Shown piece by piece: positions 1 to 64,000 of a DNA stretch of 64,000 nt. The stretch comes from Psittacicella hinzii. GTDB lineage: Bacteria > Pseudomonadota > Gammaproteobacteria > Enterobacterales > Psittacicellaceae. Numbering within the stretch: the first letter of the stretch is position 1; every line of letters starts with the position of its first letter. The stretch lies in the NCBI RefSeq assembly GCF_003585885.1, contig NZ_NRHC01000016.1, positions 1-64,000 on the forward strand. The letters are read 5' to 3'. Position numbers and translations under genes: made by a program. The notes under the pieces were generated by a model. It had not been told where the DNA came from and made no database searches. It saw only the letters and a program-made list of their open reading frames with translations.

Positions 1-2
1 AA

Positions 3-110
3 ATATTTAAGATCATTTCAAAAGGCAAAGTGGTTAGAGTAAAACAACAGCTCAATAGCTTTGCGCCTATTGATCAGTATTCAAATATCAAAAACAGATT
101 TTTGTTATAA
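3..110 (+). CDS. possible C-terminal end of an upstream gene (partial)
   Basis: An open frame enters from the left edge and runs 35 codons to TAA at 108-110. The translated end (…SFAPIDQYSNIKNRFLL) has a protein-like composition, but I do not recognise a family and the fragment is too short to assign. The -10 element of the next gene overlaps its stop codon. It could equally be chance, since AT-rich spacer DNA is rarely open this long but sometimes is. Confidence 0.3.
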   Translation: MFKIISKGKVVRVKQQLNSFAPIDQYSNIKNRFLL

Positions 111-111
111 T
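103..111 (+). promoter_or_regulatory. extended -10 promoter for manB-galU
   Basis: TGt followed by a perfect TATAAT at 106-111. No good -35 hexamer lies 16-18 bases upstream, as is common for extended -10 promoters. A small hairpin (CTAAAATCT at 154-162, AGATTTTAG at 168-176) sits in the leader just before the manB ribosome binding site. Confidence 0.5.
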
Positions 112-196
112 AAGATAAGACTTTTGTCTCTAATAAAGAATGCGATCTCCCTGCTAAAATCTTAAATAGATTTTAGTATCTTAATAAGGTTTCACA

Positions 197-1582
197 ATGA
201 CAAATTATAATTTTAACTGCTTTAAAGCTTATGACATTCGTGGAAAAATCGGCGAAGAGTTATCTGATGATTTAGTTTATAACATTGGTAGAGCTTTAGC
301 GGTTTACTTAAATGCAAAAACGGTAGTTGTAGGTAGCGATATTCGCTTAACTTCATCAAAATATAAAGCACTAATTAGCAAAGGCTTAACAGAAATGGGG
401 TGCAATGTAGTTGATCTAGGTCAGACAGGCACTGAAGAAGTTTATTTTGCTACTAGCTTTTTAAATGCAGATGGTGGTGTTCAAGTAACAGCTTCTCACA
501 ATCCAAAAGATTATAATGGTCTAAAAATAGTTGGTAAAAACTCAATTCCCCTATCATTAGAAACTGGACTACGTGAAATTCAGAAGTTAATTGAAGAAAA
601 TAACTTTACTCCAGCAACAACTCCAGGAGTTGTAACTGAAGAGAATTTACGACCAAATTATGTATCTAAGCTTTTAAGCTTTGTTGATTTAGACGGTTTT
701 AAACGTGATCGTAAGTTAAAGCTGTTATTCAACATTGGTAATGGTGCAGCTGGTGATACAGTGAAATATATCGAGGGTATCTTTAAACAACATCATGCAA
801 ATGTAGAGTTTAGTTACTTATTCCCAGAAGCTGATGGTAACTTCCCTAATGGTATTCCTAATCCATTATTAGTAGCTAATAGAAGTATTACGAGTGAAAA
901 AGTTTTAGAAGTTGGAGCTGATATAGGTATCGCTTTTGATGGTGATTTTGATAGATGTTTCTTCTTCGATGAAAAAGGTAACTTTGTTGACGGTTATTAC
1001 ATTTGTGGCTTATTATCGCAAGCGTTTCTAAGTAAAAATCCAGGTTCTACAATAGTTTACGAACCACGACTAATGTGGAATACAGAGAAAGTTATCAGTG
1101 ATAACGGCGGTGTAGCTGTTCTATCTAAATCAGGTCATAGCTTTATCAAGCATAAGATGCGTGAACATGAAGCTGTGTACGGTGGTGAGTTATCTGCACA
1201 TCATTACTTTAAAGATTATTACTATTGTGACTCTGGAATGATTCCTTGGTTATTACTTGTGGAATTAGTGCAAAAATCATCTTTAAATCTATCTGACTTT
1301 GTTCGTCAAATGCAAGAGCAATTCCCATGCTCTGATGAGATGAACTTTAAAGTAGCAGATTCTACCGCTGCAATTGAGAGAGTAAAAGCTTTATTTGCGG
1401 ATCAAGAAAAAGTAGAAACTTATATTGATGGTATGAGTTATGATTTTGGTGATTGGCGTTTTAATATCAGAACTTCAAACACCGAGCCTTTATTACGTTT
1501 AAATGTAGAGGCTAGAGCAAATAGAAGTTTAGTAGAAGAAAAAGTTACTTTAATTAGTAATGCAATCACTGCAGAAAAATAA
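197..1582 (+). CDS. manB: phosphomannomutase/phosphoglucomutase (ManB/CpsG type)
   Basis: Interconverts hexose-6-phosphate and hexose-1-phosphate in the cytosol, feeding GDP-mannose or UDP-glucose synthesis. At 461 residues it is the usual length for alpha-D-phosphohexomutases. Visible motifs are the phosphoserine loop TASHNP (about residues 98-103), the metal loop DGDFDRC (about 249-255), the sugar-specificity loop GGELSAHH and the phosphate-binding RTSNTEPLLRL near the C-terminus. The E-L-S-A-H-H version fits CpsG/ManB phosphomannomutases. AAGG precedes ATG by 7 bases. galU follows 19 bases downstream, so the two form a nucleotide-sugar operon. Whether mannose or glucose phosphate is the main substrate cannot be told from sequence; if glucose, it would supply GalU directly. 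Confidence 0.88.
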   Translation: MTNYNFNCFKAYDIRGKIGEELSDDLVYNIGRALAVYLNAKTVVVGSDIRLTSSKYKALISKGLTEMGCNVVDLGQTGTEEVYFATSFLNADGGVQVTASHNPKDYNGLKIVGKNSIPLSLETGLREIQKLIEENNFTPATTPGVVTEENLRPNYVSKLLSFVDLDGFKRDRKLKLLFNIGNGAAGDTVKYIEGIFKQHHANVEFSYLFPEADGNFPNGIPNPLLVANRSITSEKVLEVGADIGIAFDGDFDRCFFFDEKGNFVDGYYICGLLSQAFLSKNPGSTIVYEPRLMWNTEKVISDNGGVAVLSKSGHSFIKHKMREHEAVYGGELSAHHYFKDYYYCDSGMIPWLLLVELVQKSSLNLSDFVRQMQEQFPCSDEMNFKVADSTAAIERVKALFADQEKVETYIDGMSYDFGDWRFNIRTSNTEPLLRLNVEARANRSLVEEKVTLISNAITAEK

Positions 1583-1601
1583 TAATTAAGAAGGTATATA
1601 G

Positions 1602-2501
1602 ATGAAAGTTGTTATTCCTGTAGCAGGTTTAGGTACGCGTATGCTACCTGCAACTAAAGTAATTCCAAAAGAGATGTTAAATGTATTCGATCGCCCAATG
1701 ATTCAATACATTGTTGACGAATGTGCAGCGGCTGGAATTAAAGAAGTGGTGTTAGTAACTCACTCTTCAAAAACAGCAATTGAAAATCACTTTGATACCC
1801 AGTTTGAACTTGAGCATACACTGGAAAAACGTGTAAAACGACAACTTCTAGATGAAGTAAGAAGTATTACACCTCCAGGTGTAACTTTAATCCATGTGCG
1901 TCAAGGTGCAGCTTTAGGTTTAGGACATGCTATCGCTTGTGCAAGACCAATTATTGGTGATGAGCCTTTTGCGGTAGTATTACCAGATGTTTTACTTGGT
2001 CACTTTACAGCGAATCAAAAAGCAGTTAACTTAGCTGAAATGATTCGTAGATTTAAAGAAACTGGTAAGTCTCAGATTCTAGTTGCTCCAGTACCTAAAG
2101 AAGAAGTTGTAAATTATGGTATTGTTCAAGTAGAAGATAATGAAGCTTTTGAAAAAGAACAGTCTGGAAAAATCTTACGTATTGTAGAAAAACCATCAGT
2201 AGAAGAAGCTCCATCAAATCTTTCAGTTGTAGGTCGTTATGTGTTCGATAAAGAAATATGGCCTTTAATTGAACGTACTCCTTTAGGCGTAGGTGGCGAA
2301 ATCCAACTTTCTGATGCTATTGATATGCTAATCGAGAAAAAAGATGTTGAAGCATATTTAATGCGTGGTAGAAGTTTTGACTGTGGATCTAAAGTAGGTT
2401 ATTTTGAAGCATTTGTTGAATATGCTTTACAAAATAAAGTACATGAGAAAGAAATTCGCGAAGTGATTCATAGTATTGCGCAAAGATACAACATTAAATA
2501 A
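1602..2501 (+). CDS. galU: UTP-glucose-1-phosphate uridylyltransferase
   Basis: Makes UDP-glucose from glucose-1-phosphate and UTP for surface polysaccharide and LPS core synthesis. The 299-residue length matches bacterial GalU. The N-terminal nucleotide-binding signature [11 protein letters not shown] and the following PKEM are intact, as are GLGHAI (UTP site region) and the VEKP motif in the sugar-binding half. An AAGG ribosome binding site precedes the ATG. It is the last gene of the manB-galU unit, closed by the strong hairpin at 2571-2601. In most gammaproteobacteria galU is not beside ribosomal protein genes; here the next gene is rplN. Confidence 0.95.
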
Positions 2502-2570
2502 TACTTTTATTTAAAAGTTAAGAGTGATTACTTTTTTTAAGTAATGTAAAAATAGCTAATTTTAAGGCAG

Positions 2571-2603
2571 AAGAAACTAGAGGTTTAGCCTCTAGTTTCT
2601 TTG
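2571..2603 (+). terminator. intrinsic terminator after galU
   Basis: Perfect 13-bp stem AAGAAACTAGAGG (2571-2583) / CCTCTAGTTTCTT (2589-2601) with a TTTAG loop. The 3' arm supplies only a short U run, so termination may be partial. It isolates galU from the ribosomal operon promoter that follows. Confidence 0.75.
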
Positions 2604-2626
2604 CTTAAAAATATTGAAATTTATGC

Positions 2627-2655
2627 TTGAATGCGTTGTTTCTTTGTGTTATAAT
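2627..2655 (+). promoter_or_regulatory. strong promoter of the rplN (spc) operon
   Basis: TTGAAT at 2627-2632, a 17-base spacer and TATAAT at 2650-2655, with an extended TGt. It is nearly consensus, as expected for a ribosomal protein operon that no longer follows the S10 operon. Transcription would start near 2662, giving a leader of about 200 bases. Confidence 0.8.
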
Positions 2656-2661
2656 AACCGA

Positions 2662-3230
<569 letters not shown>

Positions 3231-3242
3231 GGAGAATTTGAA

Positions 3243-3566
3243 ATGGCTAATAAAATTCGTTCAAATGACGAAGTAGTACTACTAGTAGGCAGCGAAAAAG
3301 CTGGTAAAGGTCAACGTGGTCGTGTTACTAAAGTATTACCTAACGGTAAATTAATCGTTACAGGTTTAAACTTAGTTACTAAACACGAAAGACCAAATCC
3401 TCAATTAAACATTGAAGGTGGTATTACAAGAAAAGAAGCTCCTATCGATGCTTCTAACGTTGCAATTTGGAACCCAGCTACTCAAAAAGCTGACCGTGTA
3501 GGTTTTAGATTTGAAGATGGTAAAAAAGTTCGTTACTTCAAATCTACAGGTGAAACTATTAAATAA
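3243..3566 (+). CDS. rplX: 50S ribosomal protein L24
   Basis: Early-assembly protein binding near the 5' end of 23S rRNA. The 107 residues show the N-terminal KOW motif (about 10-36: [20 protein letters not shown]) and the family's GGI-x-KEAPI-x-SNVA block. AGGAG lies 8 bases before the ATG. It is co-transcribed with rplN and rplE. The short spacer to rplE has no obvious S8 translational-repressor hairpin like the one known in E. coli. Confidence 0.96.
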
Positions 3567-3588
3567 TAAAAATTAATTGGAGTTAATG

Positions 3589-4128
3589 ATGGCGAAACTG
3601 CATGATTACTACAAAAATGAAGTGGTAAGCAAATTACAGAGCCAATTCGGATTTAAATCTGTCATGCAAGTCCCTCGAATCGAGAAGATTACCCTGAACA
3701 TGGGTGTGGGCGAAGCAATTTCAGATAAAAAAATCCTAGAAAACGCAGTAGCTGACTTAACAGCTATTTCTGGTCAAAAACCTTTAGTGACTAAAGCGCG
3801 TAAATCTGTTGCTGGCTTCAAAATCCGTCAAGGTTATCCGATCGGTGCAAAAGTTACTCTTCGTGGTGAGCGTATGTACGACTTCTTAGATAAATTAGTT
3901 AACATCGCTATTCCTCGTATTCGTGACTTCCGTGGTTTATCAGCTAAATCATTCGATAAACGCGGTAACTACAGCATGGGTATTAAAGAACAGATCATCT
4001 TCCCAGAAATCGATTACGATAAAATCGATCGTCTTCGTGGTTTAGATATCACTATTACAACTACTGCTAAAAATGATAAAGAAGGTTTAGCTTTATTAGA
4101 AGCGTTTAACTTCCCATTCCGCAAGTAA
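3589..4128 (+). CDS. rplE: 50S ribosomal protein L5
   Basis: Binds 5S rRNA and the P-site tRNA side of the central protuberance. I choose the ATG at 3589 (MAKLHDYYK…, 179 residues), which matches the family N-terminus and lies 6 bases after GGAG. A TTG at 3577 and an ATG at 3586 are in the same frame but give non-family residues. The signatures LNMGVGEA and [10 protein letters not shown] with the DI-x-I-TT end are intact. Confidence 0.96.
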
Positions 4129-4137
4129 GGTATACCC

Positions 4138-4443
4138 ATGGCAAAACAATCAATGAAAGCACGTGAAGTTAAACGTGCGAAACTAGCAGCGAAATACGCT
4201 GACAAACGTGCAGAGTTAAAAGCTCTAATCAACTCTCCTAGCACTTCTGACGAAGATCGTTGGAATGCAGTATTAAAACTACAAACATTACCTCGCGATT
4301 CAAGCCCTAGCCGTCAACGTAACCGTTGTGCGATTACTGGTCGTCCTCGTGGCTATCAACGTAAATTCGGCTTAAGCCGTACAAAAATTCGTGAATTAGC
4401 GATGAGCGGTGAAATCCCAGGACTTCGTAAAGCTTCTTGGTAA
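4138..4443 (+). CDS. rpsN: 30S ribosomal protein S14
   Basis: Small-subunit head protein. The 101-residue long form lacks the zinc-ribbon cysteine pairs of the short form; it has [18 protein letters not shown], the zinc-independent (C-minus) signature typical of gammaproteobacteria. The start is 9 bases after rplE. Conserved ending PGLRKASW. Confidence 0.97.
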
Positions 4444-4487
4444 TTTCCACTTTTACAAATAACAAATTTTAGATCGGAGAAAAGCAA

Positions 4488-4880
4488 ATGAGTATGCAAG
4501 ATCCAATCGCAGATATGTTAACCCGTATTCGTAACGGTCAAGCTGCGAGAAAAGAAACTGTAACTTTGCCATCTTCTAAGCTAAAAGTGGCGATTGCCAA
4601 AGTGCTTAAAGAAGAAGGTTACATCGAATCATATGAAACAACTGATTCAGTGAAATCAGAATTAACTATTAAGTTAAAATATTTCCAAGGTAAAGCTGTT
4701 GTTGAAAGCATCAAACGTGTAAGCCGTCCAGGTTTAAGAATTTATAAAGGTAAAGATGCTCTTCCTACAGTTATGGGTGGTTTAGGTATCGCTATCGTAT
4801 CTACTTCTAAAGGTGTAATGACAGATCGTCTAGCACGTAAAGAAGGTTTAGGTGGTGAAATCATTTGCTTTGTAGCTTAA
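4488..4880 (+). CDS. rpsH: 30S ribosomal protein S8
   Basis: Binds the central domain of 16S rRNA and in E. coli also represses its own operon. The 130 residues begin [16 protein letters not shown] and carry the C-terminal STSKGVMTD…GGEI block. A GGAG precedes the ATG. The 44-base spacer after rpsN is the longest between genes in this part of the operon but shows no clear regulatory fold. Confidence 0.97.
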
Positions 4881-4896
4881 TATATAAGGAGTTCTA

Positions 4897-5433
4897 ATGT
4901 CTCGTGTCGCAAAAACACCAGTTAGCATTCCTTCAGGCGTTGAAGTAAATGTTAACGGTCAATTAGTAACAGTTAAAGGTCCTAAAGGTTCTTTAGAATT
5001 AACTGTTAACTCACAAGTTTCTATCGCAGTACAAGATAATCAAGTATCTTTCAACTGGCAAGGTCGTGAAGAAGGTGTTTCTTCAGAACAAGCTGGTACT
5101 GCACGTGCCTTAATCAATAACATGGTGAAAGGTGTTTCTGAAGGTTTCACAAGAGGCTTACAACTTAAAGGTGTAGGTTACCGTGCTTCTATCAAAGGAA
5201 ATACTTTAACCTTAGCTTTAGGTTATTCTCACCCTATCGAACACGTTCTACCTGAAGGTGTTACAGCAGAATGCCCTAGCCAACAAGAAATCGTTTTAAG
5301 AGCTATCGATAAACAATTAGTTGGTCAACAAGCTGCAATCATCCGTTCTTACCGTAAACCAGAACCTTACAAAGGTCACGGTGTGCGTTATACTGATGAA
5401 GTTGTGCGTATTAGAGAAGTTAAGAAAAAATAA
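4897..5433 (+). CDS. rplF: 50S ribosomal protein L6
   Basis: Two-domain protein near the sarcin-ricin loop and GTPase centre. The 178 residues begin [17 protein letters not shown] and end with the signature [11 protein letters not shown] near residues 155-165. AAGGAG precedes the ATG. It lies between rpsH and rplR in the standard order. Confidence 0.97.
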
Positions 5434-5445
5434 TAAGGTAATACC

Positions 5446-5799
5446 ATGGATAAAAAATCTGCTAGAATTCGTCGTGCTACGAGCACACGTAAACACTTGC
5501 AAACTCTTGGTGTGAACCGTTTAGTAGTTTTCCGTACTTCACGCCACATCTATGCGCAAGTAATTTCACCAGAAGCTAAAGTATTAGCATCTGCTTCTAC
5601 AGTAGAAAAAGCTTTAGCATCTCAATTAAAATACACTGGTAACGTTGAAGCAGCAGCTTTAGTTGGTAAAGTTGTAGCTGAGCGTTTATTAGGTAACAAC
5701 TTCGACGGCAAAATCGCATTTGACCGTTCAGGTTTTAAATATCACGGTCGTGTAAAAGCATTAGCAGACGCTGCTCGTGAAGCTGGTCTTAAATTCTAA
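5446..5799 (+). CDS. rplR: 50S ribosomal protein L18
   Basis: 5S rRNA-binding protein of the central protuberance. The 117 residues start [11 protein letters not shown] with the basic N-terminus, followed by [16 protein letters not shown] and the C-terminal [24 protein letters not shown] block. Standard order and spacing. Confidence 0.97.
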
Positions 5800-5814
5800 T
5801 TGGAGTCAAAATAA

Positions 5815-6315
5815 ATGGCGAATGTAGAAAATAAAGCAGGCGAGCTGCAAGAAAAACTAATTAACGTTTACCGTGTTTCTAAAACTGTAAAAGGTGGTCG
5901 TGTATTTAGTTTTGCGGCTTTAACTGTAGTAGGCGACGGTAAAGGTCGCGTAGGTTTCGGTTATGGTAAAGCTAAAGAAGTTCCTGCAGCTATTCAAAAA
6001 GCAATGGAACAAGCTCGTCGTAACTTAATTCATGTTGAGTTAAATGGTACAACGTTATACCACCCTGTGAAAGGTTCTCACACTGGTTCTAACGTGTACA
6101 TGCAACCTGCTTCTGAAGGTACAGGTATCATCGCAGGTGGTGCGATGCGTGCTGTTTTAGAAGTAGCAGGTGTTCACAACGTATTAGCAAAAGCATACGG
6201 TTCTACTAACAAACGTAACGTTGTTCGTGCAACTATCAAAGCTTTAGAAGCTGTAAGCTCTCCTGCTCAAGTAGCTGCTAAACGTGGTAAAACTGTTGAA
6301 GAAATTTTGGGGTAA
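5815..6315 (+). CDS. rpsE: 30S ribosomal protein S5
   Basis: Accuracy-related small-subunit protein at the mRNA entry side. The 166 residues have the N-terminal double-stranded-RNA-binding domain ([13 protein letters not shown]…[19 protein letters not shown]) and the C-terminal KAYGSTN…VVRAT block. The loop that carries spectinomycin-resistance changes in E. coli looks ordinary. Confidence 0.97.
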
Positions 6316-6321
6316 TTTAAG

Positions 6322-6504
6322 ATGACTAAAAAAATCCGTGTAACCCAAACTAAAAGTTCAATTGGTCGTTTACCTAAACATATCGCTACGTTAAAAGGTT
6401 TAGGTTTACGTAGAATCCGTCACTCAGTTGAGTTAGAAGATACTCCAGCAGTGCGTGGTATGGTAAACAAAGTTTACTATATGGTTAAAGTTGAGGAGTT
6501 ATAA
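6322..6504 (+). CDS. rpmD: 50S ribosomal protein L30
   Basis: Small large-subunit protein of 60 residues. K-I-x-VTQ-x-KS-IGR at the N-terminus and the LGLRR…VEL-x-D-TPAVRGM block are those of bacterial L30. The start lies 6 bases after rpsE, and rplO follows 2 bases after its stop, so translation is probably coupled. Confidence 0.96.
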
Positions 6505-6506
6505 TA

Positions 6507-6983
6507 ATGTCAGATCGTTTATCTCTAAATACTTTAAGCCCTGCAGCTGGTTCTAAAACTGCTCCTAAACGTTTAGGTCGTGGTATTGGTTCTGGTCTTG
6601 GTAAAACATCTGGTAAAGGTCACAAAGGTCAAAACGCTCGTAAATCAGGCGGTGTTCGTCGTGGTTTTGAAGGTGGTCAAATGCCTTTATACCGTCGTTT
6701 ACCAAAATTCGGTTTTACTTCACGTAAGGCTTTAGTATCTGAAGAAATTCGCTTAAGTGATTTAGATAGAGTAGTTAACACTGAAGTAACTTTAGAAAGC
6801 TTAAAGGCTGAAGGTTTATTACGTCGTAATACTAAATTCGTAAAAGTAATTTTATCTGGTAAAGTTACTAAAGCGGTTAATATTAAGTTCAATGAACTAG
6901 CAGGTTCAAACGTAGATATCCGTATTACAGGTTCTGCTTTAGAAGCGGTTAAAGCTGTTGGCGGTTCTTACGAAAAAGCTTAA
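6507..6983 (+). CDS. rplO: 50S ribosomal protein L15
   Basis: Late-assembly large-subunit protein. The 158 residues (E. coli 144) carry LNTLSPA, the glycine-rich [21 protein letters not shown] stretch, [18 protein letters not shown] and a final GS-x-E block. The extra length is in a short N-terminal addition and in the linker before VILSGKV. It is the last gene before a hairpin and secY. Confidence 0.96.
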
Positions 6984-6997
6984 TAGTATATATTTTT

Positions 6998-7036
6998 GAA
7001 AAGATGAATCTGCCTACCTAGGTAGGTTCTCTTTTC
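6998..7036 (+). promoter_or_regulatory. rplO-secY intercistronic hairpin
   Basis: GAAAAG (6998-7003) and CTTTTC (7031-7036) enclose the palindrome GCCTACCTAGGTAGG, forming a long imperfect stem. Only a short U run follows, so it may be an attenuator, RNase site or mRNA stabiliser that lowers secY expression relative to ribosomal proteins. Confidence 0.5.
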
Positions 7037-7057
7037 TTATTAACTTAAAGGTGAGCT

Positions 7058-8386
7058 ATGTCTAAACCAGGTAATCAAGGATCTCAGCTGACACCTATGC
7101 AAGAACTGCGTAAGAAGTTATGGTTCGTTCTTGGAGCTCTAATTGTTTTCCGTATTGGTACATATATTCCTGTACCTGGAGTAGATGCTTCAGTTCTAGC
7201 TTCGACTTTTGCAGAAAATACTGGTTCAGCATTAAATTTCTGGAACACCTTTAGTGGTGGTGCTTTACAACGTGCATCTATTTTCGCGCTAGGGATTACT
7301 CCTTACATCTCTGCGTCAATCGTTGTGCAGTTATTAAGTACTTTCTTACCTTCTCTAGTAGAACTTAAGAAAGAAGGTGAAATTGGTCGTCGTAAAATTT
7401 CAAAAATTACACGTTATTTCACTCTGATTTTAGCAGCATTACAATCTGTTGTAATTAGTACTGCTCTGCCTTCTTATGCTGAAGGTCTTGTTCCTGATTA
7501 TGGCTTAAGTTTTGTGATCTCAGCTTCAATCTCACTAACAGTAGGTTCTTTATTCCTAATGTGGTTAGGTGAGCAGATTACTGAACGTGGAATTGGTAAT
7601 GGTATATCATTAATTGTATTTGCGGGTATCGTTTCGGGACTTCCTGGAGCAATAATGGGTACATTAGAGCAAGCACGTACAGAAAGTATCAGCTTATTAA
7701 CTCTATTTGCTATCGCAGCGATTACATTAATCATTATATATGCAGTTGTGTTTGTTGAACGTTCACAACGTCGTATTGTAATACAATATGCTCAACGTAA
7801 CCATATGTTTGGTTCACGTCAACAACAATCAGCTCCATCGTATATTCCATTTAAAGTTAATATGGCGGGGGTTGTTCCTGCGATCTTTGCTTCATCAATA
7901 ATTGCATTTATTACTACTTTTGTAACAAGTCTTGGGGCAAAATTTGATACCTTTAATACTCTTGGTAACATGTTATACCCAGGTCAACCATTACAAATGG
8001 TTTTATTAGCTGCTCTTATTATATTCTTTGCATTCTTTTATACTGCTTTACAGTATAACCCGAAAGATACAGCTGAACAGCTTAAGAAGTCGGGTGCATT
8101 CATTCCTGGAAACCGTCCAGGTGAGCAAACTGCTAAGTTATTAGATCGTATAATGACTCGTGTTACATTATTAGGTGGTTTATACTTAGCAATCGTAGCA
8201 TTATCACCTGAGTTCATGCGTTTCTTCTACAGCTATAATTCAAGTTTTGGTGGTACCTCTATCCTAATCGTGGTTGTAGTTGTAATGGACTTTATAGGTC
8301 AAGTTCAGTCTCAAATGATGTCAAATAAATTTGGCAAAATTTTAAAAGAGTCTAATCTTGATAAGTACCGTTCAAATTGGCGTTAA
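7058..8386 (+). CDS. secY: protein translocase subunit SecY
   Basis: Channel-forming subunit of the SecYEG inner-membrane translocon. At 442 residues it matches the family, with ten predicted transmembrane segments. The plug region follows the first helix (GTYIPVPGVD), GITPYI-x-ASI-x-VQLL marks TM2, ERGIGNG lies in cytoplasmic loop 4, and NPKD-x-AEQLKK-x-GAFIPG-x-RPG is the loop-5 signature. AAAGGTGAG precedes the ATG. The spc-operon position is standard. Confidence 0.97.
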   Translation: MSKPGNQGSQLTPMQELRKKLWFVLGALIVFRIGTYIPVPGVDASVLASTFAENTGSALNFWNTFSGGALQRASIFALGITPYISASIVVQLLSTFLPSLVELKKEGEIGRRKISKITRYFTLILAALQSVVISTALPSYAEGLVPDYGLSFVISASISLTVGSLFLMWLGEQITERGIGNGISLIVFAGIVSGLPGAIMGTLEQARTESISLLTLFAIAAITLIIIYAVVFVERSQRRIVIQYAQRNHMFGSRQQQSAPSYIPFKVNMAGVVPAIFASSIIAFITTFVTSLGAKFDTFNTLGNMLYPGQPLQMVLLAALIIFFAFFYTALQYNPKDTAEQLKKSGAFIPGNRPGEQTAKLLDRIMTRVTLLGGLYLAIVALSPEFMRFFYSYNSSFGGTSILIVVVVVMDFIGQVQSQMMSNKFGKILKESNLDKYRSNWR

Positions 8387-8394
8387 TAAAAAAC

Positions 8395-8425
8395 TATAGC
8401 AAGGCTATAAATAGTTTGCTATAAT
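8395..8425 (+). promoter_or_regulatory. possible rpmJ promoter within an inverted repeat
   Basis: An extended -10, TGcTATAAT, ends at 8425, with TAGCAA 17 bases upstream as a weak -35. The same bases form an 8-bp inverted repeat TATAGCAA (8395-8402) / TTGCTATA (8416-8423), so this could be an RNA hairpin or an operator instead of, or as well as, a promoter. Confidence 0.35.
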
Positions 8426-8454
8426 TCTAATGCTTTAATCTTTTGAGGTTTAAA

Positions 8455-8568
8455 ATGAAAGTAAGTGCATCAGTAAAATGCATGTGTCGTAACTGCAAAA
8501 TCGTACGTCGTCATGGTGTGGTTCGTGTAATTTGTACAGATCCAAAACACAAACAACGTCAAGGTTAA
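8455..8568 (+). CDS. rpmJ: 50S ribosomal protein L36
   Basis: A 37-residue zinc-ribbon protein. The zinc ligands Cys11, Cys14, Cys27 and His32 are present, so this is the zinc-binding (C+) form. Ending KHKQRQG is conserved. GAGG lies 5-8 bases before the ATG. It is the last gene of the spc unit and is followed by a strong terminator. In most bacteria rpsM would come next; here rpsM lies 55 kb away. Confidence 0.96.
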
Positions 8569-8596
8569 TTGACACTAGAATCTTTGATTCAAAGGA

Positions 8597-8627
8597 AAAC
8601 CAATTGTCGATGGACAATTGGTTTTTT
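8597..8627 (+). terminator. intrinsic terminator after rpmJ
   Basis: ACCAATTGTC (8599-8608), loop GATG, GACAATTGGT (8613-8622), then T6. A textbook terminator closing the spc operon. Confidence 0.9.
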
Positions 8628-8778
8628 CTATATGAGTTTTTTACTTAGAGATAAATGTTCAGTAGCTTTTACAAGAATATAAAGGATTTCCTTTATATTT
8701 TTACTTGATTTTATAAACTTTGTCTATACAACTAACGTATAAAATTCCTAGAAAAAAAATTTAAGTACAAAATTAATT

Positions 8779-9531
8779 ATGAATAAATTCAAAAAGTTAA
8801 GCTTAGTTGCTACAGCAGTTCTTGCAGCAACAACATTAGTAGCTTGTAATAAAGAACAAACAGCAACAACTACAACAACTCAAGAGCAAGCAGAGCAAAC
8901 ACAACAAGTTGATGTGTATGTAAAAGACTTTAACCCAACTCAAGCGTTTATCAACCGTTATACTGATAGAGAGTTCAATTTTAACGCAGCTTTACCTTTA
9001 ACTGGTAAATTTGTAACTTTATTAAACAATATCTCAAATGGTGCTCGTTTATTAAATAATGCTCCAAATGATGAGAAACAATTATTAGAGTACAGAATTT
9101 TAGCTACGTTAAATAAGAACTTTAACGAGATTGTTGATAATTATAAAAATGACAAGCAAACTTTTGAATTAGACTATCCAAACGATGAGTTTGATTTAGA
9201 AAAAGCAAACTTCTCTGATTTATTAAGTCAATTAAATACAGGTTGTGAGTTAAATAACAATTATCAAGCTAATATTGACGAAATCAAAAAATTAGAAGTT
9301 AGAGATGCTGAGGGTAAAGTATTACCATTCCCAACAGAAGTAGTTAATGAAATTACTAACTGGAATGGTAATTTCAAAGCAACTTGTGATTTAACTAAAT
9401 CATTATATGAAATTGTTTCTGCTCCTAATTTCTCATATGAAAATTTAGAAAAATCTTTAGCTGCTCAATTAGAAAGCCGTAAAGCTGAAGAAGCTAACCA
9501 AACAAATCAAACTCAATCAGAAAATCAATAA
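8779..9531 (+). CDS. putative lipoprotein of unknown function
   Basis: A 250-residue protein with a lipoprotein signal peptide: basic MNKFKK start, hydrophobic stretch and lipobox LVAC with the lipidated Cys at 23. A Thr/Gln-rich linker follows, then a mainly helical, acidic, Asn-rich domain with two further cysteines (in GCELNNN and ATCDLT) that could form a disulfide, and a low-complexity Asn/Gln/Ala tail. Asp/Asn after Cys is Asn, so the sorting outcome is uncertain. A weak resemblance of the FPTEVVNE-x-T region to YiaF-like DUF3053 lipoproteins is noted but not relied on. Single gene with its own terminator. Confidence 0.75.
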   Translation: MNKFKKLSLVATAVLAATTLVACNKEQTATTTTTQEQAEQTQQVDVYVKDFNPTQAFINRYTDREFNFNAALPLTGKFVTLLNNISNGARLLNNAPNDEKQLLEYRILATLNKNFNEIVDNYKNDKQTFELDYPNDEFDLEKANFSDLLSQLNTGCELNNNYQANIDEIKKLEVRDAEGKVLPFPTEVVNEITNWNGNFKATCDLTKSLYEIVSAPNFSYENLEKSLAAQLESRKAEEANQTNQTQSENQ

Positions 9532-9534
9532 TTT

Positions 9535-9570
9535 AAAAGAAGGTAAGTGCAAACTTACCTTTCTTTTTTG
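9535..9570 (+). terminator. intrinsic terminator after the lipoprotein gene
   Basis: AGGTAAGT (9541-9548) / ACTTACCT (9553-9560), extended by flanking A and T runs, then TTCTTTTTT. Confidence 0.85.
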
Positions 9571-9589
9571 TTTGAAAACTTGATATAAT
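9561..9589 (+). promoter_or_regulatory. promoter for rluD-pgeF
   Basis: Extended -10 TGaTATAAT (TATAAT at 9584-9589) with TTCTTT 17 bases upstream, overlapping the U tract of the preceding terminator. Confidence 0.55.
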
Positions 9590-9646
9590 ATTGCTAATTT
9601 TAACTACAAATAACTGATTAGATTAATTTCTAGATCTTAAATTATT

Positions 9647-10642
9647 ATGAGTACAGATTCTCCAGTTTATGCTGATAAAGTTGAAGTTAAATCGCATGTA
9701 TTTGATTTTAACTTAGATCACTTTAATATGCGTTTAGATGCTGGTATAGCTAGCGTTTTAGAAGAATATTCTCGCACTAAAATTAAAGAATGGATCTTAG
9801 ATGGTCATGTAAAATTAGATGGTCAAGTAGTGCAAGATCCAGCACATTTATTAACAGGCTTTGAGTTTTGTGAAGTAGAAGCGCAAATCCCAGTAGTCTT
9901 AACTTCAGTACCTGAAGATATCCCTCTAAATATTGTCTATGAAGATGACGATATTTTAGTAATAAATAAATCTAAAGATTTAGTTGTACACCCTGGAGCA
10001 GGTAATCCACGTGGTACTCTAATGAATGCCTTACTTTTCCATTACCCTGAATTAAATAAAATCCCAAGAGCGGGGATTGTGCACCGTTTAGATAAAGATA
10101 CTACTGGTTTAATGGTTGTGGCAAAGAATTTGGCTGCACAAACCTCATTGGCAGAGCAATTACAAGTTAAGAGTGTAACTCGTGAGTATGAAGCAATTGC
10201 ATATGGCTTAATGACTAAAGGTGGAACTGTAGACCAACCAATTGGTCGTCACCCGACTAAACGTACAGCTATGGCAGTTGATCATAAAAATGGTAAACCA
10301 GCAGTAACTTTATATCGTGTTATGGAAGCTTACCGTAACTATACTCGTTTACGTTTACGTCTGGAAACTGGTAGAACTCACCAAATTCGTGTGCATATGT
10401 CTTATATCGCTCACCCATTACTTGGTGATATTACATATGGCGGAAGTGTACGCTTACCAAAAAATGCCCTACCAGAATTAGCTGAAACTTTACGAGCATT
10501 TAAGCGTCAGGCATTGCATGCAGTTAAGCTTTCGTTACAACATCCTGCAACTGGGGAAACCATGACTTGGGAAGCACCTTTACCTGAGGATATGGAACAA
10601 TTAGTTGCAGCATTACAAAAAGATAGGGATGAACGTAGCTAA
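9647..10642 (+). CDS. rluD: 23S rRNA pseudouridine synthase D
   Basis: Isomerises uridines 1911, 1915 and 1917 in helix 69 of 23S rRNA. The 331 residues contain an N-terminal S4 RNA-binding domain (about 26-85) and the RluA/RluD catalytic domain with HRLDKDTTG (catalytic Asp149). RTHQIRVH in the C-terminal half is the RNA-handling motif. It is followed 3 bases later by pgeF, the gene pairing seen in E. coli (rluD-yfiH). Confidence 0.95.
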   Translation: MSTDSPVYADKVEVKSHVFDFNLDHFNMRLDAGIASVLEEYSRTKIKEWILDGHVKLDGQVVQDPAHLLTGFEFCEVEAQIPVVLTSVPEDIPLNIVYEDDDILVINKSKDLVVHPGAGNPRGTLMNALLFHYPELNKIPRAGIVHRLDKDTTGLMVVAKNLAAQTSLAEQLQVKSVTREYEAIAYGLMTKGGTVDQPIGRHPTKRTAMAVDHKNGKPAVTLYRVMEAYRNYTRLRLRLETGRTHQIRVHMSYIAHPLLGDITYGGSVRLPKNALPELAETLRAFKRQALHAVKLSLQHPATGETMTWEAPLPEDMEQLVAALQKDRDERS

Positions 10643-10645
10643 TAT

Positions 10646-11470
10646 ATGAGCAAGATTGAAACAATAACTCCTAACTGGCCTTTAAAGAAAGTTAAAGCCT
10701 TAGCAACTACACGATTTGGCGGTGTAAGCCATACAGATTACTTTAGTTTAAACTTAGCAAGTCATGTTGGTGATAACTTAAATTTAGTAAATAAGAATCG
10801 TCAACTTGTAAGAGATGAGTTAGAGTTGCCTGAAGATCCTTTATGGATAACTCAAGTGAGTGGTGCGCATGTAATAAAAATACCCGTTGATAAAACATTA
10901 TTAGCCGAGTATAACTATATTAAAGATCACCCAGAGCAAGAATCTAGCCCAGAGAAGAAAGAAATCGTAAAAATCTTTTCAGTCGATGCGGTTTATACTA
11001 AGGAAGTAAATAAGGTTTGTACTATTTTAACTGCTGACTGTGTACCTCTATTGTTGGCAACTGCTGATGAAAAGGAAGTAGCTGCAGTACATGCTGGTTG
11101 GCGTGGTTTAGTTTCTGGAGTTGTTGAAAATGCTCTGAGTACGTTCTCTAATCGAGACTATGCACAAATGTATGCTTGGATTGGTCCTTGTATAGGTAAA
11201 GAATCTTTTGTTGTGGGTTCCGATGTATTAATGGAGTTTGCGCAAAAGGATAGAGATTTCTTAACTTGTTTTACTCCTTATATACAGGAAGAAAACAAAT
11301 GGTTAGGAGACCTACCTAAGATTACGGAATTAATTCTGCGTAAATTTGGGGTGCAAGTTAAAAATATCTATCACTCTGAAATAGATACTTTTCAAGATAG
11401 TCGTTTTTATTCTTACCGCCGTGATCGTGTTACTGGTAGATTTGCTAGTATGATCTGGATTGATGAATAG
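10646..11470 (+). CDS. pgeF: purine nucleoside phosphorylase / polyphenol oxidase family protein (YfiH, PgeF)
   Basis: A cytosolic zinc enzyme of the DUF152 (laccase-domain) family, reported to act in peptidoglycan-editing and purine nucleoside cleavage. At 274 residues it is slightly longer than E. coli YfiH (243), with extra residues around the HVIKIP-x-D…EQESSPEKKE segment. The family's metal residues are visible: the ADCVPL motif, AAVHAGWRG and GPCIG. Co-transcribed with rluD. Confidence 0.9.
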   Translation: MSKIETITPNWPLKKVKALATTRFGGVSHTDYFSLNLASHVGDNLNLVNKNRQLVRDELELPEDPLWITQVSGAHVIKIPVDKTLLAEYNYIKDHPEQESSPEKKEIVKIFSVDAVYTKEVNKVCTILTADCVPLLLATADEKEVAAVHAGWRGLVSGVVENALSTFSNRDYAQMYAWIGPCIGKESFVVGSDVLMEFAQKDRDFLTCFTPYIQEENKWLGDLPKITELILRKFGVQVKNIYHSEIDTFQDSRFYSYRRDRVTGRFASMIWIDE

Positions 11471-11480
11471 AATATCAAAT

Positions 11481-11513
11481 AGAAAAAGCTAGGTTCTAAA
11501 CCTAGCTTTTTCT
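11481..11513. terminator. bidirectional terminator overlapping the truB stop codon
   Basis: A 15-bp perfect stem, AGAAAAAGCTAGGTT (11481-11495) / AACCTAGCTTTTTCT (11499-11513), with A and T runs on both sides. It serves convergent pgeF (+) and truB (-). The truB stop codon (11502-11504) and its last codons lie in the right arm. Confidence 0.9.
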
Positions 11514-12530
11514 TAATTGATTAATTAATTTTTTCTCATGTTCGTCAGCTTTATCAACACTAACTCCACGAGCTTTTAATTCTTTGGCAATGATTTCAGT
11601 ATTAGAGCGTAATCTATAACCTCTTAAGCGGTTTTTAGCTGTGTTTTTAGCCATACCGATAAAACCATATTGGTGGTGGTAAATTCTAAAGAGTTGCTCA
11701 ATCTGATCAAATTGCTCACGATTATTTTGCTCAGCAAAAGCGTAAATTAAAGTCATACCTAAGCATAGTTTTAATAACTGCGCGTCACTTAGGTTTAAAG
11801 CTGGATACATATTAACTGGAGTTTCTAAAGGTAGCAATAAAGAATCTAAAGCTTCTAAATTATTATCCTTTGCTAATTCTTCAATAGTATCAATGCTTAC
11901 CATTTGACAATTTTCAAATCCATCGATCTTGGTACGACGTAGTTCTTTAACATGAGCCCCACAACCTAAAACCTGTCCTAAGTCATCAGCAAGGGTTCTA
12001 ATATAAGTTCCTTTTGAGCAGTAGACTCTAAGTTTTAGAAAAGGTTGTTGCCAATCGAGGATCTCAATTTCGTAAATATTTATTTCACGAGTTGGAACTG
12101 GAACTTCGATACCCTTACGAGCATATTCGTACAGAGGTTTGCCTTGGTATTTAATAGCTGACCAAATAGTTGGCTTTTGTTTGATTAAGCCAGTAAAATG
12201 CTCTTTGATGGTAGCTTGAATTTGCTCTAGTGTTAAGTTTACTTCATTTTCGGAGATAATTTCTCCTTCTCTATCTGAAGTACTTGTTCTAACACCAAAA
12301 TGTACCACTACTTCATATTCTTTGTCAGAATCTAGCATCATAGTTGCCATTTTAGTACTTTCACCAAAGCAAATAGGTAGCATCCCACTAGCAAGAGGAT
12401 CTAAAGCACCAGTATGTCCCGCTTTATTTGCGCGATAGAGGTATTTAATGCGCTGTAGAATATTATTGGAGCTAACTTCTAGAGGTTTATCAAAAATTAA
12501 TACTCCATCTATATCTCTTCGTTTTGCCAT
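11502..12530 (-). CDS. truB: tRNA pseudouridine55 synthase
   Basis: Forms the universal pseudouridine 55 in the tRNA T loop. The 342 residues include the catalytic motif GHTGALDPLASGMLPIC (catalytic Asp about residue 44), YE-x-VV-x-FG and CSKGTYIRTLADDLG. The C-terminal part is longer and more divergent than in E. coli (314). rbfA lies 2 bases upstream, so it is the last gene of the rimP-nusA-infB-rbfA-truB unit. In E. coli rpsO and pnp follow; here they do not. Confidence 0.94.
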   Translation of the reverse strand: MAKRRDIDGVLIFDKPLEVSSNNILQRIKYLYRANKAGHTGALDPLASGMLPICFGESTKMATMMLDSDKEYEVVVHFGVRTSTSDREGEIISENEVNLTLEQIQATIKEHFTGLIKQKPTIWSAIKYQGKPLYEYARKGIEVPVPTREINIYEIEILDWQQPFLKLRVYCSKGTYIRTLADDLGQVLGCGAHVKELRRTKIDGFENCQMVSIDTIEELAKDNNLEALDSLLLPLETPVNMYPALNLSDAQLLKLCLGMTLIYAFAEQNNREQFDQIEQLFRIYHHQYGFIGMAKNTAKNRLRGYRLRSNTEIIAKELKARGVSVDKADEHEKKLINQLRKS

Positions 12531-12532
12531 TT

Positions 12533-12889
12533 TTATTTTACTGATTTTAAAACTTGATTAATTTGTTCGTATTTATCAGCACTATCGTCGTAAATAAATT
12601 TGATTTCAGGAACAACGCGTAATTTAATCGCTTTAGCTACTAAACTACGAATGTAAGGTACTTGTTTAGTTAGAATTTCGATTTTTTCAGCTGGTGTTAA
12701 AGCTTCTGAACTTTGAGTATTTAAAAAGCTTACAAACACTTTTGAGTACATTAAATCAGGACTAATTTGTAGATCTGTAACTACGACCATCCCGATTTGT
12801 TTAGTATTAATATCTTTTTGTAAAATAATTGAAATTTGGCGTTTTAATTCTGATGCTACGCGATCAGATCTTTTAAAAACTTTTACCAT
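12533..12889 (-). CDS. rbfA: ribosome-binding factor A
   Basis: Late 30S assembly factor with a KH-like fold. The 118 residues begin with the usual R-x-DRVA-x-ELKRQI-x-ILQ-x-D and contain VTDLQISPDL-x-YSKVFVSFL and VPEIKFIYDDSADKYEQIN. It sits between infB and truB as in E. coli, but a terminator-like hairpin separates it from infB. Confidence 0.94.
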   Translation of the reverse strand: MVKVFKRSDRVASELKRQISIILQKDINTKQIGMVVVTDLQISPDLMYSKVFVSFLNTQSSEALTPAEKIEILTKQVPYIRSLVAKAIKLRVVPEIKFIYDDSADKYEQINQVLKSVK

Positions 12890-12910
12890 GAATTTCTTTC
12901 CTTTAATATA

Positions 12911-12942
12911 AAAATCCTAGTAACATGCGTTACTAGGATTTT
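12911..12942 (-). terminator. terminator-like hairpin between infB and rbfA
   Basis: 14-bp stem AAAATCCTAGTAAC (12911-12924) / GTTACTAGGATTTT (12929-12942) with loop ATGC. On the minus transcript it ends in UUUUUAUA, so it can act as a partial terminator reducing rbfA-truB relative to infB. Confidence 0.7.
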
Positions 12943-12966
12943 TGCAATTTAATTTAGCATGCTTAG

Positions 12967-15246
12967 TTAAATTTGACGCTCAATACGAATTTCTTCGTAA
13001 ACTTCTATTTGGTCACCTACACGTACATCATTATAGTTACGTACACCGATACCACATTCAGTACCAGCTCTTACTTCAGATACGTCATCTTTAAAGCGAC
13101 GTAATGATTCTAATTGACCTTCGTAGATAACAATGTTGTCACGTAGAACACGAATTGGGTTATTACGTTTAATAACACCTTCAGTAACCATACAACCAGC
13201 GATTTGACCATATTTAGGTGCACGGAATACATCACGAACTTCAGCGATACCTGTAATTTGCTGTTTATATTCAGGCTCTAGTAAACCTGACATAGCAGCT
13301 TTAACTTCGTTAATTAAGTCATAGATAATGCTGTAGTAGTGTAAATCAATATGTTCACGTTCAATAATTGCACGCGCTGAAGCATCCGCACGAACGTTAA
13401 AACCGATAATAATTGCTTGTGAAGCTAATGCTAGTGTAGCGTCAGTTTCAGAGATACCACCCACACCAGAAGCAATAATATTAACTTTTACTTCATCTGT
13501 AGAAAGTTTGTATAACGCATCAGAAATAGCTTCAACAGAACCTTGAACGTCAGCTTTTAAGACAATGTTAAGCTCGCTAGCTTTATTCTCTTCTGTACTT
13601 GCAAATAAGTTTTCAAGTTTAGCTTTTTGTTGACGAGCAAGTTTAATTTCTTTGAATTTACCTTGACGGTAGTTAGAAACTTCACGAGCTTTACGTTCAT
13701 CAGTTACTACAGTAACTTCATCACCGGCACTTGGCACACCTGAAAGACCTAAGATCTCTACAGGGATTGAAGGACCAGCTTCTTCAACGTTTTTACCTAA
13801 CTCGTTACGCATAGCACGTACTTTACCATACTCAAGACCACATAATACTATGTCACCTTTACGTAAAGTACCATTTTGTACTAGTACAGTAGCGACTGGA
13901 CCACGACCTTTATCTAGGAATGATTCAATAACTACACCTTGAGCTAATTTATCTTTAGTTGCTTTTAATTCTAGAACTTCAGCTTGTAACGCGATAGTTT
14001 CTAGTAGCTCATCAACATTTTTACCAGTTTTAGCTGATACGTTAACAAAGATTTCATCACCACCTAATTCTTCAGAAATTACGCCGTGTTGAATTAATTC
14101 GTTACGTACTTTTTGTGGGTTAGCTTCTGGTTTATCGATTTTGTTTACTGCAACAATAATTGGTACTTGTGCAGCTCTTGCGTGCTGAATAGCTTCAATT
14201 GTTTGAGGCATTACCCCATCATCTGCCGCTACTACTAGAACAACGATATCCGTAGCTTTAGCACCACGAGCACGCATATTTGTAAATGCGGCGTGTCCTG
14301 GAGTATCTAAGAAAGTAATTTCACGACCAGATGGTAATGAAACGTGATAAGCACCAATGTGCTGAGTAATACCACCAGCTTCACCTGAAGCAACACGTGT
14401 TTTACGGATGTAGTCAAGTAATGAAGTTTTACCATGGTCAACGTGACCCATGATAGTAACTACTGGAGCACGTGTAACTTCTTTAGCGTCATCTTGACTT
14501 TCGTTTGATTGGCTTAATAATTCTAACTCTAGATCATTGTCGTTGCGTAGAATTACTTTATGACCCATTTCTTCAGCAGCAAATGCCGCAGTTTCTTGTG
14601 GAAGAATTTGGTTAATAGTAACCATTTCTCCCATTTTCATGAAGAATTTAATCACGTCAGCAGCTTTAACAGCCATACGGTTAGATAATTCAGAAACCGT
14701 AATTGTTTCACCGATAACTACGTCACGTACAACAGGAGCAGCAGGCTTATTAAAGCTTTGTTTTAATTTGCTTTTTGCACCTTTTTGACGTCTTTTACCA
14801 GCTTTATTAGAACGACGATCTTCTTCAACTTCAGCATCTTTAGCAAATTTTGAAGAATATTTAGAGTAATCGTCAGAGCCGTTATCTAAATTGTTATCTT
14901 GTGAATTATTATTTCTTGCTTTTTTAGCTTTCTTTTTAGCTTCGTTTTCAGCTTTACGGTTTTGTTTATCTTCAGATTTTTGACGATTTAAACGTTCTTG
15001 ACGTTCTAAATTGTCTTTTGCTGTTTTTTCTAATTTAGCTATACGAGCTTGTTCTTCACGTTCTTCACGTTCTAATTGAGCTTGTTTTTCTTCTTCACGA
15101 CGTTTTTGACGTTGTTTTTCAATGTTAGCTTCATTAGCTTGTTGCTCTAATTTTGCCATTTGTTCTGGAGATAGACTTCTATCTTTACGGTGTTGAACAT
15201 TATCAGAGCTATTACGTTTTTTTGGTTTAATTTCTGTTTTTGCCAT
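12967..15246 (-). CDS. infB: translation initiation factor IF-2
   Basis: GTPase that brings initiator tRNA to the 30S subunit and promotes subunit joining. The 759 residues are shorter than E. coli IF2-alpha (890). Residues 1-170 form a highly charged Lys/Glu/Gln/Arg-rich coiled region. The IF2 N-domain follows at about 178-230. The G domain starts with GHVDHGKTS (267-275), then DTPGHAAF and [10 protein letters not shown]. Domains II, III and C2 complete the protein. Its ATG overlaps the nusA TAA by one base (TAATG), implying translational coupling. Confidence 0.96.
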
Positions 15247-16814
15247 TATGCTTCACTCTCCTCTTCATTGAACCATACGATTTGACGCGCTTGCATAATT
15301 AAAGAATTTGCAATAACTTCGCTTACGTTGATATATGAAGTAAGTTCGTCAGTAGCTAAATCAGCTAGGTCTTCTAAAGTTTTAATATTATGCTCAATTA
15401 ACTTGATTAAGAATTCGTTAGTCATTCCTTCAAGCTCTTTAAGCCCTTGCTCAATATTAGCTTTTTCAATTTGCTCTAATTGAGCGTTTAAGTATTCATT
15501 AACGCAGTTATTAGCCATTTCTTTTAAGAGTTTAGCGTCTTCAGGTTCAAATAACTCTTCTAACTCTTCTTGACTTGTAGCTGCTAATTCTTCTACATTT
15601 CTAAATCCTTGTTCAACAAGGAAACGAGCTGTATCATGATCTAATTGTAGATCTGTTTCAAAGACAGAAATATATTTCTGATCTTCTTCCTCTTTTTGTT
15701 TAGCAAAAGTTTCAATATCGTAAACGTGGATTTTCCAGCCTAGGATTTGATTAGCTAAACGAACGTTAACACCTCTTTGACCAATGGCAATCGGAAGTTG
15801 TTCCGCAGTTACTGCCACTGAAATCATTTTCGCTTTTTCATCAATAATGATTTGTGCTTCTTCTTCAGGTGAAAGAGTTAGTAAGCTATGGATGTAAGTA
15901 ACAAAATCTTGATCAAATGGAATGATATCAATTTTTTCGTTACGTAATTCACGAGTAATTGGATTAATTCTTGAAGTTTTAACCCCTAAACATGCACCAA
16001 TTAGATCTAATTTTTTGTCATTAGTTCTAACTACAACTTTAGCACGTAAACCTGGTTCACGAGCAATATCAACTACTTCGATAATGCCATTTTGAATTTC
16101 AGGTACTTGTCTTCTTAATAGTGCATGTAAGAATTCTGGGGAAGTACGAGATAGTACCATTTGTTGCTTGTTAGGATCACCTGATTCAAGAGCAACTAAT
16201 AAAGCACTCACTTCTTGGTTATTTCTAAATCTATCACCTGGAATTAAACCGTCACGGCGAAGAATACCCTCTACATAGTGGTGTTCTGCTTCTTCGTCAA
16301 AGTTATTTTCATATGGACGAGAGAATTCAGGGAAAGATAAAACTACAGTATTATTTTTTGATTGTCTTACACGACCTTTAACGATTTTGCCTAAGTAAGG
16401 TTCGTATGATTTGATAATTTTCTCGTTTTCAAGACTACGAACTTTTGAAGTCATGATTTGACGGAAAGTATTATAACCAATACGGTCTAATTCAATTACT
16501 TCGTCTTCATCAATATCTTCAATATACTCACCCACTTTGATATTTGCATTTTCAAATAAAGCGGCTTCTATACTGATTTCACGTGTAGGAACATTAACTT
16601 CTTCAACTACTTTCCATTGACGGTAGATAGTTGCTTCACCTGTTTCTGGATTTAGTTTAATGCGGAAAATACGTTCACCGTCATATTTACGACGTACTGA
16701 GATAGCTAAGCCTTCTTCGATAGCTTCTAGAATACGGTCGAATTCAATGTTACGTCTATCGGCAATATTACGTGCCCATTTTACAAGTTCTAATTCTTTA
16801 TTGTTAGCTGACAT
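15246..16814 (-). CDS. nusA: transcription termination/antitermination factor NusA
   Basis: RNA polymerase-associated factor for pausing, termination and rRNA antitermination. The 522 residues (E. coli 495) show an N-terminal polymerase-binding domain (about 1-130), an S1 domain from KIVKGRV, KH domains ([12 protein letters not shown]…; [21 protein letters not shown]) and two acidic C-terminal AR repeats, in which the D-x-x-TA-x-FLVEQGF repeat is visible. Operon position between rimP and infB is standard. Confidence 0.96.
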
Positions 16815-16833
16815 AATTTTGTGTTATGGAAAA

Positions 16834-17373
16834 TTAAATAAAATCGATAATAGGATCTAGGTTTGCTCTTAAAATGTTAGTAAACATAATATCTACAACA
16901 TTTTGCGCAGTTTCTTCTTTGTTTTTACGAGCATTATTTACTCTACCCGGTTTAGCTTTTTTACCTGGCTTAGGTTTTACGTAAGAAGTATCAATACTAA
17001 TAGTATTTCCTTCTACAGCTACTAACTTACCAGCAAATTTACGACGGTTTTGTTGTGCCATACGTAAATGAACAATCACAGGTTGATCAATGTATTTACT
17101 GAATTGTTCAATAGTAAATAAAGGTCTATCTAAACCTGGAGATGAAACTTCTAGATCATACTCGCTTTCAATTGGATCTTCTACGTCAAGAATTGGGCTA
17201 ATTGCATCTGAAACAACTTCACAGTCTTCAATTACAATTCCATCTTCTTTATCAATAAAAACTAATAAAGTAGGGTGTTTACCTTTAGTAAACTCAACTC
17301 CCCATAAATCATAACCTAAGCTTTCTACTGTAGGTCTGATCATTTCTTTAATATTATCTTGGATTGATGCCAT
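16834..17373 (-). CDS. rimP: ribosome maturation factor RimP
   Basis: 30S assembly factor. The 179 residues contain the N-terminal domain (I-x-PTVESLGYDLWGVEF), the acidic IEDCE-x-VS stretch and the signature DLEVSSPGLDRPL. It is about 29 residues longer than E. coli RimP owing to a Lys/Asn-rich insertion (about 136-155, PGKKAKPGRVNNARKNK) in the C-terminal Sm-like domain. First protein gene of the nusA-infB unit, downstream of the initiator tRNA as in E. coli (metY-rimP). Confidence 0.94.
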   Translation of the reverse strand: MASIQDNIKEMIRPTVESLGYDLWGVEFTKGKHPTLLVFIDKEDGIVIEDCEVVSDAISPILDVEDPIESEYDLEVSSPGLDRPLFTIEQFSKYIDQPVIVHLRMAQQNRRKFAGKLVAVEGNTISIDTSYVKPKPGKKAKPGRVNNARKNKEETAQNVVDIMFTNILRANLDPIIDFI

Positions 17374-17401
17374 GTGTTTCTCTATAAAAATATCATAAGC
17401 A

Positions 17402-17433
17402 AAAAGGGCAGCTTAACATTAAGCTGCCCTTTT
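17402..17433 (-). terminator. terminator between initiator tRNA and rimP
   Basis: 15-bp stem AAAAGGGCAGCTTAA (17402-17416) / TTAAGCTGCCCTTTT (17419-17433), with U-rich flanks on either strand. Read on the minus strand it lies after the tRNA and before rimP, so it may trim or attenuate read-through into rimP-nusA-infB. Confidence 0.8.
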
Positions 17434-17481
17434 GAAAAACAATTTCAAAAAGGAAAAAAGATCCTTTTGTATTAAGAAAAT

Positions 17482-17558
<77 letters not shown>

Positions 17559-17635
17559 ACAAAAACCTTGCTGCTGATGCACAGGAATGTATTAAAGTTT
17601 TTTAATTTCTTTCCTGTCTTTCCTCAACGTTGACT

Positions 17636-17664
17636 ATTATAGATTAATAAAGTTCTAAATGCAA
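17636..17664 (-). promoter_or_regulatory. promoter of the initiator tRNA-rimP-nusA-infB unit
   Basis: On the minus strand TTGCAT (17664-17659), a 17-base spacer and a perfect TATAAT (17641-17636). Transcription would begin near 17630, about 70 bases before the tRNA. Confidence 0.75.
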
Positions 17665-18144
17665 GCTTTTTTAATAAATATTTTTATATTTTTACTTAAA
17701 ACTATGTTTTTTAGTAAAACTTTCTTTATAAAAAATTTTAAGTTTGAGATTGTAAATTTAAAATTAAATGCAAAATTAATAATTTTGCTTTAAAGATTTA
17801 AGAAAACTTAAAGTAACTAGAGTAACATTCTTGCAAATAATAGTTAAAGCTACAGTATTAATTTAACTGTATAGATGTACTCTACTGCTCCCTAGTTAGT
17901 AAGATTTTGTAATTAGCATACAAAAACAAGCCGAATGTAACAATAACTATATACTGTATATAATTATCTATACAAAAATATAAATTATGTATGGTTAATT
18001 GTATATTTTGCCTTTTTGTTGTTTTATCTACTTATATAGTAATTTAGTATAATATTAACTATCAGTAGAGATTACTTATATTATAGATATTCTCTAGAAT
18101 TTTGCATAACTTTATTATCAATAATACATCGTATACATTATTTT
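17665..18144. other. AT-rich divergent intergenic region
   Basis: About 480 bases without a supportable gene between the initiator tRNA promoter and the exporter operon. It is exceptionally AT-rich, with many A and T runs. A TATAAT at 18048-18053 is the best candidate -10 for the exporter genes, but no convincing -35 accompanies it. Low-GC upstream DNA like this often binds H-NS-type silencers; that is inference only. Confidence 0.4.
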
Positions 18145-19119
18145 ATGAAAAAAGGTTTATTAATTTCATTAGTTGCATTATGTGTAATTGGTGGAGGAGC
18201 AGCAACATATTTTTATAAGCACTCGACTGATTTACCTGCTTATGTAGTATCCTCAAATAGCCGAGTAACTGTAGAACGTTATGACGTAGCAAGTTTATAC
18301 GCCGGTAAAGTTGAAACTGTTGAAGTTTCAGAAGGACAATTTGTTGACAAAGATCAGATTCTTGTTACAGTTTCAAGTGATCAAGCTAGAGCACGTCTAA
18401 GTGCAGCACAAGCAGCTTTAGAAAGTGCAAAAAATAACCTTGAGGCAAGTAAAAGCCAAGTTGTTAGTGCTCAACAGGCTTTAGATGTGGCTCAATTAGA
18501 TTTTAACAATGCTAAAAGCTTAAGAAAACAAAATTTAATTTCGGCTACAGAATATAGCCAAAGACAAGCAAACTTTAATTCAGCGCAAGCACAATTAGAA
18601 GCAGCACAAGCTACTGTAAATGTTGCTCAAGCACAGATTTCTCAGGCACAAGCTACTGTAAATGAAGCGCAAAGTACCTTAAATGATCTTGCAGTTAAAG
18701 CTCCAATTAGCGGTAGAGTAGAATATAAACTAGTTAATCCTGGTATCGTGATTGGTAATGGTGGACGAGTAGTTAGTCTGTTAGATCCATCAGATGTTTA
18801 TGTAAATGTCTTTTTAACTACTGATCAAGTTAACAATTTAAGCATTAATAATGAAGCGAGAGTTGTAATTGATGGTTTAGACGCTGTTTTCCCTGCAAAA
18901 GTAACTTATATTGATTCTAGTGCACAATTTACCCCTAAATCAGTGGAAACTAAAGAAGAAAGAACGAAATTAGTTTTTAAAGTTAAACTTCAAGTGGACA
19001 AAGACGTAGCCCTAAGATACAAAAATTATTTTAGAAATGGTATTACAACCATGGGCTATGTAAAACTAAATAATGGCGGTCAATGGCCAAGTTCATTACA
19101 AATTAAATTACCAGAATAG
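18145..19119 (+). CDS. HlyD-family periplasmic adaptor of an RbbA-type exporter (YhiI-like)
   Basis: Membrane fusion protein linking an inner-membrane ABC exporter to an outer-membrane channel. The 324 residues begin with an uncleaved signal anchor (about 5-24) and have a biotinyl-lipoyl half-motif (VETVEVSEGQFVDKDQILV, about 53-72). A long Ala/Gln-rich alpha-helical hairpin follows (about 85-185, with repeats such as AQAQISQAQATVNEAQ), then the second lipoyl half (VKAPISGRVEY) and a beta-barrel. Gene order with rbbA and yhhJ homologues matches E. coli yhiI-rbbA-yhhJ. The stop is 8 bases before the next start. Confidence 0.88.
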   Translation: MKKGLLISLVALCVIGGGAATYFYKHSTDLPAYVVSSNSRVTVERYDVASLYAGKVETVEVSEGQFVDKDQILVTVSSDQARARLSAAQAALESAKNNLEASKSQVVSAQQALDVAQLDFNNAKSLRKQNLISATEYSQRQANFNSAQAQLEAAQATVNVAQAQISQAQATVNEAQSTLNDLAVKAPISGRVEYKLVNPGIVIGNGGRVVSLLDPSDVYVNVFLTTDQVNNLSINNEARVVIDGLDAVFPAKVTYIDSSAQFTPKSVETKEERTKLVFKVKLQVDKDVALRYKNYFRNGITTMGYVKLNNGGQWPSSLQIKLPE

Positions 19120-19127
19120 TTTAAAAA

Positions 19128-21890
19128 ATGAGTGAATTAAATAATCAGTTTGCTGTGCAAATTAAAAATTTGCAACACTTTTATAAAAGTAAGCAAGCTA
19201 TTAAGGGAATTGATTTAAATATTCCTCGTGGTAAAACTATAGGTTTAATCGGTCCTGATGGAGTAGGTAAATCAACCTTATTATCCTTAATAGCAGGCGT
19301 AAAGATAATTCAAGAAGGAACGGTTGAAGTCTTTGAAAAGGATATAGCTAAAAAAGCTAATCGAGACATTCTTGCACATGAGATTGCTTTTATGCCTCAA
19401 GGTTTAGGAAAAAATCTATATCCAACTTTAACCATTAACGAAAATATAGAGTTTCATGCAAATTTATTTGGTTTAAACAAGAGTGAAAGAAAAGTAAGAA
19501 TTGAAAGACTTTTAAAAGCTACAGGTTTATATCCATTTAGAGATCGTCCTGCTGGTAAATTGTCTGGGGGAATGAAACAAAAGTTAAGTCTTTGTTGTGC
19601 TCTTATCCATAGTCCTAAACTTTTAATTCTTGATGAACCAACAACTGGGGTAGATCCATTATCACGTCGTCAGTTCTGGGAACTTGTTGAAAGTTTAAGA
19701 GCAGAGAGTACTGATATGACTGTTCTTGTTGCTACAGCTTATATTGATGAAGCGCAGCAATTCGAATATTTGTTAGCAATGGATGACGGGGTTGTTATTG
19801 CCAATGACTTAACCGCTTCGGTTTTAAGAGATACAAATAGTGATACTCTTGAACAAGCCTATATGAAGCTTTTACCAGAAGAAAAACGTGGTAAAGTTGA
19901 TGGCTTTGAAATCCCTCCATTTATCCATGACCCAAATGAACCTCCTGTAATTGAAGCACATAACCTTACTAAAAAGTTTGGTAACTTTGTTTCGGTTGAC
20001 AATGTTAACTTTGAAATCCCTAGGGGAGAGATCTTTGGTTTCCTTGGATCTAATGGTTGTGGTAAATCTACAACTATGAAGATGTTAACAGGTCTGTTAG
20101 AGCCAACAGAGGGTGAAGCGAAACTATTAGGTAAAGTTTTAGATGCTTCAGACATGGAAACTCGTAAACTTGTTGGTTACATGTCACAAGCTTTTAGTTT
20201 ATACGAAGAGTTAACAGTAAGAGATAATCTTATGCTCCACGCAAAACTCTTTGCTCTACCTAAAGATAAGTGGAATGAAACTGTTGATAATTCCTTAAAG
20301 CAATTCGCTTTAGATGATTATGCTAACAATAAACCAAAAGACTTACCTCTAGGGATTAAACAAAGATTACAGTTAGCTGCAGCTTGTTTACATAAGCCTG
20401 AAGTTTTAATTCTTGATGAACCTACTTCAGGGGTTGATCCAGCTGCTCGTGATATGTTCTGGGAATACCTAATTGACCTTTCTCGTAAAGATAAAATAAC
20501 TATCTTTATCACAACTCACTTTATGAATGAAGCGATGCGTTGTGATCGTATTTCTTTAATGGATAAAGGTAAGGTATTAGCTTTAGGTACGCCTGTAGAA
20601 TTACAAGAAGAGAAAAATTGTGAAACTCTTGAAGAAGCATTTATAGAGTATCTGCTTGACAATATGCCTCAAGAGGAAAAACATGAAGAAAGCTCTGAAG
20701 TAAAAGAAGATACAAAATTACCGACAAATTTAGATAGTAAACCTAAACAAAGATCTCCATTAGTTAATTGGTTTGCTTTAGTATTTGCCTTTACTAAACG
20801 TGAAGCGGTTGAATTATTACGAGATAAAATTCGTTTATTCTTTGCAGTTGGTGGCGCCTTAATGCTTTTCCTTTCAATGGGATCTAGTATTTCTTTCGAC
20901 GTAAAACCTGTGAAGTATGTAGTAGTTGATAATGATAATTCATCACTTAGCTATCAACTACGTGAAACTTTACATGGATCTAATTACTTAGAGAATATAG
21001 GTGACTACACTGGTCCGATTAACGAAGAGAAAATTTTCCAATCAACAGCAGCCAAAATTATTTTTGAGATTCCTGCGGAGTTTGGTAAAAAACTTCTCAA
21101 TGGTGACCAACCTAATATTGGCGTTTTTATTGATGGTACTTATCCTTCAATTGCTGAAAATGCTGTAGGTATTTCTCAAGCTGTACTACAAACATTTTTA
21201 GCAGACTTTTATAAGAGTCAAGGAATTGTTGTTTCAGGTTCCTCTGGTGCAAATATTGTAGAAAGATATATTTACAACCAAGATTTTAAGAGTGTGTATG
21301 CAATTAGTCCGGGGGTAATCATGCTTGCTATGGTTTTAATACCAGCAATCATGATGGCTGTTGGCGTTGTTAGGGAAAAAGAAATTGGTTCAATTATGAA
21401 CTTATATGGTTCTCCTGCTAGTAAATTACAGTTTTTACTAGGAAAACAATTACCATATGTATTTCTTTCAACTATAAGTTTTACTTTCTTGGTTTTATCA
21501 GCCGTCTTTATTTTCCAGGTACCGATTAAAGGTTCAGTATTTGCTCTATTTTTAGGTGGCTTTTTAGTATCTTTAGCTTCTACTGGGTTCGGTATGCTAA
21601 TTTCTAGTTTTGTAGGTTCGCAAATTGCAGGACTATTCTTAACTGCAATTATAGCTATGATTCCATCAGTAAACTTCTCTGGTTTAATTACCCCTACTTC
21701 GACTTTATCTTATCCATTACAAGCTGTTTCACATTTATTACCTGGTGCTTGGTTCCAGAAAATCAGCTTAGGAGCTTTTACTAAGGGATTAGGATTCACA
21801 AGCTTTATATCACTATACTTAGGTTTAATTGCGATTTATCTAGTGTATATTTCTTTAGGAACTCTATTCCTTAAAAAGCAGGAGAAGTAA
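19128..21890 (+). CDS. rbbA: RbbA-type ABC transporter: two ATPase domains fused to an ABC-2 permease
   Basis: 920 residues, close to E. coli RbbA (YhiH, 911). Nucleotide-binding domain 1 has Walker A GPDGVGKST (about 43-51), MPQGLGKNLY, signature LSGGMKQKL and LILDEPTTGVDPLSRRQFW. Domain 2 has Walker A GSNGCGKST (about 308-316), a degenerate signature LPLGIKQRL and LILDEPTSGVDPAARDMFW. The C-terminal third (about 550-920) is an ABC-2 permease with one N-terminal and about five C-terminal membrane helices and a large periplasmic loop. E. coli RbbA was also reported to associate with ribosomes. The operon context here argues for export. The yhhJ-like permease starts at the next base. Confidence 0.9.
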   Translation: MSELNNQFAVQIKNLQHFYKSKQAIKGIDLNIPRGKTIGLIGPDGVGKSTLLSLIAGVKIIQEGTVEVFEKDIAKKANRDILAHEIAFMPQGLGKNLYPTLTINENIEFHANLFGLNKSERKVRIERLLKATGLYPFRDRPAGKLSGGMKQKLSLCCALIHSPKLLILDEPTTGVDPLSRRQFWELVESLRAESTDMTVLVATAYIDEAQQFEYLLAMDDGVVIANDLTASVLRDTNSDTLEQAYMKLLPEEKRGKVDGFEIPPFIHDPNEPPVIEAHNLTKKFGNFVSVDNVNFEIPRGEIFGFLGSNGCGKSTTMKMLTGLLEPTEGEAKLLGKVLDASDMETRKLVGYMSQAFSLYEELTVRDNLMLHAKLFALPKDKWNETVDNSLKQFALDDYANNKPKDLPLGIKQRLQLAAACLHKPEVLILDEPTSGVDPAARDMFWEYLIDLSRKDKITIFITTHFMNEAMRCDRISLMDKGKVLALGTPVELQEEKNCETLEEAFIEYLLDNMPQEEKHEESSEVKEDTKLPTNLDSKPKQRSPLVNWFALVFAFTKREAVELLRDKIRLFFAVGGALMLFLSMGSSISFDVKPVKYVVVDNDNSSLSYQLRETLHGSNYLENIGDYTGPINEEKIFQSTAAKIIFEIPAEFGKKLLNGDQPNIGVFIDGTYPSIAENAVGISQAVLQTFLADFYKSQGIVVSGSSGANIVERYIYNQDFKSVYAISPGVIMLAMVLIPAIMMAVGVVREKEIGSIMNLYGSPASKLQFLLGKQLPYVFLSTISFTFLVLSAVFIFQVPIKGSVFALFLGGFLVSLASTGFGMLISSFVGSQIAGLFLTAIIAMIPSVNFSGLITPTSTLSYPLQAVSHLLPGAWFQKISLGAFTKGLGFTSFISLYLGLIAIYLVYISLGTLFLKKQEK

Positions 21891-23015
21891 ATGTTAAATT
21901 GGTTCAAAAATGTAATTTATTTATCCGGGAAAGAGGCTAAAAGTCTATTATCTGATCCGATTCTGTTAGTATTAGTTGTCTACGTATTTACAGTTGCGGT
22001 TTATACCATTTCAAATATGCCTACCACAGAAATTAAAAATGCTTCTGTGGCGGTAGTTGATTATGATAAATCGTCATTAACTTATAAGTTACGTGATAGC
22101 TTAAGAAAACCAAGTTTCAAACAAGTAGAAGAAATACCTTATGCTGAGATTGATGAAAGTATGGATAAAGGAAAATATACTTTTGTCATTATCTTTCCAG
22201 CAAATTTTGAAAAGTCATATTTACAAAATGACAACCCTGAAATTCAAATCCTAATTGATGCAACTGCTATGACGCAAGCAGGGGTTGGGGTTAGTTACAT
22301 TAAACAAATATTTAATGGGGAAATTAGAGATTACTTTAACCAAGAGAGTGCTTCTTTACCGATTAATGCTCAAGTTAATGTGTTATTTAACCCTAACTAC
22401 TACAGTAGTTGGTACATGGGAACCAACCAAATTAGTGGTTTCTTAACCTTACTAATTCTGATGCTAGTTGGGGCGGCAATTATCAGGGAGAAAGAAAGAG
22501 GAACAATTGAACACTTATTAGTAATGCCTGTAAGTTCAAGTGAAATAGCTTCGGCAAAAATTTTAACTAATGGTTTAGTTCTACTTGCAGCTTCAACCTT
22601 ATCATTGATTTTCTCGATAAAATTAGTAATTGGTGTGCCTTATTCGTTAATGCAATTACCATTATTTATTTTAGGAGCTGCTGTTTTTCTTTTTACAGTT
22701 TCTTCTTTAGGTATTCTATTAGCTGTAATTGCTCCAACTTTACCGCAATTTGCGCTAATTTGTTTACCAACTTTCATGGTTTTAAATCTTTTATCAGGAT
22801 CAATGTCTCCGGTAGAAAATATGCCTACAGTGGCTTACTCAATTAGTCAATTATTACCAACTACCATTTTCAATGGTTATGTAGGTAATATTATTTTCCG
22901 CGGAGCAGGAATTTCTGATGTATGGCCTGCGTTAGTTAAGTTATCAGCTATTGGTGTTGTTTTTATAACTATAGCTTTTATGAAATTTAAAACCATGCTT
23001 TCGAGACAAAGTTAA
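21891..23015 (+). CDS. yhhJ: ABC-2 type permease (YhhJ-like)
   Basis: Second membrane half of the exporter. The 374 residues have an N-terminal membrane segment (about 24-42), a large periplasmic loop resembling that of the preceding protein (AVVDYDKSSLTYKLRDSLRKP versus VVDNDNSSLSYQLRETL) and five or six C-terminal segments, with the REKERGTIEHLLVMPVS-type cytoplasmic coupling motif. The ATG immediately follows the rbbA TAA, indicating coupled translation and a one-to-one complex. Confidence 0.9.
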   Translation: MLNWFKNVIYLSGKEAKSLLSDPILLVLVVYVFTVAVYTISNMPTTEIKNASVAVVDYDKSSLTYKLRDSLRKPSFKQVEEIPYAEIDESMDKGKYTFVIIFPANFEKSYLQNDNPEIQILIDATAMTQAGVGVSYIKQIFNGEIRDYFNQESASLPINAQVNVLFNPNYYSSWYMGTNQISGFLTLLILMLVGAAIIREKERGTIEHLLVMPVSSSEIASAKILTNGLVLLAASTLSLIFSIKLVIGVPYSLMQLPLFILGAAVFLFTVSSLGILLAVIAPTLPQFALICLPTFMVLNLLSGSMSPVENMPTVAYSISQLLPTTIFNGYVGNIIFRGAGISDVWPALVKLSAIGVVFITIAFMKFKTMLSRQS

Positions 23016-23017
23016 TT

Positions 23018-24421
23018 ATGAAAATTCTTACATCTACGGCTTTAGTAGTATTTGCTTTTACCTTGTCAGCTTGTACTACTTCGGTAAACCAAAAATCTAG
23101 CGTCGAAGTTCCTACACAATACCAAGTAGCAAATAATTTAACAACAAATCAACAAAACATTGCTCAATGGTGGTTAAATTGGAATGATGCTACTTTAACT
23201 TCTTTAATTGAACAAGGCTTAAAAAACAATCTAGACTTAGCTTTAGCCCAAGCACGATTAGAACAAGCTGGTGCTTATAGCAATTATGCTAAAGCAGATC
23301 AAGGTCCTACGGTTGGGGTAAGTGCTTCGAGTACTGCTAATCGTTCAAAAGTAGAAATTCCAGGCCTGTATGATATGCCGTACACAAATAGAAGTTTTGT
23401 TTATGGTGGGGTATCAGCTAGCTGGGAAGTTGATATTTTTGGGAAAAAGCGTTCAGATGCTGCTGCAGCATACTTTCAAGCATTAGCTAGTCAGGATCAG
23501 CTATATGCAACCCAAGTTTTAATAACTGGACAAATTGCGCAAAGTTATTTTCAATTAAATGCGATTAACCAACAGCAAATTGTTTTACAAAAACAATTAG
23601 CTCAATTAAAGCGTTTAGAAGCGTATGTAAATGGACGTTTTAGAGCTGGTCAAGTGTTAGCAAGTGACCTAACTCAAGTTAAAGTACAGGTTAGCAAATT
23701 GGAAGCTACTTTAGCTTTAATTCCAGCACAAAGAGACGCTTTAATGCGTAGCCTAGCTATTTTAACTGGCAATAACTACCAAACGTTTAGTCTGGCTCTA
23801 GCAAGTGATTATAGTTTTGCTCTACCTGCAATTCCTTCATCTGGGCAACCAGTTGACTTATTAAATCGTCGTCCTGATTTAAAAGCTAAAGAAAACTTAG
23901 TAGAAGCAGCTGCTGCAAAAGTAGCTTCAGCAAAAGCGGATCTTTACCCACGCTTTAATTTTAGTTTCTTTGGTATGGGAGGACGCATTAATTTAGGTGG
24001 GGATATAGGGAGCGCAACCGCTAACGCAGGAATGTTAGGCTTAGATGTACAGTTACCTATTTTTACAAATGGACGTATTAAGTCTAATATAGCTTCTTCA
24101 AATGCTTCATTGAAAGCAGCTATGATCGAGTATGATAAAAACTTATTAGAAGCTCTGGTTGAAGTAGAAAATGCTTATCAACTTCAATTAAGCTTAGATA
24201 ATCAAGTTAATTATTATAAGCAAGCTTATAACTATGCTAAAACTCAAGATGAGCAGTTTTTAGTACTGTATAAGTATGGTGATAAGACTTTAGGTGATTC
24301 TATTAATGCGACTATTGAGAAGTATAACGCTGAGTTAACCTTAATAGACAGCAATTATCAAGCATCACTGAACATGATCAATCTTTACAAAGCCTTAGGT
24401 GGTGGTTGGTCACAAAATTAA
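23018..24421 (+). CDS. outer membrane efflux lipoprotein (NodT/CusC-type TolC family)
   Basis: Outer membrane channel of 467 residues. The signal peptide ends in lipobox LSAC (Cys19). A typical QWWLNWNDATL…LIEQGLKNNLDLALAQARLEQA segment opens two repeated outer-membrane-factor halves of amphipathic helices and beta strands, with LLNRRPDLKAKENLVEAA in the second. It starts 2 bases after yhhJ, so adaptor, ATPase/permease, permease and channel are one operon. E. coli yhiI-rbbA-yhhJ lacks a dedicated channel gene, so this version looks self-contained. The substrate is unknown. Confidence 0.9.
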   Translation: MKILTSTALVVFAFTLSACTTSVNQKSSVEVPTQYQVANNLTTNQQNIAQWWLNWNDATLTSLIEQGLKNNLDLALAQARLEQAGAYSNYAKADQGPTVGVSASSTANRSKVEIPGLYDMPYTNRSFVYGGVSASWEVDIFGKKRSDAAAAYFQALASQDQLYATQVLITGQIAQSYFQLNAINQQQIVLQKQLAQLKRLEAYVNGRFRAGQVLASDLTQVKVQVSKLEATLALIPAQRDALMRSLAILTGNNYQTFSLALASDYSFALPAIPSSGQPVDLLNRRPDLKAKENLVEAAAAKVASAKADLYPRFNFSFFGMGGRINLGGDIGSATANAGMLGLDVQLPIFTNGRIKSNIASSNASLKAAMIEYDKNLLEALVEVENAYQLQLSLDNQVNYYKQAYNYAKTQDEQFLVLYKYGDKTLGDSINATIEKYNAELTLIDSNYQASLNMINLYKALGGGWSQN

Positions 24422-24437
24422 TTATTAGCTAAATTGG

Positions 24438-24466
24438 GTTCCATAAGTAATTATGGAACTTTTTCT
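24438..24466 (+). terminator. intrinsic terminator of the exporter operon
   Basis: GTTCCATAA (24438-24446) / TTATGGAAC (24451-24459) with loop GTAA, then TTTTTCTTTT. Confidence 0.85.
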
Positions 24467-24522
24467 TTTGGCAAAATTTCTTGTTTGGCTGTAGGAATAC
24501 TTGCAGTAATTTTTGATAAAAA

Positions 24523-24557
24523 AATAACAGTTTCGGTTTTAAACCGAAACTGTTATT
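24523..24557 (-). terminator. intrinsic terminator after pgsA
   Basis: 17-bp stem AATAACAGTTTCGGTTT / AAACCGAAACTGTTATT. On the minus strand it is followed by UUUUUUU. It ends the lysC-pgsA transcript. Confidence 0.88.
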
Positions 24558-24571
24558 AAAATGCGTATAAG

Positions 24572-25204
24572 TTATTTCTTTTCTTCTAATTCGCTAACTG
24601 ATTTAAAGCCTATAATGAGATAATCGATCATAGACCAGATAGTTAGTACAACTGCTAACCACACTAAACCAATACTCATGTGTTCAATCCAGTACATGCC
24701 TTCATAAATGTCTGAATAACGGTTTGGACGCCATAAAAGAAAGCAGATTGCTGTCATTTGTGCGGTAGTTTTGATTTTACCTAAGTAAGAAACTGCAACT
24801 TTTGAAGATTTACCTAAGCTAGCCATCCATTCTCTTAGTGAGGAAACTATTATCTCACGACACAGAACAATGATTGCAGCAATGGTTACTAAAATATCAT
24901 TTTGCTTAAATAGATAATCAAATGAGCTGTTTCTGTAGTAGGTATACTCATAAACAATTAAAACTAGAGCAACACAGACAATTAATTTATCAGCTACAGG
25001 ATCTAGGAATTTACCAAAATTAGACACTGCGTTTAATTTTCTAGCAAGGAAGCCATCAATCCAGTCAGTAACTGATGCAATTAAAAAGATTAATGCTGTA
25101 TAAAAATGAGCCGCTCTTGGTGCTAAACTAAAATAAACTACGACCATTAAAGGTATAAGTAGTAAACGAAAAAGGGTAAAGTATGTAGGTATTGTTATAC
25201 GCAT
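24572..25204 (-). CDS. pgsA: CDP-diacylglycerol-glycerol-3-phosphate 3-phosphatidyltransferase
   Basis: Inner-membrane enzyme making phosphatidylglycerol phosphate, the committed step to PG and cardiolipin. The 210 residues have four to six membrane helices and the CDP-alcohol phosphotransferase signature D-G-x2-A-R-x8-G-x3-D-x3-D, seen as DWIDGFLARK…GKFLDPVADK (about 47-75). An insertion or longer loop lies around YTYYRNSSFDYLFKQND. AAGGAA precedes the ATG. It follows lysC by 26 bases. Confidence 0.94.
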   Translation of the reverse strand: MRITIPTYFTLFRLLLIPLMVVVYFSLAPRAAHFYTALIFLIASVTDWIDGFLARKLNAVSNFGKFLDPVADKLIVCVALVLIVYEYTYYRNSSFDYLFKQNDILVTIAAIIVLCREIIVSSLREWMASLGKSSKVAVSYLGKIKTTAQMTAICFLLWRPNRYSDIYEGMYWIEHMSIGLVWLAVVLTIWSMIDYLIIGFKSVSELEEKK

Positions 25205-25218
25205 TTATTTTCCTTAAA

Positions 25219-25240
25219 GTTACTCAAAAGTTACTCAAAA
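25219..25240. repeat. 11-bp tandem repeat across the lysC stop
   Basis: GTTACTCAAAA occurs twice head to tail (25219-25229 and 25230-25240). The right copy contains the lysC stop codon and last codons, so the left copy looks like a local duplication of the gene end. Confidence 0.7.
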
Positions 25241-26580
25241 AGATTTTTGTGTAACTGAGTAATTGTTGAGTCAGCTTTATCAGCAGGTACTAGGAAACAA
25301 ATATTATAGTCACATGCACCTTGACAAACCATTCTGAATGAAGAGTTGTCTAGAGCTTGTAAAGCTTTAGTTAAACCTGAAGTCTGAGATAATTTATTAC
25401 CAATTAAAGCAATTAAACTATAGTTGTGTTCAATTTTTACAGAACCTAACTCATTTAATTCTGCTAATAAATCAGGGTTTTCTAGAGAACCATGGTTTAA
25501 GTTTTGTTTATGATCAACTGTTACAGCAAGAGCTACTTCAGATGTTGTTACACAGTCAATCACAACATTGTATTTTGAGAAAATACTAAAAACTTTTGAT
25601 AAGAAACCAGAAGTACCTAGCATTTTTAAGCTTGAAATCGTAAGAATTGATTGATTTCTTTTGAAAGCCACACCTCTAAATGTTGGTGGATTAACAACTT
25701 CTTTAGTAATCCAAGTACCACCAGATGATGGGTCTTTACTATTACCAATAAATACTGGAATATTAGCACGTACAGCCGGTAAAATTGTTGCAGGGTGTAA
25801 TACCTTAGCACCAAAGATAGCCATTTCAGATGCTTCTTTAAAACTAATAGTTTCAATTCTTTGAGCGTTACTAACAATTCGAGGATCTGTTGTGTAAATA
25901 CCTGAAACGTCAGTCCAAATATGACAAGCTTGAGCGTCAATAATTTCAGCAAATAAAGCTGCTGAATAATCAGAACCACCACGTCCTAATAGAGTAGTTT
26001 TACCTTCAGTTTCTTGACCAATAAATCCTTGAGTGATAACTTTAGTTTCAGGTTCTTTTAATAAATCTAAAACTACAGGTGCATTTTGTAGAGTTTGTTC
26101 TAGATCCACAGTAGCTTCTGAGAAGTTCTCATTTGTTTTAATTACTTCACGAGCATCTAGATATTCAGCTCTAGCACCTTGCTCTTTACATAAATGAGTA
26201 AATATCATGGTAGACATTAGCTCACCATGACCTACGATTGCAGCCGCTAAAGCATCATTAGTTGATAAGCTAGCAGCTTCAGATAAGCTAGAAATCTGCT
26301 TTAAACAAGATTCAATGCGTTGAGCAATTTCTTCAGGAAATTGTAGACGATTAATAATATTAAACTGAATTAACTTGATTTTTTCCAGAATTTCCTTACG
26401 CTTTTCTTTTTCACAACCTGAAGCTAATTCAATTAAAAGGTTGGTAACTCCAGCACTAGCACTTAGTACTACTACTCTAACGTTAGGATTACTGTTAATA
26501 ATGTTAAAACAATTTAACATTGCATCATAATCGGCAACAGATGTGCCTCCAAATTTGGCAACAATATAGTCTTGTGACAT
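25231..26580 (-). CDS. lysC: aspartokinase III
   Basis: Phosphorylates aspartate, the first step to lysine, diaminopimelate, threonine and methionine. The length, 449 residues, equals E. coli LysC. Motifs are the N-terminal KFGGTSVADYDAM, LGRGGSDYSA in the kinase domain and WTDVSGIYTTDPR, then C-terminal ACT domains (SIFSKYNVVIDCVTTSEVA…; SLIALIGNKLSQTSG). Monofunctional, with no homoserine dehydrogenase domain. No lysine riboswitch fits in the 145 bases between it and parC, so control is likely by allostery or by another factor. Confidence 0.95.
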   Translation of the reverse strand: MSQDYIVAKFGGTSVADYDAMLNCFNIINSNPNVRVVVLSASAGVTNLLIELASGCEKEKRKEILEKIKLIQFNIINRLQFPEEIAQRIESCLKQISSLSEAASLSTNDALAAAIVGHGELMSTMIFTHLCKEQGARAEYLDAREVIKTNENFSEATVDLEQTLQNAPVVLDLLKEPETKVITQGFIGQETEGKTTLLGRGGSDYSAALFAEIIDAQACHIWTDVSGIYTTDPRIVSNAQRIETISFKEASEMAIFGAKVLHPATILPAVRANIPVFIGNSKDPSSGGTWITKEVVNPPTFRGVAFKRNQSILTISSLKMLGTSGFLSKVFSIFSKYNVVIDCVTTSEVALAVTVDHKQNLNHGSLENPDLLAELNELGSVKIEHNYSLIALIGNKLSQTSGLTKALQALDNSSFRMVCQGACDYNICFLVPADKADSTITQLHKNLFE

Positions 26581-26622
26581 AAAAATATTTAAAAAATTTT
26601 GCGTTGAATCTTAAAAATTATT

Positions 26623-26665
26623 AAAGGTAAAATTCCTACTACTATAGTAGTGTTATTTTACCTTT
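26623..26665 (-). terminator. terminator between parC and lysC
   Basis: AAAGGTAAAAT (26623-26633) / ATTTTACCTTT (26655-26665), with an inner stem CTACTA/TAGTAG. On the minus strand it follows parC and precedes lysC. Confidence 0.7.
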
Positions 26666-26725
26666 AAAGTTTTATTATTTCAGAGATATATTATATAAAA
26701 AATCTGACAATGAGGTAAAGCTTAA

Positions 26726-28975
26726 TTATTTCACAGTGATAATGCTATTAGGAGCAACAGAAACTGTTTTCTTACGTCCTTTATAACCACGGCTAGATTT
26801 TAAGCTATTTAAATCATTGGCACTGATTGGAATGCTTCGCTTACCACTCTGAATTAAAAGACTAGACTTATTATTTACAATAAATACATGCGCTAAAGAA
26901 TCATCATCTTCAAACTTAATTAATCTTACCCCAGAGCTTTTACTTCTAGCTGGAATTTCTTTAAGTTCAAATTTTAAAATTCTTCCTTGATTTGAAAGTA
27001 CTAGACATTCATATTGTCCAACAGGAGCTTCTTCACTATATTCTGTTGGTACAAGAATTGCTGAAAGTAATTCAGTAGTTTCTTCATCAAGACTAAAGAT
27101 TGCTTTACCGCCTTTATTTTTTGTTTCTAGATTAGCAACAGTAGTTAAGAAACCATTACCATCTGTTGAAGCAAGAAGAACAAATTGCTCTGGACTCGCA
27201 GTAAAAACACTTACAAGTTTAGTTTTGTCTTTGAAATTAACTAATTGAGAGATATGAGCTCCAGCACTTCTTAAATTTGGAATTTGATTTGGTTGGATGT
27301 TATAAACTCTACCAATTGAATCAAAAACGTATAAAGTATCAGTGCTTAAACATTTAATCTCTTGAGCAAAGCTATCGTTGTTACGATATTGAATATTCTC
27401 TAGATTAACCTCGTGACCCTTACCACAGCGGAATAAACCATTTTTAGAGATAACAACTGTAACAGGTTCACTTTCTACTTCAGGCTGAGTAACTACTAAT
27501 TTTTGTGATTGATACTCAACTAATTTACTTTTACGTTCATTACCAAATTTTGCTTTTGCTTCAATAAGTTCACTTTTGATTTGTTGATCAAAAGCTTTTT
27601 TATTTTCTAGAAGATGGTTAATCTGCTTTTGTTGCTTTAATAAACTACTTTTATTCTTACGTAGTTTGTCTTCTTCTAATTTAGCTAACTCGCGTACTCT
27701 TAGATCTAAAATTGCCGTAGCTTGTTCTTCTGTTAAAGCAAAAGTTGCAATTAGTTCTTCTTTAGCTTTAGGACTATAGCGAACTATTTCAATTACTTTA
27801 TCTAAGTTATTGAAAGCAATTAAAAAACCTTCAATACGCATTAGTTTACGAGCAATTATTGTTAATTCATGTTCGTAACGGCGACGTACTATCTCTTTTC
27901 TAAAGATTAGCCATTCACTTAAGATTTCAACTAACCCTTTAACTGCAGGTTTATCATTTAAACCTATCATATTTAGATTAACTCGTTGAGTTTTTTCTAA
28001 ATCAGTTAAGCTACAAAGTTGATTCATTAAGGCATTGACATCAGTTTTATTTCTTTTTAAATAAAGAATAATCTTTAATTCATTTTCCGAAGACTCATCA
28101 CGGATATCCAAGATATTAGTGATCTTTTTATCTTGGATAAGTTGAGCTATTTTCGGAATTAAATTTGGCGCTGCCTGAGCAGGTAGTTCCGTAATTGTAA
28201 TTTGCTCTTTTTCAGCGTGCCACACAGCTCGCTGACGAATAGTTCCTCTACCAGTTTTGTAAATCTCATAGAGTTCACTAAAGCTATTGTTAATTTCTGC
28301 TCCGGTAGGATAATCTGGACCTTGAATATGCTGCATCACTTCTTCAAGTTCAGCATGAGGTTTATCGATTAGTAAACAACAAGCATCAACTACCTCATTA
28401 ATATTATGAGGAGGAATGTCTGTTGCCATACCTACAGCAATTCCCGTAGTACCATTAAGAATAATATTAGGAAGAATAGCTGGGAGATAACGAGGTTCCT
28501 TTTCATCGCCAGTATAGTTATCCTGAAAATTAACATTACCAGAGTTTAACTCTGTTAGTAAAGCATTGGCATAAGGGCTTAAAAACGCTTCAGTGTAACG
28601 CATGGCAGCAAAGCCTTTGGGATCAAATACTTCCCCAAAGTTACCTTGTCCACCAATTAAAGGATAGCGGTATGAAAAGTTTTGCGCCATAATTACAAGT
28701 GATTCATAACAAGCAGAATCACCATGTGGGTGGAAACGACCTAAAACTTGACCTACGGTATAAGCTGACTTTTTTTTCTTGTCTTTAGAGTCAATACCTT
28801 CAATTGCCATAGTGTAAATAATACGGCGCTGTACAGGTTTTAACCCGTCACCAATGTAAGGTAAAACTCGATCCTTAATCACGTAAGTAGCATAGTTTAA
28901 ATAAGCTTCTTCGCAATATTGGGCTAAGTCAAACTCTTCTACCCCATCGTAGTTAATATTGTTTTTTGTACTCAT
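26726..28975 (-). CDS. parC: DNA topoisomerase IV subunit A
   Basis: Cleaves and rejoins DNA during chromosome decatenation. The 749 residues match E. coli ParC (752). The catalytic tyrosine is in [11 protein letters not shown] (about 120). The quinolone region [10 protein letters not shown] has the wild-type Ser and Glu. The C-terminal beta-pinwheel region is shorter in repeats, as in ParC rather than GyrA, and no GyrA box is seen. It starts 5 bases after parE. Confidence 0.95.
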
Positions 28976-28980
28976 ATCAT

Positions 28981-30861
28981 TTAACCATCAACTTGAGTAA
29001 CGTCACCTTTTGTTTCTAACCAGTCACGTCTATCACCAGAACGACGTTTAGCTAAAAGCATATCAACTAACTCTTCTGCTTCCTTGCGTTGGTTATGCCA
29101 ACGTAACTGTAGTAAGCGTCGATTGTTAGGATTTAAAGTTGTTTCTCTTAGCTGATCTGGGTTCATTTCACCCAATCCTTTAAATCGTGTTATACGAATA
29201 TTCTTTTTATTTTTATACTGTGCTAGAACTTGATTCTTTTCATCTTCATCTAAAACATAGTGAACATTATTTCCAACATCAATTCTAAATAAAGGTGGAA
29301 GAGCAACATAAACATGTCCATGCTCAATTAAAGCAGGGAAATGCTTCATAAATAGAGCACAAATTAGAGTTGCAATATGAGCTCCATCACTATCAGCATC
29401 GGCTAGAATACAAATTTTTCCATATCGTAAATTACTTAAATCGTCAGAATCAGGATCTAGACCAATAGCTACAGCAATGTCATGGATTTCATTGTTTTTT
29501 AAGACTTGATCAGAGTCTACTTCCCAAGAGTTTAGAATTTTACCTCTTAAAGGAAGAACAGCTTGGTAGTCTTTATCTCTTGCCATACGTGCTGAACCAC
29601 CTGCAGAGTTCCCCTCAACAATAAAGAGTTCAGTGCGCTCAAGATCAGTTGAGGTACAATCTGTTAATTTTCCTGGAAGACAAGGACCCGAGGTATATTT
29701 TTTACGTACGACTTTATTAGCTAGAGCAATACGTTTTTTTGCGCGCTCAATAAAATGCTGTATAAGGTCTTTGGCAAAGTTTGCATTCTCATTTAGCCAT
29801 TGGCTAAGGTGAGCGTTCACTTCACGAGAAACAAATGAAGTAGCTTCTCTAGAGGTTAACTTTTCTTTTGTTTGCCCTTGGAATTGTGGATCTTTCATTC
29901 TTAAAGAAAGAATGTAATTACAATGGCTCCAAATATCATCAGCAACTAAAGTTAATTTCTTTTCTAGAAGATCATGAGCATTAGCAAAAGTTCTTACTGC
30001 TTCTAGTAAGCCATCACGTAAACCTTTAACGTGATTACCACCTAGGTTATTTGGAATAAGGTTAGTATAAGACTGATCTACAGCTACAGGCTCGTCAAAC
30101 ATCCAAGCTAAACAGAATTCAAGCTCTTGTTCTGGGTATTTGCTATTAAAGGATAGTACAGGATTAGGTAAGTATTCACTTTCAAGGTGTTCTTGTAAGT
30201 ATTCAGTCATACCTTGTTCGTATAACCAAGTATTTTCAGTATTATCCTGTTTATTAATAAAATGGATTTTTAATCCTGGAGCTAGAATAGCTTTAGCTTC
30301 AAAGATTTTCTTTAAAGCTTTAAGATCAAACTTTTCTGAATCAAAGTACTTTCCATCTACCCAAAATCTAATAGTTGTTCCTGTTTGACTTTTTGGGCAT
30401 TTGTCAATGACTTTTAAAGGAGCTTCTGGAGCTCCATAATTAAAGCGCATAAAGTGAACTTTGCCATCACGGCAGACAGTTACTTCAAGCTTAGCAGATA
30501 AGGCATTTACAACTGTAGAACCTACCCCGTGTAAACCACCTGCGAAATCGTAGTTTTTTCCTCCAAATTTACCACCAGCGTGTAATCTTGTTAATAAGAT
30601 TTCTACTGCGGAAATTCCTTCTTCAGGATGGATATCTACAGGAATACCACGACCATGGTCTGCTACTTCAACACTATTATCCTCATATAGAGTTATGCTA
30701 ATTTCTTTACCATAACCATTGATAGCTTCATCGACAGAGTTATCTAAAATCTCTTGTAATAAGTGATTAGGGTTGTCTGTAAAAGTATACATCCCTGGAC
30801 GCATTTGTACAGGTTCAAGCCCTTTAAGGATAACTATCTGCTCAGCGTTATAGTTTTTCAT
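28981..30861 (-). CDS. parE: DNA topoisomerase IV subunit B
   Basis: ATPase subunit of topoisomerase IV. The 626 residues carry the GHKL ATP site ([15 protein letters not shown]…[13 protein letters not shown]), [14 protein letters not shown], the TOPRIM motifs ([24 protein letters not shown]) and the C-terminal RFKGLGEMN. The order parE then parC differs from the separated E. coli arrangement but is common elsewhere. Its ATG overlaps the end of mutH by four bases. Confidence 0.95.
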
Positions 30862-31682
30862 AGAATTTGATTAATAAAAGATCTTCGTAGGTAAAAAGAT
30901 AAAGGAGCTAGATTAATTTTAAAACCATCTACATCTTTACTACTTATAGATTGGTTACGGTTAAGTGCTTTGATGCGAACGCAAAGAATATTACCAATAT
31001 TACCTTTCAATTGTTCGAAATCTTGCAAGGTAATAAAATTCATAATTGTTTGCCAATCTTGTTTTAGAGTTTGTAACTCTTGTATAGTTGGGGACCAAAA
31101 GAAAGCTTTTCCTATACGTCTTTGTTTTAAAGGAATACTAGGATCAGCTTCAATTGGTACAAAAAGAATTTTCTTTAGTTTATAAAGTAAATGACTATTT
31201 TCCCAACTTTGCATCATATAGCCATTAATCGGTAAGCTTGAGACAAAAATATCATTCTTTGCTTCACCTTTGGCATTAATAGCTAAAGTTTTTAGTTCTA
31301 CGCCAAGGTTGGCAAAATCTTGAGTTGGTTTAGAACCTGCAACTGCTCCAAGAGCAATCTCGATTAGATTACCAATCCAGCCTCGATTTTCTTGTAAAGT
31401 GTAGATCATCTCTACATTATGTCTTGTTGCGACTTCTTCGAGAGTTTTACCACTAATATTATCACAATAGCAGAGTAGTTCTGCTAATGATTTAGGGGCA
31501 GGAGAAGGAGTTACCTGTTTAGCAAATAGGCTAGTATGTAACTCTAAATCTAGATTAAACTCTCGTTGCATGAGCTTGCTAGCCTGATGAGCTTTTAAGC
31601 TGTTATTTTCTAGTTTATATTGCAGTTTTTCAGTGGAGCTTGCTTGAAATCTACTATCTATTTGCCAGTTGGAATTTTTCAT
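30858..31682 (-). CDS. mutH: DNA mismatch repair endonuclease MutH
   Basis: Nicks the unmethylated strand at hemimethylated GATC after MutS/MutL activation. The family core starts near residue 62 and has GWIGNLIEIALGA-x-AGSKP, catalytic QDF…GVELK (Asp, Glu and Lys present) and the SIPL-x-QRRIG block. The 274 residues exceed E. coli MutH (229) because of an N-terminal extension of about 60 residues. The extension is likely translated, since the chosen ATG overlaps the lgt TGA (ATGA). It overlaps parE at its other end. Its presence implies a Dam-based repair system. Confidence 0.92.
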   Translation of the reverse strand: MKNSNWQIDSRFQASSTEKLQYKLENNSLKAHQASKLMQREFNLDLELHTSLFAKQVTPSPAPKSLAELLCYCDNISGKTLEEVATRHNVEMIYTLQENRGWIGNLIEIALGAVAGSKPTQDFANLGVELKTLAINAKGEAKNDIFVSSLPINGYMMQSWENSHLLYKLKKILFVPIEADPSIPLKQRRIGKAFFWSPTIQELQTLKQDWQTIMNFITLQDFEQLKGNIGNILCVRIKALNRNQSISSKDVDGFKINLAPLSFYLRRSFINQIL

Positions 31683-32569
31683 TTAGTTTTAGCTCTTTTC
31701 TTACAAGTAAGTACTAAATAAAGACCGATAATAATCATAGGTAAGGTTAGTAATTGTCCTTGAGTAAATGGACCAAGAATATAACCTAATTGCGAATCTG
31801 GTTCTCTAAAAAATTCAACAATAAAGCGAGCAATCCCATAACCTAACAGAAATAATCCTGATAATAAGCTTGGAAGATTTAGGCGACGTTTACGAACTAA
31901 AAGTAGGATAACTAGTAACACTAGGCCTTCAAGAAGCGCTTCATATAATTGAGATGGATGACGTGGGATATCACCACCTGTCGGGAAAATCATCCCCCAA
32001 GGAACATCAGTTTCGCGTCCCCAAAGTTCTCCATTTATGAAGTTTGCACATCTGCCTAATCCCAAAGCTAAAGGTGCTACAGTTGCACCTAAATCAGCAT
32101 ATTGCCAAAATTCTTTATTTTTTCTTGTTTGCCAATATAAAGCAACAATTGCTCCAAATAGTCCTCCATGGAAGGACATTCCTCCTTGATGAATATAAAG
32201 AATTTCAATAGGATTTTTTAAGTAAACGCTAGGATTGTAAAAAATCACATAGAATAAACGCCCGCCTATAATAGCAGCGATAAAACAGTTTATAGCTATA
32301 TCATTAAAGCGCGCTGCAGTTACTCCAGCATTATAAGTGCTAGAGTGTTTATGATCACTTTTTAGAAGAAAATAGTTTAGGAGTAAAGCTCCTCCTAAAC
32401 CGAAGAGATAAAATAGTCCATACCAACGTACTTCAAAGTTGAAAATACTAAAGGCTACGGGATTAAAATTAGGAAATTCTAAATAAGCTTGCGCTGGTGC
32501 GTTAAAGCTAATCCCTAGAATTATAAAAAACAAATAAGCGAATATTTTCATGGTAAAGACTAGAATCAA
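31679..32569 (-). CDS. lgt: prolipoprotein diacylglyceryl transferase
   Basis: Inner-membrane enzyme that adds diacylglycerol to the lipobox cysteine. The 296 residues have about seven membrane segments, the Lgt signature GRCANFINGELWGRETD (about 169-186), HPSQLYEA and the YG-x-ARF-x-VEFFREPD end. A short extra N-terminal hydrophobic segment precedes the family core (VAFSIFNFEVRWYGLFY). Coupled to mutH through an ATGA overlap. Confidence 0.95.
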   Translation of the reverse strand: MILVFTMKIFAYLFFIILGISFNAPAQAYLEFPNFNPVAFSIFNFEVRWYGLFYLFGLGGALLLNYFLLKSDHKHSSTYNAGVTAARFNDIAINCFIAAIIGGRLFYVIFYNPSVYLKNPIEILYIHQGGMSFHGGLFGAIVALYWQTRKNKEFWQYADLGATVAPLALGLGRCANFINGELWGRETDVPWGMIFPTGGDIPRHPSQLYEALLEGLVLLVILLLVRKRRLNLPSLLSGLFLLGYGIARFIVEFFREPDSQLGYILGPFTQGQLLTLPMIIIGLYLVLTCKKRAKTK

Positions 32570-32593
32570 AATTTAAATGGAGATAAATATTTA

Positions 32594-33424
32594 TTAGCTT
32601 ATTAATAAATAGCCATCGTATAGCATATCAATTGCCACTAAAATTAAGAAGTAAGCAAAAATGCGTTTTACTTTAGGAGCAGGTAAAACCGATTGTAATT
32701 TTACTCCTTGGTGAGCAAAGAATACAGAAGTTACTAAGATAGCAATAAAAGCGATAAAAGAAAAGTAGCCAAAAGTATATGGCACTTGAGTATCAACATT
32801 TAAGCCTGCTATAAAATAGGTTAAAAATCCAGAGATAGCTAGAAAAACTCCACAAAAAGATGAGGTTCCTAAAGCTTTCTTAATTGGAAATTTACAAGAG
32901 TGGAATAAAGGACCTAAAAATGAGCCACCAGAAATTCCTGCAGTTGCTGAAATTCCTCCAATTGCAGCCCCAGCTAATAATCCTTTTCCTACAGGTAGAG
33001 TAGCATTTTGATCTTCTTCAACTTTTGATTTTTTTCTTAACATATTGAGTGAAGAGTAAATTACAACAAAACCAAAGAGGATTTTTAAATATCCTGGGTT
33101 AATTGAAGTAACAAACTGTCCAACAATAACAGAAAAGATAATCATCGGTGGGATGATAATTGAAGCTGCTTTAAAGTTAATATTCCCTAATTTATATTGT
33201 TTTAAAGAAGCAGTTATTGTGTTGAAGATGATAATTGCAAAACTAGTTTGAATACAGATAGGAAGTAAGTATTCAGGAGAAATAGTAAAGATGTTAGGTA
33301 AAGTATAGTTAAGAACTGGAACTATTACTAGACCTCCTCCTAATCCTAACAGTCCAGAACTTAAACCGGCAAAAATACCGGCTAAAAGACAAGTAACTAT
33401 AAAGGTAATAATTTGTGGATCCAT
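32594..33424 (-). CDS. TSUP (TauE/SafE) family membrane permease
   Basis: A 276-residue integral membrane protein with about eight segments and the duplicated TSUP pattern G-x-GLGGG-x-V-x-VP (about 25-36) and G-x-SGGSFLGPL in the second half. Members move sulfite, sulfonates or other organic anions across the inner membrane; the substrate is not predictable here. The rppH-TSUP-lgt order is like that in Pasteurellaceae. It lies 24 bases upstream of lgt and 3 bases downstream of rppH. Confidence 0.85.
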   Translation of the reverse strand: MDPQIITFIVTCLLAGIFAGLSSGLLGLGGGLVIVPVLNYTLPNIFTISPEYLLPICIQTSFAIIIFNTITASLKQYKLGNINFKAASIIIPPMIIFSVIVGQFVTSINPGYLKILFGFVVIYSSLNMLRKKSKVEEDQNATLPVGKGLLAGAAIGGISATAGISGGSFLGPLFHSCKFPIKKALGTSSFCGVFLAISGFLTYFIAGLNVDTQVPYTFGYFSFIAFIAILVTSVFFAHQGVKLQSVLPAPKVKRIFAYFLILVAIDMLYDGYLLIS

Positions 33425-33427
33425 TGT

Positions 33428-33901
33428 TTAATATTTTGGTTTTCGTTTAAAAACAAAGCGAGAAAATTCTTTTAAAACTTTACGGTAAACTTCTTCTTTA
33501 AAGTAAACTACATTACGGATTGGGTACCAGTAAGTTACCCAACTATGAGCAACAAATTCTTTTGCAAAAGAGTAGTCTATTACTGCATTGTTGTCAATTA
33601 ACTGTACTAAGAACCACTTTTGTTTTGCGCCATTATAATCTTGAAAGTTAAAAGGAAACTTATAAGTTAACCATTTTTTACTCTCTGCAATGATTTTAAC
33701 TTGATTAGGTTTTATCCCAGTCTCTTCTTCAAGTTCTCTATACATTGCTTGCTCAGGCGTTTCTCCCTCTTCAATTCCTCCTTGAGGAAATTGCCATTGT
33801 GGAAATTTAGTTAGTTTACCTAGCCAAAGTTTTTCCTCTTTATTAATAACTATAATACCAACCCCTTGACGAAGGTTTTCTTGAGATTTTTTGTTATTCA
33901 T
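33428..33901 (-). CDS. rppH: RNA pyrophosphohydrolase (Nudix)
   Basis: Removes pyrophosphate from mRNA 5' ends, starting RNase E-dependent decay. The 157 residues match E. coli RppH (176) in the N-terminal half: a GVGIIVIN start, FPQGGIEEGE and the Nudix box G-x5-E-x7-RELEEETG. WLTYKFPF and the C-terminal YW-PIRNVVYFKEEVYRKVLKEF are family features. First gene of the rppH-TSUP-lgt-mutH-parE-parC series. Confidence 0.93.
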   Translation of the reverse strand: MNNKKSQENLRQGVGIIVINKEEKLWLGKLTKFPQWQFPQGGIEEGETPEQAMYRELEEETGIKPNQVKIIAESKKWLTYKFPFNFQDYNGAKQKWFLVQLIDNNAVIDYSFAKEFVAHSWVTYWYPIRNVVYFKEEVYRKVLKEFSRFVFKRKPKY

Positions 33902-33940
33902 TATTTTTAATAAAGAAGTAAGTTGTTAAATATAAATATA

Positions 33941-33964
33941 GGACTACAGTAAATGCTGTAGTCC
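33941..33964 (-). terminator. hairpin between lpxC and rppH
   Basis: GGACTACAG (33941-33949) / CTGTAGTCC (33956-33964). It lacks a good U run on the minus strand, so it may be a weak terminator or an mRNA-end stabiliser. Confidence 0.5.
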
Positions 33965-33983
33965 AATATTTTGTAAGGTATTC

Positions 33984-34922
33984 TTAAGCGTGTACTTTGT
34001 TGTCTCTAACAACATTTTCACGTAGTTCGGTTTTTTCTTTAACAGATAACCCTTCAAATGTAACTACTTCAAAAGCATTTTCAGCGATTAGCTTACGAAC
34101 TAATTGATTATTTAAATGGTGACCTGATTTGAAAGCTTTGTAGTTACCAATGATATTGTGACCACAAAGGAATAAGTCGCCGATAGCGTCTAACATTTTG
34201 TGACGAACAAATTCATTGTTATAACGTAAACCTTCTTCATTGATAATGCGGTTTTCATCTAAAACAATAGCATTAGCTAAACTACCACCACGGCAAAGAC
34301 CATTTTGTTGTAAGTACTCAATGTCTTTTAAGAAACCAAAAGTACGACAACGTGATAATTGATTAACAAAGTTGTTAGTCGTTAGATCCATGTTGTAGTG
34401 ACTTAAATCTTTTGAAAATGCTGGATGGTTAAAATCGATAGTGAAATCTAAATTAAAGATATTACTTTCTGAAGGTAGTAACTCAGCAAATTTATCACCA
34501 TCTTCTACACGTACTTTTTTGGTGATGCGGAAGAATTGTTTAGGTTGATCTAATTGAATTAAACCAGCATCTTGGAATAGTAAGACAAAAGCAGCTGAAG
34601 AACCATCCATAATAGGAACCTCAGGTGAGTTTAATTCAATATAAAGGTTATCGATTCCAAAAGAAGAAATAGCTGCCATTAAGTGTTCAATAGTTTGAAT
34701 ACGAACACCTTCATCTGTAACAATACCTGTACATAAAGTTGTTTCTCTTACTAGGTATGGGTCAGCCTTAACTTCTACTACCGGATTTAAATCAACACGA
34801 CGGAAGATAATACCTGTATTTGCAGGAGCCGGTAATAATTTTAACATTACATTATTCCCAGAGTGAAGTCCGATACCTGATACTTCAATTGGGTGCTTGA
34901 TTGTTCTTTGAAAAATAGTCAT
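33984..34922 (-). CDS. lpxC: UDP-3-O-acyl-N-acetylglucosamine deacetylase
   Basis: Zinc enzyme for the committed step of lipid A synthesis. The 312 residues contain the N-terminal GIGLHSG, the zinc-ligand EHLMAAI (about 77), FVRHKMLDAIGDLFLCGH with further ligands and the catalytic His in SGHHLNN. It keeps its classical place after ftsZ but is separated from it by a terminator, so it is probably a separate transcript. The C-terminus ends in …KVHA, unlike the E. coli degradation tail. Confidence 0.95.
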   Translation of the reverse strand: MTIFQRTIKHPIEVSGIGLHSGNNVMLKLLPAPANTGIIFRRVDLNPVVEVKADPYLVRETTLCTGIVTDEGVRIQTIEHLMAAISSFGIDNLYIELNSPEVPIMDGSSAAFVLLFQDAGLIQLDQPKQFFRITKKVRVEDGDKFAELLPSESNIFNLDFTIDFNHPAFSKDLSHYNMDLTTNNFVNQLSRCRTFGFLKDIEYLQQNGLCRGGSLANAIVLDENRIINEEGLRYNNEFVRHKMLDAIGDLFLCGHNIIGNYKAFKSGHHLNNQLVRKLIAENAFEVVTFEGLSVKEKTELRENVVRDNKVHA

Positions 34923-35040
34923 AGTCTAAAGTTTATAGTTGTTGTTCTGTATTTTTATATGTGTTCTTTTTTTTGTAAGAAGATAAAATAATCTACATTT
35001 TATTATAGCAAATTTACAACTAAAAAATCAAAGATAATAA

Positions 35041-35069
35041 AAAAGTACAGAAGAAACTTCTGTACTTTT
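35041..35069 (-). terminator. intrinsic terminator after ftsZ
   Basis: 13-bp stem AAAAGTACAGAAG (35041-35053) / CTTCTGTACTTTT (35057-35069), loop of three A or T. It lies 5 bases after the ftsZ stop. Confidence 0.85.
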
Positions 35070-35074
35070 TCCAA

Positions 35075-36640
35075 CTATTCATCAATATCTAAATCATCAT
35101 CTGAGAAAGATAATTTATTTTGTGGCTCTGCTTTTTCTTCTGTAGTAGGTGTAACAAATAAGTTACTACTTTCAGGTAAAGCTGGAGAGCGATATTCTTC
35201 TGTTGCTGGAGCACTGCCTTGCTGCGCTGCTTTAATAGCTGCTAAAAATTGTTGCATTGTTGCTTCATCTAAAGAAGAAAGAGAAGCTAATAAATCATTT
35301 GAAGCAGTATTTGCTGCAGGAGCTGCAGGTGTTTTTTCAGCAGCTGGAGCTACTTGAGTTTCACCTAAAACTTTAGCACCATTATTTGGTTTAATTGCTA
35401 AACCATCATTGCTCTCAACTGAAGATTTAGTGCTTGGTTTGCTACTTGCAACAGGAGTAGGTGTTTGGTAGCTACTTGCTGTTTGCGCAATAGGTTGAGC
35501 GTTTTCTTTATTGCTATGCGAACCCATACCAGTAGCAACAATAGTTATATTTAAACGAGGAGTGTTGTCTTCGTTGTCTGGTAATTTGTTATAAGCGAAG
35601 ATAACTTGAGGTCCATTATTTTGGATTGACTCAATTTTATCATCATCTAAGCTATCAAGATCTTCTAATAGTTCATCAAAGCTTTCTACTTCTTGATCTT
35701 TAACGCGAGAGAAGCGAGATACAAACTGATCCATAATTCTTTGGGTAAAGTGACTTGAACACTCTAAAAGAATTAAGAAAGCAGTAGCTTGTTCAATATT
35801 AGAACTTGTAATTAATGGTGAAGTTGTAACTTCTTTATAGATATAGTCGATTGTACCTTCTGGATCTTCAGTAATTGAATCTAATCCTTCACCTTCTAAA
35901 CTACGATATAAGATTTGTGATTTACCACCATTATTTAGGATAGTTTTTAAATCTTCGAAGTCTGTATTAATCGTTGTTGGGTTACGGATAATTTTAATTA
36001 CGCCAGAAATTGCGTTTGAAAGAATTTTATTAGCTTCATCAAGCCCACGAGTATATTCATAATCAGGATAGAAATCAACAATTTTTTGATTGTCAATCAT
36101 GATTAATGAATCAGAATGGCGATAAAGATTTTTAATACCGTAATATGCTTCACGCATACGGTTTTCATATTTAAATGGTAAAGTTACTAGTGATACTACA
36201 ATTGCTCCTGCATTTTTTGCAGCTTCAGCCACAATTGAAGAACCTAAAGTTCCCGTACCACCGCCCATACCGGCTGTAATAAATACTAAGTCAGTACCAC
36301 TTACAATTTCTGTGATTTCTTGGATAGCTTCTACAGTGGCATTACGTCCAACGTTAATATTAGCCCCTGCACCTTTACCTTTTAGTAAATTTTTACCAAG
36401 TACTAATTTATTTTCACACTGTAAGTTATTTAAACAATTCTCATCAGTGTTAAAAATATAGTGAGAAACACTTTTACCTACATTATCCATGTAGCCCGGT
36501 TGTTTATAAAGATAGTCAACGGCATTGTTACCAGCTCCACCAACTCCGATAACAATAATTTTTTCTAATTGATCTGTTTCTTTCATTTCTGATTTACCGC
36601 CGTTCGCATTCAAAACAGGAAGAACAATGTCATTTTCCAT
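35075..36640 (-). CDS. ftsZ: cell division protein FtsZ, divergent
   Basis: Tubulin-like GTPase that forms the division ring. The core is clear: IGVGGAGNNAV (31-41), NTDENCLNNL, GKGAGANINVGRNA (88-101) and the T7 loop NTDFED (225-230). The GTP signature reads GGGTGTL with Leu132, not the usual final Gly. An acidic stretch (about 313-342) interrupts the C-terminal subdomain. A linker of about 110 residues rich in Ala/Pro/Thr/Ser follows, and the end is LSFSDDDLDIDE, with no D-I-P-x-F-L-R-type binding peptide. 521 residues against 383 in E. coli. The ATG at 36586 (MKETDQLEK…) fits the family N-terminus better and has GGCGG upstream, so it may be the true start. Confidence 0.9.
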   Translation of the reverse strand: MENDIVLPVLNANGGKSEMKETDQLEKIIVIGVGGAGNNAVDYLYKQPGYMDNVGKSVSHYIFNTDENCLNNLQCENKLVLGKNLLKGKGAGANINVGRNATVEAIQEITEIVSGTDLVFITAGMGGGTGTLGSSIVAEAAKNAGAIVVSLVTLPFKYENRMREAYYGIKNLYRHSDSLIMIDNQKIVDFYPDYEYTRGLDEANKILSNAISGVIKIIRNPTTINTDFEDLKTILNNGGKSQILYRSLEGEGLDSITEDPEGTIDYIYKEVTTSPLITSSNIEQATAFLILLECSSHFTQRIMDQFVSRFSRVKDQEVESFDELLEDLDSLDDDKIESIQNNGPQVIFAYNKLPDNEDNTPRLNITIVATGMGSHSNKENAQPIAQTASSYQTPTPVASSKPSTKSSVESNDGLAIKPNNGAKVLGETQVAPAAEKTPAAPAANTASNDLLASLSSLDEATMQQFLAAIKAAQQGSAPATEEYRSPALPESSNLFVTPTTEEKAEPQNKLSFSDDDLDIDE

Positions 36641-36784
36641 AGATGTTGGACTTGTCGTTTAAATTGATCTATTTTATACGCTAAAAATATTTAATTCTTA
36701 GGCTAAAAATAAAATTTACGAAGTAAATAAACTTTTACCCTGTTATTTTACTATATTTCAGATATAAGTTATAAAAATAGTTAC

Positions 36785-38131
36785 TTACATCTTAAAGAAT
36801 TTTAAAAGAGACTCAAAGAACCCTACTTTTATAGGCTTAGGTCTAGCTAAGTGGAAATTGTAAATTAATCCAAAAGAAGTAGTAAATTGATCTCTAGTCG
36901 CTTGATATAGTTTATAGCATTCTCTACCAGCATTATCAACCATAAAATGGCTAAAACTAAAACAGATCCCAGGTCTAAAGTAAACCTTATTGCTTACTTT
37001 TAACACTTTGTGCTCAATTTTTAATTGCTCTTCACTAGTGTAATAGATTAGAGTTCTAGATTTTAGATTTGCAGATGGAAGAAAGCTATGTGAGTAATAT
37101 TGCATCCCTGTAACTAGGTTAAGCGAAGTTTGTTCAAGTTGTTGACCATTGCTAGTTAATTTTTCTTCTTTTTGTTTATTGAAGTACTCAATTTCATTTT
37201 CTAGTCTTTCTGAGAAGACTAAAGAAGCAACAGCTGAAACATCTTGTAAATCTGCTCCATACCCCATGATATTTAATTGTACTTTATTAAAAAAGTTTGG
37301 GGTAAATCTTAAACCATCACGATCAAGTTCTTTCAATTTGTCATAGCAAAGATGAAAAACTTCTTGTAAAGGTAAAACAATAGACTCTTCAGTATCACTA
37401 ATGGTAAAGTTTACATTAAATAAAGGAATTCTAAAGTTATGTTTAGATCTAGTAACTAAAAAATTAAATCCACTTAAGCCGTTATAAACAGCTTCAAGAG
37501 GTAAAGGTCTTTTTATTTTTGGATTATTATTTATGCTATTAACGATTTCTTTAAAACCTTTTTCTACACTAAGAGACTCAATAAAATAGTCATTTTGATC
37601 TTTTATAAAGTTAATCCAAGTAGAGTTATAGCATAAGTTTATATTTATTAAATAAGGTTTATTTACTTGATTCTCATCAACTAGTAAGGTTGTAGCTGCT
37701 GTGTCAGCTGTACATTTGAAAATAACCTCATCGCCTAAAATAACATCATCCGCAAAAAAGTAATTTTTAAGAATTTCTTTTAAAATGTGAGTTTGAATTG
37801 GAGATTGTTTTCTTAATTCAGAGACAATAATATTGTAAGAGATTCTTTTTACGACTAATTTGTCATCAGCGATATCTAAATTTAAATCTTTAGCTTTTTC
37901 TCGATTCTCGATTTTAAGATGGTTATCAAGAAAATCTTGAATATTCTCTACAACTGAGTGAGTAAATAAATCTTTGTTGGTAATATTACCAAAATTAATT
38001 CCTTGGAGGATTCCTCTTTTTAAAGCTAAGAGATTTACCGTTTCATTTTCAACATATCCAGCAGCTAAATTGATTTCAGAAGAGTCAATATGGATTGATA
38101 AAATCAAGTTCTTTGCTTTATTTTTTGCCAC
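36785..38131 (-). CDS. ftsA: FtsA-like division protein with degenerate nucleotide site
   Basis: Assigned from position between ftsQ and ftsZ, its length (448; E. coli 420), and the order of weakly preserved FtsA/actin-fold blocks. Phosphate-1 is SIHIDSSEINLAAG (about 12-25) where FtsA has G-x-DIGT. Phosphate-2 is LININLCYNST (about 161-171) where DIGGGT is expected. The adenosine motif is NIMGYGADL. The late block VTGMQYYS stands for AVGLLHYG. The C-terminal GFFESLLKFFKM is a good amphipathic membrane-targeting helix. The catalytic acidic residues and glycines are mostly replaced, so ATP binding is doubtful. The role is inferred as membrane tether for FtsZ. Confidence 0.75.
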   Translation of the reverse strand: MAKNKAKNLILSIHIDSSEINLAAGYVENETVNLLALKRGILQGINFGNITNKDLFTHSVVENIQDFLDNHLKIENREKAKDLNLDIADDKLVVKRISYNIIVSELRKQSPIQTHILKEILKNYFFADDVILGDEVIFKCTADTAATTLLVDENQVNKPYLININLCYNSTWINFIKDQNDYFIESLSVEKGFKEIVNSINNNPKIKRPLPLEAVYNGLSGFNFLVTRSKHNFRIPLFNVNFTISDTEESIVLPLQEVFHLCYDKLKELDRDGLRFTPNFFNKVQLNIMGYGADLQDVSAVASLVFSERLENEIEYFNKQKEEKLTSNGQQLEQTSLNLVTGMQYYSHSFLPSANLKSRTLIYYTSEEQLKIEHKVLKVSNKVYFRPGICFSFSHFMVDNAGRECYKLYQATRDQFTTSFGLIYNFHLARPKPIKVGFFESLLKFFKM

Positions 38132-38343
38132 AATTCAAAGGGATATTTGCTAATGAGTGTAACAGCTAAAATCAATAAAAATTTTTTAAGATTTAGCTCA
38201 AAAACTAAGTAAATAAAAAAATTAACTTAATTAAATTAAATAAATTTAAAAAGTTAGAAAAATACTACTATCATTTTACAACATTTATGACTATTAACTA
38301 TTACTTTTTGTCAAAAATGTGCATAAATTCCCATTTTAATCAT

Positions 38344-38382
38344 AAAAAAGGTAGGTTTTATAAAAAATAACCTACCTTTTTT
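38344..38382 (-). terminator. intrinsic terminator between ftsQ and ftsA
   Basis: 14-bp stem AAAAAAGGTAGGTT (38344-38357) / AACCTACCTTTTTT (38369-38382), directly after the ftsQ stop on the minus strand. ftsA then lies 250 bases further on and needs its own promoter. Confidence 0.88.
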
Positions 38383-38383
38383 A

Positions 38384-39289
38384 CTAATTTAAGTCATCTT
38401 TGTAGTCGCCTTTTACAGGTTCAGAAGTAAAGTTAGCATTATAAAGATTCTCCCCACCCTTACCAGGTATTAAACTAGAGATAAGAGAAGTCTTAGCTTG
38501 ACCTTCAGGGATAAACTTTATTGATACTCCATTGTTGTAACGAAGATCTACATAGCTAACTAGATATCCTTGTGGAACTTTTATTTGCTCTGCAGCTAAT
38601 AAAAAGCGACGGATGCTTGCATTGATATCAATAGAATCAAGATTTAAGAGAATTCCATTGCTTAGTAGAATTTGCCAAGCATCAGAGGAATCAACCCTGA
38701 TCTCTTTGATTTGTAAATTAGAGTTTTCTAAGTCGTCTTTAATTTGATACCAATAATTTAATGCAGTTTGGATGTAATACTCATTGGAAATTAAAATAGG
38801 GATACCCTCTTGAATTTTATCAGTATTTAAATCTAAAGACTGCATTGTGGTATTTTTATTTTCTAACTCAGAGTTAACTTCTTGTTGCTTGGGGCTAAAG
38901 AATAATTTTCCTTTATCAGTAATATAGCCAACTTTTAAACCATCTGTCCAAATAGCATAGGGTTTATACTCAACTAGACGTATATTTACTGTTTGAGGCC
39001 ACACCTTGTTTACTAAAATAAAATCAATCCAAGAGTATTTTTTCAAAGTGTCTACTAAATTTTTTGTATTAAATTTAAAGTATCCTTTGTCCTCATTATC
39101 AGAACTATTTATAGCCTTTAAAATATCCTCTGATTCAGTAAATTGCAAATTATTGTTAATTTGAAATTTATTCATTGGATTGGTAGCAAAGAAAGAGCTA
39201 ACTCGACTACTTTGCGTTACTAAAATACCTAAAGCTAATAAGAGTAAAAGACTTAGATAAAATAGTTTTGATTTTAATAAACTTCTCAT
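38384..39289 (-). CDS. ftsQ: cell division protein FtsQ
   Basis: Bitopic inner-membrane protein that joins FtsB and FtsL in the divisome. The 301 residues have a short cytoplasmic start, one membrane helix (about 9-26), a POTRA domain (about 40-110, ending in VWPQTVNIRLVEYKPYAIW, a typical FtsQ stretch) and a beta domain with LDSIDI…RRFLLAAEQI and VDLRYNNGVSIKF. The placement between ddl and ftsA is standard. Longer than E. coli (276) owing to an insertion around 130-160. Confidence 0.9.
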   Translation of the reverse strand: MRSLLKSKLFYLSLLLLLALGILVTQSSRVSSFFATNPMNKFQINNNLQFTESEDILKAINSSDNEDKGYFKFNTKNLVDTLKKYSWIDFILVNKVWPQTVNIRLVEYKPYAIWTDGLKVGYITDKGKLFFSPKQQEVNSELENKNTTMQSLDLNTDKIQEGIPILISNEYYIQTALNYWYQIKDDLENSNLQIKEIRVDSSDAWQILLSNGILLNLDSIDINASIRRFLLAAEQIKVPQGYLVSYVDLRYNNGVSIKFIPEGQAKTSLISSLIPGKGGENLYNANFTSEPVKGDYKDDLN

Positions 39290-39313
39290 GGTATACCAAA
39301 ATTATTCTATTTC

Positions 39314-40291
39314 TTAACCAAGTTCAACGTCATTAATTGCATTTAGAAGAACATGTAAACAAAGATCTTGATAACTCATTCCGCAGTGTTTAGCTGCCAT
39401 AGGGAAAAGACTATACTCTGTCATTCCTGGATTAGTATTAACTTCTAAAGCATAGAACTCACCTTTGTCATTACTTAAAATATCAACACGACACCAGCTA
39501 TTAATACCAATAGTTTTAGCAGCTTGCTCTGCAAGAGCAAGAATTTGTTTAGTTTGTTCTGCAGTTAAGTTTGCAGGACACTCATAACGAGTAGAATGGT
39601 CAATATACTTAGATTGATAATCGTAGAATTCGTATTTTGAATCAATAATAATTTGAATAGCAGCTAAAGCTTTACCATTTAATACAGGTACAGAATATTC
39701 ACCGCCATTAATATATTGTTCAATAATAACATCTTTATCAATTTTTGCAGCAACTTCTAACGCTTTGTATAGGCTATCACGATCCTTAACTTTGCTAATA
39801 CCAATTGAAGAACCTTCAAGATTCGGTTTGACAAAGAGAGGTAGACCTAATTCTGCAATAATATGATCAATATCTAATGTTTCTCTTGAATCTAAAATTT
39901 CGTGAGATTTTAGAGAGATAGATTTTGGTGTTGAAACGTTGCTTTGTAACCAGATCTTTTTGGTAAAAAGTTTATTTAAAGTTAAAGCTGATTGTAAGAC
40001 ACGACAACCAGTATATTTGATTCCTAAAACATCTAAGAACCCTTGAATTTGTCCGTCTTCACCAAATCTACCATGTAAAGTATTGAAAACTAAGTTAACA
40101 CCTAGCTCTTTTAATTTACTTAAATCTTCATTTTTAGGATCAAATAAGATAACATCTAAATTTAGAGAGCTAGACTTTAAAGCATCATAAATGCACTTAC
40201 CAGAGTTTAAAGAAACTTCTCTTTCATTTGAAGTGCCACCACATAGAACGGCAATTTTATAATTTTTTAAATCTTCCAGAGTATATTGCAT
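39314..40291 (-). CDS. ddl: D-alanine-D-alanine ligase
   Basis: ATP-grasp enzyme making the D-Ala-D-Ala dipeptide for MurF. From the ATG at 40291 (MQYTLEDL…) it has 325 residues. An in-frame TTG at 40315, inside murC, is possible but less likely. Motifs are KIAVLCGGTSNEREVSLNSG (first domain), HGRFGEDGQIQGFLD, KPNLEGSSIG and EVNTNPGMTEYSLFP at the active site. It starts just after the murC stop, as in other dcw clusters. Confidence 0.93.
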   Translation of the reverse strand: MQYTLEDLKNYKIAVLCGGTSNEREVSLNSGKCIYDALKSSSLNLDVILFDPKNEDLSKLKELGVNLVFNTLHGRFGEDGQIQGFLDVLGIKYTGCRVLQSALTLNKLFTKKIWLQSNVSTPKSISLKSHEILDSRETLDIDHIIAELGLPLFVKPNLEGSSIGISKVKDRDSLYKALEVAAKIDKDVIIEQYINGGEYSVPVLNGKALAAIQIIIDSKYEFYDYQSKYIDHSTRYECPANLTAEQTKQILALAEQAAKTIGINSWCRVDILSNDKGEFYALEVNTNPGMTEYSLFPMAAKHCGMSYQDLCLHVLLNAINDVELG

Positions 40292-40296
40292 AATAA

Positions 40297-41739
40297 TTAA
40301 CCCAATTTTTTCCAACCTGAATTAGCTAAAGCTGTATGTACTTTACGAGAAACAGATCCAGCTCCTTGTGAGAAAACTACATCATTATCATGAAGTAGAA
40401 GATTTAAAGTTTGGGTTAAATCATTGTTACCTATAGCAATACAATCTTTCCCAAGTTTACGAATTTCATGTGATAAGCTTTGAGAATCAGCACCAACTAT
40501 TGGTTCTTCGCCTGCCGGATACACATCTAAAAGGATTATTTGATCCGCTTTACTTAAAGCTAAAACAAAATCATCAAATAAATTAATCGTACGAGAATAT
40601 CTATGCGGCTCAAAAAGCATAACTAAACGACGATCAGGGAAGTTTTCTCTTGCAGTCGCAATAGTTGCTTCTAACTCTGTAGGGTGATGTCCATAGTCAT
40701 CAATAAATAACGCTTTGCGCTTCTCGTCAATTTGGTATTCACCAATTTTATCAAAACGTCTACCAGCACCGGTAAAAGCTTTTAAGCCGTCTTTGATTTT
40801 TTCTAAAGGTAAGCCTTCGTGTAAAGCAACAACTAAAGCTGCAGTTGCATTAGAAGCATTGTGTTTTCCTGAAACAGAGAGTTCTAGATCTAGAACTTCT
40901 TGCTCAGGGGTCAGTACTGAGAACTTACATTTAAATACACCTGGAGTATAAGAGATAATGCGATAATCAGCCCCCTCATGGTATCCGTAAGTTATAGTTT
41001 TACGGCTAATACGAGGGATAATATCTCTAATAACAGGAGAGTCATAACAAACTACGGCTGTGCCATAAAATGGAATGTTGTGTAAGAAGTTAATGTAAGT
41101 ATCGACCATACGGTTAAAGTCACCATTGTAAGTTTCCATATGATCTTTTTCAATATTTAGAATAACTGATACAAAAGGAGTTAAATGTAAAAAGGAAGCG
41201 TCAGATTCATCTGCTTCGGCAATTAAGTATTCCCCTTTACCTAAGTGAGCATTACTTCCTGCGCTTTTTACAATTCCACCATTGATAAATGTAGGGTCTA
41301 CACCTGCATGGGTGAAAACTGTAGCTAACATTGCAGTTGTTGTAGTTTTACCATGAGTACCAGCCACAGTAATACCATGTCTAAATCTCATGATTTCAGC
41401 AAGCATTTGCGCACGACGAATAATTGGTATACCTTTACGGCGAGCCGCAATTATTTCAGGGTTAGACTCTTTAATTGCAGAAGAGACTACAATAAAAGCA
41501 GCCTGTTCTACATTCTCTTCTTTGTGCTCTGGGTAGATAATAATCCCCATTGCTTTAAGATTATCAATAGTAGGTCCTTTACCTATATCAGAACCTGAAA
41601 CTTGGTAGCCAAGATTATTTAATACTTGGGCAATACCAGACATACCTACGCCACCAATACCAATAAAGTGGATATACCCATCGATTTTCATACGTTTTCT
41701 TTGGGTAGTAGCGTTTTGATTAATAAATTGGTTATTCAT
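40297..41739 (-). CDS. murC: UDP-N-acetylmuramate-L-alanine ligase
   Basis: First amino-acid-adding Mur ligase. The 480 residues contain the dinucleotide-type start [15 protein letters not shown] (about 22-36), P-loop [13 protein letters not shown] (about 126-138), [10 protein letters not shown] and the C-terminal DDYGHHPTE. An alternative ATG at 41691 gives a shorter N-terminus. Ordinary in length and motifs, unlike several neighbours. Confidence 0.95.
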
Positions 41740-41747
41740 ATAGCTGA

Positions 41748-42995
41748 TTAAAAATAAGTTTTTATGAATGCAGTAATTTTATCTGTAGCTTGTGGAGTTG
41801 CTAAAGTAGTTTGTTTTTTAGCCATTAGGTAAAGCTTGTTGTAATTTAAGGTTAACAGATTTTCTACAAGTGTTTGCGAGTTAAAATCTTTATTTAAAAT
41901 TACACGAGCAGCCTGTTGGTCGACTAGGTATTTAGCATTAAGAAGTTGTTGTTGGTCTTTATGATGAGCTAAAGGGACAAAGATAACTGGACGATTACAG
42001 CTAGCAATCTCAAATACAGTCATAGAACCAGAACGACAAATGATTAGATCACTAGCTAAGTATCTTTCTATCATATTGTCAATAAATTCAATTGGTGTAA
42101 AACTACTTGCAACTTTGTCTAGTTCTAAGTTTTTTGCTAATTGTTCTACATTAGCTAAGTTATTTTTACCAACCTGCTGTACAAGATCTACATAAATATC
42201 TTTTTCAGCTAGGAGTTTAACAGCTGGAGCAAGGTTTTCATTAAGGATACGAGCACCTATTGATCCACCAACTGCAAAGATATTAAGTTTTTGTTTTTGA
42301 AAGCTTAAATGATCAAAGTCTTTTTGTTCATTGCTATCTAAAAGACTATATAACTTAGAAAAGTTTTCTTCGTTATATTCTAGATCTTGGGTAAATTCTT
42401 TATCTAAATTAGCTAAATAGTTTTTAAGTTCAATGAACTCATTTTTAGCTTTTTCTAAAAGAGGGCGAAGGTTATCTTCGCTATTTACCTTTTGGAAGTC
42501 TTCTCTTAGAGGTTGACCAACAATATATTCTGGTTTTTTAGCTTGTGGTAATGGGTAGGCAAATAGTGTTAAATTTGCAAATTTCATTAAAATTTTATTA
42601 GTTAGACCTATTACTCCATTGTTCTCTAAAACAATTAGAGGAATGCCTAATAATTTTGCTGCAATCCCAACTGGACCGCACACATATCCTCCAAAACTTA
42701 CCACTACGTTTGGACGGATCTCTTTAAGGATTTTTATAGAATCTTTTACTGCTTTGAGTGAAGTAAATGGTGCTTTTAACCAAGCTTTTAATCCACGCGA
42801 TACTATACCTTCAATTTTGATAGTATGAAGAGGGTAGCCATATTTTGGCACTATATCATTTTCCATGCGATCGGAAGTTCCAACCCATGAAATGTCAACG
42901 TTTTCAGCAGATAATTTTTGGGCAACAGCAAGAGCTGGGAAGATATGCCCTCCTGTACCCCCAGCAACTATAAGAACTTTTTTCTTTGTTGTCAT
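41748..42995 (-). CDS. murG: lipid II synthase MurG with a linker insertion
   Basis: Adds GlcNAc to lipid I on the inner face of the membrane. The 415 residues (E. coli 355) include [14 protein letters not shown] (12-25), [20 protein letters not shown] (usually HEQN), [11 protein letters not shown] (243-253) and [12 protein letters not shown] at the sugar-nucleotide site. The extra length is an insertion of about 65 charged, helical residues (about 170-235) exactly between the two Rossmann domains, where E. coli has a short linker. It follows a terminator-like hairpin. Confidence 0.93.
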
Positions 42996-43100
42996 AGTCT
43001 AAAAAATAGATTTTGATGAATTTATTTACAGGTCTATAGTATATTACAAATTTGCAGTTCTTTCTGTACTTATCGGAATAAATGGCTTAAATAATTCATA

Positions 43101-43136
43101 AAAAGTAAACCATGACTAAAGTCATGGTTTACTTTT
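43101..43136 (-). terminator. terminator overlapping the murD-ftsW stop codon
   Basis: 16-bp perfect stem AAAAGTAAACCATGAC (43101-43116) / GTCATGGTTTACTTTT (43121-43136) with loop TAAA. The fusion gene's TGA (43122-43124) and last codons lie in the right-hand arm. It separates murD-ftsW from murG. Confidence 0.85.
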
Positions 43137-45890
43137 ACGTGCTTTTTTAAGGTGCTTGAATTTTTTATCTTTAGAGAATTTTTCCGCGAGGAAATTGAAA
43201 AAGCTTAAGACTATATCTTGAGAACGTCCCTCTTTAAAGGTATGTCCATTCGCGATAAGTCGGTTTTCATAGTCAACACGCATGGTTATACCTAAAGCGG
43301 TAAAAGTCACTAGGTATGACGATCCACCGTAAGATATTAATGGGTGGGTACTACCATCTGTTGGTAGAAAAGCTACGGTCATGCCTAAGTTATATAACGA
43401 TTGATATGCTAACCACAGTACAAAGGTAAAAACTAAAATAGCTTGGAAAGGTCTTTTATAGATAAAGAATGTTTGATGAGAAATTTTGAACATTCTTAAG
43501 AAAAGTAAGATTTCAAGCGTAACTAAAATAATTATACCTATGTAACCAAATTCTTCTCCAAAGATTGCTAATATGTAGTCCGTATTTGCTTCTGTTAGAT
43601 ACCCAGATTTAAAAATAGAATTTCCAAGTCCAACTCCCCAAAATCCTCCATGAGAGAATGCAGAGATAGAGTTAATAACTTGATATGATTTTCCATAAGG
43701 ATCTGAATAAGGATCTAAGAAACCTGTAATACGATTCATTAAGTAGGCTTTATTAGTAACGAAGATTACTAATAAAATTACCATTACTATAATAAATGGA
43801 GCTGCTCGGTAAGTTAGGGTCTTTAAGTTAGGGGTAATGTAAATTATAGTAATTGTACTAATAACACCTAACATTAAAGTCGAACCAAAGTCAGGTTGAA
43901 GTAAAAGCAAAATAGACATTATTGCTAAAAAGCAAGTAAAGCCTAGCATATCTATGAGCTTAAAATTCCTATCTTGCGAAATTGCAACTAAATAGTGAGA
44001 TAAGTAGATAAATGTACAAAGTTTTGCTAATTCCACAGGCTGGAACGTAAAACCCATGATACTTATCCATCGTTGAGCACCATTAAGGGAATGCCCAAAA
44101 GTGTGTACAAAGAGGAGTGCTCCAATTGTCCCTATAGACATAAGCGGTAGTAAAGTTCGCCATAATGACGAGTTTATACACAAGGAGGTCAAGAAGGCAC
44201 CAACCCCAATAACCATTAGTAAGGCTTGCTTAGGATTAAATATAGCACCAGTTTGCTTTACTGTCATATAAGTAGAAGCTGAGAATACCGTAATAATACC
44301 TAAGCCAAAGATAGAGAATATTAAAGCTAAAAGATAGCCATCATAAAGCTTAATATCATATGGCTCTTTATGATTTTTTTCACCTAGATAGATTAATTTA
44401 TGAATAAATGATTGGGCAGTATTTAGAGTTTTAACTCCAATACGCTTAAATCTACTAGGTTTTTGATACTTTTTTGCAATTTCAGTAAAAACCTGCCCTC
44501 TGTGTTCGTAGTTTTTAAATTGATCTAGACTAGCACAACCTGGACTTAAAAGTACAACATCGTTACTTTTAAGTTGAGGAGCAATATGGTTCATTACTTG
44601 CTCTAAAGTACCCTCTTTAAAAACTTGTGCGTTAGAAGCGCATTTTGCAACTTCTTCAGCATCACGTCCATAGCAAAGTACTTCAATATTTTTAATTTTA
44701 GCTACAGCTGGAGCCAGCTCACTAAAATCTTGTTTTTTCCCTTCTCCACCCATGAGAAGATAAAGCTTACCATTTTCATGCAGATCAATAGATCTTAGTG
44801 CAGACTCAACTGAACCTATGTTAGTTGCTTTACTGTCATTAATAAAGCGTACTCCATTGTTAGCTGTGTGCACAAGTTCAAATCTATGTGGTAATCCTTT
44901 AAAACTTTTTGCAGCTTCAAAGATTAATTTATCTTGTTGCTCTGAATGACCTTGTAAGGTTAAACGTACTAAAGCTATAGCAGCTAGGATATTCTCATAA
45001 TTATGTAATCCCTGTAATTGGAAATCTTTAACAGGAATTGAAACATATGATATCGAACTAGCATTACCGTAAAGAGCAGGAATGTTTAATGTTTTCTTTT
45101 TAGGATCATAAAAATATGAAGCTGGGTTATTTACTGGATCAGAAGTAAATGCGGTCATGTGTTTTTTAGCATTTTCATTTCCAGGCCATGTATTCTGGTC
45201 TATTTTGTTATATAGCAGACTTTGACTTAAGTCGTATATGTGGTGCTTAGCTTCAGAATACTCTTTAAAGCTTTCATATCTATCTAAGTGATCCGGTGTT
45301 ATATTTAAAATAGTACCGACACGAAGCTTTAAGTTTTTCGTGGTTTCTAGTTGGTAGCTCGAAAGTTCTAAAACATAGTAGTTAAATGTTTCACTTAAAG
45401 TAGACATGATAGGAATGCCTACATTACCAGCCATTGCAACATTGTAACCTAAGTGTTTTAAAATATGAGTAGTAAGCTCTGTAACGGTAGTTTTACCGTT
45501 AGATCCTGTAATCCCAATAACAGGGGCATTACGAAAGATTGGATCTTTTGACTCATTTTTTACACGTGCAAATAGCTCAATATCACCAATTACTTTAACT
45601 CCTTTTTCTAAGGCTAGAGTAAATGCTTGATGATTTTTTGGAATACCTGGAGAAACAATTAAAAAGTTCTGCTGCGCTAGTATTTCAGGAGTGTTTAATG
45701 GATATAAACTAACACTACTGTTAATTGATTGTAAAATAGATATTAATTCAAAATCAGGTTTGTCATCAAATAATGTAATTTGATATTGATTGTGATCTTG
45801 ATTAGTAAGTAGAAACTTAGCTGTTTCAAAACCTGATTTTTTTACCCCAACAATACCTATATTAATTTTACGTGATATTTGTAAGGACAT
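43122..45890 (-). CDS. murD-ftsW: MurD-FtsW fusion: UDP-MurNAc-Ala-Glu ligase joined to septal SEDS glycosyltransferase
   Basis: One uninterrupted 922-residue frame. Residues 1-476 are a full MurD: GITGSNGKTT (126-135), ELSSYQLETT, PDHLDRY, RFINDSKATN (348-357), LLMGGEGKKQDF, LLSPGCASLDQF. Residues 477-516 form a basic linker. Residues 517-880 are FtsW: GLGIITVFSAS, GAQRWI…QPVELAKL (605-624), LLLLQPDFGS (661-670), TEANTDYILAIFGEEFG (766-782, with the conserved acidic residues) and PLISYGGSS (850-858). The order equals separate murD and ftsW in dcw. Both FtsW's N-terminus and MurD are cytoplasmic, so topology allows the fusion. No second start or stop separates them. Confidence 0.95.
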   Translation of the reverse strand: MSLQISRKINIGIVGVKKSGFETAKFLLTNQDHNQYQITLFDDKPDFELISILQSINSSVSLYPLNTPEILAQQNFLIVSPGIPKNHQAFTLALEKGVKVIGDIELFARVKNESKDPIFRNAPVIGITGSNGKTTVTELTTHILKHLGYNVAMAGNVGIPIMSTLSETFNYYVLELSSYQLETTKNLKLRVGTILNITPDHLDRYESFKEYSEAKHHIYDLSQSLLYNKIDQNTWPGNENAKKHMTAFTSDPVNNPASYFYDPKKKTLNIPALYGNASSISYVSIPVKDFQLQGLHNYENILAAIALVRLTLQGHSEQQDKLIFEAAKSFKGLPHRFELVHTANNGVRFINDSKATNIGSVESALRSIDLHENGKLYLLMGGEGKKQDFSELAPAVAKIKNIEVLCYGRDAEEVAKCASNAQVFKEGTLEQVMNHIAPQLKSNDVVLLSPGCASLDQFKNYEHRGQVFTEIAKKYQKPSRFKRIGVKTLNTAQSFIHKLIYLGEKNHKEPYDIKLYDGYLLALIFSIFGLGIITVFSASTYMTVKQTGAIFNPKQALLMVIGVGAFLTSLCINSSLWRTLLPLMSIGTIGALLFVHTFGHSLNGAQRWISIMGFTFQPVELAKLCTFIYLSHYLVAISQDRNFKLIDMLGFTCFLAIMSILLLLQPDFGSTLMLGVISTITIIYITPNLKTLTYRAAPFIIVMVILLVIFVTNKAYLMNRITGFLDPYSDPYGKSYQVINSISAFSHGGFWGVGLGNSIFKSGYLTEANTDYILAIFGEEFGYIGIIILVTLEILLFLRMFKISHQTFFIYKRPFQAILVFTFVLWLAYQSLYNLGMTVAFLPTDGSTHPLISYGGSSYLVTFTALGITMRVDYENRLIANGHTFKEGRSQDIVLSFFNFLAEKFSKDKKFKHLKKARKSKP

Positions 45891-45920
45891 AAGGATACGG
45901 TTGAAAAAGTAGAGACATAA

Positions 45921-45954
45921 ATAAAAGACTAAATAAAATTATTTAGTCTTTTAT
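45921..45954 (-). terminator. terminator-like hairpin between mraY and murD-ftsW
   Basis: ATAAAAGACTAAATA / TATTTAGTCTTTTAT around a short AAAT loop. AT-rich, but long, and followed on the minus strand by U-rich sequence. Confidence 0.65.
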
Positions 45955-45972
45955 ATTATACGTCAAATTTAA

Positions 45973-47037
45973 TTAAATGATCTTAAAACCAGAGAAGTAG
46001 ATAACTAAACTAGTTAGCAGTAGTAAGAATGCGGCTACCCAGAAACGAGCAATTACTTTTGTTTCAGCATAACCTTTTTTCTCATAATGGTGGTGTAAAG
46101 GTGCCATTAAGAAGACACGTCTACCCTCGCCATATTTGCGTTTAGTATATTTAAACCATAGCATTTGAATTGCTGAAGATAAACATTCAACCACAAAAAC
46201 TCCTCCCATAATTACGAGAAGAATCTCTTGGCGTACTAAAACTGCTAAGAAACCTAATAAGCCACCTAAAGCTAAAGAACCAACATCACCCATAAAAATT
46301 TGAGCTGGGTAACAGTTGAATACGAAAAAGCCTATACAAGCACCAGCAAGAGCTGAGCATAGAACAGTTAAGCTCAACGTATCAAAGCTTTCTTGTAGCA
46401 TAAAAGAGTCGATAAGTCCTAGTTGTAAAGAGATTAGCCCAAAACCTACAGCACAAAATAGTGTAGGGATAATAGCTAGCCCATCTAAACCATCAGTTAA
46501 ATTAACTGCGTTTGAAGCTCCTACTACAGTGAAGTAAGCTAGTGGAATAAATAAGAAGCCAATATACGGTTGCCAACTAAATAGTGGAATATTTAGAATG
46601 TAGTTTATTTCTCTATCGGTACCAAAGTACAGAATAAAAATAGGAATTAAGGATACTAAAGATAAGGCTAAGTATTTTTGTTTTGCACTAAGACCATCTG
46701 AGTTTTTACGTTTGATTTTTAAGTAATCATCAACAAAACCTACAGCTCCAAACCCAATAAACACAAATAGTGATAACCATAAATTTAGAGAGTTTAAAGG
46801 GGCAAAAAGTAGTACCGAAACAACTACCGCTAAGATGATCATAACTCCACCCATAGTTGGAGTTCCTTGTTTTTTCAAGTGAGTTTCAGGACCATCTAAA
46901 CGAATACTTTGACCATATTTAAGCTTGTGTAAAGCTTTAATTAAATAAGGACCTGCAATTAAGCAGATTAGAAAAGAAACGATAAAAGCTCCAAGCATGC
47001 ATAGGAGGAGCATATTAATCAAATTAATGTCAAACAT
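45973..47037 (-). CDS. mraY: phospho-N-acetylmuramoyl-pentapeptide transferase
   Basis: Makes lipid I at the inner membrane. The 354 residues have ten membrane segments. Motifs are KKQGTPTMGG (about 51-60), GFVDDYLK with the catalytic Asp pair, NLTDGLDGLA, FNCYPAQIFMGDVGSLALGG and APLHHHYEKKG at the C-terminus. Family length and order are normal (E. coli 360). Confidence 0.96.
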   Translation of the reverse strand: MFDINLINMLLLCMLGAFIVSFLICLIAGPYLIKALHKLKYGQSIRLDGPETHLKKQGTPTMGGVMIILAVVVSVLLFAPLNSLNLWLSLFVFIGFGAVGFVDDYLKIKRKNSDGLSAKQKYLALSLVSLIPIFILYFGTDREINYILNIPLFSWQPYIGFLFIPLAYFTVVGASNAVNLTDGLDGLAIIPTLFCAVGFGLISLQLGLIDSFMLQESFDTLSLTVLCSALAGACIGFFVFNCYPAQIFMGDVGSLALGGLLGFLAVLVRQEILLVIMGGVFVVECLSSAIQMLWFKYTKRKYGEGRRVFLMAPLHHHYEKKGYAETKVIARFWVAAFLLLLTSLVIYFSGFKII

Positions 47038-47048
47038 AATTTTTTATA

Positions 47049-49100
47049 TTACAGAGTTCTCTGGTAATTAGTTTTAACGTAAGTAATTAACTCTTGGTTA
47101 ATGTATTGTTCATAGTTGCTAAAATTCTCTTTTATAAGCGAAAGAAGTTCTAGCATACACAAATTCATTTTTGAAGAGTTACTGCCTTTAAAGGTGATAG
47201 CAAAAGTTCTATTATTATGTTGCTGTAAGATTTCAAACACTTGGGTAGCAAGTTTGTAATAAGAAGAATCTTCTTTACTAGCAACTATATTAGGTCTTTC
47301 TAGCACATAGACAAATCTGTTTGATTTATTGAAAGGCAAGACGTATAGCTTTTCATCAGCTAAAGCTTTAGGTTTTTCTAAACTAAAAGTTAAATTAGAT
47401 ATTAAATAAAAGTTATTATTTTGCCCAAAAATATATTTGTCATATATTTCAGTAAAAAAGTCTACTTTAGTTTGATAATCTAATTCAGCTAGGTTTCCTA
47501 AAGCATAAATTTTGATATCAGCTTTTTCGTTAGTCAGATTTTCTAATGAAGCTAAAACTGATCCAGGATTAGCATTATAGCTATCGTCAATATAAGTAAT
47601 TTTTTCGGTAACTATAGTTTTATCTCTGCGAGAAGGAATTGGTACATCTTTTAAAGCATAAAGAATGTGATCTAAAGGAATCCCCCCAGCTAGACATGTA
47701 ATCAATGCAGCAGTTGCATTGTATACTCCAATAGTACCTTTTAAATTAGTGTGAATTTTAACTACTTGAGGATCAACAAAAATCTCTTTGGTTAAATAAG
47801 CATTTCCTTTAGGGAAATGTACTCTTTTACACTCAAAACCATTGATGTGTAAATCAAAAGAGGTTTGTCCTTCAAAAGCGCTTATTGATTTTTTATCAAT
47901 ATAAAAATCAGCTAGGTTATTTTCAGCACTAAAAGTTAGTAAAGTTTGTTCTTTATGGCGAGCAAAAAGTAAATCATTAGTATAAGAATCTAAGTTTATT
48001 ACTTTTACTCCTTGAGAGTTTAGATTAGCAAAAACTTCTGCTTTAGCTAAAGAAACTCCCCTTAAGCCACCAAACCCCTCTGTATGGGCTGGTTGAATAT
48101 TATTAATAACCGCTATATCTGGACGAGAAATTAGACTTGTATGGTAAATTTCTCCTAAGTGGTTAGCACCATGCTCAACTACAGCTACTTCAGGTGAAAT
48201 AGCATACTTAACTTTGGCATTAGCTAAATCTAATAATGTAATAGGAACTCCTAATTCATTATTAAAATTTCCTGCTGTAGAAATAACACGGTTTTCATAG
48301 TATTTACTAAAGATATGAGCAATAGCTTCCTTTATTGAAGTTTTCCCAGATGATCCTGTGATAGCAACCGTAAGTGGGTTATGGTGTATGCGTAAATATC
48401 CTGCAACAAATTCTAAAGCTTGATAGATATCGGTTACTGGAATAACTCTACCTATAGATTGGTTAAAACAAAAATCAGCTAGCTCTGTAGTAAGGTTACC
48501 AATAAAAACTACACAATTTTTACGTTTTAATGCGATAGAAGCTAATTCTTCTTTAGTTAAACGTGTGCTATCAAGAACAAAGAAACCTGCAATTTGTTCA
48601 GTAGAAATTTCGCTTAATCTTCTTGTGTCTGTTGTCAAGAAAATATCTTGGGAAGCAAAAGGCAACCTAGCGTAGGCAAAAAGGTCACATAATACTTGTG
48701 GGGCAGGATGATATTGCTCATCACCAGCGTAATCTCCTGTTGCAAGATCAAGCGGGTTGGTTTTTGTCTCAAGTAAAGTTAGCCCTAATTTTTTAGGGCT
48801 AGCTTTTGCAACTTTAAGCTCCTTTTCTTTATCGCTATCTAAACCATCTATTTTAGGTTCTTTAATAACGATAAGATTAGCGATTTCTTGATTTAAAGCT
48901 AATTCATGAGATTGTTTTTGTTTGATACGTTCTTCTTCAAGAAGAAAATCTTTAAGATTAGCGTTAATCTTATCTTGGATATCTTTGATTGCTTTAAAGG
49001 TTCTTAAGCTAGTTTCTTGATAAGGGATGAAACGGTTATCTAATAGATCAGCACGTGCTAAACCTTCAACAATATCTTTCAAAGAAATAGCGTTAGGCAT
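47049..49100 (-). CDS. murF: UDP-MurNAc-tripeptide D-alanyl-D-alanine ligase with enlarged N-terminal domain
   Basis: Adds D-Ala-D-Ala to the UDP-muramyl tripeptide. The 683 residues are far longer than E. coli MurF (452). The P-loop AITGSSGKTSIKEA starts at 246 instead of about 107. The added sequence (about 35-125) is charged and lysine/glutamate-rich, interrupting the first domain before the family block DIFLTTDTR. Ligase motifs continue with ISPEVAVVEHGANHLGEI, IDDSYNANPGS and LGNLAELD. The C-terminal domain is also extended (FYLISNLTFSLEKPKALA region). It starts 14 bases after the murE stop. Confidence 0.92.
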   Translation of the reverse strand: MPNAISLKDIVEGLARADLLDNRFIPYQETSLRTFKAIKDIQDKINANLKDFLLEEERIKQKQSHELALNQEIANLIVIKEPKIDGLDSDKEKELKVAKASPKKLGLTLLETKTNPLDLATGDYAGDEQYHPAPQVLCDLFAYARLPFASQDIFLTTDTRRLSEISTEQIAGFFVLDSTRLTKEELASIALKRKNCVVFIGNLTTELADFCFNQSIGRVIPVTDIYQALEFVAGYLRIHHNPLTVAITGSSGKTSIKEAIAHIFSKYYENRVISTAGNFNNELGVPITLLDLANAKVKYAISPEVAVVEHGANHLGEIYHTSLISRPDIAVINNIQPAHTEGFGGLRGVSLAKAEVFANLNSQGVKVINLDSYTNDLLFARHKEQTLLTFSAENNLADFYIDKKSISAFEGQTSFDLHINGFECKRVHFPKGNAYLTKEIFVDPQVVKIHTNLKGTIGVYNATAALITCLAGGIPLDHILYALKDVPIPSRRDKTIVTEKITYIDDSYNANPGSVLASLENLTNEKADIKIYALGNLAELDYQTKVDFFTEIYDKYIFGQNNNFYLISNLTFSLEKPKALADEKLYVLPFNKSNRFVYVLERPNIVASKEDSSYYKLATQVFEILQQHNNRTFAITFKGSNSSKMNLCMLELLSLIKENFSNYEQYINQELITYVKTNYQRTL

Positions 49101-49114
49101 TGTAATCCTCTAAA

Positions 49115-50935
49115 TTAGTTTTTAAAGTATTCATTTGCTACTTCTTGATCAGAGAAGTGTAACACTTGAGTACCAATAATCTTTTCAGTTTCATGACCTT
49201 TACCAGCAATTACTATACAATCACCTGGAGAAGCTTCTTGTATCGCGCTATAAATTGCCTGTTTGCGGTCAGCAATATACTTAACATTTTTGAAATTAGG
49301 GTTAACGCCTTCAAAAATTTGTTCCGCAATTTTACTAGCCTCTTCGCTTCTTGGATTATCATCTGTAATGATAACTTTATCAGCTAAAGTGCTGGCAATT
49401 TTCCCCATAATCGCGCGTTTACTAGTATCACGATCACCTCCACAGCCAAAAACAACGGTTAATTTGCTATTAGCTTGGTTTTTAAAGTGAACTTTTGTAC
49501 TTTCTAAAGCTTTTGCTAATGAATCTGGAGTATGGGCAAAGTCAACGATTACTGTTTTATTCTCATTGTTTGGAATAATTTCCATTCTTCCTTTTACTGA
49601 TTTAAAGTTAGCAGTAAAAGCAATAATTTGTTCAAAATCTAAACCGTATAGGTAAAGGGAAGTAATTGCAGTGAGAACATTATAAGCATTGAATAAACCT
49701 AATAAAGGTACATGAATTTCTTTTCTTGCTTTGAAATCAGTTGTTTTGTCTTCAAAACTAAAATCAATTACTAAACCATTAGTTTCTGACTTAATGTTAA
49801 GAAGATTTACGATAATATCAGCTTTAAAACTTGCAATTTCATTGATAGTTTCGCCAATATTAATAACAGCTAAGCGAGATTTATTCTGAATATTTAATAC
49901 CTGGCTTACTAGGTCATAATCAGCTGGTTGTAGCTCTAGAAAATCATTTTCACCTAATGGATTAGGTAGAGTATTGCGTGCACCTGCAATATGCTCATCA
50001 GGAGGAATAGCTCCTAAAAATGATAAGCTTGCAGGAGTAGAAGCTGAAATACCACGTGAAGCTCCTTCATCTCTTTCTTGACTAAGCTTTAAAGAAATAA
50101 GTTTTACAAGTTTAGCGCCCCAATCATTTTCTTGATCAGTACAAGTAACAATGTAATCATTTACATTATGCTTAGTGAAAAAACGAGTTTTAGCTTGGAA
50201 GTAATTTTCAATAGTTTTATGGTAGTCTAAATGATCTTGAGTTAAATTGGTAAAAATAGCTTGTTTGAAACGAACATTTCTTACACGATTTAAATCTAAG
50301 CCATGTGATGACACTTCCATAACTAAAGCGCTAGCGTCTTGAAGGTCTGCTTGGAAAATTTTATCTAAAACCGTACAAGCATCTGGAGTGGTATTAATAG
50401 CTTTAGTTAAATGGTCATATGAACCTAAACCAATAGTTCCAATTAAATAAGGAGATGGTTTATTAACTAAAGCTTTTAATCCTTGGCAAATTAAATTTGT
50501 AGTTAAGGTTTTACCGTTAGTACCAGTAATACCTATAACTGGTATAGTTAAACCAAATTTATCTGGATTACACGCTGAAGCTAAGTAATCGTAGAATTTT
50601 AAAGTTAAGAAGCTTAAATATTTATTTAAATCATAAACTTCAAAGATCTCTACATTTTCTCCGTTAATAACATCTTGGCGGTAAAGATAATTATTTTCAC
50701 CAATTAAATTTTCGTTTGAGGTAAAAATAACACGACAACCTTGGTTAACAACTTCAGGTATAAATTTACGTGCATCAACATTCAGCCCTTTAGTTGCTAC
50801 AAAGATTGAATGTTGATCACATTTTTTGCTATGCGTGCTAATGTTAGTTAATTGATATTTAACAATCAGTGGTTTTAAAATCTCAATTAACTCTAATAGC
50901 TTTTTAATTTGTAAATTAGTATTAATTTGTACCAT
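49115..50935 (-). CDS. murE: UDP-MurNAc-tripeptide synthetase (meso-diaminopimelate-adding)
   Basis: Adds the third stem residue. GITGTNGKT is at 135-143, TTPDA and EVSSHGLDL follow, and DDNPRSEE at 525-532 is the diaminopimelate-type motif, so the wall should contain meso-DAP. The 606 residues exceed E. coli (495). An insertion of about 80 residues (about 279-360) in the central domain includes a Gly/Ala/Ser/Pro-rich part. The gene overlaps the end of ftsI by 14 bases. Confidence 0.94.
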   Translation of the reverse strand: MVQINTNLQIKKLLELIEILKPLIVKYQLTNISTHSKKCDQHSIFVATKGLNVDARKFIPEVVNQGCRVIFTSNENLIGENNYLYRQDVINGENVEIFEVYDLNKYLSFLTLKFYDYLASACNPDKFGLTIPVIGITGTNGKTLTTNLICQGLKALVNKPSPYLIGTIGLGSYDHLTKAINTTPDACTVLDKIFQADLQDASALVMEVSSHGLDLNRVRNVRFKQAIFTNLTQDHLDYHKTIENYFQAKTRFFTKHNVNDYIVTCTDQENDWGAKLVKLISLKLSQERDEGASRGISASTPASLSFLGAIPPDEHIAGARNTLPNPLGENDFLELQPADYDLVSQVLNIQNKSRLAVINIGETINEIASFKADIIVNLLNIKSETNGLVIDFSFEDKTTDFKARKEIHVPLLGLFNAYNVLTAITSLYLYGLDFEQIIAFTANFKSVKGRMEIIPNNENKTVIVDFAHTPDSLAKALESTKVHFKNQANSKLTVVFGCGGDRDTSKRAIMGKIASTLADKVIITDDNPRSEEASKIAEQIFEGVNPNFKNVKYIADRKQAIYSAIQEASPGDCIVIAGKGHETEKIIGTQVLHFSDQEVANEYFKN

Positions 50936-52757
50936 TTTTCTTATTATCTAGGACTATACGATTAGTTGTCATATTGTCTTCTGGGACATTGTAATATACT
51001 AAAGCACTTTCCATGATTTTACGCCAAACAGGAGCAGCTATAGCACCACCATAGTACTGTTTACCTTTTGGGTTGTCAATCACAATAATCAAAGCAAACT
51101 GTGGATTACTAGAGGGAGCTACCCCTGCAGTGTAGGCAATATACTTATCCACATAAGCGCCATTTTCTACTTTTTTAGCAGTACCTGTTTTTACCGATAC
51201 CTTATAGTTAGGAACAGCGGCTCTAGTACCACCACCTCCCTGCTCTGCTACCCCAGTCATAAGTTCTACAACTGTTTTAGTTATCTTAGGATCTAGCTTT
51301 TGTTCTCCTTCAACCTTTTTGTTACTTTCGACAATAGATAAAGGTAACTCTAATCCCATATTTCCAAGAGTAGCGTAAACATGTGCTAACTGTAGTGGAG
51401 TTACTTGCTGCATATAACCATAAGAGAACACAGCTCTATCAAGTTCAGTTAATCTCTGGTTATATGGGAAATATCCCATAGTTTCTCCAGACAATCCTAA
51501 TCCTGTTTTTTGACCAAAGCCAGCTGCTAAATAAGTTTGTCTAAGAGTATCTCCTGGTAATAAAAGAGAAATTTTAGAAACCCCTATATTTGAAGATCTC
51601 TGTAGAATTTCTCTAATTGACTGATGATCCCTTGGAGCAACGTCTTTAACCTGATGACGTCCTACCATTAAATATCTTGTGCTAATTACCGTAGTTGGAG
51701 TTATTACTCTATTTTTAAGTCCAGCATAAACGACAAATGGCTTTACAGTAGAACCCGGTTCAAATGCCGAAGTGATTGCATAGTTATTTAAATAACTAGG
51801 AGTAATCGTACGACGGTTATTTGGATTAAAAGAAGGCGCATTTGCCATTACTAAAATCTTACCAGTTTTTACTTCAACCAGAATTGCCGTAGCAGTGTCC
51901 GCTTTGTTATCAATAATGGCTTCATTTAAAGCTTGATAAGCTTTCTCTTGTAAGTCAATATTTATAGTCAGTTTTACATCTTCACCAGGGTGTGAGTTAA
52001 CTGTACTCTTATAGTTAATAATGTTATGACTAAAATCTTTTTCGTAAGAGATAACTCCGTCAACTCCAGTTAGTTCAGTATTTTTTAATTTCTCAATACC
52101 AAACATTCCGTTCCCTTCCTTATCTAATAAACCAATCACCTGAGAGATAGAGTCTCCATATGGATAAAATCTACGGAAATCAGTGTATGAAGATAACCCT
52201 GGAATTTTTAGTTCTTTAATGTATTTGCTTAAAGTTGGAGAGACTTGGTTTTTTAATTTAAGGTATCTAGAGTTAGGCTTACTAGTAATCTCTTGATAAA
52301 GTTTTTGTGGATCTAGATCTAAAGCCTTAGCTAAAGCAATAAAAGTTGGACTATCAACTTGATTGACTGCTTTATATGCAGGATCAAGGAATACTTTTAC
52401 ATCTAGTCCAAAGGTTTGATAAGGAGTAGATATAGCTAAAATCTTGCCATTAGTATCTACAATTTTCCCGCGTGGAGCGTTTAATTTAACATTTCTTTGA
52501 ATACGAGCATTAGTTTCTTTGACTAAATGCTGTTCATCACGCAATGGGATAACATTGGTAAAAAATTGAAGAAAATATAAAGTTAAGTACAGGAGAAAAA
52601 CAATTAATAAACTAAAAGCAAAAAAGTATAGTCTACCGCTAGTAATTTTAATCCCAAATTTAAAGTCTTTTAAATTTTCTTCATCTCGCTTCTGTGAGCT
52701 AGTTTTAATAGGATCTAAATAGTTGTTATGGGTACCTAATTGCTTTTTCTTAGCCAT
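50922..52757 (-). CDS. ftsI: septal peptidoglycan transpeptidase FtsI (PBP3)
   Basis: Class B penicillin-binding protein working with FtsW. The 611 residues have a cytoplasmic start, one membrane helix (about 43-63), a pedestal domain beginning APRGKIVDTNGKILA (the usual DRNG has Thr for Arg) and a transpeptidase domain with S-x-x-K in EPGSTVKPF, SSN in QRSSNIG and KTGTAKK. It starts 3 bases after ftsL and overlaps murE. Confidence 0.95.
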   Translation of the reverse strand: MAKKKQLGTHNNYLDPIKTSSQKRDEENLKDFKFGIKITSGRLYFFAFSLLIVFLLYLTLYFLQFFTNVIPLRDEQHLVKETNARIQRNVKLNAPRGKIVDTNGKILAISTPYQTFGLDVKVFLDPAYKAVNQVDSPTFIALAKALDLDPQKLYQEITSKPNSRYLKLKNQVSPTLSKYIKELKIPGLSSYTDFRRFYPYGDSISQVIGLLDKEGNGMFGIEKLKNTELTGVDGVISYEKDFSHNIINYKSTVNSHPGEDVKLTINIDLQEKAYQALNEAIIDNKADTATAILVEVKTGKILVMANAPSFNPNNRRTITPSYLNNYAITSAFEPGSTVKPFVVYAGLKNRVITPTTVISTRYLMVGRHQVKDVAPRDHQSIREILQRSSNIGVSKISLLLPGDTLRQTYLAAGFGQKTGLGLSGETMGYFPYNQRLTELDRAVFSYGYMQQVTPLQLAHVYATLGNMGLELPLSIVESNKKVEGEQKLDPKITKTVVELMTGVAEQGGGGTRAAVPNYKVSVKTGTAKKVENGAYVDKYIAYTAGVAPSSNPQFALIIVIDNPKGKQYYGGAIAAPVWRKIMESALVYYNVPEDNMTTNRIVLDNKKNGTN

Positions 52758-52760
52758 TTT

Positions 52761-53441
52761 TTACTCGTTTGTCATAAGTAAAGGGATAGTTGTTGTAGGT
52801 ATTACTTTATTTTGTGGTAAGTAAGGAATTACAACTATAACCTCAGCTTCAGTGGAAATTGGAACCAAGTAAATCTTGTTTTTAGTTATTCTAATAATGT
52901 TAGATTTGGAGGTTAAGGATAAAAATTCTAGATATAAATTATCATTTGACAAAGTAAGAGAATTCTTATCAGCAAGTAACTGAGAATACTTAACAGTATT
53001 ATCAATCGATAGACGAGTAATATAAATTTTTGTAATAGCTAAAGCCAAAACAACTAAACAAAGAATAATGGTTAAGAAGAGTTTTGTGCTGAGATCTTTG
53101 TAAAGTATTTTTAGTGGAGTTAAGTTTGAATCCCAATTTAAATTGCCATAGATTTGTGCTATGTATTTATTGCGTCTTTCTTTAGTTTCTTCTTTGTAAT
53201 CTTTACTTTGCGCTTTTTGCTGATCAAAGCGATTTTCACTTAAATTTTCAACTAAATCCGCAGTAGCTGTTCCATTGGCTTGAGAAGCATCATTAACTTC
53301 TTGGGTACTTAAAGGTGTTGTCTCTTTCTCTGATGTCTCCTCTGGCATATCTGTCGAGAAAATTCCAGAGGTTTTAGAAGTCTTCTTATTTTTACCTTTA
53401 TTCTTCGCTTTCGAGTATTGAGGTGGTTTAAAGAAGTTCAC
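52761..53441 (-). CDS. ftsL: cell division protein FtsL with long cytoplasmic extension
   Basis: Identified from its position between rsmH and ftsI and from its architecture: a single membrane helix (about 120-141) followed by a short periplasmic region with coiled-coil character (LLADKNSLTLSNDNLYLEFLSL). At 226 residues it is almost twice E. coli FtsL (121). The excess is a disordered, charged N-terminal cytoplasmic region (1-119) rich in Lys, Thr, Glu and Gln, and a Pro/Thr-rich tail. Sequence similarity is weak, as is usual for FtsL. Confidence 0.8.
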   Translation of the reverse strand: MNFFKPPQYSKAKNKGKNKKTSKTSGIFSTDMPEETSEKETTPLSTQEVNDASQANGTATADLVENLSENRFDQQKAQSKDYKEETKERRNKYIAQIYGNLNWDSNLTPLKILYKDLSTKLFLTIILCLVVLALAITKIYITRLSIDNTVKYSQLLADKNSLTLSNDNLYLEFLSLTSKSNIIRITKNKIYLVPISTEAEVIVVIPYLPQNKVIPTTTIPLLMTNE

Positions 53442-53456
53442 GTTAGTCTATAAAAG

Positions 53457-54422
53457 TTATAAGCCATTGAAAGGTTTTGAAGATCTTGTTGCTCCACGCA
53501 GGATTGCTGAACGCGAGCGTGTGTTAACTGCAATTTCTTCTTCACTAGGTTTAATAGCTTTAGTAGTATGAGAAAAATAAGGTTCATTACCTTCTAAATC
53601 AGTATCAGCAATAGGCAAAAATTTAGGTAAGCTTTCACTAGTAGAGTATTGTTTGAAAAAGTGCTTAACAATACCATCTTCAAGAGAGTGGAAACTAATA
53701 ATACTTAACTTTCCTTGTGGAGATAAAATTTTTAAAGAATCATTTAATGCAGTTTTTAATTCATCTAGCTCGTTATTTATTGCTATACGAATGGCTTGGA
53801 AGGTTCTTGTTGCAGGATTTTTATTTTTATCAACTTTTTTAGAAGCGCCTTTTACTAATTTAACTAAAGCATCTGTATCTGGTAAGAAATCAGAAAACTC
53901 TGTACTTTCTCTTAGCTGAACTATTGCTCTAGCAATTGAACGAGAGTTTTTCTCTTGTCCATAAAGAAATAAAGCATCTGCAATTTCTTTCTCACTTGTT
54001 TGATACAACCACTCTCTAGCACTTAAACCACTGCTTTGGTCCATACGCATGTCAAGTGGTCCATTGTGCATAAAGCTAAATCCTCTTTCTGCATTATCAA
54101 TTTGTGGAGAACTAACACCTAGGTCGAGTAGTATTCCATCAATTTTTCCAAGGAGATTGTTTTGTGTAAAGTACTCTCCCATATTTGAGAAAGGTGAATG
54201 TACGATAACAATACGTGGGTCATTTAATGTTTGCGCGTGTTTAATGGCTTCAATATCTCTATCAAATACATAAAGACGTCCATTTTCTCCAAGGTGTTTT
54301 AAGATAAGAGAAGAGTGACCACCTCTTCCAAAAGTGCCATCCACATAGAAGCCGTCTTCTTTGATTTCTAATAAAGCAACAGCTTCATTAAGCATAACAG
54401 TAGTATGTTTAAATTCTTGCAT
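53457..54422 (-). CDS. rsmH: 16S rRNA (cytosine1402-N4)-methyltransferase
   Basis: Methylates C1402 in the 30S decoding centre. The 321 residues start MQEFKHTTVMLNEAV and contain the SAM-binding DGTFGRGGHS (about 29-38), GILLDLGVSSPQID and the C-terminal IISFHSLEDGIVK. First gene of the dcw cluster here; mraZ, which normally precedes it, is absent from the 116 bases to pheA. Confidence 0.95.
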   Translation of the reverse strand: MQEFKHTTVMLNEAVALLEIKEDGFYVDGTFGRGGHSSLILKHLGENGRLYVFDRDIEAIKHAQTLNDPRIVIVHSPFSNMGEYFTQNNLLGKIDGILLDLGVSSPQIDNAERGFSFMHNGPLDMRMDQSSGLSAREWLYQTSEKEIADALFLYGQEKNSRSIARAIVQLRESTEFSDFLPDTDALVKLVKGASKKVDKNKNPATRTFQAIRIAINNELDELKTALNDSLKILSPQGKLSIISFHSLEDGIVKHFFKQYSTSESLPKFLPIADTDLEGNEPYFSHTTKAIKPSEEEIAVNTRSRSAILRGATRSSKPFNGL

Positions 54423-54505
54423 GAGTAATAAGTTTTTTATCGATAAATTTGCCTTAATGCAACTTTATATTTTATCATTTATGAGGTGGCTTTGTTACAA
54501 AAAAT

Positions 54506-54531
54506 CCCTTGAAAAGCGAAGTTTTCAAGGG
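54506..54531 (-). terminator. intrinsic terminator after pheA
   Basis: CCCTTGAAAA (54506-54515) / TTTTCAAGGG (54522-54531), then U-rich sequence on the minus strand (complement of 54501-54505). It lies between pheA and rsmH. Confidence 0.8.
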
Positions 54532-54538
54532 AAAATTT

Positions 54539-55720
54539 TTATTTAAACAATTCTTCAACTGTAATAAAACTAGGGAAACTGCCTACTACTTTTAGACCAC
54601 GACAGTGTTGCTCAAGTTCACTTAAAGCTTGTTGAACATGAATTTGTTCAATATGTCCTTCAAACTCTAAGAAGAACATTTCACGCCAAGGTGAACCTAA
54701 GATAGGGCGAGATTCTAGTTTAGTTAAGTTAATATTATATTTTTTGAAAGGCTCTAAAGAGTTTACTAAAGCACCTTCACTGTGATTTGTAATTAGCTGA
54801 AGCATAGTTTTATAAGAAACACTTTCAGCAAATTTAACTTCTTTTTTAGAAAGAATTACAAAACGAGTTTGGTTGTTTGAACTGTTTGCAATACTTTCAC
54901 TAATTACTTGTAAACCATATAATGAAGCAGAGCTTGAATTACCAATAGCAACAGCACGCTTATTAGTTGAATTAGCTACAGCTAGCATTGCGTGCGTAGT
55001 AGTTGCTGTAAAGTTTACTTTAGCATTAGGTTGTAGTTCTTTAATATGGATAATTGATTGCTCATATGGTTGTACATGAGTATAGATTTCTTCAATCTCT
55101 TTTTCATCAAAGCTTTCTTTCGCTAAATAAACATGATTAATGTCTATAGCAATGTCAGCAACAATTTCTAGCGAAGCTTTAGCTAGTAAATCATATACTT
55201 CATTAATAGAACCAGAAGTTGTGTTCTCTAAAGGTAAAACCGCAAAGTCAGCATTACCAAAAGTAACTGCATTTAAAACATCATTAAAAGTTTCGTATCC
55301 AGTTGATTTAACTTCTTTGTTTAAATGCTTAGCAAATTTTTCACTTGCAACATAAGAGTAGCTACCTGGTAAGCCTAGGTATGAAATGCTAATTTCTTTT
55401 TTACTATTTAAATCAAAAAGATTTTTCTCTTGGATAATTATTTCTTGTTGATAGTTGCAACTATCATTAATAATGCTTTTATAAACTGAATTTAATAACT
55501 CAGAGTTTAAGTTCAGTTTAGCATTAGCAGCTTTATTAACTAAAGAAGTAATTAACTCATGTTCGCGTTTAAAATCTTTAATTGGTTTGCACTCTTTAAT
55601 TTTATATTGTGCAACCTCTGCAGATAAATCTCGTCTTTTGCTTAGAAGATCTATTAATTGCTGATCAATATTATTAATATCTTCTCTAATTAGTTCTAGT
55701 TTTCTATTTGAATCTGACAT
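54539..55720 (-). CDS. pheA: bifunctional chorismate mutase/prephenate dehydratase
   Basis: Converts chorismate to phenylpyruvate for phenylalanine synthesis. The 393 residues contain the chorismate mutase domain (about 1-90; IREDINNIDQQLIDLLSKRRDL), the dehydratase domain (ISYLGLPGSYSY…LPLENTTSGSINEVYDLL, NNQTRFVILSK with the TRF motif) and a C-terminal ACT domain (GALVNSLEPFKKYNINLTKLESRP) for feedback control. The 72 bases upstream to the dsbA stop hold no Phe-rich leader peptide. Confidence 0.95.
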   Translation of the reverse strand: MSDSNRKLELIREDINNIDQQLIDLLSKRRDLSAEVAQYKIKECKPIKDFKREHELITSLVNKAANAKLNLNSELLNSVYKSIINDSCNYQQEIIIQEKNLFDLNSKKEISISYLGLPGSYSYVASEKFAKHLNKEVKSTGYETFNDVLNAVTFGNADFAVLPLENTTSGSINEVYDLLAKASLEIVADIAIDINHVYLAKESFDEKEIEEIYTHVQPYEQSIIHIKELQPNAKVNFTATTTHAMLAVANSTNKRAVAIGNSSSASLYGLQVISESIANSSNNQTRFVILSKKEVKFAESVSYKTMLQLITNHSEGALVNSLEPFKKYNINLTKLESRPILGSPWREMFFLEFEGHIEQIHVQQALSELEQHCRGLKVVGSFPSFITVEELFK

Positions 55721-55758
55721 ATTTTTAAGGAAAATAAAAGCTTTGAGAAATTTTATAA

Positions 55759-55784
55759 AAAAGAAGGCAAGAGCCTTCTTTTTT
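55759..55784 (-). terminator. intrinsic terminator after dsbA
   Basis: AAGAAGGC (55761-55768) / GCCTTCTT (55773-55780), loop AAGA or TCTT, flanked by A and T runs that favour termination on the minus strand. Confidence 0.85.
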
Positions 55785-55792
55785 ATTGAAAA

Positions 55793-56467
55793 TTATTTAG
55801 TTGTTTTTAAAAGAATTTCTTTAATTTGATTAACAACCGCGTCACCTATTTGGCTAGGAGTTGGGTTTTGATAAGGAATAGCAATACTACTTAAGTTTAA
55901 CTCATATTTACCGTTAATGATAAAAGTTGGAGTTTGACGAATATCGTACTGTTTTGTTAATTCCTCTTGTTTATTATAGAAAGTATTAACAGCAGAGCTA
56001 TTCCATAAAGCATCTGTATCTGCTTTATTTAGTTTCAAATTAGTAGAAACCCAATCTTTTAATACTTGATCGCTACCTTTATATTTGTAAGGTAGGTCAA
56101 ATGCACTACTTAAAAGATCATCTCTTTTTGTAACATATAACACTGAACGTAAACGAGCAAAGTCATTATAAATTGGAGTGTTAGACATTACAATGTGGAA
56201 TTCAAGAAACTCACCATTATCAGGATAAGTTTGTTTTAACATTTCTTTAATTTTTTCAGGTACTTCATACACTTTAGTGAAGTCAGCACAGTGAGTACAG
56301 CTTAAAGACATAGCCATATAAACTGTAGGATTAGGTGTCTGTGGTTGATTTAAAGCAGTGTAATCCTTACCTGCAACAACATTAGCAGAGCTTAGGTTAG
56401 AAAAAAATAAAGCTAAGCTAGCTGCGCTGAAAGTAAATAAGCTTTTTTTGATTAATTGTAAATTCAT
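55793..56467 (-). CDS. dsbA: periplasmic thiol:disulfide oxidoreductase, DsbA-type
   Basis: Introduces disulfides into exported proteins. The 224 residues have a cleavable signal peptide (about 1-28), a thioredoxin fold with active site SCTHC (about 54-58; E. coli has CPHC), an inserted helical domain and the cis-proline loop QTPTFIINGKY. The CTHC dipeptide and the replacement of FFSF by MAMSLS before it suggest altered redox behaviour. It follows serC by 72 bases; no dsbB is nearby. Confidence 0.88.
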   Translation of the reverse strand: MNLQLIKKSLFTFSAASLALFFSNLSSANVVAGKDYTALNQPQTPNPTVYMAMSLSCTHCADFTKVYEVPEKIKEMLKQTYPDNGEFLEFHIVMSNTPIYNDFARLRSVLYVTKRDDLLSSAFDLPYKYKGSDQVLKDWVSTNLKLNKADTDALWNSSAVNTFYNKQEELTKQYDIRQTPTFIINGKYELNLSSIAIPYQNPTPSQIGDAVVNQIKEILLKTTK

Positions 56468-56539
56468 AGTTACTTCTTGGATAGGTTAATTAAAGATATC
56501 TATATAGTATAGTTTTATAGACAAAATTTAAAATTACAA

Positions 56540-57619
56540 TTAACGATATTTAGTTGCAAATGATTTCATAAAGTCAATTAAAGCATCTACAGCTTCTTCA
56601 GGTAAAGCATTATAGGTAGAAGCTCTTAATCCACCAAAAACTTTATGACCTTTTAATCCAGATAGACCAGCTTCTTTAGCTTCTTGTACAAATTTAGCGT
56701 CAAGCTCTTCACTTGGAGTTGTAAAAGAAACATTCATGCGTGATCTAATGCTAGGATCAACTTTGTTTGTATAAAAGTCTTCTGAATCTATATAGTTGTA
56801 TAACTTCTCAGCTTTACGAATATTTAGTTTTTCTAAGTTGCTTAGATTACCAAATTTTTCTTTAAGATGATTAAAAGTTAATCCACATGTATACCAGCTA
56901 AAAGTAGCAGGAGTGTTGAATAAAGAATCTGATTTATAGTAAACATCCCAATTTAAGATAGTTGGGCAGTAAGGAGCTGCATTACCCAGTAAAGATTTTT
57001 TTACTATATATATAGTTACCCCTGAGCAACCAATATTTTTTTGCGCACCAGCGTAGATAACATCATAGTCAGATACATTAATTGGGCGCGATAAGATATC
57101 AGAGCTCATGTCAGCTACGACCATAACGCCAGGAGAAACTTTTGGAGGTGTAAAGTTTTCAATCCCCTCAATAGTTTCGTTAGCGGTAAAGTGAACATAG
57201 TCACAGTCTTTTGTTTCTTCAGTCCAATCTAATTTTGTTGGTTTGAAGTTTTGGTCAACTAGTTCTGCAATTTTAACTTCAAGATATTTTTTTGCTTCAA
57301 GCGCAGGTTGGCGCGACCAATGTCCTGAAGTTAAGTAAAGTGCGCGTTTGTGTTTTAATGGCAAGTTTAAAGGAACAGCATCAAAAGCTCCACGACCACC
57401 ACCTTGTAGGAATAAAACCGCGTAGTCTTCAGGAATACCTAATAACTCTCTAAAGGTTTTTTCCATGTTTTGAGCAAATGCCATAAACTCAGCACCGCGG
57501 TGACTAACTTCGAACACCGAAGAGTGAGTGTTTTGCCAATTACATAACTCTTGTTTAATTTGATCTACTACTTCTGGAAATAAAGCAGAAGGACCTGCTG
57601 CGTAATTAAAATATTTCAT
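56540..57619 (-). CDS. serC: phosphoserine aminotransferase
   Basis: PLP enzyme for serine and pyridoxal phosphate synthesis. From the ATG at 57619 (MKYFNYAAGPSALF…) it has 359 residues; AGGA lies 7 bases upstream. An in-frame GTG at 57640 would add seven residues unlike the family. The PLP lysine is in YAGAQKNIG, with SGHWSRQ, FTANETIEG and the C-terminal GGLRAS-x-YNA. Not followed by aroA as in E. coli, but by dsbA. Confidence 0.94.
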   Translation of the reverse strand: MKYFNYAAGPSALFPEVVDQIKQELCNWQNTHSSVFEVSHRGAEFMAFAQNMEKTFRELLGIPEDYAVLFLQGGGRGAFDAVPLNLPLKHKRALYLTSGHWSRQPALEAKKYLEVKIAELVDQNFKPTKLDWTEETKDCDYVHFTANETIEGIENFTPPKVSPGVMVVADMSSDILSRPINVSDYDVIYAGAQKNIGCSGVTIYIVKKSLLGNAAPYCPTILNWDVYYKSDSLFNTPATFSWYTCGLTFNHLKEKFGNLSNLEKLNIRKAEKLYNYIDSEDFYTNKVDPSIRSRMNVSFTTPSEELDAKFVQEAKEAGLSGLKGHKVFGGLRASTYNALPEEAVDALIDFMKSFATKYR

Positions 57620-57700
57620 TGCAAAATCCTGATTTGACACGTTGATAGTCTAATGATAGTTATCATAGCATAAAATAATTTTTTAGCTATAGCTTCAGAG

Positions 57701-59017
57701 TTAAAACCTATAAAAATGAGTATAGTTAATAATCATATAGTGCCATTTGCGTACATTAATAATATACTCAGAAGCTAACTTACCATTGATCTTGCCATAT
57801 TTATGCTTTTCATTACTCATGTCTGGATAGTGCTTTGCTAAGTCAACCCAAGAGTTTGGATCAAAGCCGTGTTTTCTCAACCAAGTTCGAGCATCGATAA
57901 TTTTAGCAATTCCTTGGTTGTAATTGGAAATAGCAAACATGTCTCGATCATAACCTTTAATTTCTTTAGTTAGGTTATTGCGAAATTTCATTAATAATTT
58001 CGTACCTTCAGTAATTGACTGTTTGGCATCAAGTTTATTAGTAACCCCAAGAGCTTTGGCTGAAGCATTAGTTAGCATCATTAAACCACTAGGTCCCCAA
58101 GGACTTACGGCGTCAGGTGTCCAACGAGACTCTTGATAACCTACAGCCATAACCAAACGCCAATCCATTTCAGTTGCGTTTTTGCGGAAGAGGGGGCTAT
58201 ATTGAAGAAATTTAGTTTGCATGTTACTAACAAAACTTCTATTCTCTTCACGATTAAAGAACTTTAATGAATTTAAGTTGTTGTATTTAATATCTGTAAA
58301 CGTTTTAGTATTGATGAAGTTATCTAGGAAATTGTTGAAATCATTTCGTAGTTCATCATTTTTGATAAAGAACACGTCATTGATTGTAACATCTTTCCCA
58401 TTCTTATCTTTTGCGTTAAAAAGCTTGGTTGTAGGGTAAATTTGCTGTAGTGCTCTAGCTTTATTTTCAGAAGTAACAATGTAGCGCACATTTAAAGTTT
58501 GATACTTATTTAAGTTAGCAACTTTTTTAAATAAGCCAAAAATATTTAAATCAGTCTCGTGGATTTTCAAGGGTAAAACCTTACTATAATCCGCTCCCGC
58601 TGCTTGAAAGATATTGTTACTATGAGTTGGGTATCTTACAGTACTGCTTGAATGTTGTTCATAAGCAATAATAGTCAGTTTTTCTACTAGGTAGGGTGTT
58701 GTTTGATAGTGCTTTTTTAGAAATCTAAAGTGATTGGTTAGATTTCCACCAATAATAGCAACCTCGTTTTGTTCGAGCCCTTTAGCTAAACTTGATAATG
58801 AGGGGTAAACTTTTATATCTAATACCAGATTTCTTTGCTTGGCAAAATTCTCTAGAATTTCATAATCAAGACCAAGAGTAGTCTCCCCATCTTTAATGAA
58901 GTAATTAGGTGTTAAAACCATACCTACTTTTAAGGTTTGGTTATTAGAAGCAAATGCTTGAACGCTAAATACTAAACTAGTCAAAAATATAAGTAGGTAC
59001 TTTAAATAATTGATCAT
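57701..59017 (-). CDS. mltF: membrane-bound lytic transglycosylase MltF
   Basis: Cleaves peptidoglycan glycan strands at the outer membrane. From the ATG at 59017 it begins with a good signal peptide (MINYLKYLLIFLTSLVFSVQAFA). Longer in-frame starts up to 59113 put a second hydrophobic stretch in front. An amino-acid-binding (SBP_bac_3-like) domain covers about 25-260 (TLKVGMVL…LGLDYEILENFA) and an SLT domain about 280-420, with catalytic Glu in YQESRW and SPWGPSGLMMLT. No lipobox. 438 residues from this start. Confidence 0.9.
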   Translation of the reverse strand: MINYLKYLLIFLTSLVFSVQAFASNNQTLKVGMVLTPNYFIKDGETTLGLDYEILENFAKQRNLVLDIKVYPSLSSLAKGLEQNEVAIIGGNLTNHFRFLKKHYQTTPYLVEKLTIIAYEQHSSSTVRYPTHSNNIFQAAGADYSKVLPLKIHETDLNIFGLFKKVANLNKYQTLNVRYIVTSENKARALQQIYPTTKLFNAKDKNGKDVTINDVFFIKNDELRNDFNNFLDNFINTKTFTDIKYNNLNSLKFFNREENRSFVSNMQTKFLQYSPLFRKNATEMDWRLVMAVGYQESRWTPDAVSPWGPSGLMMLTNASAKALGVTNKLDAKQSITEGTKLLMKFRNNLTKEIKGYDRDMFAISNYNQGIAKIIDARTWLRKHGFDPNSWVDLAKHYPDMSNEKHKYGKINGKLASEYIINVRKWHYMIINYTHFYRF

Positions 59018-59166
59018 ATTATTAAAAAGATAATTCCTTAAGTTATAAAGATGTGAAGATATTTTAGCATATAGAGATTTAATAATAAGGAAAAGCGTAA
59101 CAGAGAAAATCAATTACTATCTATCTATTAGAGAATAAACTCTATAGTCAAACGCTAAAATCAGGT

Positions 59167-59172
59167 TATAAT
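59167..59172 (+). promoter_or_regulatory. probable -10 of the ybeD promoter
   Basis: Perfect TATAAT, 39 bases before the ybeD ATG, with TAGTCA 16 bases upstream as a possible -35. It lies in the gap between divergent mltF and ybeD. Confidence 0.45.
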
Positions 59173-59210
59173 AGAGCAGAAAAAGAATATACAAAAATTT
59201 AGAGGTATAT

Positions 59211-59477
59211 ATGTTAGGAACTAAAATTCCAGAATTAATGGACTTTCCATCTGAAGTTAGTTTTAAAGTTGTCGGTGATAAAGAGGAAATTATCTTAGCC
59301 GGTATTAATAAGTTGATGCAAGAGCATAACATTAAAGATTTTAATGTAACGACAAGAAAAAGTAGCAAAGGTAATTATGTTTCTTGCTCTGTAACTTTAA
59401 ATGTAGAAAGTCCTGCTCAAATGGAACTTTTATACACAGAGTTTTCTAAGATAGAAACTGTTAGAGTTGTTATCTAA
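59211..59477 (+). CDS. ybeD: YbeD family protein (DUF493)
   Basis: Small 88-residue protein with an ACT-like beta-alpha-beta fold. LGTKIPELMDFPSEVSFKV, RKSSKGNYVSCSVTLN and the end LYTEFSKIETVRVVI align along the whole length with E. coli YbeD (87). Function is unsettled; in E. coli it lies beside lipB and dacA, neither of which is here. AGAGG precedes the ATG. Confidence 0.9.
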   Translation: MLGTKIPELMDFPSEVSFKVVGDKEEIILAGINKLMQEHNIKDFNVTTRKSSKGNYVSCSVTLNVESPAQMELLYTEFSKIETVRVVI

Positions 59478-59495
59478 CAAATATTAGCTTTAATT

Positions 59496-59535
59496 GAGGG
59501 GAGAGATCTTTATATATGAGGTTTCTCCTCTCTTT
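59496..59535 (+). terminator. terminator-like hairpin after ybeD
   Basis: GAGGGGAGA (59496-59504) pairs with TCTCCTCTC (59524-59532), with one G:U pair, and a short U run follows. Confidence 0.5.
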
Positions 59536-59941
59536 AACTATATAAAGAAGATTGTAAAGTCTATATCCCATAGTGTAAGTACAGCAAGCATTTAAGAGAA
59601 GACTAGGTGGTCATATATTAGATTATATTGTTATTAAGTCTATTATTAAGAGGAGAGTAATAGTAGAGGCTTGTGTTTCAATATATTCAAACCCCATTTA
59701 ACTTTAATCAAATTGAGTTGGTTTAATTTTAGTGGAAGGAATGTCTTTTTCTTGTGAATATTTTGCTTTAATAAAAAAATGTTAAATAAAAAGGTTAATT
59801 TATTTGGTTTATTGCTAATTTTTTCTTATATTAACCTGCAAAAAGTAACTTTTTAGCTAAAATAAGTAATTATTTAGATAAAACTAGCGATTTTTTGGTT
59901 AGTAAAAAACAACAGATTAAAGACTTTTTTAAATTTTGTTG
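59536..59941. other. AT-rich intergenic region with no gene seen
   Basis: About 400 bases between the ybeD terminator and the tRNA promoter. I see only AT-rich sequence and A/T runs, no open frame with a family match and no obvious RNA structure. Confidence 0.5.
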
Positions 59942-59970
59942 TTGACATTAAACTTTAATTATTGCATAAT
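59942..59970 (+). promoter_or_regulatory. promoter of the Phe/Asn tRNA array
   Basis: Perfect -35 TTGACA (59942-59947), 17-base spacer, CATAAT (59965-59970), followed by a GC-containing discriminator (ACCCG). This is the strong, stringent type expected for stable RNA genes. Confidence 0.8.
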
Positions 59971-60034
59971 ATACCCGTTAGCCAAGGGAAGCAAAGAAAA
60001 AAAGCTTAGATATTTGGTTAATAATACAGTATTC

Positions 60035-60110
60035 GCCTCGATAGCTCAGTCGGTAGAGCAAGGGATTGAAAATCCCTGTGTCGCTGGTTCGATTCCGGCT
60101 CGAGGCACCA
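60035..60110 (+). tRNA. tRNA-Phe (GAA)
   Basis: 76 nt from GCCTCGA to CCA. Anticodon GAA sits in GGGATTGAAAATCCC. Cloverleaf complete; T loop TTCGATT. First of two identical copies. Confidence 0.97.
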
Positions 60111-60160
60111 TTTTATAAAAATTTCTTTTTAGTTAAAGAGATTTATTAAATAGTTGCGAT

Positions 60161-60236
60161 TCCTCCTTAGTTCAGTCGGTAGAACGGCGGACTGTTAATC
60201 CGTATGTCGCTGGTTCAAGTCCAGCAGGAGGAGCCA
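60161..60236 (+). tRNA. tRNA-Asn (GUU)
   Basis: 76 nt from TCCTCC to CCA. Anticodon GTT in GGACTGTTAATCC. First of three identical copies. Confidence 0.97.
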
Positions 60237-60281
60237 CTTTTTTATTGTTATCTTTTTATAGATTAAGAAGATATTTACAAT

Positions 60282-60357
60282 TCCTCCTTAGTTCAGTCGG
60301 TAGAACGGCGGACTGTTAATCCGTATGTCGCTGGTTCAAGTCCAGCAGGAGGAGCCA
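60282..60357 (+). tRNA. tRNA-Asn (GUU), second copy
   Basis: Identical to the copy at 60161-60236, 45 bases after it. The Phe copy follows after 6 bases. Confidence 0.97.
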
Positions 60358-60363
60358 TTTTTT

Positions 60364-60439
60364 GCCTCGATAGCTCAGTCGGTAGAGCAAGGGATTGAAA
60401 ATCCCTGTGTCGCTGGTTCGATTCCGGCTCGAGGCACCA
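60364..60439 (+). tRNA. tRNA-Phe (GAA), second copy
   Basis: Identical to the copy at 60035-60110. It lies only 6 bases after tRNA-Asn copy 2, so processing must cut a very short spacer. Confidence 0.97.
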
Positions 60440-60469
60440 TTATTTCAAATAAAAATTCCAATTTTTTAT

Positions 60470-60545
60470 TCCTCCTTAGTTCAGTCGGTAGAACGGCGGA
60501 CTGTTAATCCGTATGTCGCTGGTTCAAGTCCAGCAGGAGGAGCCA
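60470..60545 (+). tRNA. tRNA-Asn (GUU), third copy
   Basis: Identical to the other two Asn copies. It ends the array and is followed by a terminator. Confidence 0.97.
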
Positions 60546-60570
60546 CTATTCTTTAATAAGATCTATTTAG

Positions 60571-60600
60571 AAAGGGAAGGTTTATATCTTCCCTTTTTTT
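60571..60600 (+). terminator. intrinsic terminator of the tRNA array
   Basis: AAAGGGAAG / CTTCCCTTT with loop GTTTATAT, then T7. Confidence 0.9.
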
Positions 60601-60624
60601 TATTTAATTTTAACTAAGCTGTTG

Positions 60625-60630
60625 TATAAT
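60625..60630 (+). promoter_or_regulatory. probable -10 of the rraB promoter
   Basis: Perfect TATAAT, 43 bases before the rraB ATG, just after the tRNA terminator. No clear -35. Confidence 0.45.
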
Positions 60631-60672
60631 AATCTGCAAGGTTTTCTTTTTAATTTACATTTTTAATTTTTT

Positions 60673-61116
60673 ATGCAAAGTAACCATTCTTACAGCAAAA
60701 AGGAACTAGAAAAAGTAGTAAATGCTACTTTTGCGGATCTAGAAGCAAATGGATCTTTAAAACATTTAGACCATATCTTCCTTCACCACATTTTATTTAG
60801 AAGTGAAGATTGTATCGAAGAATTTATCAGCAAAGCTAATAAGTTAAATTTTGAGTTTGATGATCCTGAATTTTTTGATAGAGAAATGCTTGAAGATGAA
60901 GATCTAGAGAAATATCCAGAGGGATTTTGGAATTTAGATCTGATTACAGAAAGTACTTTAGAGGAACCAGACGTTCTTTTGGCAGATATAGAAGAAATTC
61001 TTAGCTTAATTGAACAATTTCCAAGCTCAGAAGTTTCATATGGTTTATTTGGTACCTTTGTTGAAGATGGTGAAGATGAAGAAGACTCTGATATAGAGTG
61101 GGCTTCGCAGGATTAA
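60673..61116 (+). CDS. rraB: ribonuclease E inhibitor RraB family protein
   Basis: A 147-residue acidic protein, resembling E. coli RraB (138) in plan. It has an N-terminal helical part (LEANGSLKHLDHIF), the F-D-DPE segment with an acidic stretch (about 55-65), L-x-ADIEEIL-x-LIEQF, and the GTFVEDGEDEEDSD end that parallels RraB's GTYFEDPNGEDGDDED. RraB binds RNase E and modulates RNA decay. The match is moderate but runs along the whole length. Single gene between two terminators. Confidence 0.75.
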   Translation: MQSNHSYSKKELEKVVNATFADLEANGSLKHLDHIFLHHILFRSEDCIEEFISKANKLNFEFDDPEFFDREMLEDEDLEKYPEGFWNLDLITESTLEEPDVLLADIEEILSLIEQFPSSEVSYGLFGTFVEDGEDEEDSDIEWASQD

Positions 61117-61161
61117 AGTTCAAAACAATTACGCTTACAATATTCGTTTTACATATTAAAT

Positions 61162-61208
61162 AACTAAAAACTCCCTCATGCTTATTCTAGCTGAGGGAGT
61201 TTTTAGTT
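61162..61208. terminator. bidirectional terminator between rraB and ung
   Basis: 17-bp stem AACTAAAAACTCCCTCA (61162-61178) / TGAGGGAGTTTTTAGTT (61192-61208). Serves convergent rraB (+) and ung (-). Confidence 0.88.
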
Positions 61209-61213
61209 AAGTA

Positions 61214-61891
61214 TTACCATTTTATAGGTGATTTATCTACACTCTCAAGATATTGGTTAGTTTTTAAAAAACAGTTAGCAGTAAAGAAACCGCGATAAGC
61301 ACTAAGCGGAGAAGGATGAACAGTCTCAATAACAAAATTTTTGTCTTTGTTTATGTATTTTAAATACTTCTGTGCATGTTTACCCCAAAGTAAGTAAACT
61401 AAGTTTTCTTCTCTTGCTAAGTGTTTAAAAACCTCAACGATAAAGTCTTCCCATATATCATGTTCAGGTGCTAAAGGTTCTTTCATGTTTACAGTTAATC
61501 TGGTGTTAAGAAGAAATACTCCTTCATTGAGCCAAGGAGTTAAATTTGCTACCCCTTGTATATTAGGTAAATACTCTTCACCAAAATCATACTGTAAAGC
61601 TTTAAAAATATTAGCTAAACTTTTAGGAACCTGATCCGGTAGTTGTGAGCTAAAAGCAAGCCCATGTGCATGATCTGAAGGGTAAGGATCTTGTCCCAAG
61701 ATAACAACTTTTACTTTGTTAAGAGGAAGCTTAAAAGCATTAAATAGTTCATGCTTTTGTGGGCGTATCTTCTCGTTATCACTTGCATATAGTTGTTCTA
61801 TCTTGTTTTTCAAATCTGAGTTTGCGATAAACTTTCCAAGATCATTCCAATTACTATTGAGCAATGTTATTTCTTTATCTAACCAATTCAT
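61214..61891 (-). CDS. ung: uracil-DNA glycosylase
   Basis: Removes uracil from DNA. The 225 residues show the catalytic water-activating motif GQDPYPSDHAHGLAFS (about 63-78), the LLNTRLTV strand, LLWGKHAQKY and the minor-groove loop HPSPLSAYRGFF (about 191-202). Family-1 UDG length and order. It lies 7 bases after the unknown gene upstream, so the two are co-transcribed. Confidence 0.95.
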   Translation of the reverse strand: MNWLDKEITLLNSNWNDLGKFIANSDLKNKIEQLYASDNEKIRPQKHELFNAFKLPLNKVKVVILGQDPYPSDHAHGLAFSSQLPDQVPKSLANIFKALQYDFGEEYLPNIQGVANLTPWLNEGVFLLNTRLTVNMKEPLAPEHDIWEDFIVEVFKHLAREENLVYLLWGKHAQKYLKYINKDKNFVIETVHPSPLSAYRGFFTANCFLKTNQYLESVDKSPIKW

Positions 61892-61898
61892 AAAAGTC

Positions 61899-63041
61899 CT
61901 AAAGTCCTTTACCTTTTAAATAAAGGTATAAGTTTTTAAAGTCAACATTGCTGTCACATAAATAACTTAATCTATCTAAAATTAGAATATCCTTTTCATG
62001 TAAGAATATCTTGTCTTGTTTAGATTTTCTTCTTGCTAATATTAAATATGCAAATAAGTAGATTGGTTGCATTTTAATTCTATTCAAGAAGCTTTCTAGG
62101 TTAGTTTTATCAATAAAATAAGATTGATTAATTAAATCATACTCATATGCTTTTATTGTTAAATACTGTGTAATTAGAAGCTCTACTAAAGGTAGGTCAT
62201 AAGTGATTACACTTCTACGCATTTCTAAAAAGTGCAACTGATCTTTTGGATTTTCAATCCTATCAGAGAAAAAGTTTAAAATAATTTCGTGATAGCTTAA
62301 AGGTAAAAATGTACCCTTACGAACGGTAGGGATCAGTAATAGTAGTGGAAGACGGCAATCAAAGAAATCATTGTCTTTTCCTATCGCCATTTCAATATCC
62401 TGATCCAACTTTTGTAAGAGATGTTGTGGGTACAAATCTTTAACATAGGTTTGATAGAACTTTGAAGGTGCCATTCCAGAGAAATGCGACTCTAGGATGT
62501 CATATAAATCCTGTGACTGTAAGCTGTGCTTATCTTGAATTAAAGAATCCTTATTTTTATAAAAAATATCATTCAAGAAAAAGTTAATTAGTGCTAGGCT
62601 ATCTAAGTCAATGTTTCCTTGCTTATCAAATAATTTTTTATTAAATACGTCCTCAATAGAAGCCATTAAAGAAAGAAAACGAGAGTCTAGTTTATCCACT
62701 TCTGTCTTTTGCTTTAAGATGTGGCTGGTAAAAGTTTGATATTCCTTGCTATAAGAGACGATTAGGTCAAATAAATTCTTTTGAGTTAATTTTTGAGCAT
62801 CAGATAAAAGAGCCTGGGAGATATTTAGTTTAAATTCTTTTTGCTCTTCAAGAAATTTAGTGAAGATATTAAATTCAGCTTCAAGCTGCGGGGTAATAGT
62901 GTTTAGCTCATCTATTTCAATTGTTGATTCAAGATGCTTGAACTCATTTAAAGAAATATTATTTGCTTGAGACTTGTGCTTTTGTTTAGTCTCTTCTTTA
63001 TCTTTTGCTTTATTAAATAAATTAAAAAATTTTTTGAACAT
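61899..63041 (-). CDS. uncharacterised protein, 380 residues
   Basis: I do not recognise a family. The protein begins with an amphipathic, basic and aromatic helix (MFKKFFNLFNKAKDKEE) that could bind membrane. A Lys/Gln-rich linker follows, then a long mainly helical body rich in Leu, Asn, Asp and Lys (about 45-380). No signal peptide, membrane helix, cysteine motif or nucleotide motif is seen. It starts on the minus strand opposite the rpsM leader and is 7 bases upstream of ung, so the pair may share regulation. Codon and base use look like the neighbours. Confidence 0.7.
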   Translation of the reverse strand: MFKKFFNLFNKAKDKEETKQKHKSQANNISLNEFKHLESTIEIDELNTITPQLEAEFNIFTKFLEEQKEFKLNISQALLSDAQKLTQKNLFDLIVSYSKEYQTFTSHILKQKTEVDKLDSRFLSLMASIEDVFNKKLFDKQGNIDLDSLALINFFLNDIFYKNKDSLIQDKHSLQSQDLYDILESHFSGMAPSKFYQTYVKDLYPQHLLQKLDQDIEMAIGKDNDFFDCRLPLLLLIPTVRKGTFLPLSYHEIILNFFSDRIENPKDQLHFLEMRRSVITYDLPLVELLITQYLTIKAYEYDLINQSYFIDKTNLESFLNRIKMQPIYLFAYLILARRKSKQDKIFLHEKDILILDRLSYLCDSNVDFKNLYLYLKGKGL

Positions 63042-63150
63042 AAATAATTTAGTTTCTTAGCTTTTTAGCTAAATTATAGCATTAATTTATACCATTACAT
63101 TAAAGTAAGCTCAACAATACGTAGTAAAGTAAAAAATATTGAAAAAAGAA

Positions 63151-63179
63151 TAGAAAAGATTTTTTTATTATGCTATAAT
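63151..63179 (+). promoter_or_regulatory. promoter of rpsM-rpsK (alpha operon)
   Basis: Extended -10 TGcTATAAT (TATAAT at 63174-63179) with TAGAAA 17 bases upstream (63151-63156). Transcription would start near 63186, giving a leader of about 290 bases. Confidence 0.65.
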
Positions 63180-63185
63180 ACAAGC

Positions 63186-63476
63186 CGTTGGTTTATTCTG
63201 TGTAAACAATATTACCCGTTAAAATAAATAAGAAAATTAATTTTTTCAAGATAATAAGGGAAATTAAAAAAGTTTATGCAAGTTCTAGATTCTGGTTCTT
63301 AGGTTTTAAAGTAGATATTCTCACCTTAACCGTTTTTAGTTAAACCAACTTAAAAATCTTAGGCAGCATTATTAATAATAATGCTATTTTTATTTTTTGT
63401 TATTAAGACTATGTTTTGAGTATCCTGAAACGGGCTTTTCAAGATACATAGTTTTTTTATTACTCTAGGAGTGCAA
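63186..63476 (+). promoter_or_regulatory. rpsM leader with two tandem terminator-like hairpins
   Basis: Hairpin 1 is AGCATTATT / AATAATGCT (63365-63385) followed by ATTTTTATTTTTT. Hairpin 2 is ACTATG (63408-63413) and TATCCTGAAA (63421-63430) paired with TTTCAAGATA (63437-63446) and CATAGT (63447-63452), followed by T7 (to 63458). It lies 9 bases before the AGGAG of rpsM. No coding frame is evident. In E. coli the alpha operon is controlled by S4 binding a leader pseudoknot; a comparable or alternative control element here is inference. Confidence 0.5.
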
Positions 63477-63833
63477 ATGGCCCGTATTGCAGGCGTTAAC
63501 ATTCCTGATCAAAAACATGCTGTAATTGCTCTAACTGCAATCTATGGTATTGGTGCAACACGTGCTAAACACATCTGTGAAGCTACTGGTATTGCTCCAA
63601 GTACAAAGATCAAGGAATTATCAGAAGAACAAATCGAACAGTTACGTGCTGAAGTTGCTAAATTCACTGTAGAAGGTGACTTACGTCGTGAAGTTAACAT
63701 GAGCATCAAACGTCTAACAGACTTAGGTTGCTACCGTGGCTTACGTCACCGTCGTGGTTTACCAGTGCGTGGTCAACGTACTAAGACTAATGCGAGAACT
63801 CGTAAAGGTCCTGCTAAACCAATTAAGAAATAA
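63477..63833 (+). CDS. rpsM: 30S ribosomal protein S13
   Basis: Head protein at the subunit bridge and tRNA contacts. I choose the ATG at 63477 ([19 protein letters not shown]…, 118 residues), 5 bases after AGGAG. A GTG at 63471 is in frame but overlaps the ribosome binding site. The C-terminal [22 protein letters not shown] motif is intact. Normally preceded by rpmJ, here by a leader and an opposite-strand gene. Confidence 0.97.
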
Positions 63834-63844
63834 TCGGAGAATAA

Positions 63845-64000
<156 letters not shown>

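Follow-up and report, generated by a model that had tools for sequence, protein, structure and literature searches.

How is the division ring of a bacterium held at the membrane when its only FtsZ ends without the peptide on which the membrane adaptors dock? The FtsZ tail is a hub bound by FtsA, ZipA, MinC, SlmA and SepF. This question is raised by the division locus of Psittacicella hinzii, which belongs to a bird-associated genus of the Pasteurellales whose family comprises four genomes, all of this one genus. The window, by which we mean the whole 64,000-nucleotide stretch of chromosome analyzed here, carries every gene between 26.7 and 54.4 kb on the minus strand, in a division and cell-wall (dcw) cluster with rsmH, ftsL, ftsI, murE, murF, mraY, a murD-ftsW fusion, murG, murC, ddl, ftsQ, an FtsA-like ORF, ftsZ and lpxC. 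We note two further features of this cluster. In each of the three Psittacicella species, MurD (residues 10-473) and FtsW (519-877) form a single fused ORF of 922-927 aa (43122-45890, minus strand; L035:604-3387; L036:241-3012), and FtsL (52761-53441, minus strand; 226 aa) is extended at its N-terminus by about 110 residues, with the FtsL domain starting at residue 111.

The ORF at 35075-36640 (minus strand; 521 aa) is the only FtsZ of the genome. It matches PF00091 with 138 bits (cut-off 33; E 5e-40), and its best and sole relevant NCBIfam match is TIGR00065, where its 229.6 bits fall below the equivalog cut-off of 295.2; the Pfam search, taken to E 1, does not bring up the FtsZ C-terminal family. 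Because the TIGR00065 cut-off is missed, we call the ORF a divergent FtsZ ortholog on the grounds of fold, gene order and single copy. The AF2 model (mean pLDDT 63, with the core mostly at 70-95) adopts the usual FtsZ fold, and its core residues 24-373, C-terminal subdomain included, reach a TMt of 0.8-0.88 against solved FtsZs. That no second ftsZ exists, on which the preliminary description of this locus depended, is borne out by a single PF00091 match in the whole genome, whose completeness is 92%.

Purifying selection acts on ftsZ (dN 0.18-0.28 vs dS about 1-1.4 among three Psittacicella species); the nearest named relatives, identified through FtsZ, are Psittacicella melopsittaci B96_4 and P. 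hinzii 111. The T7 loop reads NTDFED, with N225, D227 and D230 invariant in the three species; loops T1 and T3 are retained too. The conservation of these residues leads us to expect GTP hydrolysis by Psittacicella FtsZ, and the protein most likely still assembles with GTP, as the kept catalytic and GTP-site residues suggest. That this ORF is the functional and sole FtsZ of Psittacicella is part of the explanation that we favor, to which, taken whole, we give somewhat better than an even chance. Four traits, namely a GGGTGTL signature, an acidic insert, a long linker and the lack of a C-terminal binding peptide (CTP), are shared by the three Psittacicella species whose ftsZ is assembled.

The signature GGGTGTG is usual in FtsZ and is not family-defining here. 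In the window's FtsZ the T4 loop, or tubulin signature, reads GGGTGTL (residues 126-132; 36245-36265, minus strand), with Leu132 (codon TTA at 36245-36247) standing for the last glycine. The leucine is invariant in the three Psittacicella species, while the 27 other FtsZ loci extracted from the order all have glycine there. The altered signature first read from the window alone is confirmed. A DNA pattern coding for GMGGGTGT and then for any codon whose first letter is not G, which is blind to Ala, Val, Asp and Glu at the last position and to earlier changes in the motif, occurs in three of 398 genomes of the phylum, and in an ftsZ only here; the two other matches are due to chance and are not FtsZ. 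Counted from the E. coli T108 numbering, Leu132 is position 109, and single changes in the T4 signature motif reduce GTP hydrolysis in other FtsZ (PMC3618327). The change need not imply a changed use of GTP in Psittacicella, since the rest of the GTP site and the catalytic residues are retained.

The second trait is an insert of 29 additional residues relative to other FtsZs, located between H10 and S9 in the C-terminal subdomain (residues 313-342; 35615-35704, minus strand). Psittacicella FtsZs have 92-93 residues between SPL(L/I) and T(I/V)VATG, as opposed to 63-64 in 21 other FtsZs, and residues 313-341 are exactly the low-confidence stretch of the AF2 model between the helix at 300-311 (H10) and the strand at 345-352 (S9). 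The length of the insert is constant across Psittacicella while its sequence varies. The preliminary description spoke of about 30 acidic residues at this place; the insert is real, and the wording should be that some 30 residues are acidic in character, with 12 acidic and 2 basic residues among 30. The acidic H10-S9 loop is placed near an interface described for E. coli (PMC3618327).

The C-terminal linker and tail (residues 374-521; 35078-35521, minus strand) are predicted to be disordered, with pLDDT under 50 over most of their length, and hold no canonical CTP. The linker spans 149-171 aa in Psittacicella (149 in the window's FtsZ) vs 56-123 in other members of the order, and none of the three species ends in P-x-F-L-R or a D-I-P-x-F-L-R-like motif. 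A frameshift hiding such a peptide is ruled out: no CTP-like peptide is found in any reading frame past the ftsZ stop in the three species, and all three share the ending S..(A/D)DDLxID(E/D). The missing binding peptide and the alignment of the relatives' C-termini thus agree with the first reading of the window.

Three elements of this region are candidates for a docking site. The last residues (510-521; 35078-35113, minus strand), with the shared ending given above, lie at the usual place of the CTP and are a candidate new docking motif. Six of the last 11 columns are identical in the three species vs 29 of 182 (16%) over the whole linker, a degree of conservation with p 0.003 at that place alone and 0.16 when taken as the linker-wide maximum for three species. 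A predicted helix at residues 459-473 (35222-35266, minus strand; AF2 pLDDT about 42-57), immediately preceded by a partly conserved DL(L/F)xxLSxxD, may serve as a docking helix, and the block EYxxPx(L/V)PE at residues 482-490 (35171-35197, minus strand), at identical positions in the three species, may be a displaced and diverged CTP.

The neighboring FtsA-like ORF (36785-38131, minus strand; 448 aa) occupies the ftsA position between ftsQ and ftsZ. Up to E 1 it matches neither a Pfam nor an NCBIfam family, and it has no sequence match in the PDB and no tblastn hit to the FtsA loci of the order. An N-terminal profile match to FtsA is found at E 7e-4, and a global profile alignment to FtsA yields nothing, the first 67 columns alone aligning. 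With a low-confidence structural model (pLDDT 35), the top Foldseek hits are FtsA (E 1e-6), and VIA-align 2 ranks FtsA first, matching residues 7-430 to T. maritima FtsA at Z 9.2; at this pLDDT the fold matches are no more than supportive. The identification as FtsA, by position, N-terminal profile and fold ranking of this model, is good but not certain. A canonical ftsA elsewhere in the genome was considered and rejected, the sole PF14450 match over the cut-off being MreB. The gene is under purifying selection in the three species (dN 0.23-0.35 vs dS 1.7-2.5). "Degenerate FtsA", as the ORF had been called, is too mild a term for a protein that no sequence family recognizes.

The ATP site of FtsA is thought to control membrane binding and polymerization. 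In the FtsA-like protein, alignments place HIDSS (residues 14-18; 38078-38092, minus strand) where the first phosphate motif, DIGTS, would stand. The second, DIGGGT, is found nowhere in the protein; its probable place is taken by NLCYNS (residues 165-170; 37622-37639, minus strand), an assignment made by hand from motif order and the strand pair 160-167/170-176, MAFFT having aligned the region otherwise. ATP binding is required elsewhere for FtsA polymerization and membrane attachment (PMC5832921), and the loss of the motifs here suggests a nucleotide-independent adaptor. The C-terminal amphipathic helix KVGFFESLLKFFKM (36788-36829, minus strand) is a probable membrane anchor, with a hydrophobic moment, the computed quantity on which this reading is based, of 0.47-0.62 and a net charge of +2 to +3 in the three species.

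The divergence is selective. Identity to Pasteurellaceae is 56-59% for Psittacicella LpxC vs 65-74% for other families, 44-47% vs 45-55% for Ddl and 27-31% vs 26-37% for FtsQ. For FtsZ it is 31-40% vs 58-66%, and FtsA gives no tblastn hit in Psittacicella while other families reach 48-51%. The trees agree: when the distance separating the window's species from the rest is divided by the distances within the rest, the ratio is 2.6 for FtsZ and 1.4 for LpxC. With LpxC, Ddl and FtsQ near the baseline divergence, the change is centered on FtsZ and FtsA.

Other division partners are affected as well. ZipA, whose gene elsewhere adjoins ligA, is undetected in all four Psittacicella genomes but was found in 53 of 59 genomes across the order, those of the three sampled Pasteurellaceae among them, so its loss, or divergence past recognition, is close to genus-specific. 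MinC, ZapD and ZapA are not recognizable in the Psittacicella genomes searched, nor is SepF, which is not expected in this group. Since ZapD is already missing from all three sampled Pasteurellaceae and MinC from two of them, these losses are older than the genus. Part of the trend therefore predates Psittacicella, comprising ZapD, mostly MinC, and erosion of the CTP in some Pasteurellaceae. Because FtsA itself escapes the family models here, an absent partner means one that is not recognizable; ZipA or the Zap proteins may exist in forms too diverged to detect, as a family search would have called FtsA absent too.

We consider it probable, if far from settled, that the FtsZ-FtsA membrane link has re-evolved without the canonical tail and without the canonical ATP switch of FtsA; both the membrane link and the docking site in Psittacicella we infer from sequence. 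FtsZ has lost the universal C-terminal docking peptide, and the adjoining FtsA-like protein, highly derived but with its C-terminal membrane helix kept, would still anchor FtsZ to the membrane. With its ATP-site motifs gone, it would act as a nucleotide-independent adaptor and would bind a different FtsZ element: the conserved acidic C-terminus DDLxIDE, another conserved linker block or the acidic H10-S9 insert. The co-evolved rewiring proposed in the preliminary description fits the joint absence of the tail, a canonical FtsA and a recognizable ZipA beside neighbors of near-usual divergence; co-evolution as such is not demonstrable with three species. A bolder version, in which a pseudo-ATPase FtsA is a constitutive membrane adaptor that binds either a new acidic motif at the FtsZ C-terminus or the H10-S9 insert, and ZipA, ZapA, ZapD and MinC are truly gone, is tentative, and we lean against it.

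It is rather unlikely that the canonical type of contact persists in disguise, with EYxxPx(L/V)PE as a diverged CTP that a C-terminal extension has moved inward and that still occupies the usual FtsA groove. This block is among the best conserved of the linker and by eye resembles the Pasteurellaceae ends WSPNSIPGFMRNGQ, and drift of the CTP is seen in the order, NNPNFFNPASFGRGER and DRLPSFQRFDPSS being examples. But the block lacks the F-L/M-R core, at least 31 residues separate it from the C-terminus, and the FtsA groove itself is not recognizable by sequence. We are equally doubtful of a tether independent of FtsA, formed by a lineage-specific membrane protein or a ZipA too diverged to detect, with the FtsA-like protein doing another job such as signaling to FtsN/FtsQLB/FtsWI. 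ZipA, ZapA and SepF are indeed undetected, FtsA is strongly altered, and other routes of FtsZ to the membrane exist, as in Odinarchaeal FtsZ1 (PMC12583498). However, no candidate protein was found for such a tether, the FtsA-like protein keeps its membrane helix, and FtsZ itself has no strong amphipathic helix, its moment being 0.44 or less at the N-terminus and in the linker.

Far less probable than either is decay, in which FtsZ and FtsA drift neutrally as division becomes less dependent on the Z-ring in a host-associated genus. In its favor, accessory genes of the divisome are undetected in several cases, and loss of divisome genes does occur in bacteria with reduced genomes (PMC10591338). 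On the other side, ftsZ and the ftsA-like gene are intact in three species under the purifying selection described above, the 2.3 Mb genome has ftsQ, ftsL, ftsI, ftsW and mur genes, L132 is invariant, and the insert holds its 92-93 spacing despite a varying sequence.

Comparison with known systems places the re-evolved link that we favor in context. Psittacicella shares with E. coli, where FtsZ docks on FtsA and ZipA, the GTPase fold, the T7 residues, a single FtsZ copy and the ftsQ-ftsA-ftsZ-lpxC order, and differs in the GGGTGTL signature, the 29-residue acidic insert after H10, a linker two to three times longer, the missing CTP, the lack of a recognizable ZipA, ZapA, ZapD or MinC, and an FtsA partner without ATP motifs. 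In the Pasteurellaceae, of the same order in the NCBI taxonomy, the CTP is altered in several members, and ZapD and, for the most part, MinC are missing; unlike Psittacicella, they have GGGTGTG, normal H10-S9 spacing, ZipA and a recognizable FtsA that shares about 50% identity with its counterparts in other families. Two loci of a Pasteurellaceae-like family (L059 and L060, family f9) have the eroded FtsZ tails NNPNFFNPASFGRGER and DRLPSFQRFDPSSIDRNDK, suggesting that CTP drift extends beyond Psittacicella within the order.

FtsZ without a CTP is already known in chloroplast FtsZ1 and red algal FtsZB, but these co-assemble with a second, CTP-bearing FtsZ (PMC8142252), whereas Psittacicella has one FtsZ. 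Odinarchaeal FtsZ1 resembles the Psittacicella protein in membrane attachment without a CTP-bound adaptor and carries an N-terminal amphipathic helix (PMC12583498), which Psittacicella FtsZ does not have. Other FtsZ variants were met during these comparisons. In another family of the order (genome G131), a tandem second ftsZ-like gene (L056:4258-5412), with GMGNGTGTG and the shortened tail LWQVPKVFK, lies between ftsA and the canonical ftsZ, and the FtsZ-like proteins of about 310 aa on four IMG/VR viral contigs (L068-L071) end right past the core, with no linker or CTP.

We found no paper on division in Psittacicella. A genus known from named strains and having neither the FtsZ tail nor the FtsA ATP site would test the need for both in division, and its FtsZ-FtsA pair would be a natural source of an orthogonal pair. 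Psittacicella would thereby show how the hub interface of an essential machine is exchanged while the cell keeps dividing.

Follow-up and report, generated by a model that had tools for sequence, protein, structure and literature searches.

Results

MurD and FtsW share one open reading frame

The window analysed here is a stretch of 64,000 nucleotides from Psittacicella hinzii, a member of a genus associated with birds, and on its minus strand lies one uninterrupted frame of 922 codons, opening with ATG, that encodes a MurD ligase followed by an FtsW-type SEDS protein (calculated mass 103.4 kDa). The gene, its parts and the genes on either side are as follows:

43122-45890, minus strand: murD-ftsW fusion gene, 922 amino acids, stop included; same frame in four Psittacicella genomes
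44472-45863, minus strand: MurD part, residues 10-473; TIGR01087 at 373 bits, over cut-off; catalytic residues conserved
44352-44471, minus strand: linker, residues 474-513; basic, without an in-frame start codon
43251-44351, minus strand: FtsW (SEDS) part, residues 514-880; PF01098 at 275 bits; D771 in the TEANTD loop
43125-43250, minus strand: C-terminal tail of cytoplasmic type, residues 881-922; basic, poorly conserved
45973-47037, minus strand: mraY, upstream (murD side); read from translation; same position in other Psittacicella
41748-42995, minus strand: murG, downstream (ftsW side); TIGR01133 over cut-off

Re-reading the frame bore out the coordinates, strand and length given in a first-pass annotation of this DNA, as well as its order of MurD, linker and SEDS parts; its linker, however, is better drawn at residues ~474-513 than at ~477-516. 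An AlphaFold2 model of the fusion, made with three Psittacicella sequences, had a pLDDT of 39 and a pTM of 0.26.

MurD, the UDP-N-acetylmuramoyl-L-alanine--D-glutamate ligase, adds D-Glu to UDP-MurNAc-L-Ala. The N-terminal half of the fusion matches the murD model TIGR01087 across profile positions 1-440 of 441 (residues 10-473), scoring 373.3 bits against a cut-off of 211.95, and its P-loop, GSNGKT, is present with K133, as placed by aligning it with structures of the E. coli enzyme. Of the catalytic and ligand residues of E. coli MurD, K115, N138, E157, H183 and K198 align with K133, N156, E175, H201 and K215 of the fusion, and N268, H301, R302, D317 and K348 with N297, H335, R336, D352 and K385. 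Exactly one protein per genome exceeds the MurD cut-off in all four Psittacicella genomes, namely the fusion.

The C-terminal half matches PF01098 over profile positions 3-355 of 356 (residues 520-877; 275.5 bits, cut-off 26), and the aspartate of its SEDS EAxTD loop, D771 in TEANTD, aligns with that in LPEAHTD of P. aeruginosa FtsW (8bh1). Its best NCBIfam SEDS model is ftsW, at 287.2 bits versus 224.2 for rodA, but this lies below the TIGR02614 ftsW equivalog cut-off of 337.5 bits, as does the FtsW half from P. melopsittaci (293.4 bits). Besides the fusion, each of the four genomes encodes exactly one further SEDS protein; that in the window's genome, on contig C86, is RodA (TIGR02210, 380.9 bits, cut-off 336.7). 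Within dcw the FtsW half falls between murD and murG, RodA being encoded elsewhere, and from this gene position and the separate RodA we call it a divergent FtsW.

The frame is conserved across the genus

Four separately assembled Psittacicella genomes carry the fusion frame free of stops, at 73-80% identity; its closest named matches are those of Psittacicella melopsittaci (80%, full length) and P. gerlachiana (78%), the genus being placed by NCBI taxonomy in the Pasteurellales, family Psittacicellaceae. Synonymous sites are near saturation among the four (pS 0.63-0.77), whilst pN/pS ranges from 0.17 to 0.27 in the MurD part and from 0.17 to 0.23 in the FtsW part, reaching 0.37-0.61 in the linker, a pattern from which we conclude that both halves are under purifying selection. 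Identity is likewise higher in the domains (75-83%) than in the linker (51-62%), and linker indels between species are whole codons.

These observations bear directly on whether a sequencing or assembly error has joined two genes. One missing stop would suffice to do so in a single genome, and we found no actual support for it; a frame that stays continuous in four genomes, with near-saturated synonymous sites, codon-multiple indels and purifying selection, is not what such an error leaves behind, and we regard its probability as negligible. The earlier annotation had proposed that the two proteins are truly fused, and had suggested both checking the junction (44340-44470) for error and looking for the same architecture in relatives: the separate assemblies dispose of the former concern, and the architecture is present in all four genomes.

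MurD and FtsW functions are both normally essential and, with no second copies, the fused gene must supply both. The four genomes are drafts of 86-92% completeness; an unassembled further copy of murD or ftsW is nevertheless unlikely, since none occurs in any of them. As judged from sequence, the fusion is real and constitutes the sole MurD and the sole FtsW of each of the four genomes.

The linker and possible routes to separate proteins

The linker spans ~40 residues (474-513), of which nine are K/R and three D/E. No other internal part of the fusion is so poorly conserved, although two linker segments, KKYQKPS and IYLG, are retained in each of the four species.

A free FtsW might be made alongside the fusion by internal initiation. 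In the window's species there is no in-frame ATG, GTG or TTG from residue 433, in the MurD C-terminal domain, to residue 542, past TM1; P. gerlachiana likewise lacks any such codon from the C-terminal domain of MurD up to TM1 of FtsW, and the sole in-frame candidate in P. melopsittaci is a TTG inside TM1. Start codons within the linker occur solely in the fourth species (G003), as an ATG at 487 and a GTG at 491, and speak for internal initiation there. An ATG at ~433 is common to all four species, but translation from it would yield FtsW with part of MurD still attached. With no in-frame starts ahead of TM1, an intact separate FtsW is unavailable by ordinary initiation in three of the four species, the window's included, and we consider it very improbable that internal initiation supplies one.

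Alternatively, the fusion could be translated whole and the protein then cut in the linker, such that free MurD and free FtsW are the working forms. The weak conservation of the linker, its basic composition and its probable exposure would suit this, but no conserved cleavage motif was recognised in it, and the conservation of KKYQKPS and IYLG throughout the genus counts against it; we think cleavage improbable, if somewhat less so than internal initiation.

Distribution and probable origin

Related bacteria typically have murD next to ftsW, the two either overlapping by 1-10 nt or lying 0-57 nt apart, and the earlier statement that such bacteria keep them as separate adjacent genes holds. The nearest family (140 genomes, with the best non-Psittacicella matches) appears to be the Pasteurellaceae. 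In 35 of its 140 genomes, as counted under the search threshold, murD and ftsW share one frame, but never without a stop between them, and mostly with exactly one. Loci L010, L017 and L052 from this family have the same gene order, orientation and domains as Psittacicella, with the genes abutting and ~40% identity, but differ in that a stop codon always separates murD from ftsW.

At L052 the MurD tail extends two residues past its profile match, a gap of 15 bases follows, and FtsW has an N-terminal tail of 22 residues; loss of the stop would here give a joint of ~30 residues, compared with ~40 in the fusion, whose linker is thus about as long as expected from two tails and a short gap being joined. 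As many species of the nearest family stand one in-frame stop away from a fusion, simple stop-codon loss between abutting, co-oriented genes probably produced the Psittacicella gene; one lost stop would suffice to account for it, the joined tails having since drifted. We infer a single origin in the Psittacicella ancestor, before the four species split.

No stop-free MurD-FtsW frame was found outside Psittacicella among ~1,500 distinct genomes, drawn from partly overlapping samples of the order (395), class (369), phylum (399), nearest family (140) and Bacteroidota (346), in a search that used E-value thresholds and in which fused genes joined by a long linker might appear as two separate matches. 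Wherever the two genes shared one frame in these genomes, a stop lay between them. Unusually long FtsW frames in three genomes (G055, G1142 and G842) proved, on reading the DNA, to be ordinary separate genes. Separately, locus L061 (G041) has FtsW in an open frame of 636 amino acids that includes an acidic stretch near its N-terminus; an open frame of 672 amino acids holding MurG overlaps it, the start being putative in both cases.

Neighbouring cell-wall and division genes

Two of the neighbouring cell-wall proteins are unusually built. MurG (41748-42995, minus strand) has 415 amino acids against a model of 353 positions, the extra residues (~142-238) lying between its two GT28 domains, and is also long in other Psittacicella. 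MurF (47049-49100, minus strand; 683 amino acids) carries an N-terminal extension of ~150 residues without a family match, which is much shorter in G003; its identity within the genus is 43-53%, well below that of neighbouring genes.

Further along, the slot of ftsA is occupied by:

36785-38131, minus strand: ftsA-slot protein, 448 amino acids; also at L033:17891-19231 and L063:15172-16518

Neither Pfam nor NCBIfam gives a match for this protein, and in none of the four Psittacicella genomes does an FtsA score over cut-off, compared with 492 bits in a genome of the nearest family. There is a faint, collinear N-terminal similarity to FtsA (E 0.004 in one-against-one blastp; not significant by hhalign), its C-terminal end looks amphipathic, and its AlphaFold2 model has a pLDDT of 35; the similarity and the C-terminal end together suggest that it may be an extremely diverged FtsA. 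FtsZ (35075-36640, minus strand; 521 amino acids) scores 229.6 bits with TIGR00065, against a cut-off of 295.2, and has a long C-terminal region; its GTPase domain is the only part that matches Pfam. The divergence of the ftsA-slot protein and of FtsZ makes the division machinery of Psittacicella unusually divergent, and may merit more attention than the fusion itself.

Discussion

The explanation that we favour, and hold to be highly probable on the evidence of the genomes, is that the gene specifies a genuine bifunctional polypeptide of ~103 kDa, with the organism's only MurD as its N-terminal half and its only FtsW, the SEDS polymerase of division, as its C-terminal half. The N-terminus of FtsW is cytoplasmic, as established for the family, so the topology is allowed, as had been proposed earlier: MurD and the FtsW N-terminus are both cytoplasmic at the joint. 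MurD would hang in the cytoplasm, where its substrates are, from a short basic linker on the N-terminus of FtsW, and both halves would be active whilst joined. If the protein is uncut, all cellular MurD would be tied to the membrane, one copy for each FtsW, and to this extent the fixed ratio and tethering envisaged by the first-pass annotation stand.

Fusion of neighbouring dcw genes is already known as a kind: murE-murF (Bordetella), murG-murC, murC-ddl and ftsW-murG (Kribbella flavida) have all been described (PMC4929429, PMC6420597). The MurE-MurF protein of Bordetella pertussis (PMC6420597) likewise arises from two neighbouring dcw genes and is bifunctional, and the linkers of MurE-MurF fusions are reported to be about 20 residues long (PMC4929429); there, however, two soluble ligases of consecutive steps are joined, whereas the Psittacicella protein combines a soluble ligase with a polytopic membrane polymerase acting several steps downstream. 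In Kribbella flavida, too, FtsW is coupled to an adjacent dcw enzyme (ftsW/murG; PMC4929429, Figure 3 legend), but to that encoded on its other side, and the product of MurG, lipid II, is the direct substrate of FtsW. MurG-MurC and MurC-Ddl (PMC6420597, PMC4929429) are again fused neighbours whose steps are not consecutive, yet, unlike MurD-FtsW, they have no integral membrane partner. What differs here is the combination of a soluble early ligase with a polytopic polymerase. No paper on a MurD-FtsW fusion came up, judged by titles and abstracts of the open-access literature on such a fusion and on Psittacicella, and the text of PMC8871954 makes no mention of one; as far as the open-access literature shows, the pairing is new, and we do not claim priority.

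The fusion had also been proposed to link the supply of UDP-MurNAc-peptide to septal glycan synthesis. The product of MurD passes through MurE, MurF, MraY and MurG before becoming lipid II, the substrate of FtsW, and the same single MurD must also serve RodA-dependent growth; since four enzymes intervene and MurD supplies RodA too, feeding of the septum does not follow from the fusion, and this part of the proposal is unsupported.

A broader adaptive role can nonetheless be envisaged, in which MurD held on FtsW organises a membrane-associated assembly of Mur enzymes at the division site and so improves local precursor synthesis. According to published reports (PMC4929429, PMC6420597), Mur ligases associate with MurG and MreB, and FtsW and RodA have been put forward as components of assemblies of this sort; moreover, the fusion has been retained in four species despite near-saturated synonymous divergence. 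Retention, however, is no proof of selection, because re-splitting a fused gene needs several coordinated changes, and the distance of MurD from FtsW in the pathway, the demands of RodA on the only MurD, the weakly conserved linker and the absence of the fusion from the other lineages sampled all weigh against such a role. Whilst the sequence is compatible with neutral stop-codon loss and adaptive tethering alike, we consider the latter unlikely, and suggest that the bifunctional protein is tolerated, rather than selected for precursor channelling. In its most far-reaching form, the idea would be that the only MurD of the genus is permanently tethered to a divisome polymerase, such that the division machinery, with FtsA and FtsZ also strongly remodelled, spatially organises early cytoplasmic precursor synthesis; we offer this as a doubtful speculation.

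If the protein is made whole, Psittacicella would nevertheless represent a ‘natural experiment’, a lineage whose sole MurD is held at 1:1 on its sole FtsW, in which the long-debated membrane-associated assembly of Mur enzymes becomes testable. It would follow that MurD can work without being freely soluble or more abundant than the division polymerase, and that the N-terminus of FtsW tolerates a cytoplasmic domain of ~50 kDa.
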